Assembly (NCBI GenBank): GCA_947037125.1
Contig: CAMQTJ010000005.1
Span: 1 to 64,000, forward strand
Origin: an uncultured Holdemania sp.
GTDB lineage: Bacteria > Bacillota_I > Bacilli_A > Erysipelotrichales > Erysipelotrichaceae
Direction: 5' to 3'
DNA length: 64,000 nt
Shown here: positions 1 through 64,000 of the stretch, piece by piece
Position numbering within the stretch: position 1 is the stretch's first letter
How the letters are laid out: each line of letters opens with the position of its first letter
The notes under the pieces: generated by a model
Databases searched by the model: none
The model's input: the letters and a program-made list of their open reading frames with translations, nothing else
What the model was told of the DNA's origin: nothing
Translations under genes and position numbers: made by a program

Positions 1-981
<981 letters not shown>

Positions 982-985
982 TATT

Positions 986-1213
986 TTATCTCCCTCTACT
1001 TCTAAATATATATATTTTTTTTGCAATTAATTTAATCCAATAACATACAACAAATAAATTACCAAAAACATATAATATAAGGTATATCATCGAGTATCGT
1101 GTCATCTGAACATTGACATCACACATGTATCCAGTTATTAACAAAAATATTGTTGGACACATAGTAATTAATAAAGGTAAAATAAATCTCTTACCCCTTA
1201 ATAGATTTTTCAT
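986..1213 (-). CDS. Small two-helix membrane protein
   Basis: A 75-residue protein beginning MKNLLRGKRFILPL. This start was chosen over the ATG at 1246 because a strong GGGGGAG site lies six bases upstream of it. Two hydrophobic helices (about residues 9-30 and 38-58) are joined by a short polar loop with one Cys; the C-terminus is basic. It ends four bases before the start of the glycine-rich surface protein, so the two are probably one transcript. The family is not recognised. A role in export or anchoring of its neighbour is only a guess from position. Confidence 0.55.
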   Translation of the reverse strand: MKNLLRGKRFILPLLITMCPTIFLLITGYMCDVNVQMTRYSMIYLILYVFGNLFVVCYWIKLIAKKIYIFRSRGR

Positions 1214-1265
1214 AGTTGCTCCCCCATTTTCTTTAATAAGTACCAATTATTATATTTTCACATAG

Positions 1266-1308
1266 TATTAATAGTTTTTTTAAAATATATTAAAAAAAAC
1301 TATTAATA
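1266..1308. repeat. Perfect 16-bp inverted repeat
   Basis: Arms TATTAATAGTTTTTTT (1266-1281) and its exact complement (1293-1308) enclose an 11-base AT loop upstream of the small membrane protein. It could form an RNA hairpin with U- or A-tracts. Its function is unknown. Confidence 0.5.
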
Positions 1309-2486
1309 ACCATCCTATTTAATTAATTAATGCTTTTAAATTTTATTATGAATCTTTTAATAAAATAATAAATTTTAATATTAAATAGTGTTTACCCATT
1401 ATGTAAAAATAACAGATAAAATTCAATTCTGGTTTATAATAATACATTACTTTTAAATCATTTCATACTATATCACAAGTATAACATAAAGTACATAAAA
1501 CTTGTAAAGAAATTGGCGATAAAACGCTTTAAAATAACAATTTTTTGACATTATGTAAAAAAAAAAAAAATTTCATATATAATTATGTAGAATTTAATGA
1601 TTTTTTTAATTTTAATTTTTTATTTATTACTATTATTTGTCTATTATCGTTATGTTTTATTCTTATTTTAAATAAAATGTAGGTTAGTTTTGAAATACAA
1701 ATTTATTGTCCTTTTAATATTTGCAATAGAATACTATTCAATCAATTATTTTGCCCAAATACACAAAGTCTGATTTAGATAAAATGTAAAAAAAACAGAA
1801 ATAATCAAATAATTAAATAATAAAATTTTCCTAAAGTAAAGAATATTTCATATAAGACCCTTGAGTTTCTACTTATTCTATAGTTTAATAACGCTCTATT
1901 CTAGATGCTATTAGTTTTGTTATTTGAAAAATTTAGTATTTTTTCCGTATGTAGTCACCATGTTAATGATATATGTGTATCTCGGATTATCTAGGCATGC
2001 TAAATTATTAATTGAAAAATATATATTATATACTATCTAATATATCAGTGAAAGTTGTGATATATTATTGTCTAGATAATCACATGAATACAAATAAAAT
2101 TAAACTTAAGAAAAATTTACTAATAGAAACAAATAATTGTTCGCTAATAAGAAATAAGACTGTAAATTGTTCTTTATGAAAATAAATAACCTACTGGATT
2201 CTATTGCGAAAAATGTTGATGTACAGAGTATTATAATTCTAATACTCGATGTTATTGTTGTAAAGATTTTAGTAAAACAAATTATTTATTTACTAACACA
2301 ATTTACCAAGATAATAAGCTTGATCTTTTCAAAATTATTCTTGGACTTCATCTAATTTTCAGCTCTAATAAAGTTGTATTGGAAATTGAGTTATCAAATG
2401 CATACAACGTTAATTACAAAATTGTGTTACTTTTAGCTAGAAAATATAGAATTTAGATTTTAGCTCAAATAGTAAGCAAGTATTAG

Positions 2487-2572
2487 ATCCCATGTTCTAC
2501 GAGTCTGATACATTTATATTGGAGCTGAAAGCAAACAAAACAATTGTCAATCTTGTGGTACAGAACAACACA
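2487..2572 (+). pseudogene. Possible remnant of a transposase N-terminus
   Basis: With one frameshift the plus strand reads like DPMFYESDT then YIGAESKQNNCQSCGTEQH, containing a CxxC pair as in the zinc-finger start of ISL3-type transposases. Stops follow at once and nothing downstream continues it. This is a weak resemblance made by eye. Confidence 0.2.
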
Positions 2573-2767
2573 TGATATTGTTTTTTTGTAAACTCTATGG
2601 GTTTTATTCAAATAAAATTAGTGTATGATTGTTTAAACAAATTTGCAGCATTCCTATTTTTTCTGACTGCACAAATTTTATGTAAAATAAAAGATACATG
2701 TAACATCTTCTTTCAAATATAATTATAAACAGAGAACAAAAAATTTACAATAGTCATTATATACTTT

Positions 2768-2803
2768 AAAAGCACGTCACTTTTGTTGAAGTTGCGTGCT
2801 TTT
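2768..2803. terminator. Terminator of the glv/mal operon
   Basis: The inverted repeat AAAAGCACG/CGTGCTTTT, with further pairing inside, lies 34 bases past the stop of the GH4 gene. It carries T-runs on both strands. Confidence 0.75.
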
Positions 2804-2836
2804 CTGTTGTTTATTGCTATTATACTTTATTTAATT

Positions 2837-4195
2837 CTATTTTTTTAATTCAGGCCAAAAGTCTTTATTTGCAATAATCATATCATCTAAAATATTCTTT
2901 GCAACTTTTGCACTTGTAACTGTTTTATTCATTGTAAATGAAGCTAATACTTTTGAATACGATTTTTCAATTGCACCTTGAACTAATAGTTTTTCACTTG
3001 CTAATTGTTGATCCATCATACCTTTATAGAAAAGTCCGATTTCTTCACGTTGTTCATAAACTGGTCCATTAGCACCAATTTTCAAATTAACCTCAATCAT
3101 CGCATCATCTGCAATATTAGGAATCATCCCTTTATTTTCAACGATAACAATAAATTTATCATTTGTATCATTTTTTATAGCTACTGCAAGATCTGCGATA
3201 AAGTTACCATGAGCACCGTGATAAAAAGCAGATTCTAATACTTCACCTGTTTTTAGGTAATGATCTACACCATCAAATAAATCTTTTTCGCGTGACAGCA
3301 TAACTTCGTTAGCTCTTGTATGTAATGGATTACTATGTTCAACACTTTCTTTACTTAATAAATAGTAATTTAAATATGTATTAGGGAAATATTCAGGGAA
3401 TAGTTCAAGCATTTCATAAACACTTGCCCATGTAGGAATCCATGATTTTGCTGCATGTCTGTCTAATTCTTCTTCATTCAATGAATTAATATTCTTGATG
3501 AATGGCAAAGGTAATAAAGTTTTATTTTCTTTTACATAATCCTTTGCTTCCTGCATGATATCGCGACCTTCATATTTAATTGAAGTGAACCAACCAAAAT
3601 GGTTTAATCCAAAGTAATCCACATCAAATTTAGTATATTCTTTCGCATTATCGATACATTTACTAATCATTTCTAATATTGCAATTGGCATATCACAAAT
3701 ATTGATAATTCTAGCATTAGGTCTTAATACACGACAAGCCTCCGCAACAACCGCTGCAGGATTAGAATAATTTAGTATCCAGTGATTTTTATTTGCATAT
3801 TTAGTAACATCATCAATTACTTCAACCATTGGATCAATTGTTCTAAGACCATAAGCTAATCCACCACAACCACAAGTTTCTTGACCAACACAACCATGTT
3901 TTAGTGGGATTTTTTCATCTGTTTCTCTTAATGCATATTTTCCAACACGCATTTGTGCAAAGATAAAATCACTATTTTCATAAGCTATTTTTTTATCTGT
4001 TGTAACTACAAGTTTGATTGGTGAATTCATTTGATCTAAGATATACTTCACAACTACACTAACTTTATATTGACGTTCTTCATCAATATCAAACATTCTT
4101 ATTTCAGTTACCTGTAAGTCTTTTTCTCTTAATGCGATTGATTTAATAATCCCTGGTGAAAATGTACTTCCTCCGCCTACTACAGTAATAATCAT
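2837..4195 (-). CDS. glvA: GH4 6-phospho-alpha-glucosidase (maltose-6-P hydrolase)
   Basis: A 452-residue glycosyl hydrolase family 4 enzyme that hydrolyses phosphorylated alpha-glucosides such as maltose-6-phosphate in the cytoplasm, using NAD and a divalent metal. Visible are the Rossmann motif VVGGGSTFSPG at the N-terminus, MRVGKYALRETDEKIPL, VGQETCGCGGLAYG, NYSNPAA, the metal-binding Cys in NICDMP and the His in GLNHFGW. Similarity to Bacillus GlvA/MalA runs through to the C-terminal NKDFWPEL. Its start overlaps the stop of the PTS gene by one base (TAATG), and its ribosome site AGGAGG lies inside that gene. The phospho-alpha-glucosidase call over a phospho-galactosidase rests on overall likeness to GlvA and on the adjacent glucose/maltose-type EIICB. 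Confidence 0.9.
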   Translation of the reverse strand: MIITVVGGGSTFSPGIIKSIALREKDLQVTEIRMFDIDEERQYKVSVVVKYILDQMNSPIKLVVTTDKKIAYENSDFIFAQMRVGKYALRETDEKIPLKHGCVGQETCGCGGLAYGLRTIDPMVEVIDDVTKYANKNHWILNYSNPAAVVAEACRVLRPNARIINICDMPIAILEMISKCIDNAKEYTKFDVDYFGLNHFGWFTSIKYEGRDIMQEAKDYVKENKTLLPLPFIKNINSLNEEELDRHAAKSWIPTWASVYEMLELFPEYFPNTYLNYYLLSKESVEHSNPLHTRANEVMLSREKDLFDGVDHYLKTGEVLESAFYHGAHGNFIADLAVAIKNDTNDKFIVIVENKGMIPNIADDAMIEVNLKIGANGPVYEQREEIGLFYKGMMDQQLASEKLLVQGAIEKSYSKVLASFTMNKTVTSAKVAKNILDDMIIANKDFWPELKK

Positions 4196-5787
4196 TATTT
4201 ATTTCCTCCTATTTCTTGAATATAAGCTTCAAGTGCTGTTCTAATATCTGCAACTTCTAAACCATATATAATTTGGATATCATTATCTTTTTTGATAATT
4301 CCACTGTTTTTAGTTTTATTGATCATTGTTTCATCAAGTAAATCAATTTGCTTAATGTTAACTCTTAATCTTGTAAAGCAATTTTCAATAGTATTAATGT
4401 TATCAATTCCACCTAAACCATCAAGTATAGCCTTTACATTAACACCAGTATCTTTTTGAATAACTTTTTTTATTTCATTTGTTTCTACTGCAATTGTTTC
4501 ATCTTCATTCTCTATAACTTCATCTTCTCTACCTGGTGTTTTTAAATTGAATTTTTTAATAACAAAAGTAAATATTACAAAGTATAAAACTATTTGAATT
4601 GCACCTAATAAATACATTGTAGGGTAACTAGTTTTTTCAACACCTGCTAAGACGTTCATAATTGTAGATGAAACAATATTCCCACCACAAAATGCTGTTA
4701 CTTCAAATATTGATAATAAAGCAATAAATATACCTGCGATCATTGCATGAATTACATATAATACTGGTGCAACAAAGGCAAACATAAAGTCTAATGGTTC
4801 TGTAATACCGGCAAGACATGCTGTAACTACTAATGGAATAATAATCGCTCTTGTCTTTGCTTTATTTTGCTTGTGTGCTGTATAAATAAATGCAGCTCCG
4901 ATTCCAATATAACCAAACATTTTTGTAAAACCTGTAGCCATATAATAAATTGAAGATGAAAATTGTTCTATTGGCATTTGCATTTCTGCCATAACAATTG
5001 GATACGCCCCAGCAATTACGGTATCACCAACTTGTAATACACCACCAATATCAGTAAATTGAAATGGAGTATAAATTAAATGATGAAGTCCTGTTGGAAT
5101 AAGTAATCTTTCTAAAAATCCATAAAGAAATAATCCAAAGTTTCCAGAATCTTTAATAACCATAACTAATGCACTGATTCCTTGTTGTGCAAAAGGCCAA
5201 AGGTATGTACTTGCCACACCAAATCCCATTGAAACAAAAATCATACATGCAAAACTAAATTTAAATCCTGAATAGATTTGAAATGCACCTTTAAACTTAA
5301 CATCACAAGTTTTATTAAAGACATATCCACATAAACAACCTAAGATAATACCACCAAAAACTGACATATCAAGATTTTGAATACCAAGTATTGTTGATTG
5401 TCCAGTACCAATAAGCCCTAACATACCACCTGAATCAGCTAAATTACCAGTTAATTTTAAAGTTGTATTACTAGCTGTTAGGTACATAATATAAGACATT
5501 AATCCTATAAGACCCGCATGATTCTTTTGTTTCTTTGCAATAGCTGCAGCAATTCCTACAACAAAAATAACCGATAAGTTATTTATAACCGCCATAATAC
5601 AATCATAAATTAAAGTTCCAAATAATTTAATTGGGAAAAAATTTAAAAACGGTAAAGCTTCAACTAATTGTTGGTTAGTTAATAAAACCCCTACAACCAT
5701 AATTAATCCTGCAACTGAAAGATACATTAATGGTTGAACCATTACCTTTGCAAATTGTTCTAATAATGCTAAAATCTTTTTTTTCAT
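4195..5787 (-). CDS. glvC: PTS EIICB, alpha-glucoside/maltose type
   Basis: A 530-residue membrane permease of the glucose PTS superfamily. The EIIC domain (about residues 1-410) has many transmembrane helices and the conserved segments PTGLHHLIYTPFQF and GITEPLDFMF. A charged linker leads to a C-terminal EIIB domain with the phosphorylation motif ENCFTRLRV (Cys about residue 470). It imports and phosphorylates an alpha-glucoside, probably maltose. It has no EIIA domain; that is supplied by the separate gene at 6722-7204. A RAT/terminator lies directly upstream, so its expression should depend on the antiterminator. Confidence 0.9.
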   Translation of the reverse strand: MKKKILALLEQFAKVMVQPLMYLSVAGLIMVVGVLLTNQQLVEALPFLNFFPIKLFGTLIYDCIMAVINNLSVIFVVGIAAAIAKKQKNHAGLIGLMSYIMYLTASNTTLKLTGNLADSGGMLGLIGTGQSTILGIQNLDMSVFGGIILGCLCGYVFNKTCDVKFKGAFQIYSGFKFSFACMIFVSMGFGVASTYLWPFAQQGISALVMVIKDSGNFGLFLYGFLERLLIPTGLHHLIYTPFQFTDIGGVLQVGDTVIAGAYPIVMAEMQMPIEQFSSSIYYMATGFTKMFGYIGIGAAFIYTAHKQNKAKTRAIIIPLVVTACLAGITEPLDFMFAFVAPVLYVIHAMIAGIFIALLSIFEVTAFCGGNIVSSTIMNVLAGVEKTSYPTMYLLGAIQIVLYFVIFTFVIKKFNLKTPGREDEVIENEDETIAVETNEIKKVIQKDTGVNVKAILDGLGGIDNINTIENCFTRLRVNIKQIDLLDETMINKTKNSGIIKKDNDIQIIYGLEVADIRTALEAYIQEIGGNK

Positions 5788-5812
5788 AACTTCTCCTCTT
5801 TTCTTTTTTATA

Positions 5813-5862
5813 TAAAAAAGACCACAAAAAAGTTAAGCATATGCTCACGTTTTTTGGGTCTT
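5813..5862 (-). terminator. Conditional terminator before the EIICB gene
   Basis: Read on the minus strand, AAGACC pairs with GGTCTT around an A/T-rich inner stem and is followed by a T-run. The 5' arm shares bases with the RAT at 5857-5886, so the two structures exclude each other. Confidence 0.8.
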
Positions 5863-5886
5863 GCCTGATTTATTCAGTAACAATCC
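5857..5886 (-). promoter_or_regulatory. RAT antiterminator site for a BglG/LicT protein
   Basis: The minus strand reads GGATTGTTACTG, six bases, then TCAGGCAAGACC. This matches the known ribonucleic antiterminator of sacPA/bgl-type operons. Its first G is the last base of the antiterminator gene's own TAG stop. Its 3' end overlaps the terminator stem. Confidence 0.88.
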
Positions 5887-6713
5887 TACTTAGATAAAAA
5901 TTTGGTAATATGTATTAATAAATAAACTATTTCTTGTTTACTTATGTGATAATTAAATTCATTCAATAAATATTTTTTATATTCACCAATAAAAATTTCA
6001 TGTTTATTATTTTCATTAATTAAATAGCTATATAAACTATCATTTTCACTACTAATAATTTCTTTATCATTAAAAATCCTTTGTGCTAAAAATTTTAAAT
6101 GTGTTGTTATTCGCATTTTATCAAAATCATCATTACTAGTATCTATTTGATAAGTGCAATTCATGATATCTAATGTCCCCTTAACAAACTTTAGGGTATT
6201 TACAGTATTACTTGTTGATTGCTTAGTTACACTATTGATAATATGTAAAGCAATATATGCGGCTTCATCTTGATCAAGTTTTATATTTAATACCTCATCA
6301 ATATACTTTAAACTATACAACCCAATTTCATATTCATCAGGATATAAGATTTTAATTTCCGACAGCATTAAATTTGGCAATAATATTTCATCAATACTTC
6401 TTTGAATCGCAAAACTTATGTGATCTGTCAAAGATATAATAATTTGATTACTAATAATAAATCCTTGCTTTTCTGCATATTCGATAATATGTTGAGAAAT
6501 TGCAAAATGAACTTCATTCGTATCCTCAAGTAATCTTAAAAATTTAGTTTGCAATTCATCTTGGACAAAATATGTCTTTTCAATCTTAGCTTTATCTACT
6601 TGCTCACTATTTTTTTTATTAAATCCGATACCAGAACCTAAAACTATCATTTCTTGTTCATTTTCAGTGCGTATTGCAACTGCATTGTTATTAAATATTT
6701 TTGTAATCGTCAT
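5886..6713 (-). CDS. BglG/LicT-family transcription antiterminator
   Basis: A 275-residue RNA-binding antiterminator. The N-terminal co-antiterminator domain (about residues 1-55) begins MTITKIFNNNAVAI and contains VLGSGIGF. Two PRD domains follow (about 65-170 and 175-275), with conserved histidines in EVHFAISQHI, LTDHISFAI and LLIHITKF that are phosphorylated by the PTS in this family. It is expected to bind the RATs at 5857-5886 and near 7247-7277 when the sugar is present. It lies between the EIIA gene and the EIICB gene, so it probably controls its own operon. Confidence 0.92.
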   Translation of the reverse strand: MTITKIFNNNAVAIRTENEQEMIVLGSGIGFNKKNSEQVDKAKIEKTYFVQDELQTKFLRLLEDTNEVHFAISQHIIEYAEKQGFIISNQIIISLTDHISFAIQRSIDEILLPNLMLSEIKILYPDEYEIGLYSLKYIDEVLNIKLDQDEAAYIALHIINSVTKQSTSNTVNTLKFVKGTLDIMNCTYQIDTSNDDFDKMRITTHLKFLAQRIFNDKEIISSENDSLYSYLINENNKHEIFIGEYKKYLLNEFNYHISKQEIVYLLIHITKFLSK

Positions 6714-6721
6714 TTTTCACC

Positions 6722-7204
6722 TTATTTCTTTAGTAGGCATATAATGTTATTACTAGCTTCTACATGATTTGGTAATGTTTTTTCTTCAATCTTGAAATCA
6801 TCTTTATTTAAAATAATTGTCATAATCGTAGGATCTATATTCAGTTTTGCTACATTTAAATAGTCAAACGATATTAATTTTGTTTTTGGTGTAACTTTAT
6901 CACCAACTGAAACAAAACATTCAAAGTACTTTCCTTTAAGGCTTACAGTATCAATTCCAATATGAATTAATAGTTCAATTCCATTTGCAGTTTTTATACC
7001 TAAGGCATGAAGTGTACTTGAAACTAGTATGATTTCTCCGTCGACTGGTGAATATACATCGTTTGATGATGGATTAATTGCATAAGTTTTTCCCATCATT
7101 TCTTGTGCAAACATTGGATCTGATATTTCTTTTGTTTCTACAACTTCTCCATTACATACTGCATAAATCGGTGTTACTTGATTTTTTTTAAATAAATTAA
7201 CCAT
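6722..7204 (-). CDS. PTS glucose-type EIIA protein
   Basis: A 160-residue soluble EIIA of the Crr family. It takes phosphate from HPr and passes it to EIIB. The active-site pair is visible: His66 in STLHALGIKT and His81 in LLIHIGIDTVSLKG. The domain core SPVDGEI is also present. It is the first gene of the operon, eight bases ahead of the antiterminator gene. As a free-standing EIIA it could also serve other EIICB proteins in the cell. Confidence 0.9.
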   Translation of the reverse strand: MVNLFKKNQVTPIYAVCNGEVVETKEISDPMFAQEMMGKTYAINPSSNDVYSPVDGEIILVSSTLHALGIKTANGIELLIHIGIDTVSLKGKYFECFVSVGDKVTPKTKLISFDYLNVAKLNIDPTIMTIILNKDDFKIEEKTLPNHVEASNNIICLLKK

Positions 7205-7221
7205 AAGTCTCCTTTAACAAA

Positions 7222-7259
7222 ATAAAAGGCATGAGCCCTAAAATATAAGACTCATGCCT
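7222..7259 (-). terminator. Leader terminator before the EIIA gene
   Basis: On the minus strand AGGCATGAG (7251-7259) pairs with CTCATGCCT (7227-7235) and is followed by TTTATTTT. It sits in the short leader between the promoter and the EIIA ribosome site. Confidence 0.8.
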
Positions 7260-7277
7260 AATTTAATAGTCACATGT
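7247..7277 (-). promoter_or_regulatory. Probable second RAT in the operon leader
   Basis: The minus strand reads GTGACTATTAAATTAGGCATGAG, close to the other RAT (GTTACT...CAGGCAAGA). As in the other copy, its 3' half forms the 5' arm of the following terminator. It is more degenerate at the 5' end than the 5857-5886 site. Confidence 0.55.
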
Positions 7278-7285
7278 GCTAATAA

Positions 7286-7314
7286 ATAATATCTTGTATA
7301 GATAATAAAGTCAA
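7286..7314 (-). promoter_or_regulatory. Promoter of the glv operon
   Basis: A sigma-A promoter on the minus strand: -35 TTGACT (7309-7314), 17-base spacer, -10 TATTAT (7286-7291). Transcription would start near 7279, at the beginning of the RAT-like leader. Confidence 0.75.
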
Positions 7315-7434
7315 CATTTTTTTTAAAATAATATATATCTTATGAAACGATTTATATTATTTCTTATATCAGCAAATGTTATTAAGACTAATTTATAATA
7401 CTTTTTATTTATTTAATTTGATTATAATTGATTT

Positions 7435-7857
7435 TTAAAATTGAGCAACCATATCTACATGTTCACAATGTTCATCTAAGTAAGCCTCAGATATTACTTT
7501 AAATCCACAGTTTTCATAAAACTTTACTGCTGTCACTTGTCCTGAAAGATATATTTGGTTATAACCCAATTCAAGTGCATTTTTCGTTATACAATTTACA
7601 ATTATCTTACCATAGCCTTTTTTACGAAATTGTTTTAAAATTGCGAAACGACCTAATTTCATATGATTATTTTCATCTACAAAAAAACGTGCACAACCAG
7701 CTATTTGATCATCAACATATAAAATACAATGTGTGCAAATATCATCAATTTCATCATAATCTTCTTTAAAACCTTGTTCTTTCAAAAAGACTGTTTCTCT
7801 TATAATTTTACTTATCTCATAACCTTTTATACCTTTAATTAAATTTATATTAAACAT
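7435..7857 (-). CDS. GNAT acetyltransferase, YjcF/ElaA-like
   Basis: A 140-residue GNAT-fold N-acetyltransferase beginning MFNINLIKG. The start at 7857 was chosen for its GAGGAG site. The pattern RETVFLKEQGF, HCILYVDDQIAGCARF, KLGRFAILKQFRKKGYG (acetyl-CoA loop), AVKFYENCGFKV and CEHVDM fits the YjcF/ElaA branch. It overlaps the end of the upstream membrane-protein gene by eight bases, so the two are translationally coupled. The substrate is not predictable. Confidence 0.8.
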   Translation of the reverse strand: MFNINLIKGIKGYEISKIIRETVFLKEQGFKEDYDEIDDICTHCILYVDDQIAGCARFFVDENNHMKLGRFAILKQFRKKGYGKIIVNCITKNALELGYNQIYLSGQVTAVKFYENCGFKVISEAYLDEHCEHVDMVAQF

Positions 7858-9094
7858 TTTGATCTCCTCTAATAATCCTACTAACAACATTACTTGAACC
7901 TCGCATGTACTCATTATTTAAAAATGAAATATAACTACCTGGAGATACCATGCCATTTAAATTTAGTAAATCTAATTGTTTTGATCGAATAATATGATCA
8001 GATAGTAACACACAATTTGTACTAAAAACAAAGTATGTTCTAAACTTACCTGTTGAAAATTTATACATTTTCGCATTAGTTTCTTTAAATACTCTACTAG
8101 CATAATCTAATGAGTGTTTATCACCGTTTGCTAAAGCACACTTCCATGCAATTGTTCTACTCATTAATTCTTTAATTCGTGTCTGTACTATATCAATTTG
8201 ATTTTCACTAAGTTTTATACCATATGAAATGATTAATTTTTTCTCCGTTTCGATATGATGTTTTATAAAACTATCTTTTTGCGAAATAATTAAGACACCA
8301 TCACCCAATGTTCCAAATAGATGTCTTTTTTCAGGATCATGTAACCCATACGAATATACTAAATCCTTGTAGGCTATATCCACATGCCCTAAAGATTCAG
8401 GACCCTGTTTTTTAAGATAAATAAACACCTCAATATCAAAATCATCGCTATTGATCTGCTTTTGTTTTTTCAAATTACTAATTGACATAAATACTTTAAT
8501 CGGTAATATAGTAGCAAAAAAAATCGGTAATGAAATATTTAAATGTTTAGTTATTTTTTGTTTAAATGCTTCTGAAAGAATTTCCTTAAAACCTTCAATT
8601 ATCGATATAAAACTCGAAAATACTAAATAAAATCCTGATACATTAGTTAATACAAAAAGCATACCTATCGGATTAATTATCAAATATAAACCAATAATTA
8701 AAGAAACTATTGCCATAAATAAACGGTATCCAACACCCTTTAATCCATCTTTACGATAAACATAATAATTTACAAATTGAATTGTACTAATTAAAAGAGC
8801 CCACCACCCTACAACATACGGTATAAATATTGCAATTTCTTCTGTCTTATAGGCCAAATAAAACAAAAAAATAAATCCTGCAATAAGCTTTGCAATATTA
8901 TTAAAACTAAAGCCTATCTTTCTTTTAATGAAAAGTAAAAATATTTGGTTTAAACATAAAAATAATGTTCCTATACATAGAATAATCCAAACAAAATTCC
9001 AAATTAGAAATTGTTTATTAAAGCACATTATTCCAACAAATATCAAAAATAAATCAAAAATTAAATCGTTAATACTTCCTATTTTTTTATTCAT
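7850..9094 (-). CDS. DUF308/HdeD-like membrane protein with C-terminal hydrolase-like domain
   Basis: A 414-residue protein. The first ~210 residues hold about six to seven hydrophobic helices in the paired pattern of HdeD/DUF308 proteins (IIGLYLIINPIGMLFVLTNVSGFYLVFSS). The last ~200 residues are soluble and contain LGHVDIAYKDLVYSYG, then FSTNCVLLSDHII. A His-containing segment before a Cys-containing helix is the order seen in permuted NlpC/P60-type or DUF4105-like papain folds. The hydrolase reading is an inference from these two motifs. It is coupled to the downstream acetyltransferase gene by an overlap. Confidence 0.5.
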   Translation of the reverse strand: MNKKIGSINDLIFDLFLIFVGIMCFNKQFLIWNFVWIILCIGTLFLCLNQIFLLFIKRKIGFSFNNIAKLIAGFIFLFYLAYKTEEIAIFIPYVVGWWALLISTIQFVNYYVYRKDGLKGVGYRLFMAIVSLIIGLYLIINPIGMLFVLTNVSGFYLVFSSFISIIEGFKEILSEAFKQKITKHLNISLPIFFATILPIKVFMSISNLKKQKQINSDDFDIEVFIYLKKQGPESLGHVDIAYKDLVYSYGLHDPEKRHLFGTLGDGVLIISQKDSFIKHHIETEKKLIISYGIKLSENQIDIVQTRIKELMSRTIAWKCALANGDKHSLDYASRVFKETNAKMYKFSTGKFRTYFVFSTNCVLLSDHIIRSKQLDLLNLNGMVSPGSYISFLNNEYMRGSSNVVSRIIRGDQNV

Positions 9095-9200
9095 ATTTGG
9101 TCCTCTTATATTATTTTACATTACTATATATTAATTTCAAGCTATATTATAAAAATATTTGCACATACTATAATTATATATGAAAAAAGGATGATGAAAT

Positions 9201-10754
9201 ATGAAAAAATTATTTGTTTCTAGTAATATTATTACAATGACAAAAGAAAAATGTATCGCAATACTTGTTGAAAACGGAAAAATTATTAAGCTCTTAAATG
9301 ATTTGAATTGTGAATATGATGAATTAATTGATTTAAAAGATGCATGTTTATTACCAGGATTTATTGATGCACATTCACATATTATTGCAGTAACTAAGTC
9401 TTTAATGATGACTGATTTAAGTGATAATACCTCTATAAATAGTATAATTGATGAATTTAGTGAAAGATTACAAAAAGAAACTTACAGTGATCAAAAATGG
9501 TTGCTAGGATATGGTTATGATAATTACAATTTTGCTGATAGAAAACATCCGACTAATCATGATTTAGATAAAATATCAAAGGACATTCCTATATTAATTA
9601 GTCATATCAGTGGTCATTGTGGAATATTAAATACAAGAGCATTAGAACTATTAAATATTACCAAGGAAATAAACTCTAATGGCAACATAGGAATTAATCC
9701 AGTAAATGAATTAAATGGATATATTGCAGAAGAATTTTTTATTGACGCTACCAAGAAAATACCACACATAAAATTTGATGATATTATTAAAAGCTACCCT
9801 AATGCTGAAAAAGAATATTTAAAAAATGGAATAACTACAATACAAGAGAGTCTTATATATGAAGAAGAAATGAAAATATTAAAATATTTAGCCGATAACA
9901 AATCTTTAAATGTCGATATAGTAGGATATGTTGGTTATGAAAAAAGTAAAGATTTATTACTTTTCAACAAGCAATATTTCAAATCATATATTAATCATTT
10001 CAAAATTGCTGGGTACAAATTATTTTTAGATGGTAGTCCACAATTAAAAACTGCTTATATGAATGAACCATATGATAATACTGATAATTATTATGGAACT
10101 AAACTTTTAAGTAGACAACAACTTAATAATATTGTAAAGGAATGTTACTTAAATAAAATTCAATTAGTTGCCCATTGTAATGGTGATGCTGCAATAGATC
10201 AATATATTAATGCTTGTGAGATAAATAATAGTTTAAATAAAGATAATCGAAATGTGATAATTCATGCTCAATTTATGAATAATAATCAACTAATCAAAGC
10301 GAAAAATTTATGTGTTATACCATCATTTTTTAATTCTCATGTTTACTTCTTTTCAAAAGAGCATATTGATAACTTTGGTTATTCAAAAGCTAGTAATATT
10401 AGTCCTTTGAATAGTGCAGTTTTAAACAATAATATTTTTACTATTCATACCGATGCACCAGTAACTAAACCCGACTTACTACATAGCATTTACATCGCTT
10501 GTACAAGGCATACAAAGGATGGAGAAACGCTTAATCCATTTGAAAGAATTAATGTTTACCAAGCTTTAAAAGCTGTGACAATTAATGCTGCATATCAAAT
10601 ATTTGATGAAGAACGTAAAGGAAGTATTGAAGTTGGAAAACTTGCGAATTTCACAATTTTAGATTTAAATCCAATTGATCTAGACATTAATAAACTAAAA
10701 AATCTAAAAGTTATAAAAACTTATATTGAAGGTAAACTAAAGTATCAATATTAA
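9201..10754 (+). CDS. Amidohydrolase, YtcJ-like (Amidohydro_3)
   Basis: A 517-residue metal-dependent hydrolase of the amidohydrolase superfamily with an AAGGATG site upstream. The metal ligands are visible as DAHSH near residue 57, GHCGILNTRALE, the later QLVAHCNGDAA and HAQFM, and HTDAPV. The C-terminal tail GSIEVGKLANFTILDLNP returns to the beta-sandwich part, as in this family. Members act on N-substituted or amide compounds; the substrate here is unknown. It stands alone, divergent from the membrane-protein gene. Confidence 0.85.
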   Translation: MKKLFVSSNIITMTKEKCIAILVENGKIIKLLNDLNCEYDELIDLKDACLLPGFIDAHSHIIAVTKSLMMTDLSDNTSINSIIDEFSERLQKETYSDQKWLLGYGYDNYNFADRKHPTNHDLDKISKDIPILISHISGHCGILNTRALELLNITKEINSNGNIGINPVNELNGYIAEEFFIDATKKIPHIKFDDIIKSYPNAEKEYLKNGITTIQESLIYEEEMKILKYLADNKSLNVDIVGYVGYEKSKDLLLFNKQYFKSYINHFKIAGYKLFLDGSPQLKTAYMNEPYDNTDNYYGTKLLSRQQLNNIVKECYLNKIQLVAHCNGDAAIDQYINACEINNSLNKDNRNVIIHAQFMNNNQLIKAKNLCVIPSFFNSHVYFFSKEHIDNFGYSKASNISPLNSAVLNNNIFTIHTDAPVTKPDLLHSIYIACTRHTKDGETLNPFERINVYQALKAVTINAAYQIFDEERKGSIEVGKLANFTILDLNPIDLDINKLKNLKVIKTYIEGKLKYQY

Positions 10755-10883
10755 TCCTTATAATATGAATAAATAAATACCTAATATCATCAATAAAAAT
10801 TATTAATTAGCATTGTTATAATTTAAGTAAATAATATAAACTCTAAATATTTTAGATTATTTACTTTTTTTATACAATTGCTA

Positions 10884-10911
10884 TTGCATTTAATCTTATT
10901 TATGCTATAAT
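10884..10911 (+). promoter_or_regulatory. Promoter of tRNA-Leu
   Basis: -35 TTGCAT (10884-10889), 16-base spacer, -10 TATAAT (10906-10911), 17 bases upstream of the tRNA. Confidence 0.6.
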
Positions 10912-10928
10912 AATTAAGCAACATTCAT

Positions 10929-11013
10929 GCGGGTGTGGCGAAATTGGCAGACGCACTAGACTTAGGATCTAGCGCCGCGAGGCATGCAGGTTCAAGTCCT
11001 GTCACCCGCACCA
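10929..11013 (+). tRNA. tRNA-Leu (anticodon TAG)
   Basis: An 85-base type II tRNA. The acceptor arms GCGGGTG and CACCCGC pair. The anticodon loop is ctTAGga between CTAGA-type stems, there is a long variable arm, and the T-loop is GTTCAAGTC. The 3' CCA is encoded (11011-11013). It reads CUA codons. Confidence 0.96.
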
Positions 11014-11025
11014 TTATAAATACTT

Positions 11026-11052
11026 AAACCCTTTAAATTAAAGGGTTTTTTT
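11026..11052 (+). terminator. Terminator after tRNA-Leu
   Basis: ACCCTTTAA/TTAAAGGGT stem followed by seven T. Confidence 0.85.
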
Positions 11053-11144
11053 ATATATTATTGATTATTCATAATTATGTATAGTTAATTGTTGTATGAA
11101 TAGTTATATGTTATAATTTTTATTAAGAATGGGGAATAGTAAAA

Positions 11145-12197
11145 ATGCTAAAACAAAAAAAATGGCTAGTTGTCTTCATATCATTTTTCATAATTTCAAT
11201 TTGTTCATCTTATACAATAGTTACAATATCTAATGAAATGATTGGCATATCACGTGTTATTAACTATGCAGGTATTGTTAGAGGCGCAACACAACGACTT
11301 GTTAAACTAGAAATATCAAACAATCAAAATGATCAGCTTATTACTCATATTAGTGATATTTTGGATCAGTTACAAAGTGATGAAGTAAGTAATTATAATT
11401 TAAAAAAAATTGATGATATAGATTATCAAAATTCGCTAGTTGTACTTGAGTCAATATGGCAAGAATTAATCTTAGAAATAGAACAAACAAGAATATTAGG
11501 TTATGAAAATACTAACATTATAGAGATAAGTGAAATACATTTTGAAAATGCTGATAATTCTGTAACATTAGCTGAACAATTTTCTGATAGAACCCTGGAT
11601 CTTTATAATTTTACAAAATATATTTTGATTATTACATATACTTTTTTAATTATTTCTTTGTTATTTATATTTCAAAAACTTATGTTTTCTAAAAAAGAAA
11701 TCAAAAGAATTGAAAATTTTTCACATATCGATTTACAGACAGGTTTACCAAATAGGAGTAAATTTTATCAAAAAATTGAAAGCTATGGAATTTTAAATAA
11801 AAATATCAATTATGCTTTAATAATGTTTGATTTAAACAATTTAAAGCAAACTAATGATACATTTGGTCATGCGGTTGGAGATCAATTAATACAAAATTTT
11901 TCTAACATTTTAAAAAACATTTCAAATGAAGAATGTTTCATTGCAAGAATTGGCGGTGATGAATTTATTGTCATTTATGATAATACCACAAATAATAAAA
12001 TTCAATTATTTATTGATGAAATACGTATTTCTACTGAGAAATTCAATTTATTAAAAGAAGATATCAATATTTCATATGCTGTGGGTTATGCTTTATCTGA
12101 TTTTAAAGAGGATATAACTTTAACTAGTTTATTAGAAATGGCAGACATTAATATGTATGCAGATAAAAAAAAGTGCAAGGAATGTACGCAAAAATAA
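11145..12197 (+). CDS. Membrane diguanylate cyclase (GGDEF)
   Basis: A 350-residue inner-membrane signalling protein. A first transmembrane helix (about 8-27) is followed by an extracytoplasmic sensor of about 125 residues that starts SRVINYAGIVRGATQR, the signature of PilJ-type sensory domains. A second helix lies at about 158-177, then a cytoplasmic GGDEF domain (about 190-345) with DLQTGLPNR, FDLNNLKQTND and intact RIGGDEFIV near residue 269. No RxxD inhibitory site is seen five residues before the motif, and no EAL domain is attached. It should make c-di-GMP in response to an unknown external signal. Confidence 0.9.
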   Translation: MLKQKKWLVVFISFFIISICSSYTIVTISNEMIGISRVINYAGIVRGATQRLVKLEISNNQNDQLITHISDILDQLQSDEVSNYNLKKIDDIDYQNSLVVLESIWQELILEIEQTRILGYENTNIIEISEIHFENADNSVTLAEQFSDRTLDLYNFTKYILIITYTFLIISLLFIFQKLMFSKKEIKRIENFSHIDLQTGLPNRSKFYQKIESYGILNKNINYALIMFDLNNLKQTNDTFGHAVGDQLIQNFSNILKNISNEECFIARIGGDEFIVIYDNTTNNKIQLFIDEIRISTEKFNLLKEDINISYAVGYALSDFKEDITLTSLLEMADINMYADKKKCKECTQK

Positions 12198-12257
12198 TAG
12201 TTAATATAAGTATTTGTTATTTAAAAATTCAAATTAATAAATTGAAAGGAGCTTTCA

Positions 12258-12932
12258 ATGAAAAATCACAAAAAATTTCTAATTATAAGCATTGTATTAC
12301 TTAATTGTATAATTATGGGGTATGTCGATGCAGTTATCAAACCTGAATATTTTGAAAAATCAATGATTAAGATAGTTTTATTTTTAGCACTTCCAGTAAT
12401 TTATAATTTAATTGTTAAGGATTTAAATTTAAAAAAACTTTTCCTATTAAATCGAAAACAATTAATAATACCTCTAGCTTTAGGTTTATCTACATTTTTA
12501 TTAATTATTATAGGATATTATATATTATCACCCTTCATCGATTTTAGTTCAATTACATCATCCTTAACAGAAAATATCGGGGTAAGTAAAGATAATTTTG
12601 TTTTAGTAGCTATATACATATCAATTATTAATTCATTACTAGAAGAATTTTTTTTCAGAGGCTTTGCATTTCTAACTTTAAAAAATTTAACTAGCAAACG
12701 ATTCGCATATCTGTTCAGTTCTCTAGCTTTTGCTCTTTATCATATATCTATGATGATTGGCTGGTTCCCTATATACCTATTAATACTTGCTATTATAGGT
12801 TTAATGGTTGGTGGACTTATCTTTAATTACTTATGTGATAAAAGTGATAATATCTATCCATCTTGGATGGTCCACATGTTTGCGAATTTCGGAATTAATC
12901 TTATAGGTTTTATGTTATTTGGAATTATTTAA
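12258..12932 (+). CDS. CPBP-family intramembrane metalloprotease
   Basis: A 224-residue polytopic membrane protein with a good GAAAGGAGC site. It has the family motifs EEFFFRGF (about residues 129-136), FALYHISMM and WMVHMFANFGIN. These are the glutamates and histidines of the CAAX-prenyl-protease-like/bacteriocin-processing (Abi/CPBP) family. About seven hydrophobic helices are visible. No peptide gene is adjacent, so its substrate is unknown. Confidence 0.87.
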   Translation: MKNHKKFLIISIVLLNCIIMGYVDAVIKPEYFEKSMIKIVLFLALPVIYNLIVKDLNLKKLFLLNRKQLIIPLALGLSTFLLIIIGYYILSPFIDFSSITSSLTENIGVSKDNFVLVAIYISIINSLLEEFFFRGFAFLTLKNLTSKRFAYLFSSLAFALYHISMMIGWFPIYLLILAIIGLMVGGLIFNYLCDKSDNIYPSWMVHMFANFGINLIGFMLFGII

Positions 12933-12942
12933 TATACGTTAT

Positions 12943-12974
12943 AAAAAAGAACTATTTAATAATAGTTCTTTTTA
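12943..12974. terminator. Bidirectional terminator between convergent genes
   Basis: AAAAAAGAACTATT/AATAGTTCTTTTTAT hairpin. It also contains the stop codon of the minus-strand gene. Confidence 0.85.
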
Positions 12975-13340
12975 TTTACGCCTAAGTTCTTCTATTTTAG
13001 AAAGCATTTCTTTTTTATGAATTATTATAATCCATATCATTTTCATAAATCCAAAAACAAATGTAATAAAAGCTAAAGTCTTTGTATCTTTAAAATTAAA
13101 AGCGCCATAAATATATTGAGAAAGTATTGTAACAATTATTAGTGCAATAAGATAAATAAAGCAAAACTTTAATATATATTTAGTGTTACTCATAGATTTA
13201 AAATAATCTTCCCACTTTACTTCGTTCATGTTTGAAATGTTCTTCTTAATCCAAAAAGATCCCAGTAATACCCCTATAAATAATAAACCTGAGAGTGCTA
13301 CTAATGCGTACATTAATATAATAAGTCCTATATATTTCAT
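12972..13340 (-). CDS. Three-helix membrane protein, unknown
   Basis: A 122-residue protein with hydrophobic helices at about 4-28, 55-78 and 87-107, and a lysine-rich C-terminus. An AAGGAGAAAA site lies directly upstream. No family is recognised. It sits alone, convergent with the CPBP protease gene. Confidence 0.6.
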   Translation of the reverse strand: MKYIGLIILMYALVALSGLLFIGVLLGSFWIKKNISNMNEVKWEDYFKSMSNTKYILKFCFIYLIALIIVTILSQYIYGAFNFKDTKTLAFITFVFGFMKMIWIIIIHKKEMLSKIEELRRK

Positions 13341-13728
13341 TTTTTCTCCTTAAGTAAAAACACTTTACTTTTCTAATTAACAAATCTTATACAGTACTAT
13401 ATAACATTACTTGTAATAAAGCAATACATTAAAGAGTTTTAAAAAAACAAGCCCTTTGATAAGGGAATTGAGAATATGGCATTATGAATATATCAGAAAT
13501 TGATTCACTGTTTACCTTATCTACTCATCATCATGTTTTACATATCCAAATAATGATTATTTTACTAGTAAAGTTGAAAAATGTTTTGCTATTGATGAAT
13601 TTTGGAAATGAACATATACCAATTAACATGATTTTCAGGTAAAAAATAATCACTTACCATATAAATATTCATAATAAATAACAAAAAGCTACAATCCAGA
13701 TTTGACTGATGATTGTAGCTTTTTAATT
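13341..13728. other. Intergenic region with a possible decayed gene end
   Basis: About 390 bases without a gene. The plus strand at 13548-13611 reads like a protein C-terminus (NNDYFTSKVEKCFAIDEFWK then stop), but no start or upstream domain is found. A small stem CCCTTTGATAAGGG lies near 13452. Nothing else is evident apart from the terminator at its right end. Confidence 0.3.
13683..13724. terminator. Terminator of the MATE gene
   Basis: AAAAAGCTACAATC/GATTGTAGCTTTTT hairpin just past the stop of the minus-strand pump gene. Confidence 0.85.
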
Positions 13729-15060
13729 TTATAAATTTTTAATTGCTTTATAGCCCATCAAAGATGATATAACACATGTCATAATTTCCGCAATTACTAT
13801 TGAAAACCAGATACCATCAAGTCCAAACATAGCAGAAAATATTATTGCAAATAAAATTACTAATATTAATTGTCTCATTAAGTTAATTACTAATGAAGAA
13901 AACCCTAACCCTAAGGCTTCAAACATTCCTGAAAAAACGACTGCTGTTGTTGAGAAAATAAATCCAATCGCTATTATTCTAAATGCCCTTGTTCCAAGTA
14001 TTATCATATCTTGATCTTTAGAAAATATTTCAATTACCGTTGATGGTAATATTTCAAATATTAATGTTCCTGCTACCATGATAACAAATGTGAATAACAA
14101 TGCATATTTTACTACTTCAATAACGCGATCAATTCTTTGCGCTCCAATATTATAACTAATTATTGGTCTCATTCCCTGAACAATTCCACATGCTGGCATA
14201 TATACAAATGTTTGTAGTTTAAAATATATACCAAAAACGTTAACTGCAACTTGTGAAAAACTATATAGTATTGAATTTAAAACACTTACTAATATTGATG
14301 GGAAAGCCATCATCATACCTGAAGGAATTGCAATCGAATATAATCTTTTTGATATATGTTTATCGAATTTGAAGTGTTTAAAGTCAACTTTAATCGATTT
14401 AAGATTTCTTTTATAAAGTAAGTAAGCTAATATAAAGGCAGACATTTGCCCTATAATAGTTGCTATTGCAGCCCCTTGAATACCCATTTTAGGTAATCCA
14501 AACCAACCAAAAATAAAGATAGGATCCAATATAATATTTACTATTGCACCAAGCATTTGTAATAACATCGGTACAAACATATTACCTGTAGCTTGAAATA
14601 TTTTTTCAATTAATATATGAAATTGCATCCCAAATGTACAGCATAATACAATTTGAATATATGAAACACTCATATTGATTATTTCGATATCATTAGTAAA
14701 TAAAACAACAAATGGTCTTGCGAATACAAGTCCAAAAACCACAAATATAATACTATGAATTCCTGTAAAGACAAATCCATGAGTAGCTATTTTATTTGTT
14801 AGTTCACTATTTTTTTCACCTAAACTTTTTGCCATTGTGGCATTAATGGCAACCCCTATTCCTACCGATACTGCAAGGCAGATATTTTGTAGTGGAAATG
14901 CAAGTGATACTGCAGTAAGTGCGTCGTTTGATATTTGTGCTACATAATAGCTATCCACTATATTGTATAGCGACATTATAAGCATTGAAATCATTGGCGG
15001 AATTGACATTGTTAATAACAATGAAAATATTCCTTTTTGTTCTAATTTATTATTTTCCAT
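13729..15060 (-). CDS. MATE-family multidrug/sodium antiporter
   Basis: A 443-residue, about twelve-helix efflux protein. The N-terminal half contains PPMISMLIMSLYNIVDSYYV and the C-terminal half PACGIVQGMRPIISYNIGAQ, both typical of MATE/NorM-like pumps. A GGAGAG site precedes the ATG. It is transcribed alone from a clear promoter through a leader with a terminator-like hairpin, and lies next to a TetR-type regulator. It exports an unknown compound using an ion gradient. Confidence 0.88.
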   Translation of the reverse strand: MENNKLEQKGIFSLLLTMSIPPMISMLIMSLYNIVDSYYVAQISNDALTAVSLAFPLQNICLAVSVGIGVAINATMAKSLGEKNSELTNKIATHGFVFTGIHSIIFVVFGLVFARPFVVLFTNDIEIINMSVSYIQIVLCCTFGMQFHILIEKIFQATGNMFVPMLLQMLGAIVNIILDPIFIFGWFGLPKMGIQGAAIATIIGQMSAFILAYLLYKRNLKSIKVDFKHFKFDKHISKRLYSIAIPSGMMMAFPSILVSVLNSILYSFSQVAVNVFGIYFKLQTFVYMPACGIVQGMRPIISYNIGAQRIDRVIEVVKYALLFTFVIMVAGTLIFEILPSTVIEIFSKDQDMIILGTRAFRIIAIGFIFSTTAVVFSGMFEALGLGFSSLVINLMRQLILVILFAIIFSAMFGLDGIWFSIVIAEIMTCVISSLMGYKAIKNL

Positions 15061-15071
15061 ATTCTCTCCAT

Positions 15072-15130
15072 AAAAAAAAGACTAAAAATTCAACTGTTTA
15101 TAATCAGAAACAGTAAAATCTATAGTCTTT
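15072..15130 (-). promoter_or_regulatory. Leader hairpin/attenuator of the MATE gene
   Basis: In the ~90-base leader, AAAGACTA pairs with TAGTCTTT around an inner ACTGTTT/AAACAGT hairpin, followed by eight T and then at once the ribosome site. A terminator placed inside a leader implies regulated read-through. The repeated AAAGAC segments just upstream (AGACGTCT) could form a competing structure. No known riboswitch class was recognised and no leader ORF is seen. Confidence 0.55.
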
Positions 15131-15157
15131 AGACGTCTTTTAGTTTAATGCCTTACT

Positions 15158-15186
15158 AATTTAACACTAATATTTGCTAAAGTCAA
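15158..15186 (-). promoter_or_regulatory. Promoter of the MATE gene
   Basis: -35 TTGACT (15181-15186), 17-base spacer, -10 TAAATT (15158-15163). The start is predicted near 15151. Confidence 0.7.
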
Positions 15187-15258
15187 CATTTATTTAGATA
15201 TTATCTTACTCTAAGTTTAATTATAATAAACACACAAAATAAATAACTATAAACTTTA

Positions 15259-15834
15259 TTACTTTAATAGCGAACTAATTCCATGCAATATTCCATCATT
15301 GAGTGTATCTATCAGATCATTTAATTCATACTCTACAGGATTTAAAAAATGTTGTTGAATTAATGATGCTGTACCTACTGCAATAAACGAAAAATATAAT
15401 TTAGCTTCTTTATTTGATTTAAGCTTTAAAACCATCTTTGTATCATTCATCATATAGTCTACGAATACTTTTTGAAGTTTACTTAAAAAAACAGGAGCAA
15501 TATTAGATTTAAAAAGATTGTTATATATTTCTTTATTATCTTGTATATATCCAAATAGTTCACTTAAAAAAGGTGTAAAATCATCAATTAATGAATCATG
15601 TAATTTTTCTGTTAAAAACGATACTAAACGTTCAATATTTTCATTTTCAATATCTTCTAATACATTATAGATATCACTATAGTGTGCATAAAATGTACCC
15701 TTGCTTATATTTGCTTCATCAGTAATTTCTCTAACTCTAATTTGTGTAATATCTTTATTTGATATCAAATGCAAAAAAGCGTCTTTTATTGAATTTTTTG
15801 ATTTTACAGCATTTCTATATGGTTGTTTACTCAT
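15259..15834 (-). CDS. TetR-family transcriptional regulator
   Basis: A 191-residue regulator beginning MSKQPYRNAVKSKNSIKDAF. This start was chosen because the DNA-binding domain begins directly after it; the longer frame from 15933 runs through the promoter region. The N-terminal helix-turn-helix is clear (ITQIRVREITDEANISKGTFYAHYSDIYNVLEDI split over residues 30-63). The C-terminal ~120 residues form the ligand/dimer domain. It is divergent from the alcohol/aldehyde dehydrogenase operon, so those genes are its likely targets, along with itself. Confidence 0.85.
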   Translation of the reverse strand: MSKQPYRNAVKSKNSIKDAFLHLISNKDITQIRVREITDEANISKGTFYAHYSDIYNVLEDIENENIERLVSFLTEKLHDSLIDDFTPFLSELFGYIQDNKEIYNNLFKSNIAPVFLSKLQKVFVDYMMNDTKMVLKLKSNKEAKLYFSFIAVGTASLIQQHFLNPVEYELNDLIDTLNDGILHGISSLLK

Positions 15835-15874
15835 AATTTTACTCACTTTCTGAACTAAATAAATTAAATAGTTC

Positions 15875-15921
15875 AATATTGTACAAATCTTAAATAATTG
15901 ACTATTGTATAATATTGTACA
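15875..15921. promoter_or_regulatory. Direct repeats in the TetR/adh divergent region
   Basis: AATATTGTACA occurs twice (15875-15885 and 15911-15921), 36 bases apart, between the regulator and the dehydrogenase operon. Each contains a TTGTACAA-like half palindrome. They are candidate operator sites for the TetR protein; this is inference from position. Confidence 0.4.
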
Positions 15922-15973
15922 CAAGTATAACATTGGAATTGAATTTATTCAACATTCAAGAAAGGTAATAAAA

Positions 15974-17182
15974 ATGATAAATAAATTATATTGTAGATTA
16001 CATCAACAAATTTTTAACCTAGCATCATACTTTGTGTTATTTAGAGAACCAAAAATATTTAAAGGTCAAACAGCTTTTAAACAACTAACTGATGTATTGT
16101 CAGTTAATCAAAAAATATTAATAATCACTGATAATAGTCTTATTTCCTTAGGGTTATTAGATACTCTTATATTTGAACTTGATTTTAAGCAAATATCGTA
16201 TGTTATTTATGATAATATATTACCCAACCCTACAGTGACAAACGTAGAAGAAGCATTGGCTATATATAAATCAAATAATTGCAGTATTATTATTGCATTT
16301 GGTGGTGGTTCACCTATTGATTGTGCTAAAATAGTAGCAGCAAGAGTTGTACAACCAAATAAATCAATATTAAAAATGAAAGGGATTCAAAAAATCCGCA
16401 AAAAGTTAATTCCATTATTTATTGTACCTACAACATCAGGTACTGGTAGTGAAATTACAATTGCTGCTGTTATTACAGATGATAAAACACATCAAAAATA
16501 TGCAATTTCTGATATGTGCTTAATACCAAAATATATTGTTATGGATTATACTTTAACATATAAATTACCAAAGTTTATAACTGCAACTACGGGTATGGAT
16601 GCATTGACTCATGCAATAGAAGCGTTCATTGGGAAATCTAATACAAAACAAACAAAAAATGATGCACTTAGTGCAATTAAATTAATTCATGAAAATTTGT
16701 ATGTAGCATATTTAGATGGTTATAATGCAAAGGCACGTGAATCAATGCAATATGCATCATTTTATGCTGGTAAAGCATTTACAAGAGCATATGTAGGTAA
16801 TGTTCATGCCATCGCTCATACATTAGGCGGAACATATAATATCCCACACGGCTATGCTAACGCCGTAGCATTACCTATTGTACTAAAAGCATATGGAAGT
16901 AAGGCTGAGAAAAGATTAGCTATCATAGCTGATTATATTGGTTTAAGTCAATATCAAGATAACGATCACATTAAAACAAATAAATTAATATCTTGGATTG
17001 AAGAAATGAATGATTTAATGAAAATTCCAAAATGTATCATTGAAATAAATGAAGTAGATATTCCAAAAATGGCAAAAGTTGCATATCATGAGGCAAATCC
17101 AACATATCCTGTTCCTGATATTTGGTCAATAAGCAAATTTGAAGAAGTTTTATTAAACTTAAAAGGAGATAATAATGAGTAA
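15974..17182 (+). CDS. Iron-containing alcohol dehydrogenase
   Basis: A 402-residue class III (metal-dependent, NAD-linked) alcohol dehydrogenase. The start at 15974 was chosen because an AGAAAGG site precedes it. Visible motifs are AFGGGSPIDCAK (nucleotide binding), PTTSGTGSE, TTGMDALTHAIEAF and NVHAIAHTLGGTYNIPHGYANA, carrying the metal-binding Asp/His residues. It interconverts an alcohol and an aldehyde. Its end overlaps the start of the aldehyde dehydrogenase gene by eight bases, so the two likely carry out successive steps. Confidence 0.92.
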   Translation: MINKLYCRLHQQIFNLASYFVLFREPKIFKGQTAFKQLTDVLSVNQKILIITDNSLISLGLLDTLIFELDFKQISYVIYDNILPNPTVTNVEEALAIYKSNNCSIIIAFGGGSPIDCAKIVAARVVQPNKSILKMKGIQKIRKKLIPLFIVPTTSGTGSEITIAAVITDDKTHQKYAISDMCLIPKYIVMDYTLTYKLPKFITATTGMDALTHAIEAFIGKSNTKQTKNDALSAIKLIHENLYVAYLDGYNAKARESMQYASFYAGKAFTRAYVGNVHAIAHTLGGTYNIPHGYANAVALPIVLKAYGSKAEKRLAIIADYIGLSQYQDNDHIKTNKLISWIEEMNDLMKIPKCIIEINEVDIPKMAKVAYHEANPTYPVPDIWSISKFEEVLLNLKGDNNE

Positions 17183-18539
17183 TATTTCAGAAATTATAGA
17201 AAAGCAAAAATTGTATTTTTCAAATGATGAAACAAAAAATATTGCATTTAGAAAAAATCAACTAAGAAAACTATATAGTTCGATTAAATTAAATGAGAGT
17301 GCTATATTTAATGCACTTAAAAAAGATTTAAATAAATCAGAGTTTGAAGCATATGAAACAGAAATTGGTATTGTTTATGAAGACTTAAAATACATGATTA
17401 AGAATATTAATTCATTTGCGAAACCAAAAAAGAAAAAGACCCCACTTATGCATTTTCCATCTACTAGTTATCAGTACCAAGATCCTTACGGTAATGTTTT
17501 AATTATGTCACCATGGAATTATCCTTTCCAACTTACTATGGTACCATTAATTGGTGCAATAGCAGCTGGAAATTGTGCTATTATAAAACCATCTAATTAT
17601 TCAAAAGCAACTTCAAAAATAATAAATAAAATTTTGAGTGTTTTTGATGATAATTATATTTGTGTATTACAAGGTGGTAGAGATATTAACCAACAATTAT
17701 TAGAAGAAAAATTTGATTATATCTTTTTTACTGGTAGTCCAATAGTTGGGAAATTAGTAATGGAAAAAGCTGCGAAACATTTAACTCCAATCACTTTAGA
17801 ATTAGGTGGTAAAAGTCCTTGTATTGTAGATGAAAGTGCTAAAATTGATTTATCCGCCAAACGTATTATTTGGGGAAAATTATTAAATTCTGGTCAAACA
17901 TGTGTTGCACCTGATTATATATTAGTACATGAAAAAGTTAAAGATGAATTGATACTAAGTATGATAAAATATATCACTTTATTTTACGGAGAAAATCCAC
18001 AACAAAATAGTGAATATCCAAAAATCATTAATCAAAATCACTTTGATAGACTTTGTGCTTTAATTAAAAATAGTGATTGTGTTTATGGTGGTAAATCAAA
18101 TCCTAGCACATTACAAATTGCACCAACTATTATTAATAATTGTAATTTTGATAGTCTTGTTATGGAAGATGAATTATTTGGTCCTATCTTACCAATAATA
18201 TCATTCACAAATATCAATGAAGTTATTACCCAAATAAACAATAGACCTAAACCACTTGCCTTATATTGCTTTACAACCTCTAAAGAAAATGAAAATAAAA
18301 TTTTAAATAATATTTCTTTTGGTGGTGGTTGTGTAAATGATACAATAGTCCATCTTGCAAACTCAAACTTGTCATTTGGTGGAGTTGGTGAAAGTGGTAT
18401 GGGTAATTATCATGGAAAAGAAAGTTTTTATACTTTTAGTCACACAAAAAGTATTTTAAAGAAGAGTTTATTATTAGATATTAATGTACGTTATGCCCCT
18501 TATAAAAAGAAAATAAAATTATTAAGAAAGATTTTTTAA
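17175..18539 (+). CDS. Aldehyde dehydrogenase, class 3-like
   Basis: A 454-residue NAD(P)-dependent aldehyde dehydrogenase of the short class 3/YwdH type. Conserved parts are MSPWNYPFQL, LELGGKSP (general-base Glu), NSGQTCVAPDYIL (nucleophile Cys) and the C-terminal FGGVGESGMGNYHGKESFYTFSH. An AAGGAG site lies within the previous gene. Together with the alcohol dehydrogenase it would oxidise an alcohol through the aldehyde to the acid, or detoxify aldehydes. The divergent TetR gene suggests substrate induction. Confidence 0.92.
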   Translation: MSNISEIIEKQKLYFSNDETKNIAFRKNQLRKLYSSIKLNESAIFNALKKDLNKSEFEAYETEIGIVYEDLKYMIKNINSFAKPKKKKTPLMHFPSTSYQYQDPYGNVLIMSPWNYPFQLTMVPLIGAIAAGNCAIIKPSNYSKATSKIINKILSVFDDNYICVLQGGRDINQQLLEEKFDYIFFTGSPIVGKLVMEKAAKHLTPITLELGGKSPCIVDESAKIDLSAKRIIWGKLLNSGQTCVAPDYILVHEKVKDELILSMIKYITLFYGENPQQNSEYPKIINQNHFDRLCALIKNSDCVYGGKSNPSTLQIAPTIINNCNFDSLVMEDELFGPILPIISFTNINEVITQINNRPKPLALYCFTTSKENENKILNNISFGGGCVNDTIVHLANSNLSFGGVGESGMGNYHGKESFYTFSHTKSILKKSLLLDINVRYAPYKKKIKLLRKIF

Positions 18540-18595
18540 TATAAAACTATCAATATAATTTTTAGCTATAAAACATTTAAAATAATAATTATAAC

Positions 18596-18634
18596 AAAAA
18601 AGACCTTTACAAAATTAATGTAAAGATCTTTTTT
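18596..18634. terminator. Bidirectional terminator
   Basis: AAAAAAGACCTTTAC/GTAAAGATCTTTTTT hairpin between convergent genes. Confidence 0.85.
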
Positions 18635-18645
18635 ATTATGTATTT

Positions 18646-19584
18646 TTATTTAGTTAATTCTTCGATCATTTCATTACAAACAGCTTCACAATTTGGATTG
18701 ATTAAACTAATTAATCTTAATCCTCTAAGTTGAATTTGTGTGTTAATTGAAGATACACATTGTGTAATTTCTTCTAATGTTTTAGGTAACATATTTTCAC
18801 TAGCAAAACCATGGTTATCAAATAATACTTTAACATTGTCAATATTTTCTGAACCATTAAAGCAATCTTCTATCATCATTTTATCTAAATTATTTAAATA
18901 CCAAACATAATTACTATCTTTATTATTAAATTCTTCAGTATTTAATAACATAAGTGATAAATCCCAATAGTCATTTGTTTTCGCAAGACGTGCACGATTA
19001 AAATTTCTTGGTACAAGTACCATATTCATAACTGAATGTGTAAGTGTCGCAAATAATTGTAATTCTTTGTCTAATTCACTATTAGATTCATTTAAATCAA
19101 AAACTACATAACCTTCAATTAATTTATGCATTTGCTTAACCATAGCTTTTGATGTATTAATATCAGCTATTTTACAGCTTTGCTTATAATCTGGTAATAA
19201 GTTAGTGATTGCAGACTTGTATGTTGTCCAAAAAGAATTCATTGTATCTGATTCTAACCAAACTCTTTTACCATCTACTTCAAAAGATAAACCTCTTTTA
19301 TCATCAACTGAGATTTCATCTTCGTTAATTGATAATTCTAAAGCTAGTACATGCTTTAAGAAATTCATTGCAGTAGCTGTTGCATCTGGTTCAAAATTAC
19401 CCTTTGTAGTTGCCTTATACTTTAAAAATCTTTTGATTGAATGTTGTTCTTCACCAACTTTTAAATTAGGTGATAATTGCTTTAAATCATAATTTATTAC
19501 TGTATTAATATCTTCTTTAGTAGATTTGTTATCTAATGATTTTATCATTTGTATTAAATCAATATTGTTTATTTCATTTGTCAT
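18646..19584 (-). CDS. Unknown soluble protein (312 residues)
   Basis: A 312-residue protein beginning MTNEINNIDLIQM. The start was chosen for the strong GGAGG site ten bases upstream. It is hydrophilic, with no membrane segment or signal peptide. Repeated Leu/Asn-rich helical stretches suggest an all-alpha fold. Recognisable segments such as DGKRVWLESDTMNSFW and LVPRNFNRARLAKTNDYWDL do not match a family I can name. It is monocistronic between a terminator and a gene-free gap. Confidence 0.7.
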   Translation of the reverse strand: MTNEINNIDLIQMIKSLDNKSTKEDINTVINYDLKQLSPNLKVGEEQHSIKRFLKYKATTKGNFEPDATATAMNFLKHVLALELSINEDEISVDDKRGLSFEVDGKRVWLESDTMNSFWTTYKSAITNLLPDYKQSCKIADINTSKAMVKQMHKLIEGYVVFDLNESNSELDKELQLFATLTHSVMNMVLVPRNFNRARLAKTNDYWDLSLMLLNTEEFNNKDSNYVWYLNNLDKMMIEDCFNGSENIDNVKVLFDNHGFASENMLPKTLEEITQCVSSINTQIQLRGLRLISLINPNCEAVCNEMIEELTK

Positions 19585-19844
19585 TGTAATAATCCTCCAA
19601 TTCAATTATAACATACTTCCTTAGTACAATATTACTAAAGTTTTAACAACCGATTAATAAAATATAAAATGAATTATTTTAAAAGGTAGATATTTCAATT
19701 TTTGTATAAATATTCTTTGCAGATTAATCTTGAAAATAATTATTTAACTACAATAATTCTATCATACTTTAATTTTATATTCCGAAATATAAAAACTGAC
19801 TTAAAATCAAAAATCCAATTTCATGTCAGCTTATATTTGTTTAT

Positions 19845-20495
19845 TTATCTTTTAATCTTATTTTCCACACACTCAACAACTGTATAGTTTTTACCTTGTA
19901 AATCAGCTATAATTTGTGTACTATTTTCACATCTTGCCCTAATAACAACCTCTGTTTTATTATTTGCATGATAAACTGCAAGGTTTGTAATAAAGGCGCC
20001 ATCTTTGAAGAAACAACTTGAAATATCACTAAGAATACCTTCTTTATCATCTTCAACTTCAATAACAAATCGATATCCTTGTTCATAATAGCCAAGTAAG
20101 TCTACAAATGCTTCAAATATATCGTTATTAGTAATAATTCCTGTTACTACATCAGTATCAACTACAACTAAACAATTGATATTATTTTTACGCATAAGCA
20201 TTGCAGCTTCTTCTAATAAAGCCTCACTCCCAATCGTTATTACTTCTTTAATCATTATTTCTTCAACATTTGTTTTCGATAATAAATAATTAAGTTCATA
20301 AATTGATAAACTTGTCGCCTTACTAGGTGAACGATCTGAAATAACACCTTCAGTTATAAGACCTATTAATTTATTATTTTCAATTACTGGAATTCGGTGA
20401 AAATTATTTTTAGCCATAATATCTAATACTTTATTGATTTGCTTAGTTTTTTCAATGCACAACGGATTTTTTGTCATACGATCTTTAACATACAT
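19845..20495 (-). CDS. acuB: CBS-pair and ACT domain protein, AcuB-like
   Basis: A 216-residue cytoplasmic protein. Two CBS motifs (about 1-60 and 78-135; VKDRMTKNPLCI, VEEIMIKEVITI) form a nucleotide-sensing Bateman module. An ACT-like domain (about 142-212; YRFVIEVEDDKEGILSDIS) follows and is suited to amino acid binding. It starts six bases after livF and is the last gene of the liv operon, an arrangement also known in streptococci. It may tune branched-chain amino acid uptake or metabolism; this is inferred from domains and context. Confidence 0.82.
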   Translation of the reverse strand: MYVKDRMTKNPLCIEKTKQINKVLDIMAKNNFHRIPVIENNKLIGLITEGVISDRSPSKATSLSIYELNYLLSKTNVEEIMIKEVITIGSEALLEEAAMLMRKNNINCLVVVDTDVVTGIITNNDIFEAFVDLLGYYEQGYRFVIEVEDDKEGILSDISSCFFKDGAFITNLAVYHANNKTEVVIRARCENSTQIIADLQGKNYTVVECVENKIKR

Positions 20496-20500
20496 AATTT

Positions 20501-21205
20501 TTACCCTCCTAGGTAAGCTTTCTTGATTTCATCAGAATTAATCAATTCTTCTCCAGTACCTGTAACAACAATGTTACCTGTTTCTAAAACATATGCACGG
20601 TCAGCAATTTTAAGTGCCATTTTCGCATTTTGTTCAACAAGTAAAACAGTAGTTCCACTTTTATTGATGTCTTTAATGATACTAAAAATTTCTGCTACTA
20701 AAAGTGGAGCAAGACCCATACTCGGTTCATCTAAAATTAATATTTCAGGTTTACTCATTAGTGCTCTACCCATAGCAAGCATTTGTTGCTCACCACCTGA
20801 TAGTGTTCCTGCTAATTGTTTATATCTTTCCTTTAATCGTGGAAATCTTGCATAAACCATTTCCATATCTTTAGCTATTTCAACTTTATCTTTTCTTGTG
20901 AATGCACCTAATTGTAGATTCTCTTCAACACTTTGTGATGCAAAAACACGTCGTCTTTCTGGAACTTGAATTAAATGCTTTCTAACAATTTCATGAGCTT
21001 GTATTTTAGTTATGTCTTGTCCATTAAGCATTATAGAACCACTTACAGGTTTAATAAGTCCTGATATTGCATGCATAATAGTTGTTTTACCTGCACCATT
21101 TGCTCCAATTAACGCAATTATTTCTCCTTGGTTAATTTCAAAAGACACATCTTTAATTGCCTCTATCATACCATAGTTTACTTTTAAATTATTAACTTTT
21201 AACAT
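20501..21205 (-). CDS. livF: Branched-chain amino acid ABC transporter ATPase LivF
   Basis: A 234-residue ABC ATPase with Walker A GANGAGKTT, signature LSGGEQQ, Walker B ILILDEPSMGLAP and the family-specific VPERRRVFASQSVEENL. It begins two bases after the end of livG. It pairs with LivG to power import through LivH/LivM. Confidence 0.93.
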   Translation of the reverse strand: MLKVNNLKVNYGMIEAIKDVSFEINQGEIIALIGANGAGKTTIMHAISGLIKPVSGSIMLNGQDITKIQAHEIVRKHLIQVPERRRVFASQSVEENLQLGAFTRKDKVEIAKDMEMVYARFPRLKERYKQLAGTLSGGEQQMLAMGRALMSKPEILILDEPSMGLAPLLVAEIFSIIKDINKSGTTVLLVEQNAKMALKIADRAYVLETGNIVVTGTGEELINSDEIKKAYLGG

Positions 21206-21207
21206 AA

Positions 21208-21966
21208 TTAATCTCCTAAATAAGCGCTAATTACACTCTTATTACTTAATACTGTTTCAACATCACCTTCAGCTAAAACACATCCATAGTTTAACACAGT
21301 TATTTTCTCACATATCCCTTTAACAAGTTTCATATCATGTTCAATTAAAAGAATAGCAATTTTAAATTCATCTCTAACTTTTTTTATCGTATTCATTAAT
21401 TCTTTTGTTTCATTAGGATTCATACCAGCTGCAGGTTCATCCAACAATAATAATTTTGGATTTGTTGCAAGTGCTCTAACTATTTCAAGTTCTCTTTGTT
21501 TTCCATAAGGTAAACTTGATGCTTTTGATTCAGCATAATCTTCTAATGAAAATATTTTTAATAACTCAATTGCTTTTTCATTCATTTGTTTTTCTAAACG
21601 ATAATATTTAGGCAATCTAAATACTGCATCAATAACACTATAACGATAAGTATCATGCATCGCAACTTTTACATTATCCAACACAGTACAATTTTTAAAT
21701 AAGCGAATATTTTGAAATGTTCTAGCTATACCCATATTTGCGATTTGATAGGTAGTTTTGCCATTATACTTAACACCACCTAATTGTAAAGTTCCATCAG
21801 TTGGGGCATATACTCCAGTCAACATGTTGAAAACAGTCGTTTTACCAGCACCATTTGGTCCAATAAGTCCAACTAATTCACCCTCGTTTATTTCAAGGTT
21901 AAAGTTATCCACAGCTCTAAGTCCACCAAAGTTGATACCTAAATTACTTATTTTTAAAACATTCAT
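21208..21966 (-). CDS. livG: Branched-chain amino acid ABC transporter ATPase LivG
   Basis: A 252-residue ABC ATPase with Walker A GPNGAGKTT, GIARTFQNIRLF, LPYGKQRELEIVRAL in the signature position, and Walker B LLLDEPAAGMNP. The signature replaces LSGGQ with LPYGKQ, as is normal for LivG proteins. Its start overlaps the livM stop by one base. Confidence 0.93.
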   Translation of the reverse strand: MNVLKISNLGINFGGLRAVDNFNLEINEGELVGLIGPNGAGKTTVFNMLTGVYAPTDGTLQLGGVKYNGKTTYQIANMGIARTFQNIRLFKNCTVLDNVKVAMHDTYRYSVIDAVFRLPKYYRLEKQMNEKAIELLKIFSLEDYAESKASSLPYGKQRELEIVRALATNPKLLLLDEPAAGMNPNETKELMNTIKKVRDEFKIAILLIEHDMKLVKGICEKITVLNYGCVLAEGDVETVLSNKSVISAYLGD

Positions 21967-22958
21967 TATTTTGCCTCCTTGCGTTTAAAAGGATTTATCT
22001 TAGCACAAAACATTTTAGCTTTGCACATTAAAACTTGTACTCTTGGATCATATTTATATAACATAACACCAATAAGTGTTACTGCATACATTAAAGTACG
22101 ATACTGTGATAAACTTCTTAGCATTTCTGGTAATATCGTAATAGCTATTGTTGCAATAACAGCGCCATTAATACTGCCCATACCACCAAGTACTACCATA
22201 ACTAATATTTCAATTGATTTATTAAATCCAAATGTTTTCGGTTCAATAATCCCCATATAATGTGCATAAATACCCCCTGCAATTCCTGCAAAAAAAGCAG
22301 CAAATGCAAAAGCCATTATTTTATACTTAACAATATTAATGCCACTTGCTTCAGATGCAATTTCATCTTCACTAATCGAGATAATTGCCCTACCATGGCG
22401 TGATTTTATAAGTAAGCAAACAAACACAATTGTGATTATTACAAATACGTAGGCGGATGTGAAAGTAGTTACTCTTGGAATTCCAATATAACCCTTGGCA
22501 CCACCAATTATTGCCATACTTAATAAAATTGTTTTAATAACTTCCCCAAATCCTAACGTAATTATCGCTAAATAATCTCCTTTAAGCCTAAGAGCTGGAA
22601 CACCAATTATTAATCCTGCTATCATTGCCATAACTCCACCAATTAATAATGCAATTATAAATGAAAATGGCTGGGGAATAGTCATAAATGTTTTAGAGAA
22701 ATAAGCAGCAGCATATGCACCTATCGCCATAAATCCGGCATGACCCAACGTTAGTTGACCTAAATACCCTGTTGTTAAGTTAAGACTTACAACTAAAATA
22801 AGATTGATACAAACTGTAATTAAAATACCATTATAATAACGATTAATTATACCGGCACTTGTAAGTGCCATAACTATTGCATATATTACAACAATCATAA
22901 AAATATATAAGAATGTTTTCTTTTTGTTATCGATTTTTTTCAATTTAAATTTTTTCAT
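21966..22958 (-). CDS. livM: Branched-chain amino acid ABC transporter permease LivM
   Basis: A 330-residue permease with a basic N-terminus and about nine to ten hydrophobic helices. It carries the LivM hallmark segments TTGYLGQLTLGHAGFMAIGA and LRLKGDYLAIITLGFGE. Its gene lies between livH and livG in the usual order and ends with a lysine-rich cytoplasmic tail. Confidence 0.92.
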   Translation of the reverse strand: MKKFKLKKIDNKKKTFLYIFMIVVIYAIVMALTSAGIINRYYNGILITVCINLILVVSLNLTTGYLGQLTLGHAGFMAIGAYAAAYFSKTFMTIPQPFSFIIALLIGGVMAMIAGLIIGVPALRLKGDYLAIITLGFGEVIKTILLSMAIIGGAKGYIGIPRVTTFTSAYVFVIITIVFVCLLIKSRHGRAIISISEDEIASEASGINIVKYKIMAFAFAAFFAGIAGGIYAHYMGIIEPKTFGFNKSIEILVMVVLGGMGSINGAVIATIAITILPEMLRSLSQYRTLMYAVTLIGVMLYKYDPRVQVLMCKAKMFCAKINPFKRKEAK

Positions 22959-22961
22959 ATA

Positions 22962-23840
22962 TTACACCTTCTCTTTTTTATGCTTAGCTAATAAACCTGA
23001 CGGCTTAAAGACTAATGTTAATATTAAAGTAGAGAATACAATTGCATCATACAATTGTGAAGAAATATATGCCTTTGAAAGACTTTCAATAATACCTAAA
23101 ATAAATCCACCTAAAACAGCACCCGGAATTATACCAATTCCACCAATTACTGCTGCAGTAAATGCTTTAATACCGATTGTTGAACCCATAAAAGGATTAA
23201 TTAAAGGATAAGATGAACTATATAAAATACCTGCAACAGCTGCAAGTGCTGAACCTATTGAGAAAGTTATTGATATAGTACGATTAACGTTAATTCCCAT
23301 TAATTGTGCTGCACCACTATCTTCACTAACAGCGCGCATTGATTTACCCGTTTTAGTTTTTCTTACAAATAAATCTAAAACAATCATTAAAAATATTGCC
23401 ACAAATAAAGTAACAATTTGATTACCACTAACTGTAACATTAAATATTTCCACATTGCTTACATTAATTACTTGTGGAAAAGTTTTAGAGTTAGCACTAA
23501 AAATTAATTGAAATACTGATTGTAATAAATATGACATACCAATAGCTGTAATTAAAAGAGAAATTCTTGATGCATTTCTAAGTGGCTTATACGCAAGTTT
23601 TTCAATTACTACACCCAAAAGTGCACAAGCTAATATCGTAATAATTATTGATAAAACAACTGGCAAGTCAAAAGTTGCAATACAAATAAACATTGTATAA
23701 GAACCAACCATTATTATTTCACCATGAGCAAAGTTAATAAGTTTCGCAATTCCATAAACCATTGTATAACCAAGTGCTATTAAAGCATATATAGCACCAA
23801 TATTAATTCCATTAAGTAACTGCATTAAAAATAATTCCAT
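22962..23840 (-). CDS. livH: Branched-chain amino acid ABC transporter permease LivH
   Basis: A 292-residue permease beginning MELFLMQLLNGINIGAIYAL. The start at 23840 was chosen for its GGGGG site; the longer frame runs into the hairpin between livJ and livH. Hallmarks are ALGYTMVYGIAKLINFAHGE and AVIGGIGIIPGAVLGG. It pairs with LivM to form the membrane channel. Confidence 0.92.
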   Translation of the reverse strand: MELFLMQLLNGINIGAIYALIALGYTMVYGIAKLINFAHGEIIMVGSYTMFICIATFDLPVVLSIIITILACALLGVVIEKLAYKPLRNASRISLLITAIGMSYLLQSVFQLIFSANSKTFPQVINVSNVEIFNVTVSGNQIVTLFVAIFLMIVLDLFVRKTKTGKSMRAVSEDSGAAQLMGINVNRTISITFSIGSALAAVAGILYSSSYPLINPFMGSTIGIKAFTAAVIGGIGIIPGAVLGGFILGIIESLSKAYISSQLYDAIVFSTLILTLVFKPSGLLAKHKKEKV

Positions 23841-23860
23841 AATATACCCCCTATGTAATA

Positions 23861-23887
23861 AAGAAGCAGTTTCCACTGCTTCTTTTT
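23861..23887 (-). terminator. Hairpin between livJ and livH
   Basis: GAAGCAGT/ACTGCTTC stem followed by a T-rich stretch on the minus strand, directly between the binding-protein gene and the permease genes. Such partial terminators raise binding-protein mRNA over permease mRNA. Confidence 0.7.
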
Positions 23888-23895
23888 ATATATTT

Positions 23896-25047
23896 TTATT
23901 TCCCGTAAGTTACATATTTACCATCTTTGATTGTAACAAATGCTACATCTTTGATTGGATCGCCATTTTCATCAAATTGCATATTTCCTAAAATACCATC
24001 ATATGAAATACCTGCAAGAGCTTTTACAATTGCTTCTGAATCTGTATTTCCTGCATCTTCAATTGCTTGAAGCATAGCCTTTGTAGAATCATAAGCTAAA
24101 TAAGCAAATGCATTTGGGGCAGTACCAAATTGATCTGTATAAGATGTAGTAAACTCTTGAATAGCTGGATCTTCTATAGAATAGTGATTAGCGAAGATTG
24201 CACCCTCTAATACAGAAGCATCATCAGTAACACTCAAAACACCATCCCAACCGTCGCCACCAACTAAAGTAGCATCGATTCCTAATTCTTTAGCTTGTTT
24301 AGCAATTAAGGCAACATCTTCGTAATAGTTAGGAACAAATAAAACGTCGATATCTAATTGAGCAATTTTAGTAAGCTGAGTTTTGAAATCATTATCGCCA
24401 GCTGCATAACCTTCAGAAGCAACAACTTCACCTCCTGCTGCAGTAAACTCATCTGTAAATACTTGTCTTACACCATCTGAATATGCATCACCTGTATTAT
24501 AAATAATTGCGGCAGTTGTAGCACCTAAATCTTCCGCAACAAATTTTGCGATTTGCGTAGCTTGAATAGGATCGGTATAACAACCTCTAAATACATTAGA
24601 ACCTGTTAACGAAAACTCTGCTGCTGTTGCACTTGGAGATAAAATTGGAGTACCAATTCCTTGTGATGAACTACCGATTGCAGTAGACTCACCAGATACA
24701 ACACCACCGATAATAGCAACTGCACCATCTTGGTCAATAAGTTTATTATAAGCATTAACTGCCTCTGTACCATCACCTTTAGAATCATAAGAAATCATTT
24801 CAATATCTCTCCCTAAAACTTGTTTAACTTCTTGAATGGCCATTGTGGCACCATTTTTTACTGCAAGACCATAAACTGATAAATCCCCATCATGAGGTCC
24901 AATATGTCCAATTACTACAGAATCTGTTTTTACTTCTGGTTCTTTATTGTTTCCCGAATCACCTGTTGGTTCTTTTGCACAGCCGACTAGCGATGCTGCC
25001 ATTAATGCTGTTAGAAAAACAGCTAATACTTTCTTTGTTTTTTTCAT
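23896..25047 (-). CDS. livJ: Branched-chain amino acid ABC transporter substrate-binding lipoprotein
   Basis: A 383-residue lipoprotein with signal peptide and lipobox (LVGC, Cys23). A periplasmic-binding-protein type I fold follows: IGHIGPHDGDLSVYGLAVKNG, YDSKGDGTEAVNAYNKLIDQD, and SESTAIGSSSQ-like binding-site residues. It is the first gene of the liv operon, with a canonical promoter. It captures branched-chain or related amino acids outside the membrane; exact specificity cannot be read from the sequence. Confidence 0.92.
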   Translation of the reverse strand: MKKTKKVLAVFLTALMAASLVGCAKEPTGDSGNNKEPEVKTDSVVIGHIGPHDGDLSVYGLAVKNGATMAIQEVKQVLGRDIEMISYDSKGDGTEAVNAYNKLIDQDGAVAIIGGVVSGESTAIGSSSQGIGTPILSPSATAAEFSLTGSNVFRGCYTDPIQATQIAKFVAEDLGATTAAIIYNTGDAYSDGVRQVFTDEFTAAGGEVVASEGYAAGDNDFKTQLTKIAQLDIDVLFVPNYYEDVALIAKQAKELGIDATLVGGDGWDGVLSVTDDASVLEGAIFANHYSIEDPAIQEFTTSYTDQFGTAPNAFAYLAYDSTKAMLQAIEDAGNTDSEAIVKALAGISYDGILGNMQFDENGDPIKDVAFVTIKDGKYVTYGK

Positions 25048-25079
25048 AAAATATTCTCCCCGTTCATTTGAATAATGTT

Positions 25080-25108
25080 ATTATATCCCCATACAAAAGC
25101 TTTTGCAA
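25080..25108 (-). promoter_or_regulatory. Promoter of the liv operon
   Basis: -35 TTGCAA (25103-25108), 17-base spacer, -10 TATAAT (25080-25085). A GGGGAG site follows before the livJ ATG. Confidence 0.8.
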
Positions 25109-25152
25109 GCATTTTATGAAATATTTTCAAAGAATTTATGAAAGTTGTTACA

Positions 25153-25872
25153 TTATTGTTTCAAAATGTTTCTTACTACATAACTTGCACATGTAATACC
25201 TGCTGTTGATGGAGTAAAAATCATTGAACTTGGTGGTATACGATCTTTTAAAATTGTTGCATTTTCATCCATGACTTCCTTTTGTTTAAAAGGTATTTCA
25301 GTCGATGTTACAACATGTATTTTGTGATTAAATCTATTCTTCTTTACAATATTACGTAAAGCTCTAGCTAGTGGATCATATTCAGTTTTATCCAGTGTTG
25401 TTATAATAATTTTACTACTATCTAAACGATTACCCATCCCCATACATGAAATAATTTTGATATTATTTTCATAACATTTTTTAATTAAAGCAAATTTACT
25501 TGATATAGTATCAATAGCATCAATACAAAAATCAATCTTATGATCATTTATAAAAGTTGAGTTTTCATCAAAAAATTCATTGATACAAACAACTTCGCAA
25601 TCCTTATTATATGAATTAATTCTATTTTTCATTGCCATTGTTTTACTAACATCAATAGTTTCATAACTCGCATGAATTTGACGATTTAAATTTGAAATAG
25701 AAACAACATCTTTATCCACAATGATAATTTTCCCAACATTACAACGTGCTAATGCTTCAATAGCAAAAGAGCCAACACCACCAACACCTACAACTAAAAC
25801 ACAAGCATTGCGCAACTTTTCTATTCCACTTTCTTGTATCAATAATTGTGATCTACTAGACATTTCACTCAT
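25153..25872 (-). CDS. tcdA: tRNA threonylcarbamoyladenosine dehydratase TcdA
   Basis: A 239-residue E1-like (ThiF/HesA) enzyme that uses ATP to cyclise the t6A base of tRNAs to ct6A. The start MSEMSSRSQLL at 25872 was preferred to the GTG 12 bases upstream. It has the nucleotide-binding motif VVGVGGVGSFAIEALAR, VDKDVVSISNLNRQ and CIDAID. The C-terminal part RIPPSSMIFTPSTAG is typical of TcdA/CsdL and not of ubiquitin-type ThiF proteins. It overlaps the end of miaA by eight bases, so two tRNA-modification genes are coupled. Confidence 0.87.
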   Translation of the reverse strand: MSEMSSRSQLLIQESGIEKLRNACVLVVGVGGVGSFAIEALARCNVGKIIIVDKDVVSISNLNRQIHASYETIDVSKTMAMKNRINSYNKDCEVVCINEFFDENSTFINDHKIDFCIDAIDTISSKFALIKKCYENNIKIISCMGMGNRLDSSKIIITTLDKTEYDPLARALRNIVKKNRFNHKIHVVTSTEIPFKQKEVMDENATILKDRIPPSSMIFTPSTAGITCASYVVRNILKQ

Positions 25873-26767
25873 TAATAAATTCACCTACTAATCTATTTAA
25901 TTCCTCATTCATTTTTTCATCTGTAATATCTATCCAATTCACATCCATTTGATTATTGAACCAAGTATATTGTTTTTTCGCAAATTGTCGACTATGCGTC
26001 TGTATTTGATTGCAAACTTCATCAATTGTTTCATTTTTCGAAAAATATTCACGCCACTCTTTATAACCAATTCCTTGCATTGATAAATTTGTAAAGTTAA
26101 CGCCATCATTTAAAAGACCATCAATTTCATTTTCTAGTCCATTTTCAATCATATTTTCTACACGGTTATTAATTCTTTTATAAAGCAATTCTCTTTCGCA
26201 TGTTAGTCCAATAATTAAAGCATCATATAACATTTCTTTATTTTGACTATCAATTACTTCTGATTTTATAACACCATTTTCCGCCATACTTAATGCTCTG
26301 ATAATTCTTTGACGATTATTAATGTGAATTGTTTGTAGACTATTAGGATCGAGTACTTCCAACATTTGATACATTTGTTCATTAGACATTGTTTCATATT
26401 TACTTAAATCATAATTTTCTTGCACACTAAAAACATAATCATATAAACATGCCTTAATATAAAGACCTGTTCCACCTACAATTATTGGCAGTTTATTTTC
26501 ATTACTTATTTCATCAATTAATCTTCGACTATCAATTTGAAAATTTGCTACACTATAGTCATCTTTTGGATCAATGTTATCCACATTATGATGAACAGCT
26601 TGCATTTTTTCATCAGCACTTACTTTTCCAGAACCAATATCTAATCCCTTATATACTTGAATACTATCCCCACTGATAATTTCACCATTAAAATTTTGTG
26701 CAAGATATATTCCCGCATCACTTTTCCCAACAGCTGTTGGTCCTACAATTACTATTACTTTTTTCAT
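25865..26767 (-). CDS. miaA: tRNA dimethylallyltransferase MiaA
   Basis: A 300-residue enzyme that transfers a dimethylallyl group to A37 of tRNAs reading UNN codons. The P-loop GPTAVGKS is at residue 8, followed by SGDSIQVYKGLDIGSGK, IIVGGTGLYIKA, NNRQRIIRAL and SMQGIGYKEW. The length is normal. It overlaps mutL by four bases (ATGA), as in many Bacillota mutS-mutL-miaA operons. Confidence 0.95.
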   Translation of the reverse strand: MKKVIVIVGPTAVGKSDAGIYLAQNFNGEIISGDSIQVYKGLDIGSGKVSADEKMQAVHHNVDNIDPKDDYSVANFQIDSRRLIDEISNENKLPIIVGGTGLYIKACLYDYVFSVQENYDLSKYETMSNEQMYQMLEVLDPNSLQTIHINNRQRIIRALSMAENGVIKSEVIDSQNKEMLYDALIIGLTCERELLYKRINNRVENMIENGLENEIDGLLNDGVNFTNLSMQGIGYKEWREYFSKNETIDEVCNQIQTHSRQFAKKQYTWFNNQMDVNWIDITDEKMNEELNRLVGEFINE

Positions 26768-28854
26768 CGTTTAAAATCCTTTACTAATTGTTTTTCACTT
26801 ATACATATAAATGTAGGGCGACCATGTGGACAATTAAATGGTTGCTTACAATTTTTTAAGTCTACAATAACTTTTTCCATTTCAATTTGAGTTAAAAAAC
26901 GATTAAATCTAATTGATGAATGACATGCCATAGTTGCAATTTTATCTTTATTTAATTCAATTTTACTAATATCATTCACATCTTTAAACATATCTAAGAT
27001 ATCTTGTAGAAATAATACTTCATCTAAATCATTCATCCAAAGTGGCACACTTCTTACAATTAAACTATTATGTGAAAATTCTTCAAACTCAATATCAATT
27101 GCTTTTGCGTATTGATTTAATTCAGCTAATTGATTAATACACATAGCTGTAGCATTTAATGTTATTGGTATTAATAAATCAGTATGAAAACTCTTTGTAT
27201 CTAAAACCTTTTGTATTCTTTCATAATTGTATCTTTCTTGTGCTGCATGTTGGTCAATAATGTATAAACCATCATCACTACTACAAATGATGTACTTACC
27301 ATGCATTTGACCTATAACACTTAAATTAGGAAACTTATTATCCACATCACTATTTAAGATTTCACCATCGACATCAAGCTGATTTAAATCAAATTGTTTT
27401 TGTTTATAAGTTTCATTTTCACTTGCATACTCTAACTTTTGTTCTTTAACTTGATAGTTAATAGGAAAAATATCATCTGCTTTAACAGTAATAATATCAG
27501 TATTAATTATAGGATTTGAAACATTTATTTGATTATTATGTTGATAACTTTCAACAATTTCCTCATTATTATCCACACTGATAACATTATTAATATCTAT
27601 TTTTTTATCCACATTATCTTTACGTTCAAAAAAGTCTTTAATAGCTTCATCATGGATACTATGACTTTGTTGTATTGAATTATTATTAATATTTTTCATT
27701 GTATTAATATCATTATTCACATTAATTATTGAACTTGTATCAACATTATCATTTTTACTAACATTATTGATTTGATTATTTATTTCTTCAACTTTATCCA
27801 CATCTAATGTTTGTGCATCATTAAAATGCTTATCGGTAGATAAACTTGTTTTAGTAACATAATTCGCTCTCATAACATTATCTAGCGCTTTTTTTAGTCC
27901 ATCACTTATTAAATATTCTAGTTGTGTCTGTTTTGATAAACGTACTTCCCATTTAGATGGATGGACATTTACGTCAACTAGCTGCTCGTCCATTTTAATG
28001 TTGATAATTATGATAGGGTAACGACTATGATCCATATATGAATTATAGGCATTGATAATTGCTTTATTTATTCTAAAAGACTTAATCATCCGCTGATTAA
28101 TAAAAATATGTATATAGTTTTTATTTGCACGATTAATTTGTGGCAATAGGGCAACACCACTAATCTTGTAATCAAAGTCTTCAAAATCAAATTTAAAAGC
28201 ATTTTTATAACAATCTCTGCCATAAATAATACTTATAACTTCACTTAAATCATTTAGTCCTGATGTTTTAAGTATCTCTTTATTATTATTTATTAATCTA
28301 AAAGATATATTTGGATTACCTAGTGCAAATTTATAAACAACATCTTGAATTACTGCCATTTCATAGTTTTCTGACTTTAAATATTTTAATCTTGCAGGAG
28401 TTTTATAAAATAGGTTAGTAATACTTATACTAGTACCTTTATTACAGGCCATTGGTATTACTTCTACAATTTCACCATAATGATTATTTACTTTATAACC
28501 ATCATTACCACAATTAGTTATTAGTTCTACTTTGGAAACACTTGCAATTGAAGGCAGTGCTTCCCCTCTAAAACCTAATGATTTAATTGACCATAGATCA
28601 TCATTATTACTTATTTTACTTGTAGCATGGCGATCAAAGCATTTCACCGCATCATCTTTATCCATACCACAACCATTATCACTAACAACTATTTTTAATA
28701 ATCCACCATTTGATGTGGTAACTTCAATGCGTGTAGCTTTAGCGTCAATACTATTTTCGATTAACTCTTTTATGATTCCTGATGGTCTTTCAACAACTTC
28801 ACCTGCTGCAATAAGATTCGCAAGATTATCACTTAATTGATGTATTATAGCCAT
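26764..28854 (-). CDS. mutL: DNA mismatch repair protein MutL
   Basis: A 696-residue MutL. The N-terminal GHKL ATPase (about 1-330) has IAAGEVVERP, ELIENSIDA, DNGCGM and GFRGEAL. A long Asn/Asp-rich low-complexity linker follows (about 340-510). The C-terminal dimerisation/endonuclease domain has DQHAAQER...E, ACHSSIRFNR and CPHGRPT, so this is an endonuclease-type MutL as expected where MutH is absent. The linker contains four TTATCCACA 9-mers on the plus strand (27338-27802). It follows mutS by seven bases. Confidence 0.95.
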   Translation of the reverse strand: MAIIHQLSDNLANLIAAGEVVERPSGIIKELIENSIDAKATRIEVTTSNGGLLKIVVSDNGCGMDKDDAVKCFDRHATSKISNNDDLWSIKSLGFRGEALPSIASVSKVELITNCGNDGYKVNNHYGEIVEVIPMACNKGTSISITNLFYKTPARLKYLKSENYEMAVIQDVVYKFALGNPNISFRLINNNKEILKTSGLNDLSEVISIIYGRDCYKNAFKFDFEDFDYKISGVALLPQINRANKNYIHIFINQRMIKSFRINKAIINAYNSYMDHSRYPIIIINIKMDEQLVDVNVHPSKWEVRLSKQTQLEYLISDGLKKALDNVMRANYVTKTSLSTDKHFNDAQTLDVDKVEEINNQINNVSKNDNVDTSSIINVNNDINTMKNINNNSIQQSHSIHDEAIKDFFERKDNVDKKIDINNVISVDNNEEIVESYQHNNQINVSNPIINTDIITVKADDIFPINYQVKEQKLEYASENETYKQKQFDLNQLDVDGEILNSDVDNKFPNLSVIGQMHGKYIICSSDDGLYIIDQHAAQERYNYERIQKVLDTKSFHTDLLIPITLNATAMCINQLAELNQYAKAIDIEFEEFSHNSLIVRSVPLWMNDLDEVLFLQDILDMFKDVNDISKIELNKDKIATMACHSSIRFNRFLTQIEMEKVIVDLKNCKQPFNCPHGRPTFICISEKQLVKDFKR

Positions 28855-28861
28855 ATTATAC

Positions 28862-31384
28862 CTACTTCAACATAGCCTTTAAATCATAAATTGCATTTAA
28901 GGCCTCAATTGGTGTTAGTTTATTTGGATCAATTTGTTTAATCATTTGCTTAAGATCTACAGCATTTTCATCAACAACTGTCTCACTTACAAACATTCCA
29001 AAAGATTGTTGAACAACTTTCTTTTCACTTTCAAATTGTGCTAATAATTCATTACTACGATTTATAATTGCATCTGGTAAATTCGCAAGTTTCGCAACAT
29101 TGATACCATAAGATTGATTAGCTTTACCTTCCACAATACGATACATAAAACTTATATCACCATCATTATTTTTTACTAATACATTCACGTTTTTTACATT
29201 GTCTAAACTATCTTCTAATTGTGTTATTTCATGATAATGAGTACTAAATAAAGTTTTTGCTTTTATTTTTACACTTATATATTCAATCATCGACATAGCA
29301 ATACTCATACCATCATAGGTCGATGTTCCTCTACCGATTTCATCAAATAAAATTAATGATTTATTTGTTGCATTACTTAATGCATAATTTGCTTCATTCA
29401 TTTCAACCATAAAAGTTGATTGACCACTTAAGATATCATCACTTGCACCAAGTCTTGTAAACAACTTATCAAAAATAGGCGTAATACAACTATCACATGC
29501 AGTATAACAACCTATTTGAGCCATGATTACATTCAATGCAATTTGACGCATATACGTAGATTTACCACCCATATTTGGTCCTGTTATAATTAAAATACTT
29601 TTATCATGATCCATATAACAATTATTTGATACATAATTTATTTCTTTACTTTCGCATAACATTGGATGTTTACCTTCAATTATTTCAAGTTTATCATCAC
29701 TAAAAATAGGACGACAATAATGATTATTAGCCGATGTAACACTTAAGGCATAAAGTACATCAATATAAGCTAAATTATTAGCTACTTTATGTAGTTTTGG
29801 TAGATATTTTTGAATAGATACAACTAAATCAATAAACAATTGATATTCAAGTTTTAATGCACGATCAAATGAATTTAAAATTGTGTCCTCTTTTTCTTTA
29901 AGTTGAGCTGTAATATAACGTTCATTATTTGATAAAGTTTGTTTACGAATATATCCATATTCTTCTTTAACCATACCAACTTGACCTTTACTTACTTCTA
30001 TATAATAACCAAATACACGATTATAACCGATCTTTAAAGTCTTGATTCCAGTTTTTTCTCTTTCAATATTTTCTTGCCTTAAAATCCATTGTTTACTATC
30101 AGTCGCTAAAAGTTTTAATTCATCTAATTTTTCGTCATAATTATCTTTAAATAAATTCCCATCTTTTAATGATACTGCAGGACTTTCTAATAATGCATTA
30201 TCTAAAAGATCACATAAATCACTACAATAATCAATTTTGATTAATTCTTTAAATTGTTCATACTCACTCAAATAATTCATAATAATAGGAACTTGTTTTA
30301 GTGTCTTTAATAAACGTACTAAATCAATAGCATTAACACTTTTATATGCAATCTTTGCAATGCATCTTTGTAAGTCATAAATTTGTGATAAAGCATTTTT
30401 TAAATCCATTCTTAAATTATAATTATTAACCATAACTTCAACTTTATCTAAACGTTGATTAATTTCATCTTCTATTACTAATGGCTCAGAAATAACTTTT
30501 TTAAGCATTCTAGAACCCATTGAACTTTGACACTTATCAAGATAACCCCATAAGGTATTAGACTTACCCACAGCCCTTAAAGGAGCTATAAGTTCAAGGT
30601 TTGTGATAGTAGAATAATCCATAGTCATATATTGATTACTATCTTCAAGTTTTAAGATTTGTAGGTGTGATAACATTTGTTTAGAAGTAGCCAAACAATA
30701 ATTAATTAATTTACCATAACTATTTAAAACATTCACATCTTTTATATGATTACATAATTCAAGATAATTTTCATCGATATCATTTTTATCACAATAAGAA
30801 ATAGTTATACTACCTAAATTACGAATACTATCAATTATTTTTGGGTTAAAGTCATTCACAACAACAATTTCTCTAACATTATTTTTCAACATCGTTTGTA
30901 ATAGTCCTAGTTTTTCTGATTTGATTCTTAGGGCAATACACTCTCCTGTAGACATATCTAAAAGACTTATTGCATACCCATATTGATAATCCACAATACT
31001 TGCAATTCTAATTGCATTTTTTTCATCTAAACTATCATCCATTAAAGTACCTGGTGTTATTATCTTTACAACATCACGCTTTACAATACCAACAGCTTCA
31101 CTTGGCGATTCTAATTGTTCAACCATGGCAACTTTATGACCAAGAGCAACTAATCTTTGAATATAGCTATTAACCGCATGATGAGGAACTCCACACATTG
31201 GTATTTTTTCTTCAACGCCACCATTACGTTTAGTTAATACTAAGTCTAGTGCCGAAGAAGCAATTTTCGCATCATCAAAAAACATTTCATAAAAATCTCC
31301 TAAACGATAAAAAACCAGTGCATCTTTATAATTTTCTTTCACATCCAAGTATTGACGCATCATCGGCGTATATTTTTTTTCCAT
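28862..31384 (-). CDS. mutS: DNA mismatch repair protein MutS
   Basis: An 840-residue mismatch-binding ATPase. The start MEKKYTPMMRQYL at 31384 was chosen for its GGAG site. The mismatch-reading motif FYRLGDFYEMF is near residue 30. The C-terminal ATPase has Walker A TGPNMGGKSTYMRQ, Walker B ILFDEIGRGTSTYDG and the FSTHYHEIT switch. The C-terminal tail has the helix-turn-helix used in dimer and beta-clamp contact. It is the first gene of mutS-mutL-miaA-tcdA. Confidence 0.96.
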   Translation of the reverse strand: MEKKYTPMMRQYLDVKENYKDALVFYRLGDFYEMFFDDAKIASSALDLVLTKRNGGVEEKIPMCGVPHHAVNSYIQRLVALGHKVAMVEQLESPSEAVGIVKRDVVKIITPGTLMDDSLDEKNAIRIASIVDYQYGYAISLLDMSTGECIALRIKSEKLGLLQTMLKNNVREIVVVNDFNPKIIDSIRNLGSITISYCDKNDIDENYLELCNHIKDVNVLNSYGKLINYCLATSKQMLSHLQILKLEDSNQYMTMDYSTITNLELIAPLRAVGKSNTLWGYLDKCQSSMGSRMLKKVISEPLVIEDEINQRLDKVEVMVNNYNLRMDLKNALSQIYDLQRCIAKIAYKSVNAIDLVRLLKTLKQVPIIMNYLSEYEQFKELIKIDYCSDLCDLLDNALLESPAVSLKDGNLFKDNYDEKLDELKLLATDSKQWILRQENIEREKTGIKTLKIGYNRVFGYYIEVSKGQVGMVKEEYGYIRKQTLSNNERYITAQLKEKEDTILNSFDRALKLEYQLFIDLVVSIQKYLPKLHKVANNLAYIDVLYALSVTSANNHYCRPIFSDDKLEIIEGKHPMLCESKEINYVSNNCYMDHDKSILIITGPNMGGKSTYMRQIALNVIMAQIGCYTACDSCITPIFDKLFTRLGASDDILSGQSTFMVEMNEANYALSNATNKSLILFDEIGRGTSTYDGMSIAMSMIEYISVKIKAKTLFSTHYHEITQLEDSLDNVKNVNVLVKNNDGDISFMYRIVEGKANQSYGINVAKLANLPDAIINRSNELLAQFESEKKVVQQSFGMFVSETVVDENAVDLKQMIKQIDPNKLTPIEALNAIYDLKAMLK

Positions 31385-31399
31385 ATAAAGTCTCCTATT

Positions 31400-31586
31400 A
31401 AAAGTTACTAACAATTATTTATTTATTACACAAATATATTAATTGTTATCCACATAAATTATTTATTATTTCAATATTTAATGTATAAACATACTTTAAA
31501 TTTCATATCAAAAGTTACTAACATAATATGATTTATTGCATTAAAATATAAAAAGTTATCAACAAACTTAACTTTAAAGTTAAGTT
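31400..31586. promoter_or_regulatory. Repeat-rich region upstream of mutS
   Basis: Three near-identical 13-mers, AAAAGTTACTAAC (31400-31412 and 31510-31522) and AAAAGTTATCAAC (31551-31563), accompany one perfect DnaA box TTATCCACA (31446-31454) and a perfect 22-bp palindrome (31565-31586, half-site AACTTAACTTT). The palindrome lies just past the stop of the EIICB-like gene and could also act as a terminator stem. The protein that reads these repeats is unknown. Confidence 0.45.
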
Positions 31587-31602
31587 CATTAATAACTCAA
31601 GT

Positions 31603-33153
31603 TTATTTTGCCACTCGTTTACTAGCTTTAACTCTCTTATTTAATTCTGTTCGATATATAGTACTTGAAGCACCAAAATCAATTGCATATCCTGATTTTG
31701 TTTCCACAATTTTACTTGCACCTATTTCTTTAAAAATATTATAATTAATTAATTTTGAATCATATACTTGCATATATAATCTAAATGGTGAAGAATATAA
31801 CATTTTCACATTTGTAATCCCACCAACTGCTTCACATAATTTATTTAACTTATACTCAGTTAGACCTGTATTAAATAAATCAAGTGCTAAAAAGCGATAA
31901 TAAATTTGAACCATTGCATAATAGACAATTGCAGTGACTACACCAATAATTCCAAGCATCACCAATTGATCAGACAAACTTAAATTTCTTACATGAATCA
32001 ACAAATCAAATATACTACCCGGCATTGCTACAACTGATGAACCAGAATAAGCAAAACCTATATTAATTTCTAGTGCTGCACACAACCCATACAATAGCCC
32101 ATTCACAAACAAATGCATAAAGAAAAGAATTGGTGCTGTAACTAATAACAATATTTCTACCGGTAAGTAGATACCTGTAATTAGTGATACAATTATCGCT
32201 AATACAAAAAATAACCGGATTCTTTTTCTCTCAATTTTATCAGTAAATAAAGTAAAGAATGATATTATTAAAGCAGGCATAGCAAACAAATTAATAATAT
32301 AATATGGAGTAATAAATCTACCAACACCTGTCGGTACCATATTACGTGCCATTTGTGCCATCCATACTGTAACATCACCAGCATAACCAACACCTGTCAT
32401 ATCAATCCAAGAACCACCTAAATCAGTAAAGTAAAAGCTATATCGGATTAATCCACCAAGATTAAATACTGAAAATAAACGATCCAATATCCCATACATA
32501 AATAAATTTACAGGGTTACCAATATCTTTCGCAATATACATAACCGCTTCATTAACACCCACTATGAAATATGGCCATATAAAACAAAATAATAGTCCTA
32601 ATAAAAAACTATAAAAGATTGATAAAATTACACCATAACTAAATCTATCGATAAATGAAAATAGTCCATAACGCAATTTATTTTTAGCTCTCATTGCAAT
32701 AAATCTTGTAGAAAAACCGATTGATATTGCTCCAATTAATCCTGATTGTAATGGATAACGAATATATCCACTCATTTGTGCAATTTTAGTTGTATTGAAT
32801 GATAATCCTAATATTTGTGAATATGCACTTGATCCTAAGTCTTGTTGTGCATAAATCATTGTTGTAATCAAAAAGATAACATAACCAATAATTCCAAATA
32901 AAATTGATTCATCTGAATTATTTTTTCTAGATACCATTTTAATTAAAACTAAAAAAGGAAAATTCGCAATAATAAAATTCGCAATAGTCTTTACTAAATG
33001 TGCCATAATAATCAAGTGCTCATTATCAACTATATAAAACATTTCTAAATTTGGATTTAAAACTAAATTACTACAAGTAAGTAAAGTTAGTCCAATAAAT
33101 AGTAATTTTAATGGAAATTGAAAAATATCATAAAAAGAATTCCATCTTAGCAT
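31603..33153 (-). CDS. PTS EIICB-like membrane protein lacking the EIIB cysteine
   Basis: A 516-residue protein of the glucose-PTS EIIC fold (about residues 1-420, about ten hydrophobic helices; segments such as NPVNLFMYGILDRLF and GIYLPVEILLLVTAPILFFMH). An EIIB-like tail (about 435-500) follows, beginning NKLCEAVGGITNVKMLYSS. Where active EIIB proteins have the phosphorylated Cys of CxTRLR, this one has Ser (SSPFRLYMQVYD, near residue 454). It therefore should not carry phosphate in the usual way. It has no EIIA or sugar-hydrolase neighbour. It may be a sensor, a facilitator, or a protein using another EIIB; all three are inference. Confidence 0.75.
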   Translation of the reverse strand: MLRWNSFYDIFQFPLKLLFIGLTLLTCSNLVLNPNLEMFYIVDNEHLIIMAHLVKTIANFIIANFPFLVLIKMVSRKNNSDESILFGIIGYVIFLITTMIYAQQDLGSSAYSQILGLSFNTTKIAQMSGYIRYPLQSGLIGAISIGFSTRFIAMRAKNKLRYGLFSFIDRFSYGVILSIFYSFLLGLLFCFIWPYFIVGVNEAVMYIAKDIGNPVNLFMYGILDRLFSVFNLGGLIRYSFYFTDLGGSWIDMTGVGYAGDVTVWMAQMARNMVPTGVGRFITPYYIINLFAMPALIISFFTLFTDKIERKRIRLFFVLAIIVSLITGIYLPVEILLLVTAPILFFMHLFVNGLLYGLCAALEINIGFAYSGSSVVAMPGSIFDLLIHVRNLSLSDQLVMLGIIGVVTAIVYYAMVQIYYRFLALDLFNTGLTEYKLNKLCEAVGGITNVKMLYSSPFRLYMQVYDSKLINYNIFKEIGASKIVETKSGYAIDFGASSTIYRTELNKRVKASKRVAK

Positions 33154-33189
33154 ATCATCACCTCATATAATATGATAACATTAATATAG

Positions 33190-33212
33190 CGACGATTCAA
33201 TTGAATGTCGTC
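33190..33212. promoter_or_regulatory. Palindrome between EIICB-like gene and rodA/ftsW gene
   Basis: A perfect ATTCAATTGAAT core flanked by imperfect CGAC/GTCG arms, in the divergent intergenic region. It is a candidate regulator site or transcript hairpin. Confidence 0.35.
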
Positions 33213-33237
33213 AATATTAATCAAATTAGGAGAATTC

Positions 33238-34425
33238 ATGAACCAATCAAATAAAAGAAAGTTTTATATCGATAAAACACTAGTTACATTATTAATAATT
33301 TTCGCAATAGTGAGCGTTGTCTCAATATATTGTGCACAACCAATTATGCAAAGTTACTTAAGAGATTCAAATCTATTCATCAAGCAAGCTATGTGGTACA
33401 CCATAGGTTTTTGCTTAATTGTTTTCTTATTATTTTTTAGAATCGATCGAATATTTACAGGTGTTAAAATATTTTATTATATTTTGCTTGTTTTATTGGC
33501 GATTTTACTTTTTGATAAATTTATCTTTGACTTACCTAATTCATTTATCCGCCCAATTAATGGAACAACTGCTTGGTATCAAATAAAGTTCATCGGTTCA
33601 TTTCAACCATCAGAATTCATGAAAATTATTTTAGTTATAATGTGCGGGATTACAATCCATGAACACAATATCGAAAAACAAGATACTTCATTTGCATCTG
33701 ACATACGCTTATTTATAAAAATAGCTGTGATAGCTGTCCCACCACTTGTAATGATATTATTACAACCAGATAGTGGAATACCTTTAATTATTATCATAAG
33801 TATATTATCAATGTTATTAATTTCAGGAATACGAAAAGAGTGGTTTTATATTGGTGTTTCAGTTTTAGTAATAGTTATTTCGACATTTATGATTTTATAT
33901 TATTTTTTCCCAACACAATTAATTGATATTTTCGGTTCAAGTTATCAGTTAAATCGATTTTATGGATGGCTTGATAGTGATAAATATTATCTATCTCATG
34001 GCAATCAACTTTATACATCACAACTAGCAATGGGCTCAAGTGGCTTATTTGGTAGTGGTATAAAAGAATTACTTGTTTATTTCCCTGAAGCTCATACCGA
34101 TTTTATTTTTGCTGTAATTGGACAAAACTTTGGTTTTATTGGAACAATCTTTACTGTTTTATTATGTACTACGTTTGATTTAAAGATGATATCAATCGCA
34201 TATAGTTATCAAAATTCCGCAGAAAAATATGCAATAATTGGAATCATCAGCATGATTGTTTTTCAACAATTACAAAACATGGGTATGATCATTGGTCTTA
34301 TGCCAATAACAGGTATCACCTTACCTTTAATTTCATATGGCGGTAGTAGTATGTTGTCTTATATGATACCATTTGCCATAATGTTTTATATGTCATCAAC
34401 CAATCGTCACAAAAGAATTCATTAA
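33238..34425 (+). CDS. SEDS-family peptidoglycan polymerase (RodA/FtsW)
   Basis: A 395-residue membrane protein. The start MNQSNKRKFYID at 33238 was chosen for the AGGAG site eight bases before it. About ten hydrophobic helices carry the SEDS motifs INGTTAWYQIKFIGSFQPSEFMK, LLQPDSGIPLI, SHTDF-like PEAHTDFIFAVIGQNFGFIG and the C-terminal GITLPLISYGGSSML. It polymerises lipid II together with a class B penicillin-binding protein. RodA is more likely than FtsW since no division genes are near, but the two are hard to tell apart. Confidence 0.88.
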   Translation: MNQSNKRKFYIDKTLVTLLIIFAIVSVVSIYCAQPIMQSYLRDSNLFIKQAMWYTIGFCLIVFLLFFRIDRIFTGVKIFYYILLVLLAILLFDKFIFDLPNSFIRPINGTTAWYQIKFIGSFQPSEFMKIILVIMCGITIHEHNIEKQDTSFASDIRLFIKIAVIAVPPLVMILLQPDSGIPLIIIISILSMLLISGIRKEWFYIGVSVLVIVISTFMILYYFFPTQLIDIFGSSYQLNRFYGWLDSDKYYLSHGNQLYTSQLAMGSSGLFGSGIKELLVYFPEAHTDFIFAVIGQNFGFIGTIFTVLLCTTFDLKMISIAYSYQNSAEKYAIIGIISMIVFQQLQNMGMIIGLMPITGITLPLISYGGSSMLSYMIPFAIMFYMSSTNRHKRIH

Positions 34426-34434
34426 TTTTTATTC

Positions 34435-34467
34435 AAACTTAAATTAGTCATTAATTTAAGTTTTTTT
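34435..34467 (+). terminator. Terminator after the SEDS gene
   Basis: AACTTAAATTA/TAATTTAAGTT stem followed by seven T. Confidence 0.8.
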
Positions 34468-34525
34468 ATATCTATACTATTATAATTTATAGGTATATAC
34501 TTATTTATATATGGAGGAAATACAT

Positions 34526-35398
34526 ATGAGCATTGTAATCGAAACAAAAAAACTAACTAAAAGTTATGGTAAATCACGAGGAATTATTGACATCGATTTA
34601 TCAATTAATCAGGGTGAAATTTTTGGATTTATTGGACCAAATGGGGCAGGTAAATCCACAACAATTAGAACGTTATTAGGATTAATATTTAAAACAAGTG
34701 GTGAGGCTAAAATCTTTGGTTTAGACTGTGAAAAAAACAGCCACGAAATATTAGCCGAAGTAGGATATCTACCCAGCGAAGTTTTTTATTATGATAATAT
34801 GAAAGCAATTGATCTTTTAAAATATTCAGCGAGTTTTTATAAAAAAGATTGTACTAAAAGAATTTATGAGTTGGGAGAAGTTTTAGAACTTGACTTAAAT
34901 AAAAAGATTGAGGACATGAGTTTAGGTAATAAGAAAAAAGTTGGAATAATACAAGGGCTATTACATAGTCCAAAATTGATTATTTTAGATGAACCTACAA
35001 GTGGTCTTGATCCATTAATGCAAAAGAAATTTTTTGAATTAATCAAACAAGAAAATCAAAAAGGTGCAACCGTTTTATTTTCATCACACATCTTAAGTGA
35101 AGTACAAAAAATTTGTGACCGTGTTGCAATAATAAAAGAAGGTCGTATACTGCAAGTTGAAAAAATCAGTGACCTTACAAGCAGTGCCTATAAAAGTGTT
35201 TACTTTACAACTTCATCTCAAATCAATGACTTTCAATTAGATGGAGCACTTAATATAGAAATTACTAATAATTCAGTAAGTTTTGTATATAAAGGTAATT
35301 GTAATAACTTATTACAACAATTAAATAAATATGAAATCACAAATATTGATATTACTGAACCAAGCTTAGAAGATATCTTTATGCATTATTATGTGTAG
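34526..35398 (+). CDS. ABC-2 exporter ATPase
   Basis: A 290-residue ABC ATPase. The start MSIVIETKKLTKSYG at 34526 was chosen because the upstream in-frame ATG overlaps the GGAGGAA ribosome site. Walker A GPNGAGKST, signature MSLGNKKK, Walker B IILDEPTSGLDP and the C-terminal extension typical of CcmA/NatA-type subunits are present. It drives the permeases encoded next; the cargo is unknown. Confidence 0.92.
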   Translation: MSIVIETKKLTKSYGKSRGIIDIDLSINQGEIFGFIGPNGAGKSTTIRTLLGLIFKTSGEAKIFGLDCEKNSHEILAEVGYLPSEVFYYDNMKAIDLLKYSASFYKKDCTKRIYELGEVLELDLNKKIEDMSLGNKKKVGIIQGLLHSPKLIILDEPTSGLDPLMQKKFFELIKQENQKGATVLFSSHILSEVQKICDRVAIIKEGRILQVEKISDLTSSAYKSVYFTTSSQINDFQLDGALNIEITNNSVSFVYKGNCNNLLQQLNKYEITNIDITEPSLEDIFMHYYV

Positions 35399-35409
35399 GG
35401 GGATCATAT

Positions 35410-36201
35410 ATGAACGTTCTTAAATTTGAATTAAAATCTATTTGTAAATCAGTTATCATTTGGACACTAGCTATTATTGCTTTTTTATATTGTTTTTCAA
35501 TTGGCGTTTTTCCCATTATGAATGAAAATGCTGATTTAATGAGTCAAGCTGTTGCTTCAATGCCACAAGGTTTTGCACAGGCCTTTGGTGTAGACATGAA
35601 TTTACTTGTAGGATTTGAAGGCTTTTATAATTTTAGTTTCATGTATTTATCTGTCATGGGAGCTATTATGGCAAGTAGTATTACAATTAATGTTTTTTCA
35701 AAAGAGAAAAGAGCAAAATGTTCAGATTTTATTTTCTCTAAGCCAATCAGACGTCAATCTTTATTTACCTATAAATTATTAGCTGTTATTATTGCTTTAT
35801 TAATTTCTAACTGTTTTTACATAATTGTATCAATTACAATGTTTAGTCAACATAATATTGCATTAAATGAAGCATTTATGGCATCATTATCATTATTATT
35901 TACACAACTTATTTTTGTTGCAATTGGAATCATAATTTCACAATTCAGTAAAAAAATTCGTTCAGTTTCTGCCATTTCAACAATGATTGGATTTGTGGCT
36001 TTCGCAATATCGGCATTAGTTAATATAATTGAAATTGATTACATTGAATACTTATCACCTTTAAAATTTTTCGAACCTATTAAAATTTTTACTGATGGTG
36101 GATATAATCTATTTTTCTTAATATGGGCTAGTGTTATTATCTTAGTATGCATTGGAATATCATTTGTTTCCTATACAAAAAAAGATACTGCAATCAATTA
36201 A
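35410..36201 (+). CDS. ABC-2 exporter permease (copy 1)
   Basis: A 263-residue, six-helix ABC-2 permease (MNVLKFELKSICKSVIIWT start, YKLLAVIIALLISN). It begins 11 bases after the ATPase stop with a GGGGG site. It is the most divergent of three related permeases in the operon, but shares their layout: an N-terminal helix, a long outside loop with SMPQGFAQAFGVD, and the FSKPIRRQS loop. Confidence 0.85.
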   Translation: MNVLKFELKSICKSVIIWTLAIIAFLYCFSIGVFPIMNENADLMSQAVASMPQGFAQAFGVDMNLLVGFEGFYNFSFMYLSVMGAIMASSITINVFSKEKRAKCSDFIFSKPIRRQSLFTYKLLAVIIALLISNCFYIIVSITMFSQHNIALNEAFMASLSLLFTQLIFVAIGIIISQFSKKIRSVSAISTMIGFVAFAISALVNIIEIDYIEYLSPLKFFEPIKIFTDGGYNLFFLIWASVIILVCIGISFVSYTKKDTAIN

Positions 36202-36213
36202 AGGAGTAACATT

Positions 36214-37011
36214 ATGAATATATTAAAAAAAGAAATCAAAACACATACTAAATCACTAATCTTGTGGATTTTAGGTATTGCTTGCTTAACTATTGGGGGT
36301 ATGACAAAATTCACAGGAATCAGTGCAATGGATCCTGAAAGTTTAAATGCCATGATGAATTCAATTCCTAAAGAATTAATGGCAATGTTTGGAATGGCTG
36401 ATGGAGTTAATGTCGCATCTATTAGTGGTTATTTTTCAATTCTTGCGGCATACATGCTATTATGTGCCTGTATTTATGCAATTACTCTAGGATTAAGTGC
36501 TGTAAATCGTGAAATAGTTGATAAAACAGCTGAGTTTTTATTCACTAAACCATGTACAAGAAACTTTATCCACACTATAAAAATAATATCATGTTATATA
36601 CCACTTATTATTTTTTCTATTGTTTCGTATTTATTATCATTAATATCAGTCTTAATTACAAAAGGTGGTAGTGATATTTTAAATGAAGTTTTATTATATA
36701 ATATTTCAATCTTTATCGTAGCCTCATTATTTTTTAGTGTTTCTATTCTTATTGCAACAATATTTAAGAAAACTGAAAAAGGCTCACTTGTTGCGAACAT
36801 GTTATTTTTGGTTACATTTATGATTGGTGTATTAGTTGATATTTTAGAAAATTCTGAGCTACTACGTTATTTTTCGCCTTTAAAATATTTTATGTATCAT
36901 GATATATCAAACAATACTTTACAGTTTTCCTTTATAGCTTTAAGTATTATAATAATTATTGGTTCAATTAGTGCGTCTTTTTATTTTTTCAAGAAAAAGG
37001 AAATCGTTTAA
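36214..37011 (+). CDS. ABC-2 exporter permease (copy 2)
   Basis: A 265-residue, six-helix permease beginning MNILKKEIKTHTKSLILW. It is clearly paralogous along its whole length to the next gene: shared MNSIPKELMAMFG, DKTAEFLFTKPCTR, and ILVDILENSELLRYFSPLKYF. The cytoplasmic loop after helix 2-3 contains the coupling segment FTKP. It starts 12 bases after copy 1 with an AAAGGAG site. Confidence 0.85.
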   Translation: MNILKKEIKTHTKSLILWILGIACLTIGGMTKFTGISAMDPESLNAMMNSIPKELMAMFGMADGVNVASISGYFSILAAYMLLCACIYAITLGLSAVNREIVDKTAEFLFTKPCTRNFIHTIKIISCYIPLIIFSIVSYLLSLISVLITKGGSDILNEVLLYNISIFIVASLFFSVSILIATIFKKTEKGSLVANMLFLVTFMIGVLVDILENSELLRYFSPLKYFMYHDISNNTLQFSFIALSIIIIIGSISASFYFFKKKEIV

Positions 37012-37044
37012 ACTATAGTTTATACAAATGAAGGGTATTGCGTT

Positions 37045-37842
37045 ATGAACATCTTTAAAAAAGAAATTAAAACACACATTAAGCCATTAATTGCTTGGGC
37101 AGTTGGTATTACATTATTACTTTTATGTGGAATGCTTGAATTTGATGGTTTAAATAGTATGGATGCCGCTGGCATAGGTGATATGTTGAATAGCATTCCA
37201 AACGAGCTTTTAGCAATGGTTGGCATGGTTGATGGTGTCAATATCACAACACTTAGTGGATACTATTCAATACTGACAAATTTCATATTTACCATTATAT
37301 CAATTTATGCAATATCACTTGGGTTAATTGCAGTAAATCGTGAATTAGTTGATAAAACATATGAATTTTTATTCACTAAACCTGTAAGTAGAAAAGTTAT
37401 CCACACTATTAAAATGTTATCGTGTTACGTTCCTCTTGTATTTTTATGTTTATATAATTATTTAATTACTACAATTATAATTTCTAATGTTGATGGCGGT
37501 AATGCAATCTTAAATGAAATATTATATGCAAGCATTTCAGTGTTTATTATAGCTTCACTATTTTTTAGTATTACAGTGCTTATTGCGACAATCGTTAAGA
37601 AAAACGAAAAGGCTTCAATGATTGCGAATATGATTTTTATGATTTGTTTTGTTATTGGTATTTTAGTTGATATTTTAGAAAACTCTAATATCTTTAGATT
37701 ATTTGCACCGCTAAAATACTTTAACTATAATGACATAGTTAATAATGAATTGAATAGTTTATATATTTTAATTAGTATAACAATAATATTTATTTCAATT
37801 ATATGCTCTTATTTACTCTTTAGTAAAGAAGATTTAACTTAA
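37045..37842 (+). CDS. ABC-2 exporter permease (copy 3)
   Basis: A 265-residue permease of exactly the same length as copy 2 and very similar to it (MNIFKKEIKTHIKPLIAW, LNSIPNELLAMVG, DKTYEFLFTKPVSRK, ILVDILENSNIFRLFAPLKYF). This points to a tandem gene duplication. Copies 2 and 3 may form a heterodimer with the shared ATPase. Both copies keep a TTATCCACA 9-mer at the matching codons. Confidence 0.85.
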   Translation: MNIFKKEIKTHIKPLIAWAVGITLLLLCGMLEFDGLNSMDAAGIGDMLNSIPNELLAMVGMVDGVNITTLSGYYSILTNFIFTIISIYAISLGLIAVNRELVDKTYEFLFTKPVSRKVIHTIKMLSCYVPLVFLCLYNYLITTIIISNVDGGNAILNEILYASISVFIIASLFFSITVLIATIVKKNEKASMIANMIFMICFVIGILVDILENSNIFRLFAPLKYFNYNDIVNNELNSLYILISITIIFISIICSYLLFSKEDLT

Positions 37843-37862
37843 TTTATTACATTAAAAATGAC

Positions 37863-37889
37863 AAAAGCTTACAAAAAGTAAGCTTTTAT
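37863..37889. terminator. Bidirectional terminator
   Basis: AAAAGCTTAC/GTAAGCTTTT hairpin between the exporter operon and the convergent XRE gene. Confidence 0.85.
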
Positions 37890-37897
37890 TTATATAA

Positions 37898-38434
37898 TTA
37901 TTGAATATTCTTATTAGCAGTTCCACAATTTTCTACTATCATTATTAATCCACCTAAAAGAGTTGCTGTTAAGGCAAAAAAGAATTCCACTTTATGATTA
38001 TTATATAAAGTTTGATTAAACCTACCTATAATTGCATACCAAAAAGTTGTTTGATTTTGTTCAAACAAAGTTAGTATTAGGATAAAGGTTAATAAACTAA
38101 TCCCTATTATAAATAATATCAATCCAAATTTTGCCAGCTTACTTAGTTTGTTTTTATACTTACTAATACTTTTATTTTCTATAACATATTTTACTTTATG
38201 TGTATATTGACGTTCATTGCTATTATTAATCCTACATTCATCTTCTAGTAATAAATAATCTGTAGATACACCAAATAATTTACTCATTAAAATAACTTTA
38301 TCAGTTTCTGGAAATGAATTCTTTAGTTCCCACTTGGATATTGATTGTCTAGTAACACCAATTTTTTGTGCCAAATCTTCTTGAGACATATTATGTTCTT
38401 TTCTTAGTTTTTGTAGTTTTTGTCCAAATTCCAT
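37898..38434 (-). CDS. XRE-family regulator with membrane anchor
   Basis: A 178-residue protein beginning MEFGQKLQKLRKEHNMSQ. The start at 38434 was chosen for the GGGGG site; the longer frame runs through the promoter. The N-terminal helix-turn-helix is classic (EDLAQKIGVTRQSISKWE, residues 20-37). The C-terminal half has two hydrophobic helices (about 110-132 and 150-172), so it is membrane-bound. It is convergent with the exporter operon and may respond to envelope conditions. Confidence 0.85.
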   Translation of the reverse strand: MEFGQKLQKLRKEHNMSQEDLAQKIGVTRQSISKWELKNSFPETDKVILMSKLFGVSTDYLLLEDECRINNSNERQYTHKVKYVIENKSISKYKNKLSKLAKFGLILFIIGISLLTFILILTLFEQNQTTFWYAIIGRFNQTLYNNHKVEFFFALTATLLGGLIMIVENCGTANKNIQ

Positions 38435-38508
38435 ATATTTAACCCCCATTTCTGTAATTATTATAGCATTAAACGTATTTTTTACTACCAACCCGTGTAT
38501 GAATTGTC

Positions 38509-38523
38509 GCAACTAGTAGTTGC
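38509..38523. promoter_or_regulatory. Perfect palindrome upstream of the XRE gene
   Basis: GCAACTAGTAGTTGC is an exact 15-base palindrome with a central base, about 75 bases upstream of the regulator's start. A possible autoregulatory operator. Confidence 0.4.
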
Positions 38524-38589
38524 AAGTTTAAATTAGGTAAAAAAAAGCAGACTAAATTAATAATCTGCAATAATGAATTATGATAAGTA

Positions 38590-38835
38590 TTATTTATATT
38601 TAATTTTATAAGCTAGTACAATTGAAGCAAAACCAAAAGTTATAATGTTTGCTATTAGTATTGCCATATCTTGAATGAAATAGCCATAAACTACCCATAA
38701 AAATACACCAGCTACAAATAGTGAGTACATACCTAATGAAATACCTTTTGTATCTTTAGTCTTTATTACCATAATAGCTTGTGGTACAAATGAAACTGTT
38801 GTTAAAAAAGCTGCGATAAATCCTATATTTTCCAT
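38590..38835 (-). CDS. SemiSWEET sugar transporter
   Basis: An 81-residue, three-helix protein of the SWEET/PQ-loop family. The signature TTVSFVPQ (residues 12-19) lies in helix 1 and TKDTKGISLGMYSLF follows. SemiSWEETs dimerise to move sugars down their gradient. The gene lies 12 bases downstream of the NAD kinase gene and is probably cotranscribed with it. Confidence 0.88.
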   Translation of the reverse strand: MENIGFIAAFLTTVSFVPQAIMVIKTKDTKGISLGMYSLFVAGVFLWVVYGYFIQDMAILIANIITFGFASIVLAYKIKYK

Positions 38836-38847
38836 ATTTTTTCTCCC

Positions 38848-39618
38848 TTAAAATAAATTTTTTAATCGTTTTAAATAATTGTAATGATTAAATCTTGCAA
38901 TCTTAACTATTTTATCGCTGTTTTTACAGATAAGTTTATCAACTTTACCTAATTTAATATGTTTGTGATCATAACATAAAATAGCACCTTCATAATAATT
39001 TAAGTCAAATGTTACTACACTTGTTTCTTTTAAAATTATACTTGATTGTAAAGATTGATAAGCCTTGTGATGAATTCCTGCTATTTCAGATAATTGCAAT
39101 ACATTTAGTCCATGTTCAACTACAGCACCACCAATTGAGCGGTTATACGCAGTAGAACCAATTTGCGTAGATAGACAAAGTCCACTACCTCTAAAGGTTT
39201 CAAAATAAGTATCATTGATAGCTACATCCACAAGCAGTGTTCTTACGTTATTTTCAATTCTAATTTCATTAAAAGCATATACTGTTTTGTCTTCATATAC
39301 TGCTTCAATTAAAGGATAATTAAAAATTCTTTGTTTATTTTGTAAAAACTCATCCAGCATAATATCGAATTCATCTTTTTCACAATCGGCAATAAATCCT
39401 AAAGTACCTGTATGAATACCTATAAATTTCACTTCATTTAATTTTGATACAAAAGTATGAATCGCATCTAAAAACGTCCCATCTCCACCTACCACAAAAA
39501 TGTTGGTTGCTAAGTCTTTGTCTAAAACATAATTATTTAGTTCTAATTTTAGCTGAATTTGTTTCGCAATGTCATTTGATGCTTGATCTCCACGAGATAT
39601 AGTATAAAAGTAATTCAT
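38848..39618 (-). CDS. nadK: NAD kinase
   Basis: A 256-residue ATP-NAD kinase making NADP. The diagnostic GGDGTFLDAIH is near residue 44, followed by IGIHTGTLGF, NEIRIENN and the conserved STAYNRSIGGAVV. The length is on the short side, as usual for Bacillota PpnK. It is divergent from the CYTH gene. Confidence 0.92.
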   Translation of the reverse strand: MNYFYTISRGDQASNDIAKQIQLKLELNNYVLDKDLATNIFVVGGDGTFLDAIHTFVSKLNEVKFIGIHTGTLGFIADCEKDEFDIMLDEFLQNKQRIFNYPLIEAVYEDKTVYAFNEIRIENNVRTLLVDVAINDTYFETFRGSGLCLSTQIGSTAYNRSIGGAVVEHGLNVLQLSEIAGIHHKAYQSLQSSIILKETSVVTFDLNYYEGAILCYDHKHIKLGKVDKLICKNSDKIVKIARFNHYNYLKRLKNLF

Positions 39619-39676
39619 TTAAGCACTTCCTTTTTTATCAATGTTATTATATCATTAAAACTAAGGAGAATATACA

Positions 39677-40237
39677 ATGATTAAAAATACTGAAATAGAA
39701 TTCAAGCTTTTAGTAAATAAACAATGCTTAGATGACCTAGCAAAAAGCTTTGACAACATTAATACAATCGACCAAACAAACCATTACTATATTTCTAATA
39801 CCCAAAATTTATTAGAAAAAAATGTTTCAATAAGAATAAGAGAAATTAATAACTCATTTACTTTTACCCTAAAACACAAAGAGATTGATGTTACAGAATA
39901 TGAATGTGCAGTGAATTCATTAGACATAGAAGTTTTTAAAATATCTCAAATTGATAAAGTGCTATCAAAGTTTAATATTGAAAATGATTTAATCAAGCAA
40001 GGTAGTTTAAGGACAATTAGAAAACTAATTGATACACAATATGGTGAACTATGTTTAGATGAAAATTATTTTAATAACCAAATTGATTATGAAATAGAGT
40101 TTGAACTCTATAAGGGCGTGGATAAAAGCGTTGCTTTTGCTTATTTTAATGATATTTTAAATAAACATAATATTACTTTTATTGAAAATAAAATATCAAA
40201 ACAACATCGTTTTTATAATACATTATGTAATAAATAA
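39677..40237 (+). CDS. CYTH-domain protein (YjbK-like triphosphatase)
   Basis: A 186-residue CYTH domain. The ExExK motif appears as EIEFKLL (residues 6-12), with further charged strands RIREI, FTLKHK, YECAV, LCLDENYF and YEIEFEL lining the tunnel. Members hydrolyse triphosphates or act on adenylated metabolites. In many Bacillota this gene lies near nadK, as here, on the opposite strand. Confidence 0.85.
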   Translation: MIKNTEIEFKLLVNKQCLDDLAKSFDNINTIDQTNHYYISNTQNLLEKNVSIRIREINNSFTFTLKHKEIDVTEYECAVNSLDIEVFKISQIDKVLSKFNIENDLIKQGSLRTIRKLIDTQYGELCLDENYFNNQIDYEIEFELYKGVDKSVAFAYFNDILNKHNITFIENKISKQHRFYNTLCNK

Positions 40238-40308
40238 TTCGCAAATTAATAGTAATTATTTACACTTATTATAGTGTATAATTAAATGATGAATAAAGGA
40301 GAACTAAA

Positions 40309-41289
40309 ATGAAATTTGGATTAATTGGAACAAACTTTGTATCAGAATTTTTTATGAATGGAGCAAATGAACATGCTCTATGCAATGTAGTAGCGGTTAG
40401 TGATGTAACAATGGCTGGTGCTAAAGCATTTGCTGATAAACACAATATAGAACACAGCTTTGATGATTACAAAAAAATGTGTGATGCTAATATATGTGAT
40501 GCTGTTTATATTGCTGTACCTAATGGTTTACATGCACAAATTAGTCTTTATTTTTTGCAACGTAAAATCACAGTATTTTGTGAAAAACCACTTGCTGCAA
40601 ATATTGATCAAGTAAATGAAATGATTGCATGTGCTAAAGAAAATAATACATATCTTCAAGAGGGTCTTATACCATTATATAACCCAAACTTTAAAATATT
40701 AAAAGATAGTTTACCAATGGTAGGTAAAATTCGTCAAGCAACATTTAATTTTTCGAAATATTCATCAAGATATGATGCTTATTTAAGAAATGAAAATCCT
40801 ACAACTTTTAGAGCCGATTTAGCAAATGGTGCTATTATGGATTTAGGCGTTTATATTTTTGCCGATGTAATTGGTTTATGGGGTAAACCTGTAAGCATTG
40901 AAGGGCGATGTACTTTATTAGATACAAAAGCTGATATTGCAGGAACCAGTATATTTGAATATCCAGAATTTAATGTTTCATTATCATACTCAAAAGCAAG
41001 TGACACAAATAATATTTGTGAAATTTGTGGTGAATTAGGTATTCTTACAATTGATTTTCCAAGTCAACCAAAAACAATTACCTTTACTGATCGTTTAACT
41101 CAAGAAAAAACAATTTTAAGTGTTCCTGTTTTTGAAAATTTCTATTATGAAATAGATGAAATGATTAAATGTATCAATCAAGGAAAAATTCAATCAGATT
41201 TATGCCCATTTGAAACAAGTATTGCAGTTCATGATTGTTTAACACAAGCTCGTAAAATGGCTAATATTGTTTTCCCTTGTGATAAATAA
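40309..41289 (+). CDS. Gfo/Idh/MocA oxidoreductase (copy 1)
   Basis: A 326-residue NAD(P)-dependent sugar or aldehyde oxidoreductase. The Rossmann start MKFGLIGTNFVSEFF is followed by AVSDVTMAGAKAFADKH, the CEKP motif with the catalytic Lys, and the C-terminal domain with NGAIMDLGVY. An AAGGAGAA site precedes it. It is very similar in length and sequence to the next gene. Confidence 0.88.
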   Translation: MKFGLIGTNFVSEFFMNGANEHALCNVVAVSDVTMAGAKAFADKHNIEHSFDDYKKMCDANICDAVYIAVPNGLHAQISLYFLQRKITVFCEKPLAANIDQVNEMIACAKENNTYLQEGLIPLYNPNFKILKDSLPMVGKIRQATFNFSKYSSRYDAYLRNENPTTFRADLANGAIMDLGVYIFADVIGLWGKPVSIEGRCTLLDTKADIAGTSIFEYPEFNVSLSYSKASDTNNICEICGELGILTIDFPSQPKTITFTDRLTQEKTILSVPVFENFYYEIDEMIKCINQGKIQSDLCPFETSIAVHDCLTQARKMANIVFPCDK

Positions 41290-41431
41290 TTATTAATTAA
41301 GTTTGGTATATAAATTCATGGCAAGTGATATTAATTCATTTGCTTTTTTATTTGTTTCATTAATTAAAATAATAACTAAACTTAAAATAAATTAATAGTG
41401 TATAATTGGATTAGAAAATAGGAGATTTATT

Positions 41432-42412
41432 ATGAAATTTGGAGTAATAGGAACTAACTTTGTATCTGATTTTTTCATGACAGGCTCATTAGAAAATGCA
41501 GAATGTGAAGTTGTAGCAGTAAGTGCAACATCAATGGCTAAGGCCAATTTATTTGGTGATAAATACGATATTAAACATCGCTTTGACGATTATAAAAAAA
41601 TGTTTGACGCGAACGTATGCGATGCAGTTTATGTTGCTGTACCTAACGGCTTACACGCTGAAGTAAGCATGTATTTTTTAAATCGTAAAATAGCTGTTTT
41701 TTGTGAAAAACCAATGGCATCAAATGTTGACCAAGTTATTGAAATGGTTAATTGTGCTAAAGAAAATAATACTTATCTTCAAGAGGGTTTACTTCCTTTA
41801 TATAATCCTAACTTTTTGCTTTTAAAGCAAAATTTACACATGTTAGGCAAAATTCATCAAGCATCATTTAATTTTTCAAAATATTCATCAAGATATGATG
41901 CCTATTTAAGAAATGAAAATCCAACTACATTTAGAAGCGAACTTGCCAATGGTGCAATGATGGATTTAGGTGTTTATGTATTTGGTAATGTCGTCGGTCT
42001 ATGGGGTAAGCCAATCAGTGTTTTAAGCAAAAGTACATTATTAGAAACAAAGGCTGATATTTCAGGAGTTAGTATTCTTCAATACCCTGAATTTAGTGTT
42101 TCATTATCATATTCAAAAGCAAGTGATACACAAAATCTATGTGAAATTTGTGGTGAAAAAGGTACATTCACAATTGATTCACCAAGCAGACCAAATGTCA
42201 TTACCTTTACTGATCGCTTAACTTTAGAAAAAACAATTATCAGCAAACCTATGAAAGAAGCATTTGTTTATGTTATTCAAGATATGATTAAATGTTATAA
42301 CCAAGGTAAAATTCAATCAGACTTATGCCCATTTGAAACAAGTATTGCAATCCATGATACCTTAACAAAGGCTCGTAAAATGTCTAATATTGTTTATCCT
42401 TGTGATAAATAA
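41432..42412 (+). CDS. Gfo/Idh/MocA oxidoreductase (copy 2)
   Basis: A 326-residue paralog of copy 1, of exactly equal length and about two thirds identical by eye. It shares the CEKP motif, FSKYSSRYDAYLRNENPTTF and the C-terminal GKIQSDLCPFETSIA. Each copy has its own GTGTATAATT-containing upstream region, so the duplication included the promoter. The sugar substrate is unknown. Confidence 0.88.
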   Translation: MKFGVIGTNFVSDFFMTGSLENAECEVVAVSATSMAKANLFGDKYDIKHRFDDYKKMFDANVCDAVYVAVPNGLHAEVSMYFLNRKIAVFCEKPMASNVDQVIEMVNCAKENNTYLQEGLLPLYNPNFLLLKQNLHMLGKIHQASFNFSKYSSRYDAYLRNENPTTFRSELANGAMMDLGVYVFGNVVGLWGKPISVLSKSTLLETKADISGVSILQYPEFSVSLSYSKASDTQNLCEICGEKGTFTIDSPSRPNVITFTDRLTLEKTIISKPMKEAFVYVIQDMIKCYNQGKIQSDLCPFETSIAIHDTLTKARKMSNIVYPCDK

Positions 42413-42429
42413 AAATTAAATTTCAAATT

Positions 42430-42495
42430 AAAAGCAATTTACTATTTGATATGTCTATTATAGAATGAACATATCAATTATAAATTGCTTTTTTT
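42430..42495 (+). terminator. Terminator after the oxidoreductase pair
   Basis: Outer stem AAAGCAATTTA/TAAATTGCTTT with an inner TTGATATGT/ACATATCAA stem, then seven T. Confidence 0.75.
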
Positions 42496-42552
42496 ATTAC
42501 TTAAACTCGCTTAAATACTTTTATTTGATTCTATATTAATCAATCACAACGT

Positions 42553-43191
42553 TTATTTTCGCCAATTATTTATTGATTTAATAAAATATTCATAGGTTGG
42601 ATTTTTAAGAAATTTATCTATTTCATTTAGATCACTACACCAAATAGACAATATCTTACACAAGTCACTTAAATCTTTGTCGCCATCCCTTTTTGTCTTA
42701 GTAAATATAATAATTTTAACGACTTGATTATCCCAAATTATTGGTTTTTTTAAAGTGCCAATAAAACACAATTCCTGTCTTACTATGCGATGTAAATCTT
42801 GAAGATGCAATATAGTATTTCCAAGTTCTACTACTTCAAATTGATCATCATTTGTCATTGTATTAATATACTCATTTTCGATAAACCATTGATAAATATT
42901 CTCCATTATCAATTCATTTGTATCTCCTTGAATATCAAAATAAAAGTATTCTGGTTTAATATATTTTTCTAAATCTAAATTATTCAACGAAAGTTGTCTT
43001 AGTTCATATAATATAGATTCTAAATAATTATCATCTTTAATTATATATTTAGGTATCTTATAAGTATCAGTTATATAGGTCGATATTACATAATCGATAT
43101 TTTCTTTATTTTCAATAAATTTATCATAATCATAATTATATAACATATACTTTTCATTGTTGAAATTCTCTTTTATTTCATTGAAATACAT
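42553..43191 (-). pseudogene. C-terminal part of a PRD regulator (EIIB-like end and EIIA-like domain)
   Basis: A 212-codon frame that continues in the same frame directly after the TGA of the upstream gene. Residues 1-40 complete the EIIB-like domain (NIDYVISTYI). Residues ~75-212 form a fructose/mannitol-type EIIA-like domain (ELGNTILHLQDLHRIVRQELCFIGTLKKPIIW split), as at the end of MtlR/ManR-type regulators. It may be made separately by reinitiation at the ATG after TGA, made by read-through, or be the dead end of a broken gene. No separate ribosome site is evident. Confidence 0.65.
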
Positions 43192-44463
43192 TCAGGTTTC
43201 AGCTCTACCTCTACCACTAATTAGTGCTATTTTAATCTTTTTATGACTATTCACTTTACAAATAGCCAAGTTGAAATATAAAACTAAATACCCCATTTCA
43301 TTAATATCTACTTTTATCTTATAAATATTTTCAATAATATTAACAGCAGAATGTGTAACTTTAGTTGCGAATAAGTATCTTCTTAAATTATCAAAAACTA
43401 AGGGATTGCGCATTATCATATTATCTTTTATTCTTTTTACCATTTGTGGAATATGTAGATATAAACAATTATAAAATTCAAAATCACTTTTCAAATCAAT
43501 AGCAAAATTGTTTCTAACTTCTTCAATAATAATATGTAAACATTTATTAACATTGACTCTATCTACATTATTAAAATTGTCATTTAATAAAATTTGTTTA
43601 TTTTTTAGATGTTGCATTATATATATAACTTCATTATTAGATAATTCTAGATTAAATATACACTCCATTTTTTGTGCTATATTTAATGCTGCTTTATAAA
43701 TTATATCTTCAACTTTTTCATCACTAAATTCAGTTATCATTATACTATTATTAATCTGACATCTTGATATAAGGATTAATAGATGAATCGTAATATTATT
43801 AATTGAATAATCTGACATCGCAATATTATATTTTTTTATTGTTTCTTTAACAAGTAATAATATTTGATCATAGTTTTCTCTATCATTAATTTTATATATA
43901 TTATTTTTATTGATATGATAATTTATTTCATAATTATAGTGGAAAAAGAATTCACAAATACATAATCGTTTATCAATTTCACTACCACAAATTTTCATAC
44001 CATTTTTATGTTTTGTTACAACACTTAAACGATATTTAGCTAAGATTTTTTTAGCTTCTTTAAGATGCAATAATAATGTTGTTTTCCCAACATATATTTC
44101 ATCCAATAAAACATCAATTGTAATGTAGCTATCTGTTACTAATAGTTTTTTTACGATATAAATAACTCTTTCATAATTAAAAGTTGGCGCTATATTTAAT
44201 TCTTCTAATTTATTTGTAGAAATAAAATCAAATATTTCATTAATATCCACACTATCATCAATTTCACACCAATATCCAATTCTCGCTTTAGAATTTATTT
44301 TAATTCCACGATCATTAATAACACTATTAATATACACAATATCCGATTTTATTGTTCTTACACTTGATTGAACAAAGGTCGCTAATTGAGTAGCTGTGAT
44401 ATTATGTTGCGAATCAATTATCTTTTTCAGTACTAATTTTTGTCTTTTATTAATTATCTCCAT
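43192..44463 (-). pseudogene. PRD/BglG-type transcriptional activator, N-terminal part, stopped by in-frame TGA
   Basis: A 423-residue regulator with two N-terminal helix-turn-helix domains (about 1-165; ITATQLATFVQSSVRTIKSD), two PRD domains (about 170-400; NNITIHLLILISRC, LYLHIPQM) and the start of an EIIB-like domain (KKIKIALISGRGRAET). TGA then interrupts it, and the next frame goes on with no shift. It lies just downstream of a mannose-family PTS operon, which it probably activates. It has its own promoter. Whether the truncated form is active is unknown. Confidence 0.7.
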
Positions 44464-44485
44464 GCTACCTCCAATTGTTTGATAT

Positions 44486-44514
44486 ATTATATATGCTTTT
44501 AGTGATTATTTCAA
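44486..44514 (-). promoter_or_regulatory. Promoter of the PRD regulator
   Basis: -35 TTGAAA (44509-44514), 17-base spacer, -10 TATAAT (44486-44491), then TTGGAGGTAGC before the ATG at 44463. Confidence 0.7.
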
Positions 44515-44582
44515 TTAACATAATTTGTATGATAAATTAAAAATACCTCCTAAATTAAGAGATATTATTAATATTGATTTTT

Positions 44583-45401
44583 TTATAAAATACCAATCAT
44601 TGAACCAATAATTCCAACAGCTATAGTAATTAGTAATATAGTTGTTGATTTATAGCCCTTTTTAAGTAATCCAAACATTGTTAGAGTATAGCAAAATGGT
44701 AATAACAATGGGAATATTTGATCTAAGTATGTTTGCATAGCAAAGCTTGTTTCACCAATTGTAAATGATAATGGAGTAACCATTGTAACCATTGATGCAC
44801 TCATTCCACCAATTACCATTAATCCTACAATAGTTGCACCTTTAGAAATCATTTCTAAAATACCACTGTCTTTCGCATCATTCATTAAGCTAGTTCCAAA
44901 AACATAACCATAACGAGCCCCTAAATATCTAACGATAAGATGTGGAACATTAAAGATTAATAAAAACATAATTGCTCCAAGAATACTACCTTGTTGTGCT
45001 AAAGAAATACCGATACCAGCTGCTATTATTCTTACAGTTCCCCAAAAGAATGAATCACCAATTCCTGCAAGTGGTCCCATAAGACCAACTTTAACATTGT
45101 TGATTATCGTAACATCAAAATCCGGATTTTCACTTGCTTCTTTTTCTAATACTGTTGCAATACCTGTAATAGCTGTAACGATGTGAGGTGTTGTATTAAA
45201 GATTGTCATATGTCTTGTAAGTGCTTGTGCGCGTTGTTCAGTTGTTTTATAATATCTTTTAATTGCAGGCCACATACCTATAGCAAAACCTAATGATTGT
45301 TGTCTTTCGTAGTTGTAACATGATTCTAAATGAAATGATGACCAAAATATTTCGTTTATAATTTTTTTATCTTCTCTAGTTAATTTTTCTATTTTACTCA
45401 T
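44583..45401 (-). CDS. PTS mannose-family EIID
   Basis: A 272-residue EIID subunit. The start MSKIEKLTREDKK at 45401 gives an eight-base overlap with the EIIC gene and sits at a normal distance from GAGG; an ATG 12 bases upstream is possible. Hallmarks are FHLESCYNYERQQSLGFAIGM, GPLAGIGDSFFWGT and the C-terminal membrane helices. With EIIC it forms the channel. Confidence 0.92.
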   Translation of the reverse strand: MSKIEKLTREDKKIINEIFWSSFHLESCYNYERQQSLGFAIGMWPAIKRYYKTTEQRAQALTRHMTIFNTTPHIVTAITGIATVLEKEASENPDFDVTIINNVKVGLMGPLAGIGDSFFWGTVRIIAAGIGISLAQQGSILGAIMFLLIFNVPHLIVRYLGARYGYVFGTSLMNDAKDSGILEMISKGATIVGLMVIGGMSASMVTMVTPLSFTIGETSFAMQTYLDQIFPLLLPFCYTLTMFGLLKKGYKSTTILLITIAVGIIGSMIGIL

Positions 45402-46164
45402 CAAATAATCCATCCTCTTCTATTGCTGCTGCTGTTTTCATTGTTGGGCCTTTTTCAAAAGTTATGATAAAAGCAAATACTACACCAATGATTGTTATCG
45501 CTAATACTGGTAAGTGTAAATAAGCTAGTAATACGAAACCAAATACGAAATACAAACAGTTTTTTGCATTCATCATTGGTTGTACTAATAGAGCAAACCC
45601 TACAGCTGGCAATAATCCCCCTGCAACTTTTAATCCATTTAAAACTACATCTGGAATTTGTGCAATAAATAATTCAACAGCATCAGATCCAAATGTTATT
45701 GCCACAAAGGCAACTGTAAAATACATAAAACATTGAAGTAATAAACCACCAAAGTTAAGCATAACTAAACCTCTTATATTTGCTTGTTTTGCTAAACGCA
45801 TTGCCAAATCCATAAATGAACTTCTTACAATGAATACAATTACTTTAAGAGATTGCGCTAAAATAGCAATAGGTAATCCAAGGGCTAATGCAATGTCTGC
45901 ACCTTGTCCACTAATAATTGCAAACGCTGTTCCAAGACCTGCACCAACTAAAACATCAGGTGGAACTGCTGCCCCTACTTGAATGGCACCCATAAAGACT
46001 AATTCAAGTGTAGCTCCAATTAAAATACCTGTTTCTAAATCACCACAAATTGCTCCAACAATTGGTGAAACAACGATTGGTCTTATAACCATTGGTGTTC
46101 CGCCAACTTTTTCTAAAAACCATAATACTGCTAAAGCTAACCCTACTAAAAACGCTTCATTCAT
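45394..46164 (-). CDS. PTS mannose-family EIIC
   Basis: A 256-residue EIIC of the mannose/sorbose family with about seven hydrophobic helices. Conserved stretches are RPIVVSPIVGAICGDLETGILIGATLELVF (in parts) and GAAVPPDVLVGAGLGTAFAI. It overlaps the EIID gene and lies 17 bases after the EIIB stop. Confidence 0.92.
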   Translation of the reverse strand: MNEAFLVGLALAVLWFLEKVGGTPMVIRPIVVSPIVGAICGDLETGILIGATLELVFMGAIQVGAAVPPDVLVGAGLGTAFAIISGQGADIALALGLPIAILAQSLKVIVFIVRSSFMDLAMRLAKQANIRGLVMLNFGGLLLQCFMYFTVAFVAITFGSDAVELFIAQIPDVVLNGLKVAGGLLPAVGFALLVQPMMNAKNCLYFVFGFVLLAYLHLPVLAITIIGVVFAFIITFEKGPTMKTAAAIEEDGLFDE

Positions 46165-46181
46165 CTTCTATCTCTCCTTTT

Positions 46182-46667
46182 TTAAAGTGTTACTTTTTTT
46201 CTTAAATCATTAAAGTTTAATACACTTGTTGATGGTACTTCTTGTACTTCAATTTTATAGCCTTTTTCATTCATTATATCTAAATATTCAAGATCTTCTT
46301 TACCAACATATACAGCTTTTGAAAAGAATACTTTATGATCTTCTTTTTGCATCCCACCAAGATTAACAACAGGCTTATCATCAATTAATTCTAATAAACG
46401 CTGTGCACTTTTAGGATTGGCAACAATTACAAATACCTTCATTTTCGCAAGCTTATCATTTTTTAGTAATTTTGCTGCATCTTCAATTGATCTTGTTGCT
46501 AATTTAACACCATCTGGACAACATAATTTGATTGTCGTTTTTCTTAAATCATCAGCTGCTGCTTCATCACTTGCAATAACAATTGCATCATATGCTAATG
46601 CTGCTTTCCAAGAATAAGCCACTTGACCATGAAGTAATCTTTCATCAATTCTTAATTTTAATATCAT
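46182..46667 (-). CDS. PTS mannose-family EIIB
   Basis: A 161-residue EIIB. The start MILKLRIDERLLHGQV at 46667 was chosen for its AAAGGAG site; the phosphorylated residue is His13 in LLHGQV. The rest (DAIVIASDEAAADDLRKTTIKL, KVFVIVANPKSAQRLLEL, VNLGGMQ) is typical. It passes phosphate from EIIA to the incoming sugar. Confidence 0.92.
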   Translation of the reverse strand: MILKLRIDERLLHGQVAYSWKAALAYDAIVIASDEAAADDLRKTTIKLCCPDGVKLATRSIEDAAKLLKNDKLAKMKVFVIVANPKSAQRLLELIDDKPVVNLGGMQKEDHKVFFSKAVYVGKEDLEYLDIMNEKGYKIEVQEVPSTSVLNFNDLRKKVTL

Positions 46668-46683
46668 TATTATTCTCCTTTTT

Positions 46684-47103
46684 TTAATCGAAATCATCGC
46701 CACTTGAAGTAGCTTGTACTAATTTGTTAACATACATTAATTGATCTTTAGATCCATTTATTGCTTCTTCAATTGCACTACTTGTTAATAAAACACTATC
46801 ATCCATTAATAATATTTCTAAAAATACAGGTAAGTTTGTACCAGTAATTAAATGTGTATTTGCTCTATTTAGTCTTTGCATTAATGATTGATTAACACTT
46901 CCACCAAACATATCACTAAAGATAATTAGTTCATCATTTTCATCTAGTGAATTAAAGTAATTTTCTAATTTATCGTTCAAATTAATTTCATCTACATAAG
47001 CATTGATTGCTTCTACATTTTCTTCTTTACCTACAATAATTTTTGCAGCGCTTTTAAATCCTTGTGCTAAATTACCGTGTGATGCTATTAGTATTTTTCT
47101 CAT
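46684..47103 (-). CDS. PTS mannose-family EIIA
   Basis: A 139-residue EIIA with the N-terminal active site ILIASHGNLAQG (His9) and IIFSDMFGGSVNQSLM, NLPVFLEIL. A separate EIIA, rather than an EIIAB fusion, is characteristic of the fructoselysine/glucoselysine and related branches of this PTS family. It starts nine bases after the SIS gene. Confidence 0.9.
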   Translation of the reverse strand: MRKILIASHGNLAQGFKSAAKIIVGKEENVEAINAYVDEINLNDKLENYFNSLDENDELIIFSDMFGGSVNQSLMQRLNRANTHLITGTNLPVFLEILLMDDSVLLTSSAIEEAINGSKDQLMYVNKLVQATSSGDDFD

Positions 47104-47112
47104 TTTCTACTC

Positions 47113-48171
47113 CTATACAGTTTTTGTAATATATTGATTAATTGAAGAATTTACACTTCTTTTTAAGTCTCGCCCATGATTTGTTGCATGATGATATCCA
47201 ACTGTTTGAAATACTGTGATGTATTCAATAAAGCTGAAATATTTACTCGCAGGATTAATATTTAAATCTTTATGATCAAGTTGATAATCACCAATAATTG
47301 AACAATAGCCTATTTCATTTTTCAAAAATTTCGCAATTGCTATAGCTTTTTCTTGATCTTCAGATGATCTTGATAAAACAAAAAAGATTGTATCATCATC
47401 AAATGCATTTTGTGGACCATGGATAAATTCTTCAAGTTCAAAACTTCTTGTTACCATTGGTACCATTTCCATGATTTTAATATCGGCTTCTTGGGCAACT
47501 GCATATAAATCATTAGTTCCAGCCAACATAACTTTACTACGTTTCATTAAGCCAAATTTATTCTCGTTATACCAATTATTTGTACTTTCAACGATTTTGT
47601 CTAAGTTATTTATCCCTTTTACAAGATCACTTAGATAATAATCAAGTTTTTTTTGATCGATTGAATTGTTACTTTTTGCTAATTTCAACAGTAATATTAA
47701 AGATGTAACAACACTTGTGCTATAACCAATTGTGCGATACATATAAGGTTCATTTCCACACCCTATTTCAATTGGACAATCTGATGTTTTTGATATAATA
47801 CTTGTAAAACTTGAAGTTAGTGCAACATTTTTTAAGTTATTTTCCTTGATTTTATTTAAAGCTTCAAATACAAGTTTTGTTGAACCACCTTGTGAAATTA
47901 CAACATATAAACAATTTGGATCTAGTTGAGCACTATAATTAACAAACATATTAGGATAATAATAATCACATCTAATTCCTAAGTAACGTTCACTAAATCC
48001 TTTTAAAACAAATACTGCATTGTAAGAAGACCCGCTTGCAATAAATGCAATTCTTGTAATCTTTTGCTTGTTGATATATGTTTCAAATTCTTGAAAATTT
48101 TGTTGATTTTCATCTACTAATTTTTTTAAATAATTAGGTATACTTTCGATACTATTCAATAATGTACTCAT
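47113..48171 (-). CDS. SIS-domain sugar-phosphate deglycase/isomerase (FrlB/AgaS-like)
   Basis: A 352-residue double-SIS protein of the GlmS-isomerase/FrlB type. Domain 1 contains IAFIASGSSYNAVF and VVISQGGSTKLVFEAL. Domain 2 has VMLAGTNDLYAVAQEADIK and the catalytic-type FELEEFIHGPQNAF. Together with the mannose-family PTS behind it, this fits uptake and cleavage of an amino-sugar or Amadori compound such as a fructosamine. The exact substrate is inference. It is the first gene of the operon with a strong AGGAGG site. Confidence 0.8.
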   Translation of the reverse strand: MSTLLNSIESIPNYLKKLVDENQQNFQEFETYINKQKITRIAFIASGSSYNAVFVLKGFSERYLGIRCDYYYPNMFVNYSAQLDPNCLYVVISQGGSTKLVFEALNKIKENNLKNVALTSSFTSIISKTSDCPIEIGCGNEPYMYRTIGYSTSVVTSLILLLKLAKSNNSIDQKKLDYYLSDLVKGINNLDKIVESTNNWYNENKFGLMKRSKVMLAGTNDLYAVAQEADIKIMEMVPMVTRSFELEEFIHGPQNAFDDDTIFFVLSRSSEDQEKAIAIAKFLKNEIGYCSIIGDYQLDHKDLNINPASKYFSFIEYITVFQTVGYHHATNHGRDLKRSVNSSINQYITKTV

Positions 48172-48192
48172 TTAGTTCCTCCTTGGCTTTCA

Positions 48193-48253
48193 TAGTATAG
48201 CAAAATAAAATAATAAAAAATATCCTGTTAATTGCACTATTAATCGTGCAATT
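48193..48253 (-). promoter_or_regulatory. Promoter and activator-type site of the SIS-PTS operon
   Basis: The minus strand has a -10 TATACT (48193-48198) but no good -35. Upstream lies the perfect inverted repeat AATTGCAC-N8-GTGCAATT (48230-48253), centred about 55 bases before the predicted start. That position suits an activator. The PRD regulator downstream is the obvious candidate. Confidence 0.5.
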
Positions 48254-48392
48254 TTACGCTTTGTTATATTATGGAAATTATAAATACAAATTATGTAATA
48301 CTCAAAAGTTCACTGTCTATATTGTTAAAAAAATATTATATAATAACTTAAAAAAAAGTTTAATATAAATAATTACCTTTGCATTCTTATGT

Positions 48393-48421
48393 AAAAAAGA
48401 CACCTAAATGATGTCTTTTAT
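48393..48421 (-). terminator. Terminator of the 48429-48998 gene
   Basis: AAAAGACA/TGTCTTTT hairpin followed by T-rich sequence on the minus strand. Confidence 0.7.
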
Positions 48422-48428
48422 TTAATGG

Positions 48429-48998
48429 TTAATTTATAAAATCTAATATTTTTTCTTTATTACTTGTATATACGTTTATTTTATCATCGCTTATTGTATA
48501 ACTATCAATACTTAAATCGACCATTTTACTTATTATCAAATCATTAATTTTATCTTCATAATCTTGATATAGTTGTTTAGGGATTGTTAAATCTTTTATT
48601 TTTATGTAATCAACATACAGTTCATCTTGATTCTTTGATACTTTAACACTAACTTGTTGATCCACAAACATACCAAGTACACCGCTAAGACCATCACCTG
48701 CTATATTTTTTACTTTATCTATTATAGCCTTTGATATATCCATTTTCAAAATTAGACTATCATCAACTATCTCAATTACTACATCTTCAATTAATTTCTC
48801 ATTTAATTCGATGACTAATGTTTGAATATCATCATTAGTTAAAGAAACAAAATCAGAATTTAAGACACTACTATCATAGTTATCCACATCATTATTATTT
48901 AATTGAACACGATCATTAATATTTGTTACTATTGTAAATGCTATAAGTGCACACAGCCCCCACATTGTTGCTAAAATCAATCTTTTTATTAGTTTCAT
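48429..48998 (-). CDS. Membrane-anchored extracytoplasmic protein, unknown
   Basis: A 189-residue protein. The start MKLIKRLILATMWGL at 48998 was chosen for its GGAGG site. One N-terminal hydrophobic helix (about 5-27) is followed by a hydrophilic, Asp/Asn-rich domain without Cys. The alternating strands (LKMDISKAIIDKV, VSVKVSKNQDELYVDYIKI) resemble small secreted ligand-binding proteins. No family is recognised. Confidence 0.6.
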   Translation of the reverse strand: MKLIKRLILATMWGLCALIAFTIVTNINDRVQLNNNDVDNYDSSVLNSDFVSLTNDDIQTLVIELNEKLIEDVVIEIVDDSLILKMDISKAIIDKVKNIAGDGLSGVLGMFVDQQVSVKVSKNQDELYVDYIKIKDLTIPKQLYQDYEDKINDLIISKMVDLSIDSYTISDDKINVYTSNKEKILDFIN

Positions 48999-49157
48999 AA
49001 CATACCTCCGCAATATATTATTGCCACTTATTTGATAATTATTATTATATTAAACTATTATAATAATTATTTTTGTCGAAAAAAGCATTTTACTTTTAAT
49101 TAAATTAATAAAGTGATATTATGTAAACATATTAAAGGAAAATATAGGAGAATTAAT

Positions 49158-49697
49158 ATGAAAAAATTTGTATGTAGTGTTTGTGGTTACGTTCATGAAG
49201 GTGAATGTGCACCAGCTGTCTGTCCAACTTGTAAAGTAGGGGCTGATAAATTTAATGAACAAAGCGAAGATCTTGCTTGGGCTGATGAGCACAAAGTAGG
49301 ATGTGGAGTAGTTGCTGAAACTGAAATCATGGAAAGCTTAAGAGCTAATTTTATGGGAGAATGTACTGAAGTTGGTATGTATCTTGCTATGGCACGTCAA
49401 GCTGACAGAGAAGGTTATCCTGAAGTTGCTGCTGCATTCCATAAATATGCACTTGAAGAAGCAGAACATGCTGCTAAATTTGCTGAATTATTAGGTGAAG
49501 TTGTTACTAACTCAACTAAGAAAAATCTTGAAATGCGCGTTGCTGCTGAAAACGGTGCTTGTAAAGGTAAAAAAGATTTAGCTACACTTGCTAAAAAATT
49601 AAACTACGACGCAATTCATGATACAGTTCATGAAATGGCAAAAGACGAGGCTCGCCACGGTTGTGGTTTTGAAGGATTATTAAAAAGATATTTCTAA
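49158..49697 (+). CDS. Reverse rubrerythrin (peroxide reductase)
   Basis: A 179-residue rubrerythrin with the rubredoxin domain first: [12 protein letters not shown]...CPTCKVG (two CxxC within residues 5-30). A four-helix diiron domain follows with [29 protein letters not shown] and [12 protein letters not shown] supplying the ExxH iron ligands. The start at 49158 follows an AGGAGAA site. The order matches clostridial reverse rubrerythrins that reduce H2O2 with NADH-derived electrons in anaerobes. Confidence 0.93.
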
Positions 49698-49717
49698 AAT
49701 ATAATTAGATTAAATTG

Positions 49718-49750
49718 ACTTATTTATTGAAAAATAAATAAGTTTTTTTT
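49718..49750 (+). terminator. Terminator of the rubrerythrin gene
   Basis: ACTTATTTATT/AATAAATAAGT stem followed by eight T. Confidence 0.88.
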
Positions 49751-49780
49751 ATTTCCCAGATAATATTTTCAATAAGTATT

Positions 49781-49817
49781 AAAAAATCCTATCTTTTTAA
49801 TAGATAGGATACTTTTT
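49781..49817. terminator. Terminator of the feo operon
   Basis: ATCCTATCT/AGATAGGAT stem with A- and T-runs on both sides. It abuts the stop codon of the small FeoB-associated gene. Confidence 0.75.
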
Positions 49818-49983
49818 ATTTATGGCAAGTTTTAGCCCCAGGACATCCAGAACAACTGCTACCACATGATGACTTACCGTTTTTACGATCACATTTCATC
49901 TTCACAATTATTCCTAATAAACCTGCTGTAATTAATAATGCTAAACTTATTGTTGAAAAATTATTTATAACATATAATATCAT
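49816..49983 (-). CDS. FeoB-associated Cys-rich membrane protein
   Basis: A 55-residue protein. One hydrophobic helix (about 10-28) is followed by a basic stretch and a Cys-rich tail, CDRKNGKSSCGSSCSGCPGA plus a final CHK, with five cysteines. A GGAGG site lies seven bases before its ATG and it starts ten bases after feoB. This matches the small Cys-rich protein found after feoB in many Bacillota, thought to aid iron transport. Confidence 0.88.
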   Translation of the reverse strand: MILYVINNFSTISLALLITAGLLGIIVKMKCDRKNGKSSCGSSCSGCPGAKTCHK

Positions 49984-49993
49984 ATTTTACCTC

Positions 49994-52117
49994 CTATATA
50001 TTCTCATATTTATTTTTACGCAATAACAAATAAATAAAACCAGCTAAAATGATTAATGCTATTAAAGTCATGATTGAAAATACTCCTGTAGTTATCAACA
50101 TTCCTAATTGATAGAAAACTAGTGATGAACTATATGCAAATACTGTCATATAACCGATTGCAAACCATGTCCATTTGCCATTACTCATTTCACGTTTGAT
50201 TGCACCCATCGCTGCAAAACATGGAGCACATAATAAATTAAATATCATGAATGAGAAAGCTGAAAGCTGTGTAAAGTCTGTTGCAAGTAAATTCCAAAAT
50301 TCATTTCCTGCTTCAGACACTTCTGCAAATCCATAAAGCACACCAAATGTACCAACAACATTCTCTTTCGCAATTAAACCTGTAATTGTTCCAACTGATG
50401 CTTGCCACGTTCCAAATCCTAAAGGTGCAAATATTGGAGCAATCATTTTACCTACTATTGCAAGTAAACTTGTATTATTATCTTCAACCATAACTAAGCT
50501 ACCTTCCACAATTCCAAATGACTGTAAAAACCAAAGAACAACTGCTGATAGTAAAATTACTGTACCTGCACGTTTAATAAAACTAAAGCCTCTTTCCCAT
50601 GTACTTTTTAAAATATTTTTTGCTAATGGGATATGATATGCAGGCAATTCCATAATAAATGGTGCTGGTTTACCTGCAAATACTTTCATTTTCTTTAAAA
50701 TAATTCCAGAAATAATAACAGCTAGTACACCTATAAAGTAAGCAACAGGTGCCATCCACCAAGCATCACTAAATAATGCGCCACCAATAAGTGCTATAAT
50801 TGGCATTTTTGCACCACATGGAATGAATGATGTTGTCATTATTGTCATCTTACGATCACGATCTTGCTCGATTGTTCTTGATGCCATAATACCTGGAATT
50901 GAACACCCAGAACCTATCAACATCGGAATAAAACTTTTTCCTGATAAACCAAACTTTCTGAATAGACGATCCATAATAAATGCAACACGTGTCATATATC
51001 CACAATCTTCTAAAATAGATAACATTAAGAATAACACTAACATTTGTGGAACAAATCCAAGTACTGCTCCAACTCCACCAATTATTCCATCACTAATTAA
51101 ACCTGTAAGCCATGGTGCAATATTTAATCCCTCTAACATTAATGTAACATTTGGAATAATCCATGTTCCAAATAATGTGTCATTCGTAAATCCTGTTAGG
51201 TAATCACCAACTGTTGTAATTGATATATAATAAACTACAAACATTACTGCTATAAATATTGGAAATGCTAATAAACGATTTGTAACTACTCTATCAATCT
51301 TATCAGATGTACTAGTAGTTCTTTTCTCATTTTTCTTAACTGCAAGTTTTATAATATTTTCAATATATTCATAACGTTTACCTATAATAATACTTTCACC
51401 ATCATCATTTAAAAGATCTTCACATTTTTTAATGTATGATTCAATTAATTCTTTTTGCTCAAAATTTAATTTAAGTGTTTCTAATACATTTTTGTCACTC
51501 TCAAATACTTTAGTTGCATACCATCTTAACTTACTACTTTCAACAGTATCTTTTATTTGTAATTCAATCAATTTTAATGATTTTTCTATTTCACCATCAA
51601 AATAAAGATTATAAATTTGCTTTTTATTTACTGCAATTTTAAGAGCACTATCAATTACATCAATAACATTATTGCCATTGATTGCACTAATATTTACAAC
51701 AGGACAATTTAATTTTTCTGATAATTTTTCAAAATTAATTTTATCTTTATTCTTTTCTACTAAATCCATCATGTTGATAGCTACAACTACTGGAATATTT
51801 AATTCTAATAATTGAGTAGTTAAATAAAGGTTTCTTTCAATATTAGTACCATCAATAATGTTCACAATTACATCAACATCATTTTCTAACAAATATTGTC
51901 TAGTTATAATTTCCTCTAATGTATATGGTGAAAGCGAATAAATACCTGGTAAATCTTGAATTAGGATATTTTTATTTTTTTTATATTTCCCCTCTTTTCT
52001 CTCAACTGTAACACCAGGCCAGTTACCAACATATTGATTACTACCAGTTAAATTGTTAAATAATGTTGTTTTCCCACTATTTGGATTACCAACTAATGCT
52101 ATTTTAATTTCTTTCAT
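49994..52117 (-). CDS. feoB: Ferrous iron transporter FeoB
   Basis: A 707-residue iron(II) permease. The start MKEIKIALVGNPNSGKTT at 52117 was chosen for the GGGAGAAG site. The N-terminal G domain has G1 GNPNSGKTT, GNWPGVTVERKEG, DLPGIYSL and NMMD. The membrane part carries the two Gate motifs (GSGCSIPGIMASR, FIPCGAKMP) and CAPCFAAMGAIKREM. It lies in one operon with two FeoA genes upstream and a Cys-rich protein downstream, controlled by GTTAG-N6-CTAAC sites. Confidence 0.95.
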   Translation of the reverse strand: MKEIKIALVGNPNSGKTTLFNNLTGSNQYVGNWPGVTVERKEGKYKKNKNILIQDLPGIYSLSPYTLEEIITRQYLLENDVDVIVNIIDGTNIERNLYLTTQLLELNIPVVVAINMMDLVEKNKDKINFEKLSEKLNCPVVNISAINGNNVIDVIDSALKIAVNKKQIYNLYFDGEIEKSLKLIELQIKDTVESSKLRWYATKVFESDKNVLETLKLNFEQKELIESYIKKCEDLLNDDGESIIIGKRYEYIENIIKLAVKKNEKRTTSTSDKIDRVVTNRLLAFPIFIAVMFVVYYISITTVGDYLTGFTNDTLFGTWIIPNVTLMLEGLNIAPWLTGLISDGIIGGVGAVLGFVPQMLVLFLMLSILEDCGYMTRVAFIMDRLFRKFGLSGKSFIPMLIGSGCSIPGIMASRTIEQDRDRKMTIMTTSFIPCGAKMPIIALIGGALFSDAWWMAPVAYFIGVLAVIISGIILKKMKVFAGKPAPFIMELPAYHIPLAKNILKSTWERGFSFIKRAGTVILLSAVVLWFLQSFGIVEGSLVMVEDNNTSLLAIVGKMIAPIFAPLGFGTWQASVGTITGLIAKENVVGTFGVLYGFAEVSEAGNEFWNLLATDFTQLSAFSFMIFNLLCAPCFAAMGAIKREMSNGKWTWFAIGYMTVFAYSSSLVFYQLGMLITTGVFSIMTLIALIILAGFIYLLLRKNKYENI

Positions 52118-52130
52118 ATTCTTCTCCCTT

Positions 52131-52148
52131 AAGTTAGCTTTGACTAAC
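52131..52148. promoter_or_regulatory. Iron-regulator-type palindrome between feoA and feoB
   Basis: AAGTTAGCTTTGACTAAC, the third copy of the GTTAG-N6-CTAAC element in this locus, placed directly before the feoB ribosome site. Confidence 0.6.
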
Positions 52149-52162
52149 ACATTGATATTAAA

Positions 52163-52384
52163 TTACTCTATTTCAATCATTTCAGCATCTTTAATTCTAA
52201 TGCTTAATCCATACCCTCTTACACTAATTTCAATCGGATCCATTAAAGGCGCATATTTACGTATTTCAATTACAGTATTCTTTACAATACCCATGTCCAT
52301 AATTCTTCTTTTAATTGGTCCTTCACCATGCACCTTTACAACTTTTACACTTTCATTTACTTTCGCATCAATTAGCTTTCTCAT
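52163..52384 (-). CDS. feoA: FeoA-family protein (second)
   Basis: A 73-residue SH3-like FeoA protein: VKVVKVHGEGPIKRRIMDMGIVKNTVIEI, then GYGLSIRIKDAEMIEIE. FeoA binds the FeoB G domain and helps transport. It begins one base after the first feoA, so the two are coupled. An AGGGAGG site lies within the upstream gene's end. Confidence 0.9.
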   Translation of the reverse strand: MRKLIDAKVNESVKVVKVHGEGPIKRRIMDMGIVKNTVIEIRKYAPLMDPIEISVRGYGLSIRIKDAEMIEIE

Positions 52385-52385
52385 A

Positions 52386-52607
52386 TTAAGCCTCCCTTAT
52401 TAAAATTTTTGTCGCCATCATTTTATCAATTCCAATTCTACTATCGAAAATTGAAATAATTAAATTACTATCATTTTTTGCTACAATACTAACTTCATTG
52501 CCTACAACAATTCCCATATTTTTTAAATGTTTAAAAATCTCATCTTTTCCATTTATTTTACATATTACATGTTTTTCATTAATCTTAGCTAAAGATAATG
52601 GCATCAT
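52386..52607 (-). CDS. feoA: FeoA-family protein (first)
   Basis: A 73-residue FeoA-like protein (LAKINEKHVICKINGKDEIF, KHLKNMGIVVGNEVSIV, IGIDKMMATKILI). It is equal in length to the second but clearly diverged, so the two are probably not interchangeable. It is the first gene of the feo operon. The weak GGGTG ribosome site follows one of the GTTAG-N6-CTAAC elements. Confidence 0.87.
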   Translation of the reverse strand: MMPLSLAKINEKHVICKINGKDEIFKHLKNMGIVVGNEVSIVAKNDSNLIISIFDSRIGIDKMMATKILIREA

Positions 52608-52618
52608 ACAATCACCCA

Positions 52619-52670
52619 GTTAGTTTCTCCTAACACCTTTCGTAAATAATAAGTTAGCTTAAACTAACTT
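52619..52670. promoter_or_regulatory. Two iron-regulator-type palindromes in the feo leader
   Basis: AAGTTAGCTTAAACTAACTT (52651-52670) and GTTAG-TTTCTC-CTAAC (52619-52634) both have the form GTTAG-N6-CTAAC. The first lies just past the predicted transcription start, a good repressor position. The divergent DtxR-family gene is the likely reader. The half-site resembles the GTTAG/CTAAC core of known DtxR/IdeR boxes. Confidence 0.7.
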
Positions 52671-52679
52671 TGTGTATTT

Positions 52680-52708
52680 AATATACCATTTTTAATATTT
52701 TATGTCAA
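52680..52708 (-). promoter_or_regulatory. Promoter of the feo operon
   Basis: -35 TTGACA (52703-52708), 17-base spacer, -10 TATATT (52680-52685). The start is predicted near 52673. Confidence 0.8.
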
Positions 52709-52826
52709 CAATAATATGAATTTTAATTAAAAATGCTTTTTACATACATTTTATAGCAATAATCTTGTACTCTTTTTTATTGTATGATAATCTATAGGTA
52801 CACAATTTTAAGATGGAGGTATCACT

Positions 52827-53198
52827 TTGAAACGTCAAGAATCAGTCGAAGATTATTTAGAAACAATTTTACTATTAAATAAAAGTATTGGGGCTGTACG
52901 TTCAATCGATATCGCCAATCATCTATCTTTTTCAAAACCAAGTGTGAGTGTTGCAATGAAAAATTTAAGAGCTTTAGATTATATCAATACATCTAAAGAT
53001 GGCTATATTACTTTAACACTTGTGGGTAATGAAATAGCTTGCGAAATATATGAACGTCATTTAGTCTTAACAAAGGCCTTAACACTACTTGGTGTTCCTG
53101 AGGATATTGCAAAAGAAGATGCTTGTCGTATTGAACATGATATTCATAAAATTACTCTATTAAAAATTAAAGAATATATGGAAAAATTAAATCTATAA
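52827..53198 (+). CDS. DtxR/MntR-family metal-dependent regulator
   Basis: A 123-residue regulator with a TTG start preceded by GGAGG. The N-terminal winged helix is MKRQESVEDYLETILLLNKS...SIDIANHLSFSKPSVSVAMKNL. The second domain holds the metal-site pattern LGNE-like VGNEIACEIYERHLVLTKAL and EDACRIEHDIHKI. It lacks the third (SH3-like) domain of full-length DtxR, like MntR/short members. It is divergent from the feo operon, so iron-responsive repression of feo is the most likely role. Confidence 0.88.
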   Translation: MKRQESVEDYLETILLLNKSIGAVRSIDIANHLSFSKPSVSVAMKNLRALDYINTSKDGYITLTLVGNEIACEIYERHLVLTKALTLLGVPEDIAKEDACRIEHDIHKITLLKIKEYMEKLNL

Positions 53199-53203
53199 AA
53201 AAT

Positions 53204-53229
53204 AAAAAGACATTTCTGTCTTTTTTTAT
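53204..53229. terminator. Bidirectional terminator
   Basis: AAAAAGACA/TGTCTTTTT hairpin between the convergent DtxR-family and ywbE genes. Confidence 0.85.
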
Positions 53230-53242
53230 TTACTACTAATAA

Positions 53243-53440
53243 TTATTCACCAATTATTTGTTGAACTCTACCGACTTGACCATCAGCAAGCATAACTTTG
53301 ATACCATGTGGATGATTTGCACTATTTGTTAATAACCTTGCAACAATTCCATTTGTAAGTTTTCCTGTTCTTTGATCATTTTTTAAGACTATGTTTACTT
53401 CACTACCTATTTTAATATTGCTACGTTTTTTTCCATCCAT
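53243..53440 (-). CDS. ywbE: YwbE-family protein
   Basis: A 65-residue protein beginning MDGKKRSNIKIGSEVNIVLK. The start at 53440 was chosen for the GAGGAA site; the longer frame begins inside it. The conserved core is DQRTGKLTNGIVARLLTNSA, NHPHGIKVMLADGQVGRVQ. This small all-beta family (DUF2196) is widespread and has no known function. It is coupled to the M42 peptidase gene. Confidence 0.9.
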   Translation of the reverse strand: MDGKKRSNIKIGSEVNIVLKNDQRTGKLTNGIVARLLTNSANHPHGIKVMLADGQVGRVQQIIGE

Positions 53441-53460
53441 TAATTTTTCCTCATCCACTA

Positions 53461-54492
53461 TTATTTATAAATATACTTTTCAATTAATTTAATCGTCGCA
53501 TTAACACCATCCATATGTGATCTTTCCATACCATGACTAGCGTCAACACCTGGGCCAATTAAGGCACCTTTGATGTTATTTGAACCACGTAATGCAGCTG
53601 AAACATCTGATCCATACATAGGATATGTATCAACAGCATAATTTAAGTTTTCTTTTTTAGCTATATTAATTAAATCTGTTGTCATTTGATAATCATAAGG
53701 TCCACTACTGTCCTTAGCACAAATTGATACATCATACTCACTACAAGCTAAATCAGCTCCTATGCAACCCATATCAACGCCTAATAGTGATGTAATGTCA
53801 CTAGGAATCCATGAATTACCATGACCAACTTCTTCATATACTGTGAATATGAAATATGTTTTTTGTTTAAGTGTAATTTTATTTTTCGCAATATCTTGTA
53901 AGACATTAAATAAGATAGCAACACTCAACTTATCATCAAGAAAACGTGACTTGATAAAACCCTTTTTTGTTATTTCCAGTTTTGTATCAATACAAATAAA
54001 ATCACCATTTGCAATACCCAATTTTTTTGTATCATCACAACTTTTAGTTATTTCATCAATTCTAACTTCCATGTTTTCTTCACTTCTTTCAAGAGAAGCT
54101 GCATCTTTATAAACATGTGAACTTGCACTGTTTGATAGAATAGTACCAGTATACATCTGCATATCTCTTGTATAAATACGACAATACTCACCATCCAATG
54201 TAATTAATTGTGGCCCACCTAAACGAGTAAACGCTAATTTACCATTGCTCTTAATACTTCTTACCATTAATCCTAATGTATCAACATGCGCACAAATTCC
54301 CATAGCACTAGTATTGTCCACACCGTTTACTTCAACTATTAAATTCCCCTTAACAGATGTACTAACTTTAAAACCCAAATTAATTGCTTCTTGTTTTAAA
54401 TAATCAATAGCTTTATTTGTAAATCCTGTACAGCTATCAATATTCATAATATTTGTAAGTAAATCCTTAAATTCTTTATTACAATTTTCCAT
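53461..54492 (-). CDS. M42-family metallo-aminopeptidase
   Basis: A 343-residue M42 peptidase/cellulase-M homologue. The metal and catalytic residues lie in CAHVDTLGLMV, RFLDDKLSVAIL, YEEVGHG, DLACSEYD and the C-terminal DASHGMERSHMDG. It removes N-terminal residues from peptides as a large cytoplasmic oligomer. It is followed by ywbE and preceded by pflA in the same direction. Confidence 0.9.
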   Translation of the reverse strand: MENCNKEFKDLLTNIMNIDSCTGFTNKAIDYLKQEAINLGFKVSTSVKGNLIVEVNGVDNTSAMGICAHVDTLGLMVRSIKSNGKLAFTRLGGPQLITLDGEYCRIYTRDMQMYTGTILSNSASSHVYKDAASLERSEENMEVRIDEITKSCDDTKKLGIANGDFICIDTKLEITKKGFIKSRFLDDKLSVAILFNVLQDIAKNKITLKQKTYFIFTVYEEVGHGNSWIPSDITSLLGVDMGCIGADLACSEYDVSICAKDSSGPYDYQMTTDLINIAKKENLNYAVDTYPMYGSDVSAALRGSNNIKGALIGPGVDASHGMERSHMDGVNATIKLIEKYIYK

Positions 54493-54525
54493 ATTTTTCT
54501 CCTATATTATAGATATATTATAAAC

Positions 54526-55272
54526 CTAATTATTTTTATTACTATTAATTTTATTGATTAAATAATTATAAGCATTTACTGCCACTTCATTTTCCGTATC
54601 TTTTGTATCCTTTAGTGGATAATCAATATTAAGCAATTCATATTTTATTACCCCTAATGAATGATAAGGTAAAATATCAATTCTTTTAATGTTATGTAAC
54701 TTAGATAAAAATAAAGCCAATCTATCTAAATATTCTTTATAATAAGTTATTTTATCAATCAAGACATGTCTAACATACACATCAATATTTTTTTCATCTA
54801 AATACTTTGCAAACATCAAAATATTTTCGTTGAAAAAACCAGTTAATAGTTTATGTTTGTCGTTATCAATATGTTTAATATCCAATAAAACAAGATCAGT
54901 AACTTCCAATAACTCATTTAACTTATGTTTGTATATTTCATCATCTTTAAACATTATCCCTGATGTATCAATACATGTATGAATATTATCCTGCTTTAAT
55001 TTTTTAAAGATAGCGATAACAAAATCAATTTGTAATAAAGGTTCACCACCACTAATTGTAACCCCTCCTGTTTTATAAAACGTTTGTTTACTATAAAACT
55101 GTTTTAATACTTCATCAACACTCATTTTTTTATTTGTATTTGTACTCCAAGTATCAGGATTATGACAATACTGACATCTTAAAGGACATCCTTGCAAAAA
55201 AATAACATAACGAATACCTGGTCCATCAACTGTACCAAAAGTCTCTATAGAATGAACATTTCCTAAAAGCAT
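54526..55272 (-). CDS. pflA: Pyruvate formate-lyase activating enzyme
   Basis: A 248-residue radical SAM enzyme. The iron-sulfur motif is CPLRCQYC (Cys29, Cys33, Cys36). GPGIRYVIFLQG precedes it and GGVTISGGEPLLQ follows. It installs the glycyl radical on pyruvate formate-lyase. Here its target glycine lies on the separate 80-residue protein encoded just upstream. A terminator separates it from that gene; an AGGAGG site lies upstream of its start. Confidence 0.93.
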   Translation of the reverse strand: MLLGNVHSIETFGTVDGPGIRYVIFLQGCPLRCQYCHNPDTWSTNTNKKMSVDEVLKQFYSKQTFYKTGGVTISGGEPLLQIDFVIAIFKKLKQDNIHTCIDTSGIMFKDDEIYKHKLNELLEVTDLVLLDIKHIDNDKHKLLTGFFNENILMFAKYLDEKNIDVYVRHVLIDKITYYKEYLDRLALFLSKLHNIKRIDILPYHSLGVIKYELLNIDYPLKDTKDTENEVAVNAYNYLINKINSNKNN

Positions 55273-55291
55273 AATATTCCTCCTTATTTGT

Positions 55292-55319
55292 AAAAGACAC
55301 AGCCAAAGCTGTGTCTATT
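55292..55319 (-). terminator. Hairpin between the glycyl-radical gene and pflA
   Basis: GACACAGC/GCTGTGTC stem followed by TTTTAC on the minus strand. It would lower pflA mRNA relative to pflB. Confidence 0.75.
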
Positions 55320-55323
55320 TATT

Positions 55324-55566
55324 TTATATTTGATTATGAAACGTACGATTTATAACATCATTTTGTTGTTCTTTTGTAAGTTTTACAAAATTAACTGCAT
55401 AGCCTGAAATTCTAATTGTAAGTTGAGGATAATTTTCAGGATGAGCCTGTGCATCTAGTAAAGTCTCTTTTGTAAATACATTAATATTTAAATGATGTCC
55501 ACCTTTTTCAACATAGCCATCTAATAAAGCTACTAAATTATCAATTTGTTGGTTACTAATTTCCAT
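55324..55566 (-). CDS. Stand-alone glycyl-radical domain of pyruvate formate-lyase
   Basis: An 80-residue protein beginning [19 protein letters not shown]. It equals the C-terminal domain of normal [22 protein letters not shown], then [14 protein letters not shown] with the radical glycine at residue 55, and the ending [10 protein letters not shown]. The start at 55566 has an AAGGAGAA site that overlaps the end of pflB; only one base separates the pflB stop from this ATG. In E. coli a similar protein (GrcA/YfiD) is a spare part for a full-length PFL. Here the adjacent PflB lacks this domain, so it should be an obligatory subunit. Confidence 0.85.
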
Positions 55567-55567
55567 G

Positions 55568-57658
55568 TTATTCTCCTTCTTTCTCATCGCTAAGATTTGG
55601 TATATTACAAGCACTATCAACACTACATCCAAAATCAACATCTATGTCACCCATAAATACTTGATCAGCCTTACCTAAAGCTCCAGGAATTATTGAAAAA
55701 GTATTCGAAATTCCGTCTTTTGCATGTTTAAATGGTAACTTAGCTACAGACGCTAAAGAAGCAAGTGCTCCATTTGTATCACGTTTGTGCATTGGATTAG
55801 CCCCTGGTGCAAATGGTTCTCCAGTGCGTCTACCATCTGGTGTATTACCAGTTTTTTTACCATAAACAACGTTTGAAGTAATTGTAAGAATTGATGTTGT
55901 TGGCACTCCATCACGATATGTATGATGTTTTTTGATTTTATCCATAAATTGTTTCACAAGATCTGCTGCAATGTTATCAACTTCATCAATATCATTACCA
56001 TACTTAGGGAAATCACCTTCGATAATAAAGTCAGTAACTAAACCATCTTCATCTCTTACAACTTTTACCTTCGCATATTTAATAGCACTAAGTGAATCCG
56101 CAACTACTGATAAACCAGCAATTCCTGTAGCGAAATAACGTTTAACTTCACGATCATGCAATGCCATTTGAATTTCTTCATAGCAATGCTTATCATGCAT
56201 ATAGTGAATTATATTCAACATGTTCACATATAATTCCGCAAGCCATTCCATCATATCATCAAATTTTTCGCAAACATCATCATAATCTAAATATTCGCCT
56301 TCAACTTTTCTAAAATGTGGTCCAACCTGAATTTTTAATTTTTCATCTACTCCACCATTTATTGCATAAAGTAAACATTTCGCAAGATTTGCTCTTGCTC
56401 CAAAAAATTGCATTTCTTTTCCAACACGCATTGATGAAACACAACACGCAATAGCATAATCATCACCATGAGAACTACGCATTAAGTCATCATTTTCATA
56501 TTGAATTGAGCTTGATTTAATTGACATCTTAGCACAATATTTTTTAAAGTTTTCAGGTAATCTTACTGACCATAAAACAGTTAAGTTTGGTTCTGGTGCA
56601 CAACCTAAAGTATCTAAAGTATGCAAAAATCTAAATGATGTTTTTGTAACTAAATGTCTACCATCAATACCAATACCTGCAATTGATTCAGTTACCCATG
56701 TTGGATCCCCTGAAAATAAAGCATTATACTCAGGTGTTCTTGCAAATTTGATTAAACGTAATTTCATAACAAAATGATCAATATATTCTTGTGCTTGTTT
56801 TTCAGTTATAACATTATTTTTTAAATCTCTTTCGATGTAAATATCAATAAATGTAGAAGTTCTTCCTAAAGACATTGCTGCTCCATTTTGTTCCTTTACA
56901 GCTGCAAGGTAACCAAAATATAACCATTGAATTGCCTCTTTCGCATTATTCGCAGGTCTTTTTATATCTAATCCATAGATCTCTCCAAGTTTTGCAAGTT
57001 TACCTAAAGCTCTAATTTGCATTGATAATTCTTCACGTAACCCAATATTATCAGCAGTCATTCTTGAATGTGTAGTTAGTAATTGTTCTTTTTTATCAGC
57101 GATTAAAAAATCAGTTCCATAAAGTGCAACACGACGATAATCTCCAATAATTCTACCACGACCATAAGCATCAGGTAATCCTGTGACAATAGCCGATTTA
57201 CGAGCTAATCTCATTTCAGGTGTATAAGCATCAAAAACCCCTTGATTGTGTGTTTTACGATATTTTGTAAAGATTTCCACAACTTCCGGATCTACTTTAT
57301 ATCCATAACTTGCACAAGCATTTTCAGCCATTTTAATTCCACCAAATGGTTGTAATGCTCTTTTAAAAGGTTTATCTGTTTGTATTCCTACGATTGTTTC
57401 TAACTCTTGATTTAAGTAACCTGCACTATGAGAATCAATTGTTGAAATAATTTTTGTATCCATATCTAATACACCACCAGCTTTAATTTCTTCGCTAGTT
57501 AAATCCATTACTTGTTTCCACAATATTTCAGTTGCTTCACTTGCATCTTGTAAAAAATCGTCGTTTCCGTCATATGGTGTATAATTCTTTTGTATAAAAT
57601 CCCTCACATTAACAGAAGTAGCCCATTTACCGCCTATAAAATCTTTATAATTTTCCAT
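55568..57658 (-). CDS. pflB: Pyruvate formate-lyase main subunit without glycyl-radical domain
   Basis: A 696-residue formate C-acetyltransferase converting pyruvate and CoA to acetyl-CoA and formate. The tandem catalytic cysteines lie in [11 protein letters not shown] (about residues 404-405). [30 protein letters not shown] and [20 protein letters not shown] are all normal. After [13 protein letters not shown], where normal PFL goes on to the glycyl-radical domain, this protein ends with a Cys- and Asp-containing tail ([20 protein letters not shown]) and a stop. The missing ~75 residues are encoded by the next gene. It has a GGAGGAG site and a long promoter region upstream. Confidence 0.92.
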
Positions 57659-57758
57659 GTTATTCTCCTCCTATTTTTGTATAGCTTGATTATATATTAT
57701 TAATAAAGTATAGTAAAGTAATACGATAAAAGATATAATAAAAAAGCGAGGAATTAAT

Positions 57759-58382
57759 ATGAAAATTATAAAACCAAAGATAAGCTACACTGATTCAACA
57801 ACTTTTGAAAGCATGTTAGAAGACAATGACTTTTATAATAAAGAAATAAATAATAATTTACTAAAACCTTTAATGTTTGAGGATAATTTTGATAGTTGTA
57901 TTTTTAATAAAATATCGTTCATTGATTCTTTAAATAATTCGTTAATGTTTTCTGATTGTATTTTTAATAACTGTGATTTTTCTAATATTGAATTCGAACA
58001 ATTTAAGTTCATTCGTTGTGAATTTAATTCTTGTAAGTTACAAGGAACAAACTTTAGTGAATGCATGTTTAAGGATGTTTTAATTTCAAATTGTATGGCT
58101 AAATATTTGATTTTCACCAACTGTAATTTAGCTAATATAAACTTTATCAAAAATAATCTTTGTAATTCTAGTTATTATAATTGTAAACTTAATAAACTTG
58201 ATTTTGATGAATGTGATCTTACACGCTGTGAATTTTATGAAACATTATTTGCAGGAATTAATTTTTCTACAAGTGTTATTGATGGACTTTTAACTGATTT
58301 AAAGTGTATCAAGGGAATAAAAATCAATATCAATCAAAGTGCTGATTTAATTAAACTGTTGGATATTGAGGTTGTGTATTAG
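57759..58382 (+). CDS. Pentapeptide-repeat protein
   Basis: A 207-residue protein. Most of it (about residues 40-180) is built of A(D/N)LXX-type pentapeptides with Phe or Leu at the centre and many Cys and Asn: CIFNNCDFSNIEFEQF, CEFNSCKLQGTNFSEC, CDLTRCEFYETLFAGINF. These fold as a right-handed square beta-helix. The length is close to Qnr/MfpA-type DNA gyrase protection proteins, but function cannot be assigned. It has a GAGGAA site and stands alone, divergent from pflB. Confidence 0.85.
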   Translation: MKIIKPKISYTDSTTFESMLEDNDFYNKEINNNLLKPLMFEDNFDSCIFNKISFIDSLNNSLMFSDCIFNNCDFSNIEFEQFKFIRCEFNSCKLQGTNFSECMFKDVLISNCMAKYLIFTNCNLANINFIKNNLCNSSYYNCKLNKLDFDECDLTRCEFYETLFAGINFSTSVIDGLLTDLKCIKGIKININQSADLIKLLDIEVVY

Positions 58383-58592
58383 ATTTCATAAATGCCTTAT
58401 CCCCAATAACTCATAATATAATTATAGTTTCTTATATTTAAAATCACATTAAATATTGTAGATAATATTGTTAAAAAAGTCTAATCTAATTAATTGACTA
58501 ATGTATGATTAAATTAATTCAATCATACAAATTATAGACATAAAAGTCACATTATTATATTTAATTTAATAACACTAAATTAAATCAAATAC

Positions 58593-58621
58593 AAAAACTA
58601 ACTCTTTCGAGTTAGTTTTTT
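58593..58621. terminator. Terminator of the flavoprotein gene
   Basis: AAAAACTAACTC/GAGTTAGTTTTT hairpin, usable in both directions. Confidence 0.85.
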
Positions 58622-58656
58622 AATCTTTTAATGTTAACTTAAGGTTTATTTATATA

Positions 58657-60618
58657 TTATTTTGTAGCATCATATAAGGCTTGAGTAACAGCATCTAAAA
58701 TACGATTAGAAGTTAAAGTAGCTCCTGATACCGCATCAAGATTAACGTCATTTTTCTCAATAATACTTGTAGGTATTGTATCAAACGCTCCTTGTGCGAT
58801 TGAAACTGTCTCATTATGTTCAACTATTTCAACACTTACAATTACTCCATTAGTAATTACAGTTTTCACAGTCATTTCACCGTCTTGGCCATCAACTACA
58901 TTTACATATTCACCATCATTTAATTCTGTACTCATATCAAATCTTACTTTTGCTTCTACTTCATCTTTTTTAAACATTTCTATACTAATAACATTTGAAG
59001 AAGGTAATAAAGTATATTCTTCATTCATTACATTTGCCATCATGTTTTCAGCTGCAACTCTACCAAATACTACTGGTCCCATTACACCTGTTCCACCTGA
59101 TGCATATTTACCCCAAACACCACCAACTACTTCACCTGCTGCATATAATCCAGAAATCGGATTACTGTCATTATCTAATACTTGCATGCCTGTATTTGTT
59201 TTAACACCACCAAGTGTCATAACACATAAAGCCTCAATTTTAACTGCATAAAACTTATCACCATCAACTTTATTAACCGCTACATTATATAAAGGATTAA
59301 TTGAATCTTGTGAATACTGTCTCCCAAATTCATCAGTAGTTTCAGTTTCAACACTATTGTTATACGTTGAAATTGTAGCTTCTAAAGTTTTAGGATCAGC
59401 CCCAATTTTTACTGCTAACTCTTCAATTGAATCTGCTTCAACCACAAATTTTGATAAAGATTTTTCTGGGGCATAAAATGCTGAATAAAACATATCTGAT
59501 CTTGATGCAATTAAATCTTCAATAATAGCATCTGTAAAGATGTCATACTGTACTGCATTTGTTTGTTTTTCCAAAGAAACTTCTCTTAAAACTACATCGG
59601 AAGAAGTTTCATCAACAAAACGATTTCCTTCTTGGTTAACACAAATCCCACCTGTTTTCCAAGTATATGTTGGTCTAATAAGTCCTGGAGTATTATTTCC
59701 TCCAAATCCCATTGGGAATGTGGGAATATATCCCATTACTTTTTCATCAATTAATGCTCCAACTTCTTGCATCATATAAATCCCATAACCATCAGCTCCA
59801 TTAGAACCACCTGGTAAGTAATTAGATCCATTCTCAACAAATTGTCCCATTAAATCAAGATTACCACTGTAACCACCAGTAGCCATTATAATTCCTTTTT
59901 CTGAATTATATCGTACAAGTTGACCATCTTTATCAGTTGCAATAACACTAGTTACTTGTCCTTTTTCATTAGCGACTAACTTTGTTGCAGTAGTAGCAAA
60001 ATCAAATTTAATATTTTCAACTTCATTTACATACACATCCAAAACTTCATGAACTGCACTACTATATTTTGTATTATCATCAGCTGCCGCTTTGTAAGTT
60101 CTTTTTTGTGAATATAGAGCATGTTCTGGTGCAAACACTGACATAGTTCCTGTAGTTCTATCCACATTAAACTTATTATCACTAAGCCCGTTATCCCAAA
60201 GCCATTTAATTGATTCTACGTCCTCTTCAACGTATAATTCAATCATAGCTAAATCTCCGGCATCTCCACCATTTTCCATAATATCTTCTACATATGAAGC
60301 CTTTGTATCTTCAATACCATCAATTTCTTGAATAATAGTTTCAGCACCTGACATTGACCCAGAAGTAAAATTCAATGAACCCCCTGTTGTTGAAGTTTTT
60401 TCTAATACAATTACTGATTTCGCTCCATTATCTATTGCAGCAATTGCAGCCGCCAGTCCTGCAGCACCGGCTCCTACTATGATTACTTCTGCATCGTAAT
60501 CTGCAACTACTTCGATTTTATCTAAATCATTATTTTCTTTTTTTTCTTCATTTGTACATCCTGTTAACGATGTGCTAATTAATAACAAGCTTAAAACTAA
60601 TACACTAATTTTTTTCAT
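58657..60618 (-). CDS. Extracytoplasmic flavoprotein reductase (fumarate reductase-like) with FMN-binding domain
   Basis: A 653-residue lipoprotein. The start MKKISVLVLSLLLIS at 60618 is set by the GGAGG site; the signal peptide ends at lipobox LTGC. An FAD-binding domain begins AEVIIVGAGAAGLAAAIAA and continues with GGSLNFTSGSMSG and ASGGTGVMGPVVFGR, as in fumarate/urocanate reductase-like flavoproteins. A C-terminal FMN-binding domain (about 565-653) contains DAVSGATLTSN, the motif in which ApbE-type transferases link FMN to Thr. It likely reduces an external organic acceptor. The substrate is unknown. No ApbE gene is in the window. Confidence 0.88.
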   Translation of the reverse strand: MKKISVLVLSLLLISTSLTGCTNEEKKENNDLDKIEVVADYDAEVIIVGAGAAGLAAAIAAIDNGAKSVIVLEKTSTTGGSLNFTSGSMSGAETIIQEIDGIEDTKASYVEDIMENGGDAGDLAMIELYVEEDVESIKWLWDNGLSDNKFNVDRTTGTMSVFAPEHALYSQKRTYKAAADDNTKYSSAVHEVLDVYVNEVENIKFDFATTATKLVANEKGQVTSVIATDKDGQLVRYNSEKGIIMATGGYSGNLDLMGQFVENGSNYLPGGSNGADGYGIYMMQEVGALIDEKVMGYIPTFPMGFGGNNTPGLIRPTYTWKTGGICVNQEGNRFVDETSSDVVLREVSLEKQTNAVQYDIFTDAIIEDLIASRSDMFYSAFYAPEKSLSKFVVEADSIEELAVKIGADPKTLEATISTYNNSVETETTDEFGRQYSQDSINPLYNVAVNKVDGDKFYAVKIEALCVMTLGGVKTNTGMQVLDNDSNPISGLYAAGEVVGGVWGKYASGGTGVMGPVVFGRVAAENMMANVMNEEYTLLPSSNVISIEMFKKDEVEAKVRFDMSTELNDGEYVNVVDGQDGEMTVKTVITNGVIVSVEIVEHNETVSIAQGAFDTIPTSIIEKNDVNLDAVSGATLTSNRILDAVTQALYDATK

Positions 60619-60745
60619 CTTCATTTCCTCCACTGATATTTTAACATTTAATTTTATTATCACAATATGATAAATGAGACAGTTTTTTATAATAATAGAT
60701 ACAGAAAATAAAAAATGTTATAATTATTCACATAAGAGGTGAATT

Positions 60746-61606
60746 ATGAAAAATAGTAAAAATATTATAATTTTAGATCCAATCAGTGAAATGCTAGAAA
60801 GTCTTCAGTTAACCCCAACATCTTTTGATTCCATAGAAGCAAACAATGGTTATAAATGCAATGTAACAACCAGTATGTTCTATAAATTCGCAATAATTAC
60901 TAACGGTAATTTTATTTTCGATGATACTTTCAACTGTATTAGTTACACAAAATACGATTTGATAATCATACCTGAAAATAGAATTTATACTTTTAAATGT
61001 ACTGAAGACCATTCATCATTATTATTTTTAGATTTTGATCTTAAACAAAAAGAAATTAATTATAAATTTAATTCAGTAATTAATCTATTAGAAATTACTC
61101 ACTACAAAAATTTAGTAGATGATCGACAAATCAATAATTTGGTACATTTAAAAAATAGTGTATCAATCAATAATCAAGGATCTTATATTCTATTAAAAAG
61201 TATGATACATAGGTTAATGTTAGTGATTATTAAACAAAATGTTAATTCTAATAAATATAATATAGTTGATAAAAAAAATGATAAGGAAAAAATTCTTTAT
61301 CACTGTATTGAATATATTAAAAACCATATAAATTGTAAAATAACGATAAAAACAATGTCCCTAGAATTAAACTATTGTGAAAACTATTTGTATAAGCTAT
61401 TTATGGAGTACTTAAATATTTCTTGCAAAGATTATATTTTAAAGTCCAAACTCGAAAAAGCCTGTTATCTTCTATCTTCTACAAATAATTCTTTAACTTC
61501 AATAGCTGTTGAAACTGGGTATGCAAATATTCACTATTTTAGTACATCCTTCAAAAAGCATTATCTCATTTCGCCATTTCAATATCGTAAAGATAATAAA
61601 AATTAA
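60746..61606 (+). CDS. AraC-family transcriptional regulator
   Basis: A 286-residue regulator. The N-terminal ~150 residues look like a cupin-type sensing domain (YDLIIIPENRIYTFKC). The C-terminal ~100 residues hold the double helix-turn-helix: ITIKTMSLELNYCENYLYKLF and SLTSIAVETGYANIHYFST...SPFQYR. It is divergent from the flavoprotein gene and separated from it by about 130 bases, so it probably controls that gene in response to the acceptor. An AGAGGTG site precedes the ATG. Confidence 0.88.
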   Translation: MKNSKNIIILDPISEMLESLQLTPTSFDSIEANNGYKCNVTTSMFYKFAIITNGNFIFDDTFNCISYTKYDLIIIPENRIYTFKCTEDHSSLLFLDFDLKQKEINYKFNSVINLLEITHYKNLVDDRQINNLVHLKNSVSINNQGSYILLKSMIHRLMLVIIKQNVNSNKYNIVDKKNDKEKILYHCIEYIKNHINCKITIKTMSLELNYCENYLYKLFMEYLNISCKDYILKSKLEKACYLLSSTNNSLTSIAVETGYANIHYFSTSFKKHYLISPFQYRKDNKN

Positions 61607-61927
61607 ATATTAAATAAAATAATTATGCATTTTATCAATTACCAGTTACTGTCAAGCCTTCATACGAATCATTTAACAAACAAAACAACAAAACAACCTA
61701 ATAGCTTCATTTTATTACTAACTCTTTCATATCGCCCCTTAAATGCCCTATTCAAAGCAATTAACTTTCATCTGTTTTTATATTTTATTTATATATAAAA
61801 TATACGAAATTATTATGCAATCATTAATACTATTCTAATAAAAAAACTCACATAAAATTAAATAATGAAATTACGTCATTAATTTATTAAAGTGAGTTTT
61901 TATTATTTAAATGATTTATTTTATACT
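61607..61927. other. Intergenic region without genes
   Basis: About 320 AT-rich bases between the AraC gene and the convergent MATE gene. Apart from the terminator hairpin at its right end, nothing supported is seen. Confidence 0.6.
61841..61905 (-). terminator. Terminator of the second MATE gene
   Basis: AAAACTCAC/GTGAGTTTT outer stem with an AT-rich inner part and flanking A/T-runs. Confidence 0.7.
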
Positions 61928-63331
61928 CTAAGTGATTGAGTTAATATTATTATTAATTGCTTTATTTTTCCAATTACCTCTTTTATAAAATATTAAAGTT
62001 ATAATTGCACCTGCTATCCATGAAATAAGCAACGAACCAAATAAGGCCGACATATCGCCATTTGGCATTTGTGGAGTTTTAGTAGCATAAGTCCATATAT
62101 ACGCCAAAGGAACACGAATTATTACAGTTGTGATAATAGATATCCACATAGGGGTTAATGTATCACCAGCGCCTCTCATAACACCTGAAAGGGATTGAGT
62201 TATCGACATCGATATGTAACCAACCGCTAATATTGTAAGCATCTTCATACTTATATCTATTAACTCTGGTGTATCAGTAAATATAGAAACTAAATTTCTT
62301 CCAAACATTAATATTAATGTAGTAATTATTACAGAAGTAGCAATTGCAATCATCGTTCCTTTTTTAGCTCCATCTAAAACTCTATCATATTTACCTGCTC
62401 CAACATTTTGTCCTGAAAAAGTTGTCATAGCAGACCCAAATGACATATTAGGCATCATAGCAAAACCATCAACTCTCATAATTATTACATTGGCAGCTAT
62501 AAGTAATTCACCATGACTATTTGTCAAAGGTTGCATAATAACCATAGCAAGTGAAAATATCATCTGCGTAAGGCCTGATGGCAGTCCCATTTTAATTATT
62601 AAATTAACACGCTCTTTTGTGCACTTAAGGTGTTTTATATCAAAATCAAAAATATCTTTCATTCTAAACATCTTTCTTATGCACAAAATAGCAGATAAAC
62701 ATTGTGATATTACAGTAGCATACGCAACCCCTGCAACACCCATTTTAAATACTGCAACAAATAATAAATCTAAAACTATATTTAAGAATGTCGCAAAGAT
62801 TAAATATTTTAACGGAGATACAGAATCTCCTAATCCTCTCATAATCCCACAAAGTATGTTGTAATAAGCCATACCACCAACACCTATAAGCATTATATTT
62901 AGGTAAGTCACACTCCAATCTATTATCGAATCCGGTGTTTGCAACATTTCAAGCAATGGTCTTGAAACCATTGTTCCAAATATCATTAATAAAACTGTAG
63001 CAATTGCTGTTAAAGTGATACAACATCCGATAGAATAAGATATATTTTCTCTATCTCTAGCCCCAAAATATTGTGAAACAACAATACTTGCTCCAACAGA
63101 TATTCCAATAAACATAACTAGCAACAAGTTAAATATCGAACTAGTGCTTCCCACAGCTGCTAATGCATTATCACCAACAAATCTTCCAACAATTATACTA
63201 TCTACAGTGCTGTACATTTGTTGTGCAACATTACCAATAAGCATTGGTATCATGAATACAACTATAGTATTTATTGGTGAACCTACTGTCATATCACTTT
63301 TTTCTTTGAACACGCTCATAATATCTTTCAT
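61928..63331 (-). CDS. MATE-family efflux protein (second)
   Basis: A 467-residue, twelve-helix MATE transporter. The N-terminal half has MIPMLIGNVAQQMYSTVDSIIVGRFVG (in parts). The C-terminal half has PNMSFGSAMTTFSGQNVGAG and the late SGVMRGAGDTLTPM. It is only distantly related to the MATE protein at 13729-15060 and has no leader hairpin. The compound exported is unknown. Confidence 0.88.
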   Translation of the reverse strand: MKDIMSVFKEKSDMTVGSPINTIVVFMIPMLIGNVAQQMYSTVDSIIVGRFVGDNALAAVGSTSSIFNLLLVMFIGISVGASIVVSQYFGARDRENISYSIGCCITLTAIATVLLMIFGTMVSRPLLEMLQTPDSIIDWSVTYLNIMLIGVGGMAYYNILCGIMRGLGDSVSPLKYLIFATFLNIVLDLLFVAVFKMGVAGVAYATVISQCLSAILCIRKMFRMKDIFDFDIKHLKCTKERVNLIIKMGLPSGLTQMIFSLAMVIMQPLTNSHGELLIAANVIIMRVDGFAMMPNMSFGSAMTTFSGQNVGAGKYDRVLDGAKKGTMIAIATSVIITTLILMFGRNLVSIFTDTPELIDISMKMLTILAVGYISMSITQSLSGVMRGAGDTLTPMWISIITTVIIRVPLAYIWTYATKTPQMPNGDMSALFGSLLISWIAGAIITLIFYKRGNWKNKAINNNINSIT

Positions 63332-63442
63332 ATTTTACCTCATTTACATTAAACTGATCATATCTTAGTTTTTATTTTTACAAATATTAATTTATAAAAT
63401 AAATATACTTTGTTGATATTTATTATATAGTATAAAACAAAT

Positions 63443-63466
63443 AAAAAAGCCTATAAATAGGCTTTA
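63443..63466 (-). terminator. Terminator of the tRNA operon
   Basis: AAAGCCTAT/ATAGGCTTT stem followed by a T-run on the minus strand, just past tRNA-Ala. Confidence 0.82.
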
Positions 63467-63476
63467 TATATATACT

Positions 63477-63552
63477 TGGTGGAGCATAGCGGGATCGAAC
63501 CGCTGACCTCCTGCGTGCAAGGCAGGCGCTCTCCCAGCTGAGCTAATGCCCC
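63477..63552 (-). tRNA. tRNA-Ala (anticodon TGC)
   Basis: A 76-base tRNA. The acceptor GGGGCAT pairs with ATGCTCC with one G-T type pair, the anticodon loop is ctTGCac, the T-loop is GTTCGATCC and CCA is encoded. It follows tRNA-Ile in one transcript. Confidence 0.96.
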
Positions 63553-63569
63553 ATGTATATTTAATTCGA

Positions 63570-63646
<77 letters not shown>

Positions 63647-63669
63647 TTATCTCCATCGAATGCCTTAAT

Positions 63670-63698
63670 AATATACCATTTCTAGTAACTAATGTCAA
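63670..63698 (-). promoter_or_regulatory. Promoter of the tRNA-Ile/tRNA-Ala operon
   Basis: -35 TTGACA (63693-63698), 17-base spacer, -10 TATATT (63670-63675), about 24 bases ahead of tRNA-Ile. Confidence 0.82.
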
Positions 63699-63713
63699 CG
63701 CTTTTTTTAATAT

Positions 63714-64000
63714 TTATATTATTTTTTTTAAAAAGTTATTAATACCTTCAAATATTGAATATGCAATAGCTTCTTGGTATTTATCATTTAGTAATTTATT
63801 TAACTCATTATTATTAGATAAAAATCCATATTCGATCAAAACGCCAATATTTTTACTATTATTCAAGACAAAGAAATCTCCACTAACCGGTATATATTTG
63901 CTTTCAGTTGTTTTGGCAAGAGACTCTTGAATTATCATTGCCAATTCCTTTGAGTTTTGATCTTTTATTTGATAATAAATTTGAGACCCGTGACATGAAT
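63714..64000 (-). CDS. N-acetylmuramoyl-L-alanine amidase (CwlD-like), N-terminus beyond window
   Basis: The C-terminal ~95 residues of an Amidase_3 enzyme. The frame stays open from the right edge, reading CHGSQIYYQIKDQNSKELA, matching the conserved H-x-G-x-Q-x-(F/Y)-Y zone. It continues through VLNNSKNIGVLIEYGFLSNNNEL, which carries the catalytic Glu, to the stop at 63714. It cleaves peptidoglycan side chains; the zinc-binding N-terminal half is outside the window. Confidence 0.82.
   Translation of the reverse strand, partial: SCHGSQIYYQIKDQNSKELAMIIQESLAKTTESKYIPVSGDFFVLNNSKNIGVLIEYGFLSNNNELNKLLNDKYQEAIAYSIFEGINNFLKKII

Follow-up and report, generated by a model that had tools for sequence, protein, structure and literature searches.

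The window analysed here is a stretch of 64,000 nucleotides from an uncultured Holdemania sp. On its minus strand, a presumed operon opens with the gene of a SIS-domain sugar-phosphate enzyme, continues with PTS genes in the order EIIA, EIIB, EIIC and EIID, and is closed by a gene that would encode an MtlR/ManR-like PRD-containing multidomain transcription regulator (Table 1). When positions 42553-44463 are translated on this strand, a single frame is followed through 423 codons, a TGA, an ATG, 211 more codons and a TAA; the plus strand has no open frame across the same interval. The preliminary description of this locus had reported an in-frame TGA followed by ATG with the frame unchanged, which is borne out by the translation, and its coordinates were right, although it lacked the strand, here shown to be the minus one. 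A frameshift is ruled out, as the frame is unbroken and both parts align to relatives in one frame. Nor is the split regulator a chance match, since its 5′ and 3′ parts both align end to end with one contiguous protein in relatives. Two similar tandem genes for Gfo/Idh/MocA-type oxidoreductases of 326 aa each lie convergent with the regulator.

Table 1. Features of the window and of related loci referred to in the text.
Feature	Sequence	Position	Strand	Remarks
SIS-domain sugar-phosphate enzyme (GlmS, deaminase or deglycase-like), opening the presumed operon	window	47113..48171	-	Pfam SIS 59.7 bits; NCBIfam glmS-like, below cut-offs
Mannose-family PTS EIIA	window	46684..47103	-	NCBIfam AgaF 74 bits, TIGR00824 53 bits, below cut-offs
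Mannose-family PTS EIIB	window	46182..46667	-	NCBIfam TIGR00854 103 bits, below cut-off
Mannose-family PTS EIIC	window	45394..46164	-	NCBIfam AgaW 209 bits, TIGR00822 161 bits, below cut-offs
Mannose-family PTS EIID, directly upstream of regulator	window	44583..45413	-	NCBIfam TIGR00828 230 bits, below cut-off
Shine-Dalgarno-like GGAGGT ahead of the true regulator start (ATG at 44463)	window	44467..44472	-	from sequence; hybridisation energy -8.8 kcal/mol
5′ part of PRD regulator gene	window	43192..44463	-	423 codons + TGA; HTH_11-like, Mga HTH, PRD1, PRD2, first strand and loop of EIIB-like domain
In-frame TGA (codon 424), ATG directly after	window	43192..43194	-	sense codon in all relatives checked
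ATG after TGA	window	43191-43189	-	from translation
3′ part of PRD regulator gene	window	42553..43191	-	212 codons + TAA; remainder of EIIB-like domain and EIIA-like domain
Gfo/Idh/MocA-type oxidoreductase	window	41432-42412	+	
Gfo/Idh/MocA-type oxidoreductase	window	40309-41289	+	
Extra EIIB-like gene	L027	3040-3519		
Extra EIIB-like gene	L028	5904-6383		
Extra EIIB-like gene	L029	7890-8369		
Extra EIIB-like gene	L030	7946-8410		
Extra EIIB-like gene	L037	7939-8415		
PRD regulator	L123 (G158:C1)			TGA near codon 53
PRD regulator	L124 (G128:C4)			TAA near codon 100

The succession of SIS, EIIB, EIIC and EIID genes and then an intact regulator was found at five loci of relatives (two Clostridium, one Hungatella, L028 and L029), where the list of neighbouring ORFs had a 150-codon cut-off under which a short EIIA would go unlisted. 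Its position after the PTS genes and the neighbours common to relatives make the regulator a candidate activator of the adjoining PTS operon. In the literature, nothing usable on mannose-PTS/SIS operons with PRD regulators was found. In the Clostridium loci and L027-L029, the regulator is directly followed by an additional EIIB-like gene of mannose type, which the window lacks; in L027-L029 this gene overlaps the regulator stop by 4 bases.

In the 5′ part, Pfam models detected the Mga HTH (42.4 bits, above the cut-off of 21.1) and PRD (60.3 bits, in two stretches), and the regulator has two PRDs, whose identity is supported by a match of its profile to LicT PRD structures. HTH_11 reached 21.3 bits, under its cut-off of 25, compared with 46-54 bits in orthologues, and the 3′ part matched PTS_EIIA_2 with 27.9 bits at a cut-off of 27. 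The scores of the window HTH and PRD domains lie below those of the orthologues, which may be due to the strong A+T-driven amino-acid bias of the window protein (FYMINK 0.47). The NCBIfam AcpB/EbpR/MafR model gave 64 bits for the regulator, below its cut-off of 130. An AlphaFold2 model was built for the read-through protein, the TGA being read as Leu for modelling only (mean pLDDT 82.9). Its best PDB matches by Foldseek were 4r6i, 5way and 3sqn, corresponding to AtxA, MgaSpn and an Enterococcus Mga-family regulator, together with weak matches to GatB (5gqs, 1tvm) and EIIA CmtB (2oq3). The EIIB-like domain of the model has its first strand at residues 410-415 and its first helix at 421-433. As modelled, codon 424 falls three residues into this helix and the stop breaks the EIIB-like domain, so that, of this domain, the first protein would retain no more than the initial strand and loop, which the second would be without. 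The break had previously been placed between the DNA-binding/PRD part and the EIIA-like domain; the latter indeed lies in the second part, yet there is no clean gap at the stop. Likewise, uncoupling of activation from PTS control, proposed on the same basis, is a possible consequence, but the stop leaves no clean modular split.

With the order HTH, Mga HTH, PRD1, PRD2, EIIB-like and EIIA-like, and with adjoining PTS genes, the regulator resembles PRD activators of the MtlR/ManR/LicR type, from which it differs by being interrupted inside the EIIB-like domain and by standing beside a mannose-family PTS. Relatives hold all domains in one intact polypeptide, whereas the window copy fails to do so owing to the TGA. 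Its EIIB-like loop, ALISGRGRAE, also differs from the MtlR/ManR/LicR type, for its SGRGRAE stretch has no Cys at the phosphorylatable position; the Cys is present in some relatives (L012, L019) and absent from the closest ones (L026-L030, L037). PRD-containing virulence regulators such as AtxA, Mga and MafR share the HTH, the two PRDs and the EIIB-like domain; however, they end after a complete EIIB-like domain, while in the window the stop lies inside it and an EIIA part follows.

Relatives were sought in the bacterial family and order as well as in GTDB genome contigs, with one genome per species. More than 20 related loci (27-45% identity) were found, each a single ORF of some 625-650 codons that no stop interrupts. 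The closest are those of Clostridium simiarum (L037, 45%) and C. polynesiense (L030, 44%), followed by Erysipelotrichaceae MAGs (40-41%) and Hungatella (31-32%). At the column of the TGA, close relatives have Val, Ile, Thr, Ala or Leu, and Glu or Gln is found in L025, L002, L006 and L057, which are more distant; Arg, Trp or Cys never occurs there among the close relatives aligned. An origin by CGA to TGA, suggested in the preliminary description, is thus disfavoured, no relative having Arg at this column, and a single change from TTA (Leu, the most used Leu codon here) or from TCA (Ser) is a better fit. No relative checked has a stop at the TGA site; a look for a stop conserved across orthologues had been proposed in the preliminary description. 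The stop column and the codon after it read ACC ATG in C. simiarum and GCC ATG in C. polynesiense, and the six closest relatives keep the ATG; the Met codon therefore predates the stop. The regulator orthologue is absent from the three other genomes of the genus, whose SIS homologues are distant (about 23% identity). Neither a near-identical copy of the locus in a DNA search of 60 relatives, nor another allele in an exact-pattern scan of viral contigs, nor a match in GTDB genome contigs queried with the N part alone was found. Within the same bacterial family, two further PRD regulators each have a single in-frame stop in an otherwise intact sequence. These isolated stops, at unrelated positions in the G128 and G158 regulators, indicate that such mutations are sporadic in the family.

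The use of UGA in this genome was assessed on 373 predicted ORFs of at least 120 codons in 464 kb, where 271 end with TAA, 72 with TAG and 30 with TGA. UGA had been called an ordinary stop in this genome, which is correct, though it is a minority one. Only the regulator, among the 30 ORFs ending with TGA, has at least 50 open codons beyond it. Release factor 2 (RF2) was found above cut-off and the genome sample has 688 TGG codons. Reading of UGA as Trp is accordingly rejected, given RF2, the other ORFs that UGA ends and the long open frame beyond the stop in the regulator only. Selenocysteine is rejected as well: no model for SelB or tRNA-Sec was matched above cut-off in the genome (the best SelB match covers the GTPase part only, in an ORF of EF-Tu length), no homologue has Cys at the site, and neither an Rfam element nor a stable RNA structure was found around the stop (z -0.5). 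Programmed read-through is dismissed on this lack of RNA structure and of a stop common to relatives. A more general read-through, with Trp or another residue inserted at the UGA, could yield some full-length regulator, perhaps more under stress. In E. coli reporters no stop is leakier than UGA, and Trp is the residue inserted most often (PMC11126739). Bacterial genes with in-frame stops often retain a dN/dS below 1, although most such stops are short-lived (PMC7918605). Basal leakiness requires no special mechanism. Still, of the positive signs that could point to read-through (a common stop, a downstream structure, Sec machinery above cut-off, or Trp or Cys at the site) none was seen, and we hold it to be highly improbable.

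An assembly or consensus error, with a true codon that is sense, is very unlikely too. In its favour, the genome is a draft of 135 contigs and the remainder of the gene is intact; yet the change is a single substitution, it lies inside a contig of 64.8 kb, the sequence around it has no frameshift, and split genes are not in excess in the 464 kb sample.

Neither part of the gene shows a sign of decay in comparisons of invariant columns and of identity ratios. Of 28 columns that do not vary among the other 17 sequences, none is changed in the window protein; it departs at 5 of 62 nearly invariant columns, as intact relatives also do within their range. Identity in the C part relative to that in the N part, at 0.81 to 1.10, lies within the range seen between intact pairs. 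A rough neutral simulation with assumed rates suggested that a few per cent of divergence would usually be enough for the C part to acquire a further stop or indel, and in this light an undecayed C part implies that the mutation is recent or that the C part is still used. On the sequence comparisons, the intact residues would fit a very recent mutation and, equally, two proteins under selection, which they cannot separate.

That the C part is conserved like the N part, with the family-invariant residues kept, speaks for a functional gene fission, in which stop and ATG give two coupled proteins by termination-reinitiation that act together or separately, the regulator being freed from EIIB/EIIA control. 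The spacing between stop and ATG is zero; coupled translation depends on genes that overlap or lie very close together, a distance of +2 nt being still effective in E. coli (PMC10666635). In this genome, other ORFs likewise begin with an ATG that immediately follows an in-frame stop. Moreover, PRD regulators naturally without an EIIA domain exist, namely the PCVRs (PMC8560693). Yet the break in helix 1 of the EIIB-like domain leaves neither part with a complete domain, the split is common to no relative, and the ATG was already a Met codon in the ancestor. Upstream of this ATG, a pairing energy of -5.1 kcal/mol rests on a Shine-Dalgarno-like GAGG about 16 nt away, which is part of the codons for the conserved GRGR loop, and the best pairing at the usual spacing is only -2.1 kcal/mol. 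Reinitiation, one of the options first put forward, is thus physically plausible at zero spacing, but it would have to use an ancestral ATG whose only good Shine-Dalgarno-like match is distant. Some C-terminal fragment may be made, with no pointer to an evolved start site. Altogether, we regard a functional fission as rather unlikely. More specifically, a young functional fission, in which a DNA-binding/PRD protein and, translationally coupled to it, an EIIB/EIIA-like sensor fragment are made separately and can rejoin so that PTS control is exerted in trans, seems quite improbable.

The most probable explanation, which we hold with good though not full confidence, is a recent lineage-specific nonsense mutation that leaves the regulator truncated and probably impaired, while reinitiation possibly yields some C-terminal fragment. 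Among the options of the preliminary description it is the best supported, and the locus has the features of a nonsense-mutated gene, that is, a single disruptive stop, homologous sequence intact on both sides, and a sense codon in all relatives checked. A point mutation, in the simplest case a change of TTA or TCA to TGA, would halt translation at codon 424, and ribosomes would mainly make a 423-residue protein without EIIB- and EIIA-like domains. Such a protein is probably impaired, since characterised relatives use the EIIB-like domain to dimerise and to sense the PTS. Termination-reinitiation at the adjacent Met codon may add a little of a 212-residue C-terminal fragment. In AtxA and Mga, dimerisation and activity need the EIIB-like domain (PMC8560693), while in MtlR phosphorylation of this domain keeps the regulator inactive (PMC11537053). 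By analogy with these roles, the likeliest guess would be loss of function, followed by loss of PTS control.

Events of this kind are documented. The closest parallel is the gadR L374* allele of Listeria monocytogenes (lmo2365/lmo2364), in a PRD regulator of the RofA family, where one in-frame stop gives two adjacent ORFs, annotated as such in EGD-e, beside the operon that is served and in some lineages only; premature stops in this gene were linked to acid sensitivity (PMC10746197). GadR differs from the window regulator in that no EIIA domain is described for it, its stop varies between strains and the effect of its premature stops was tested (PMC10746197). Nonsense alleles have also been documented in Streptococcus mga, nra and ralp3 (PMC7571705; PMC8560693). 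The split in the window is most likely an ordinary event of this documented kind and not a new mechanism, the Met codon after the stop being coincidental but ancestral.

The junction calls for caution, as the TGA-ATG succession looks designed, yet its Met is ancestral and its stop is private to the window genome among those checked. Should the split allele be fixed and its two parts both be made, it would offer a natural test of EIIB/EIIA control of PRD activators in trans.
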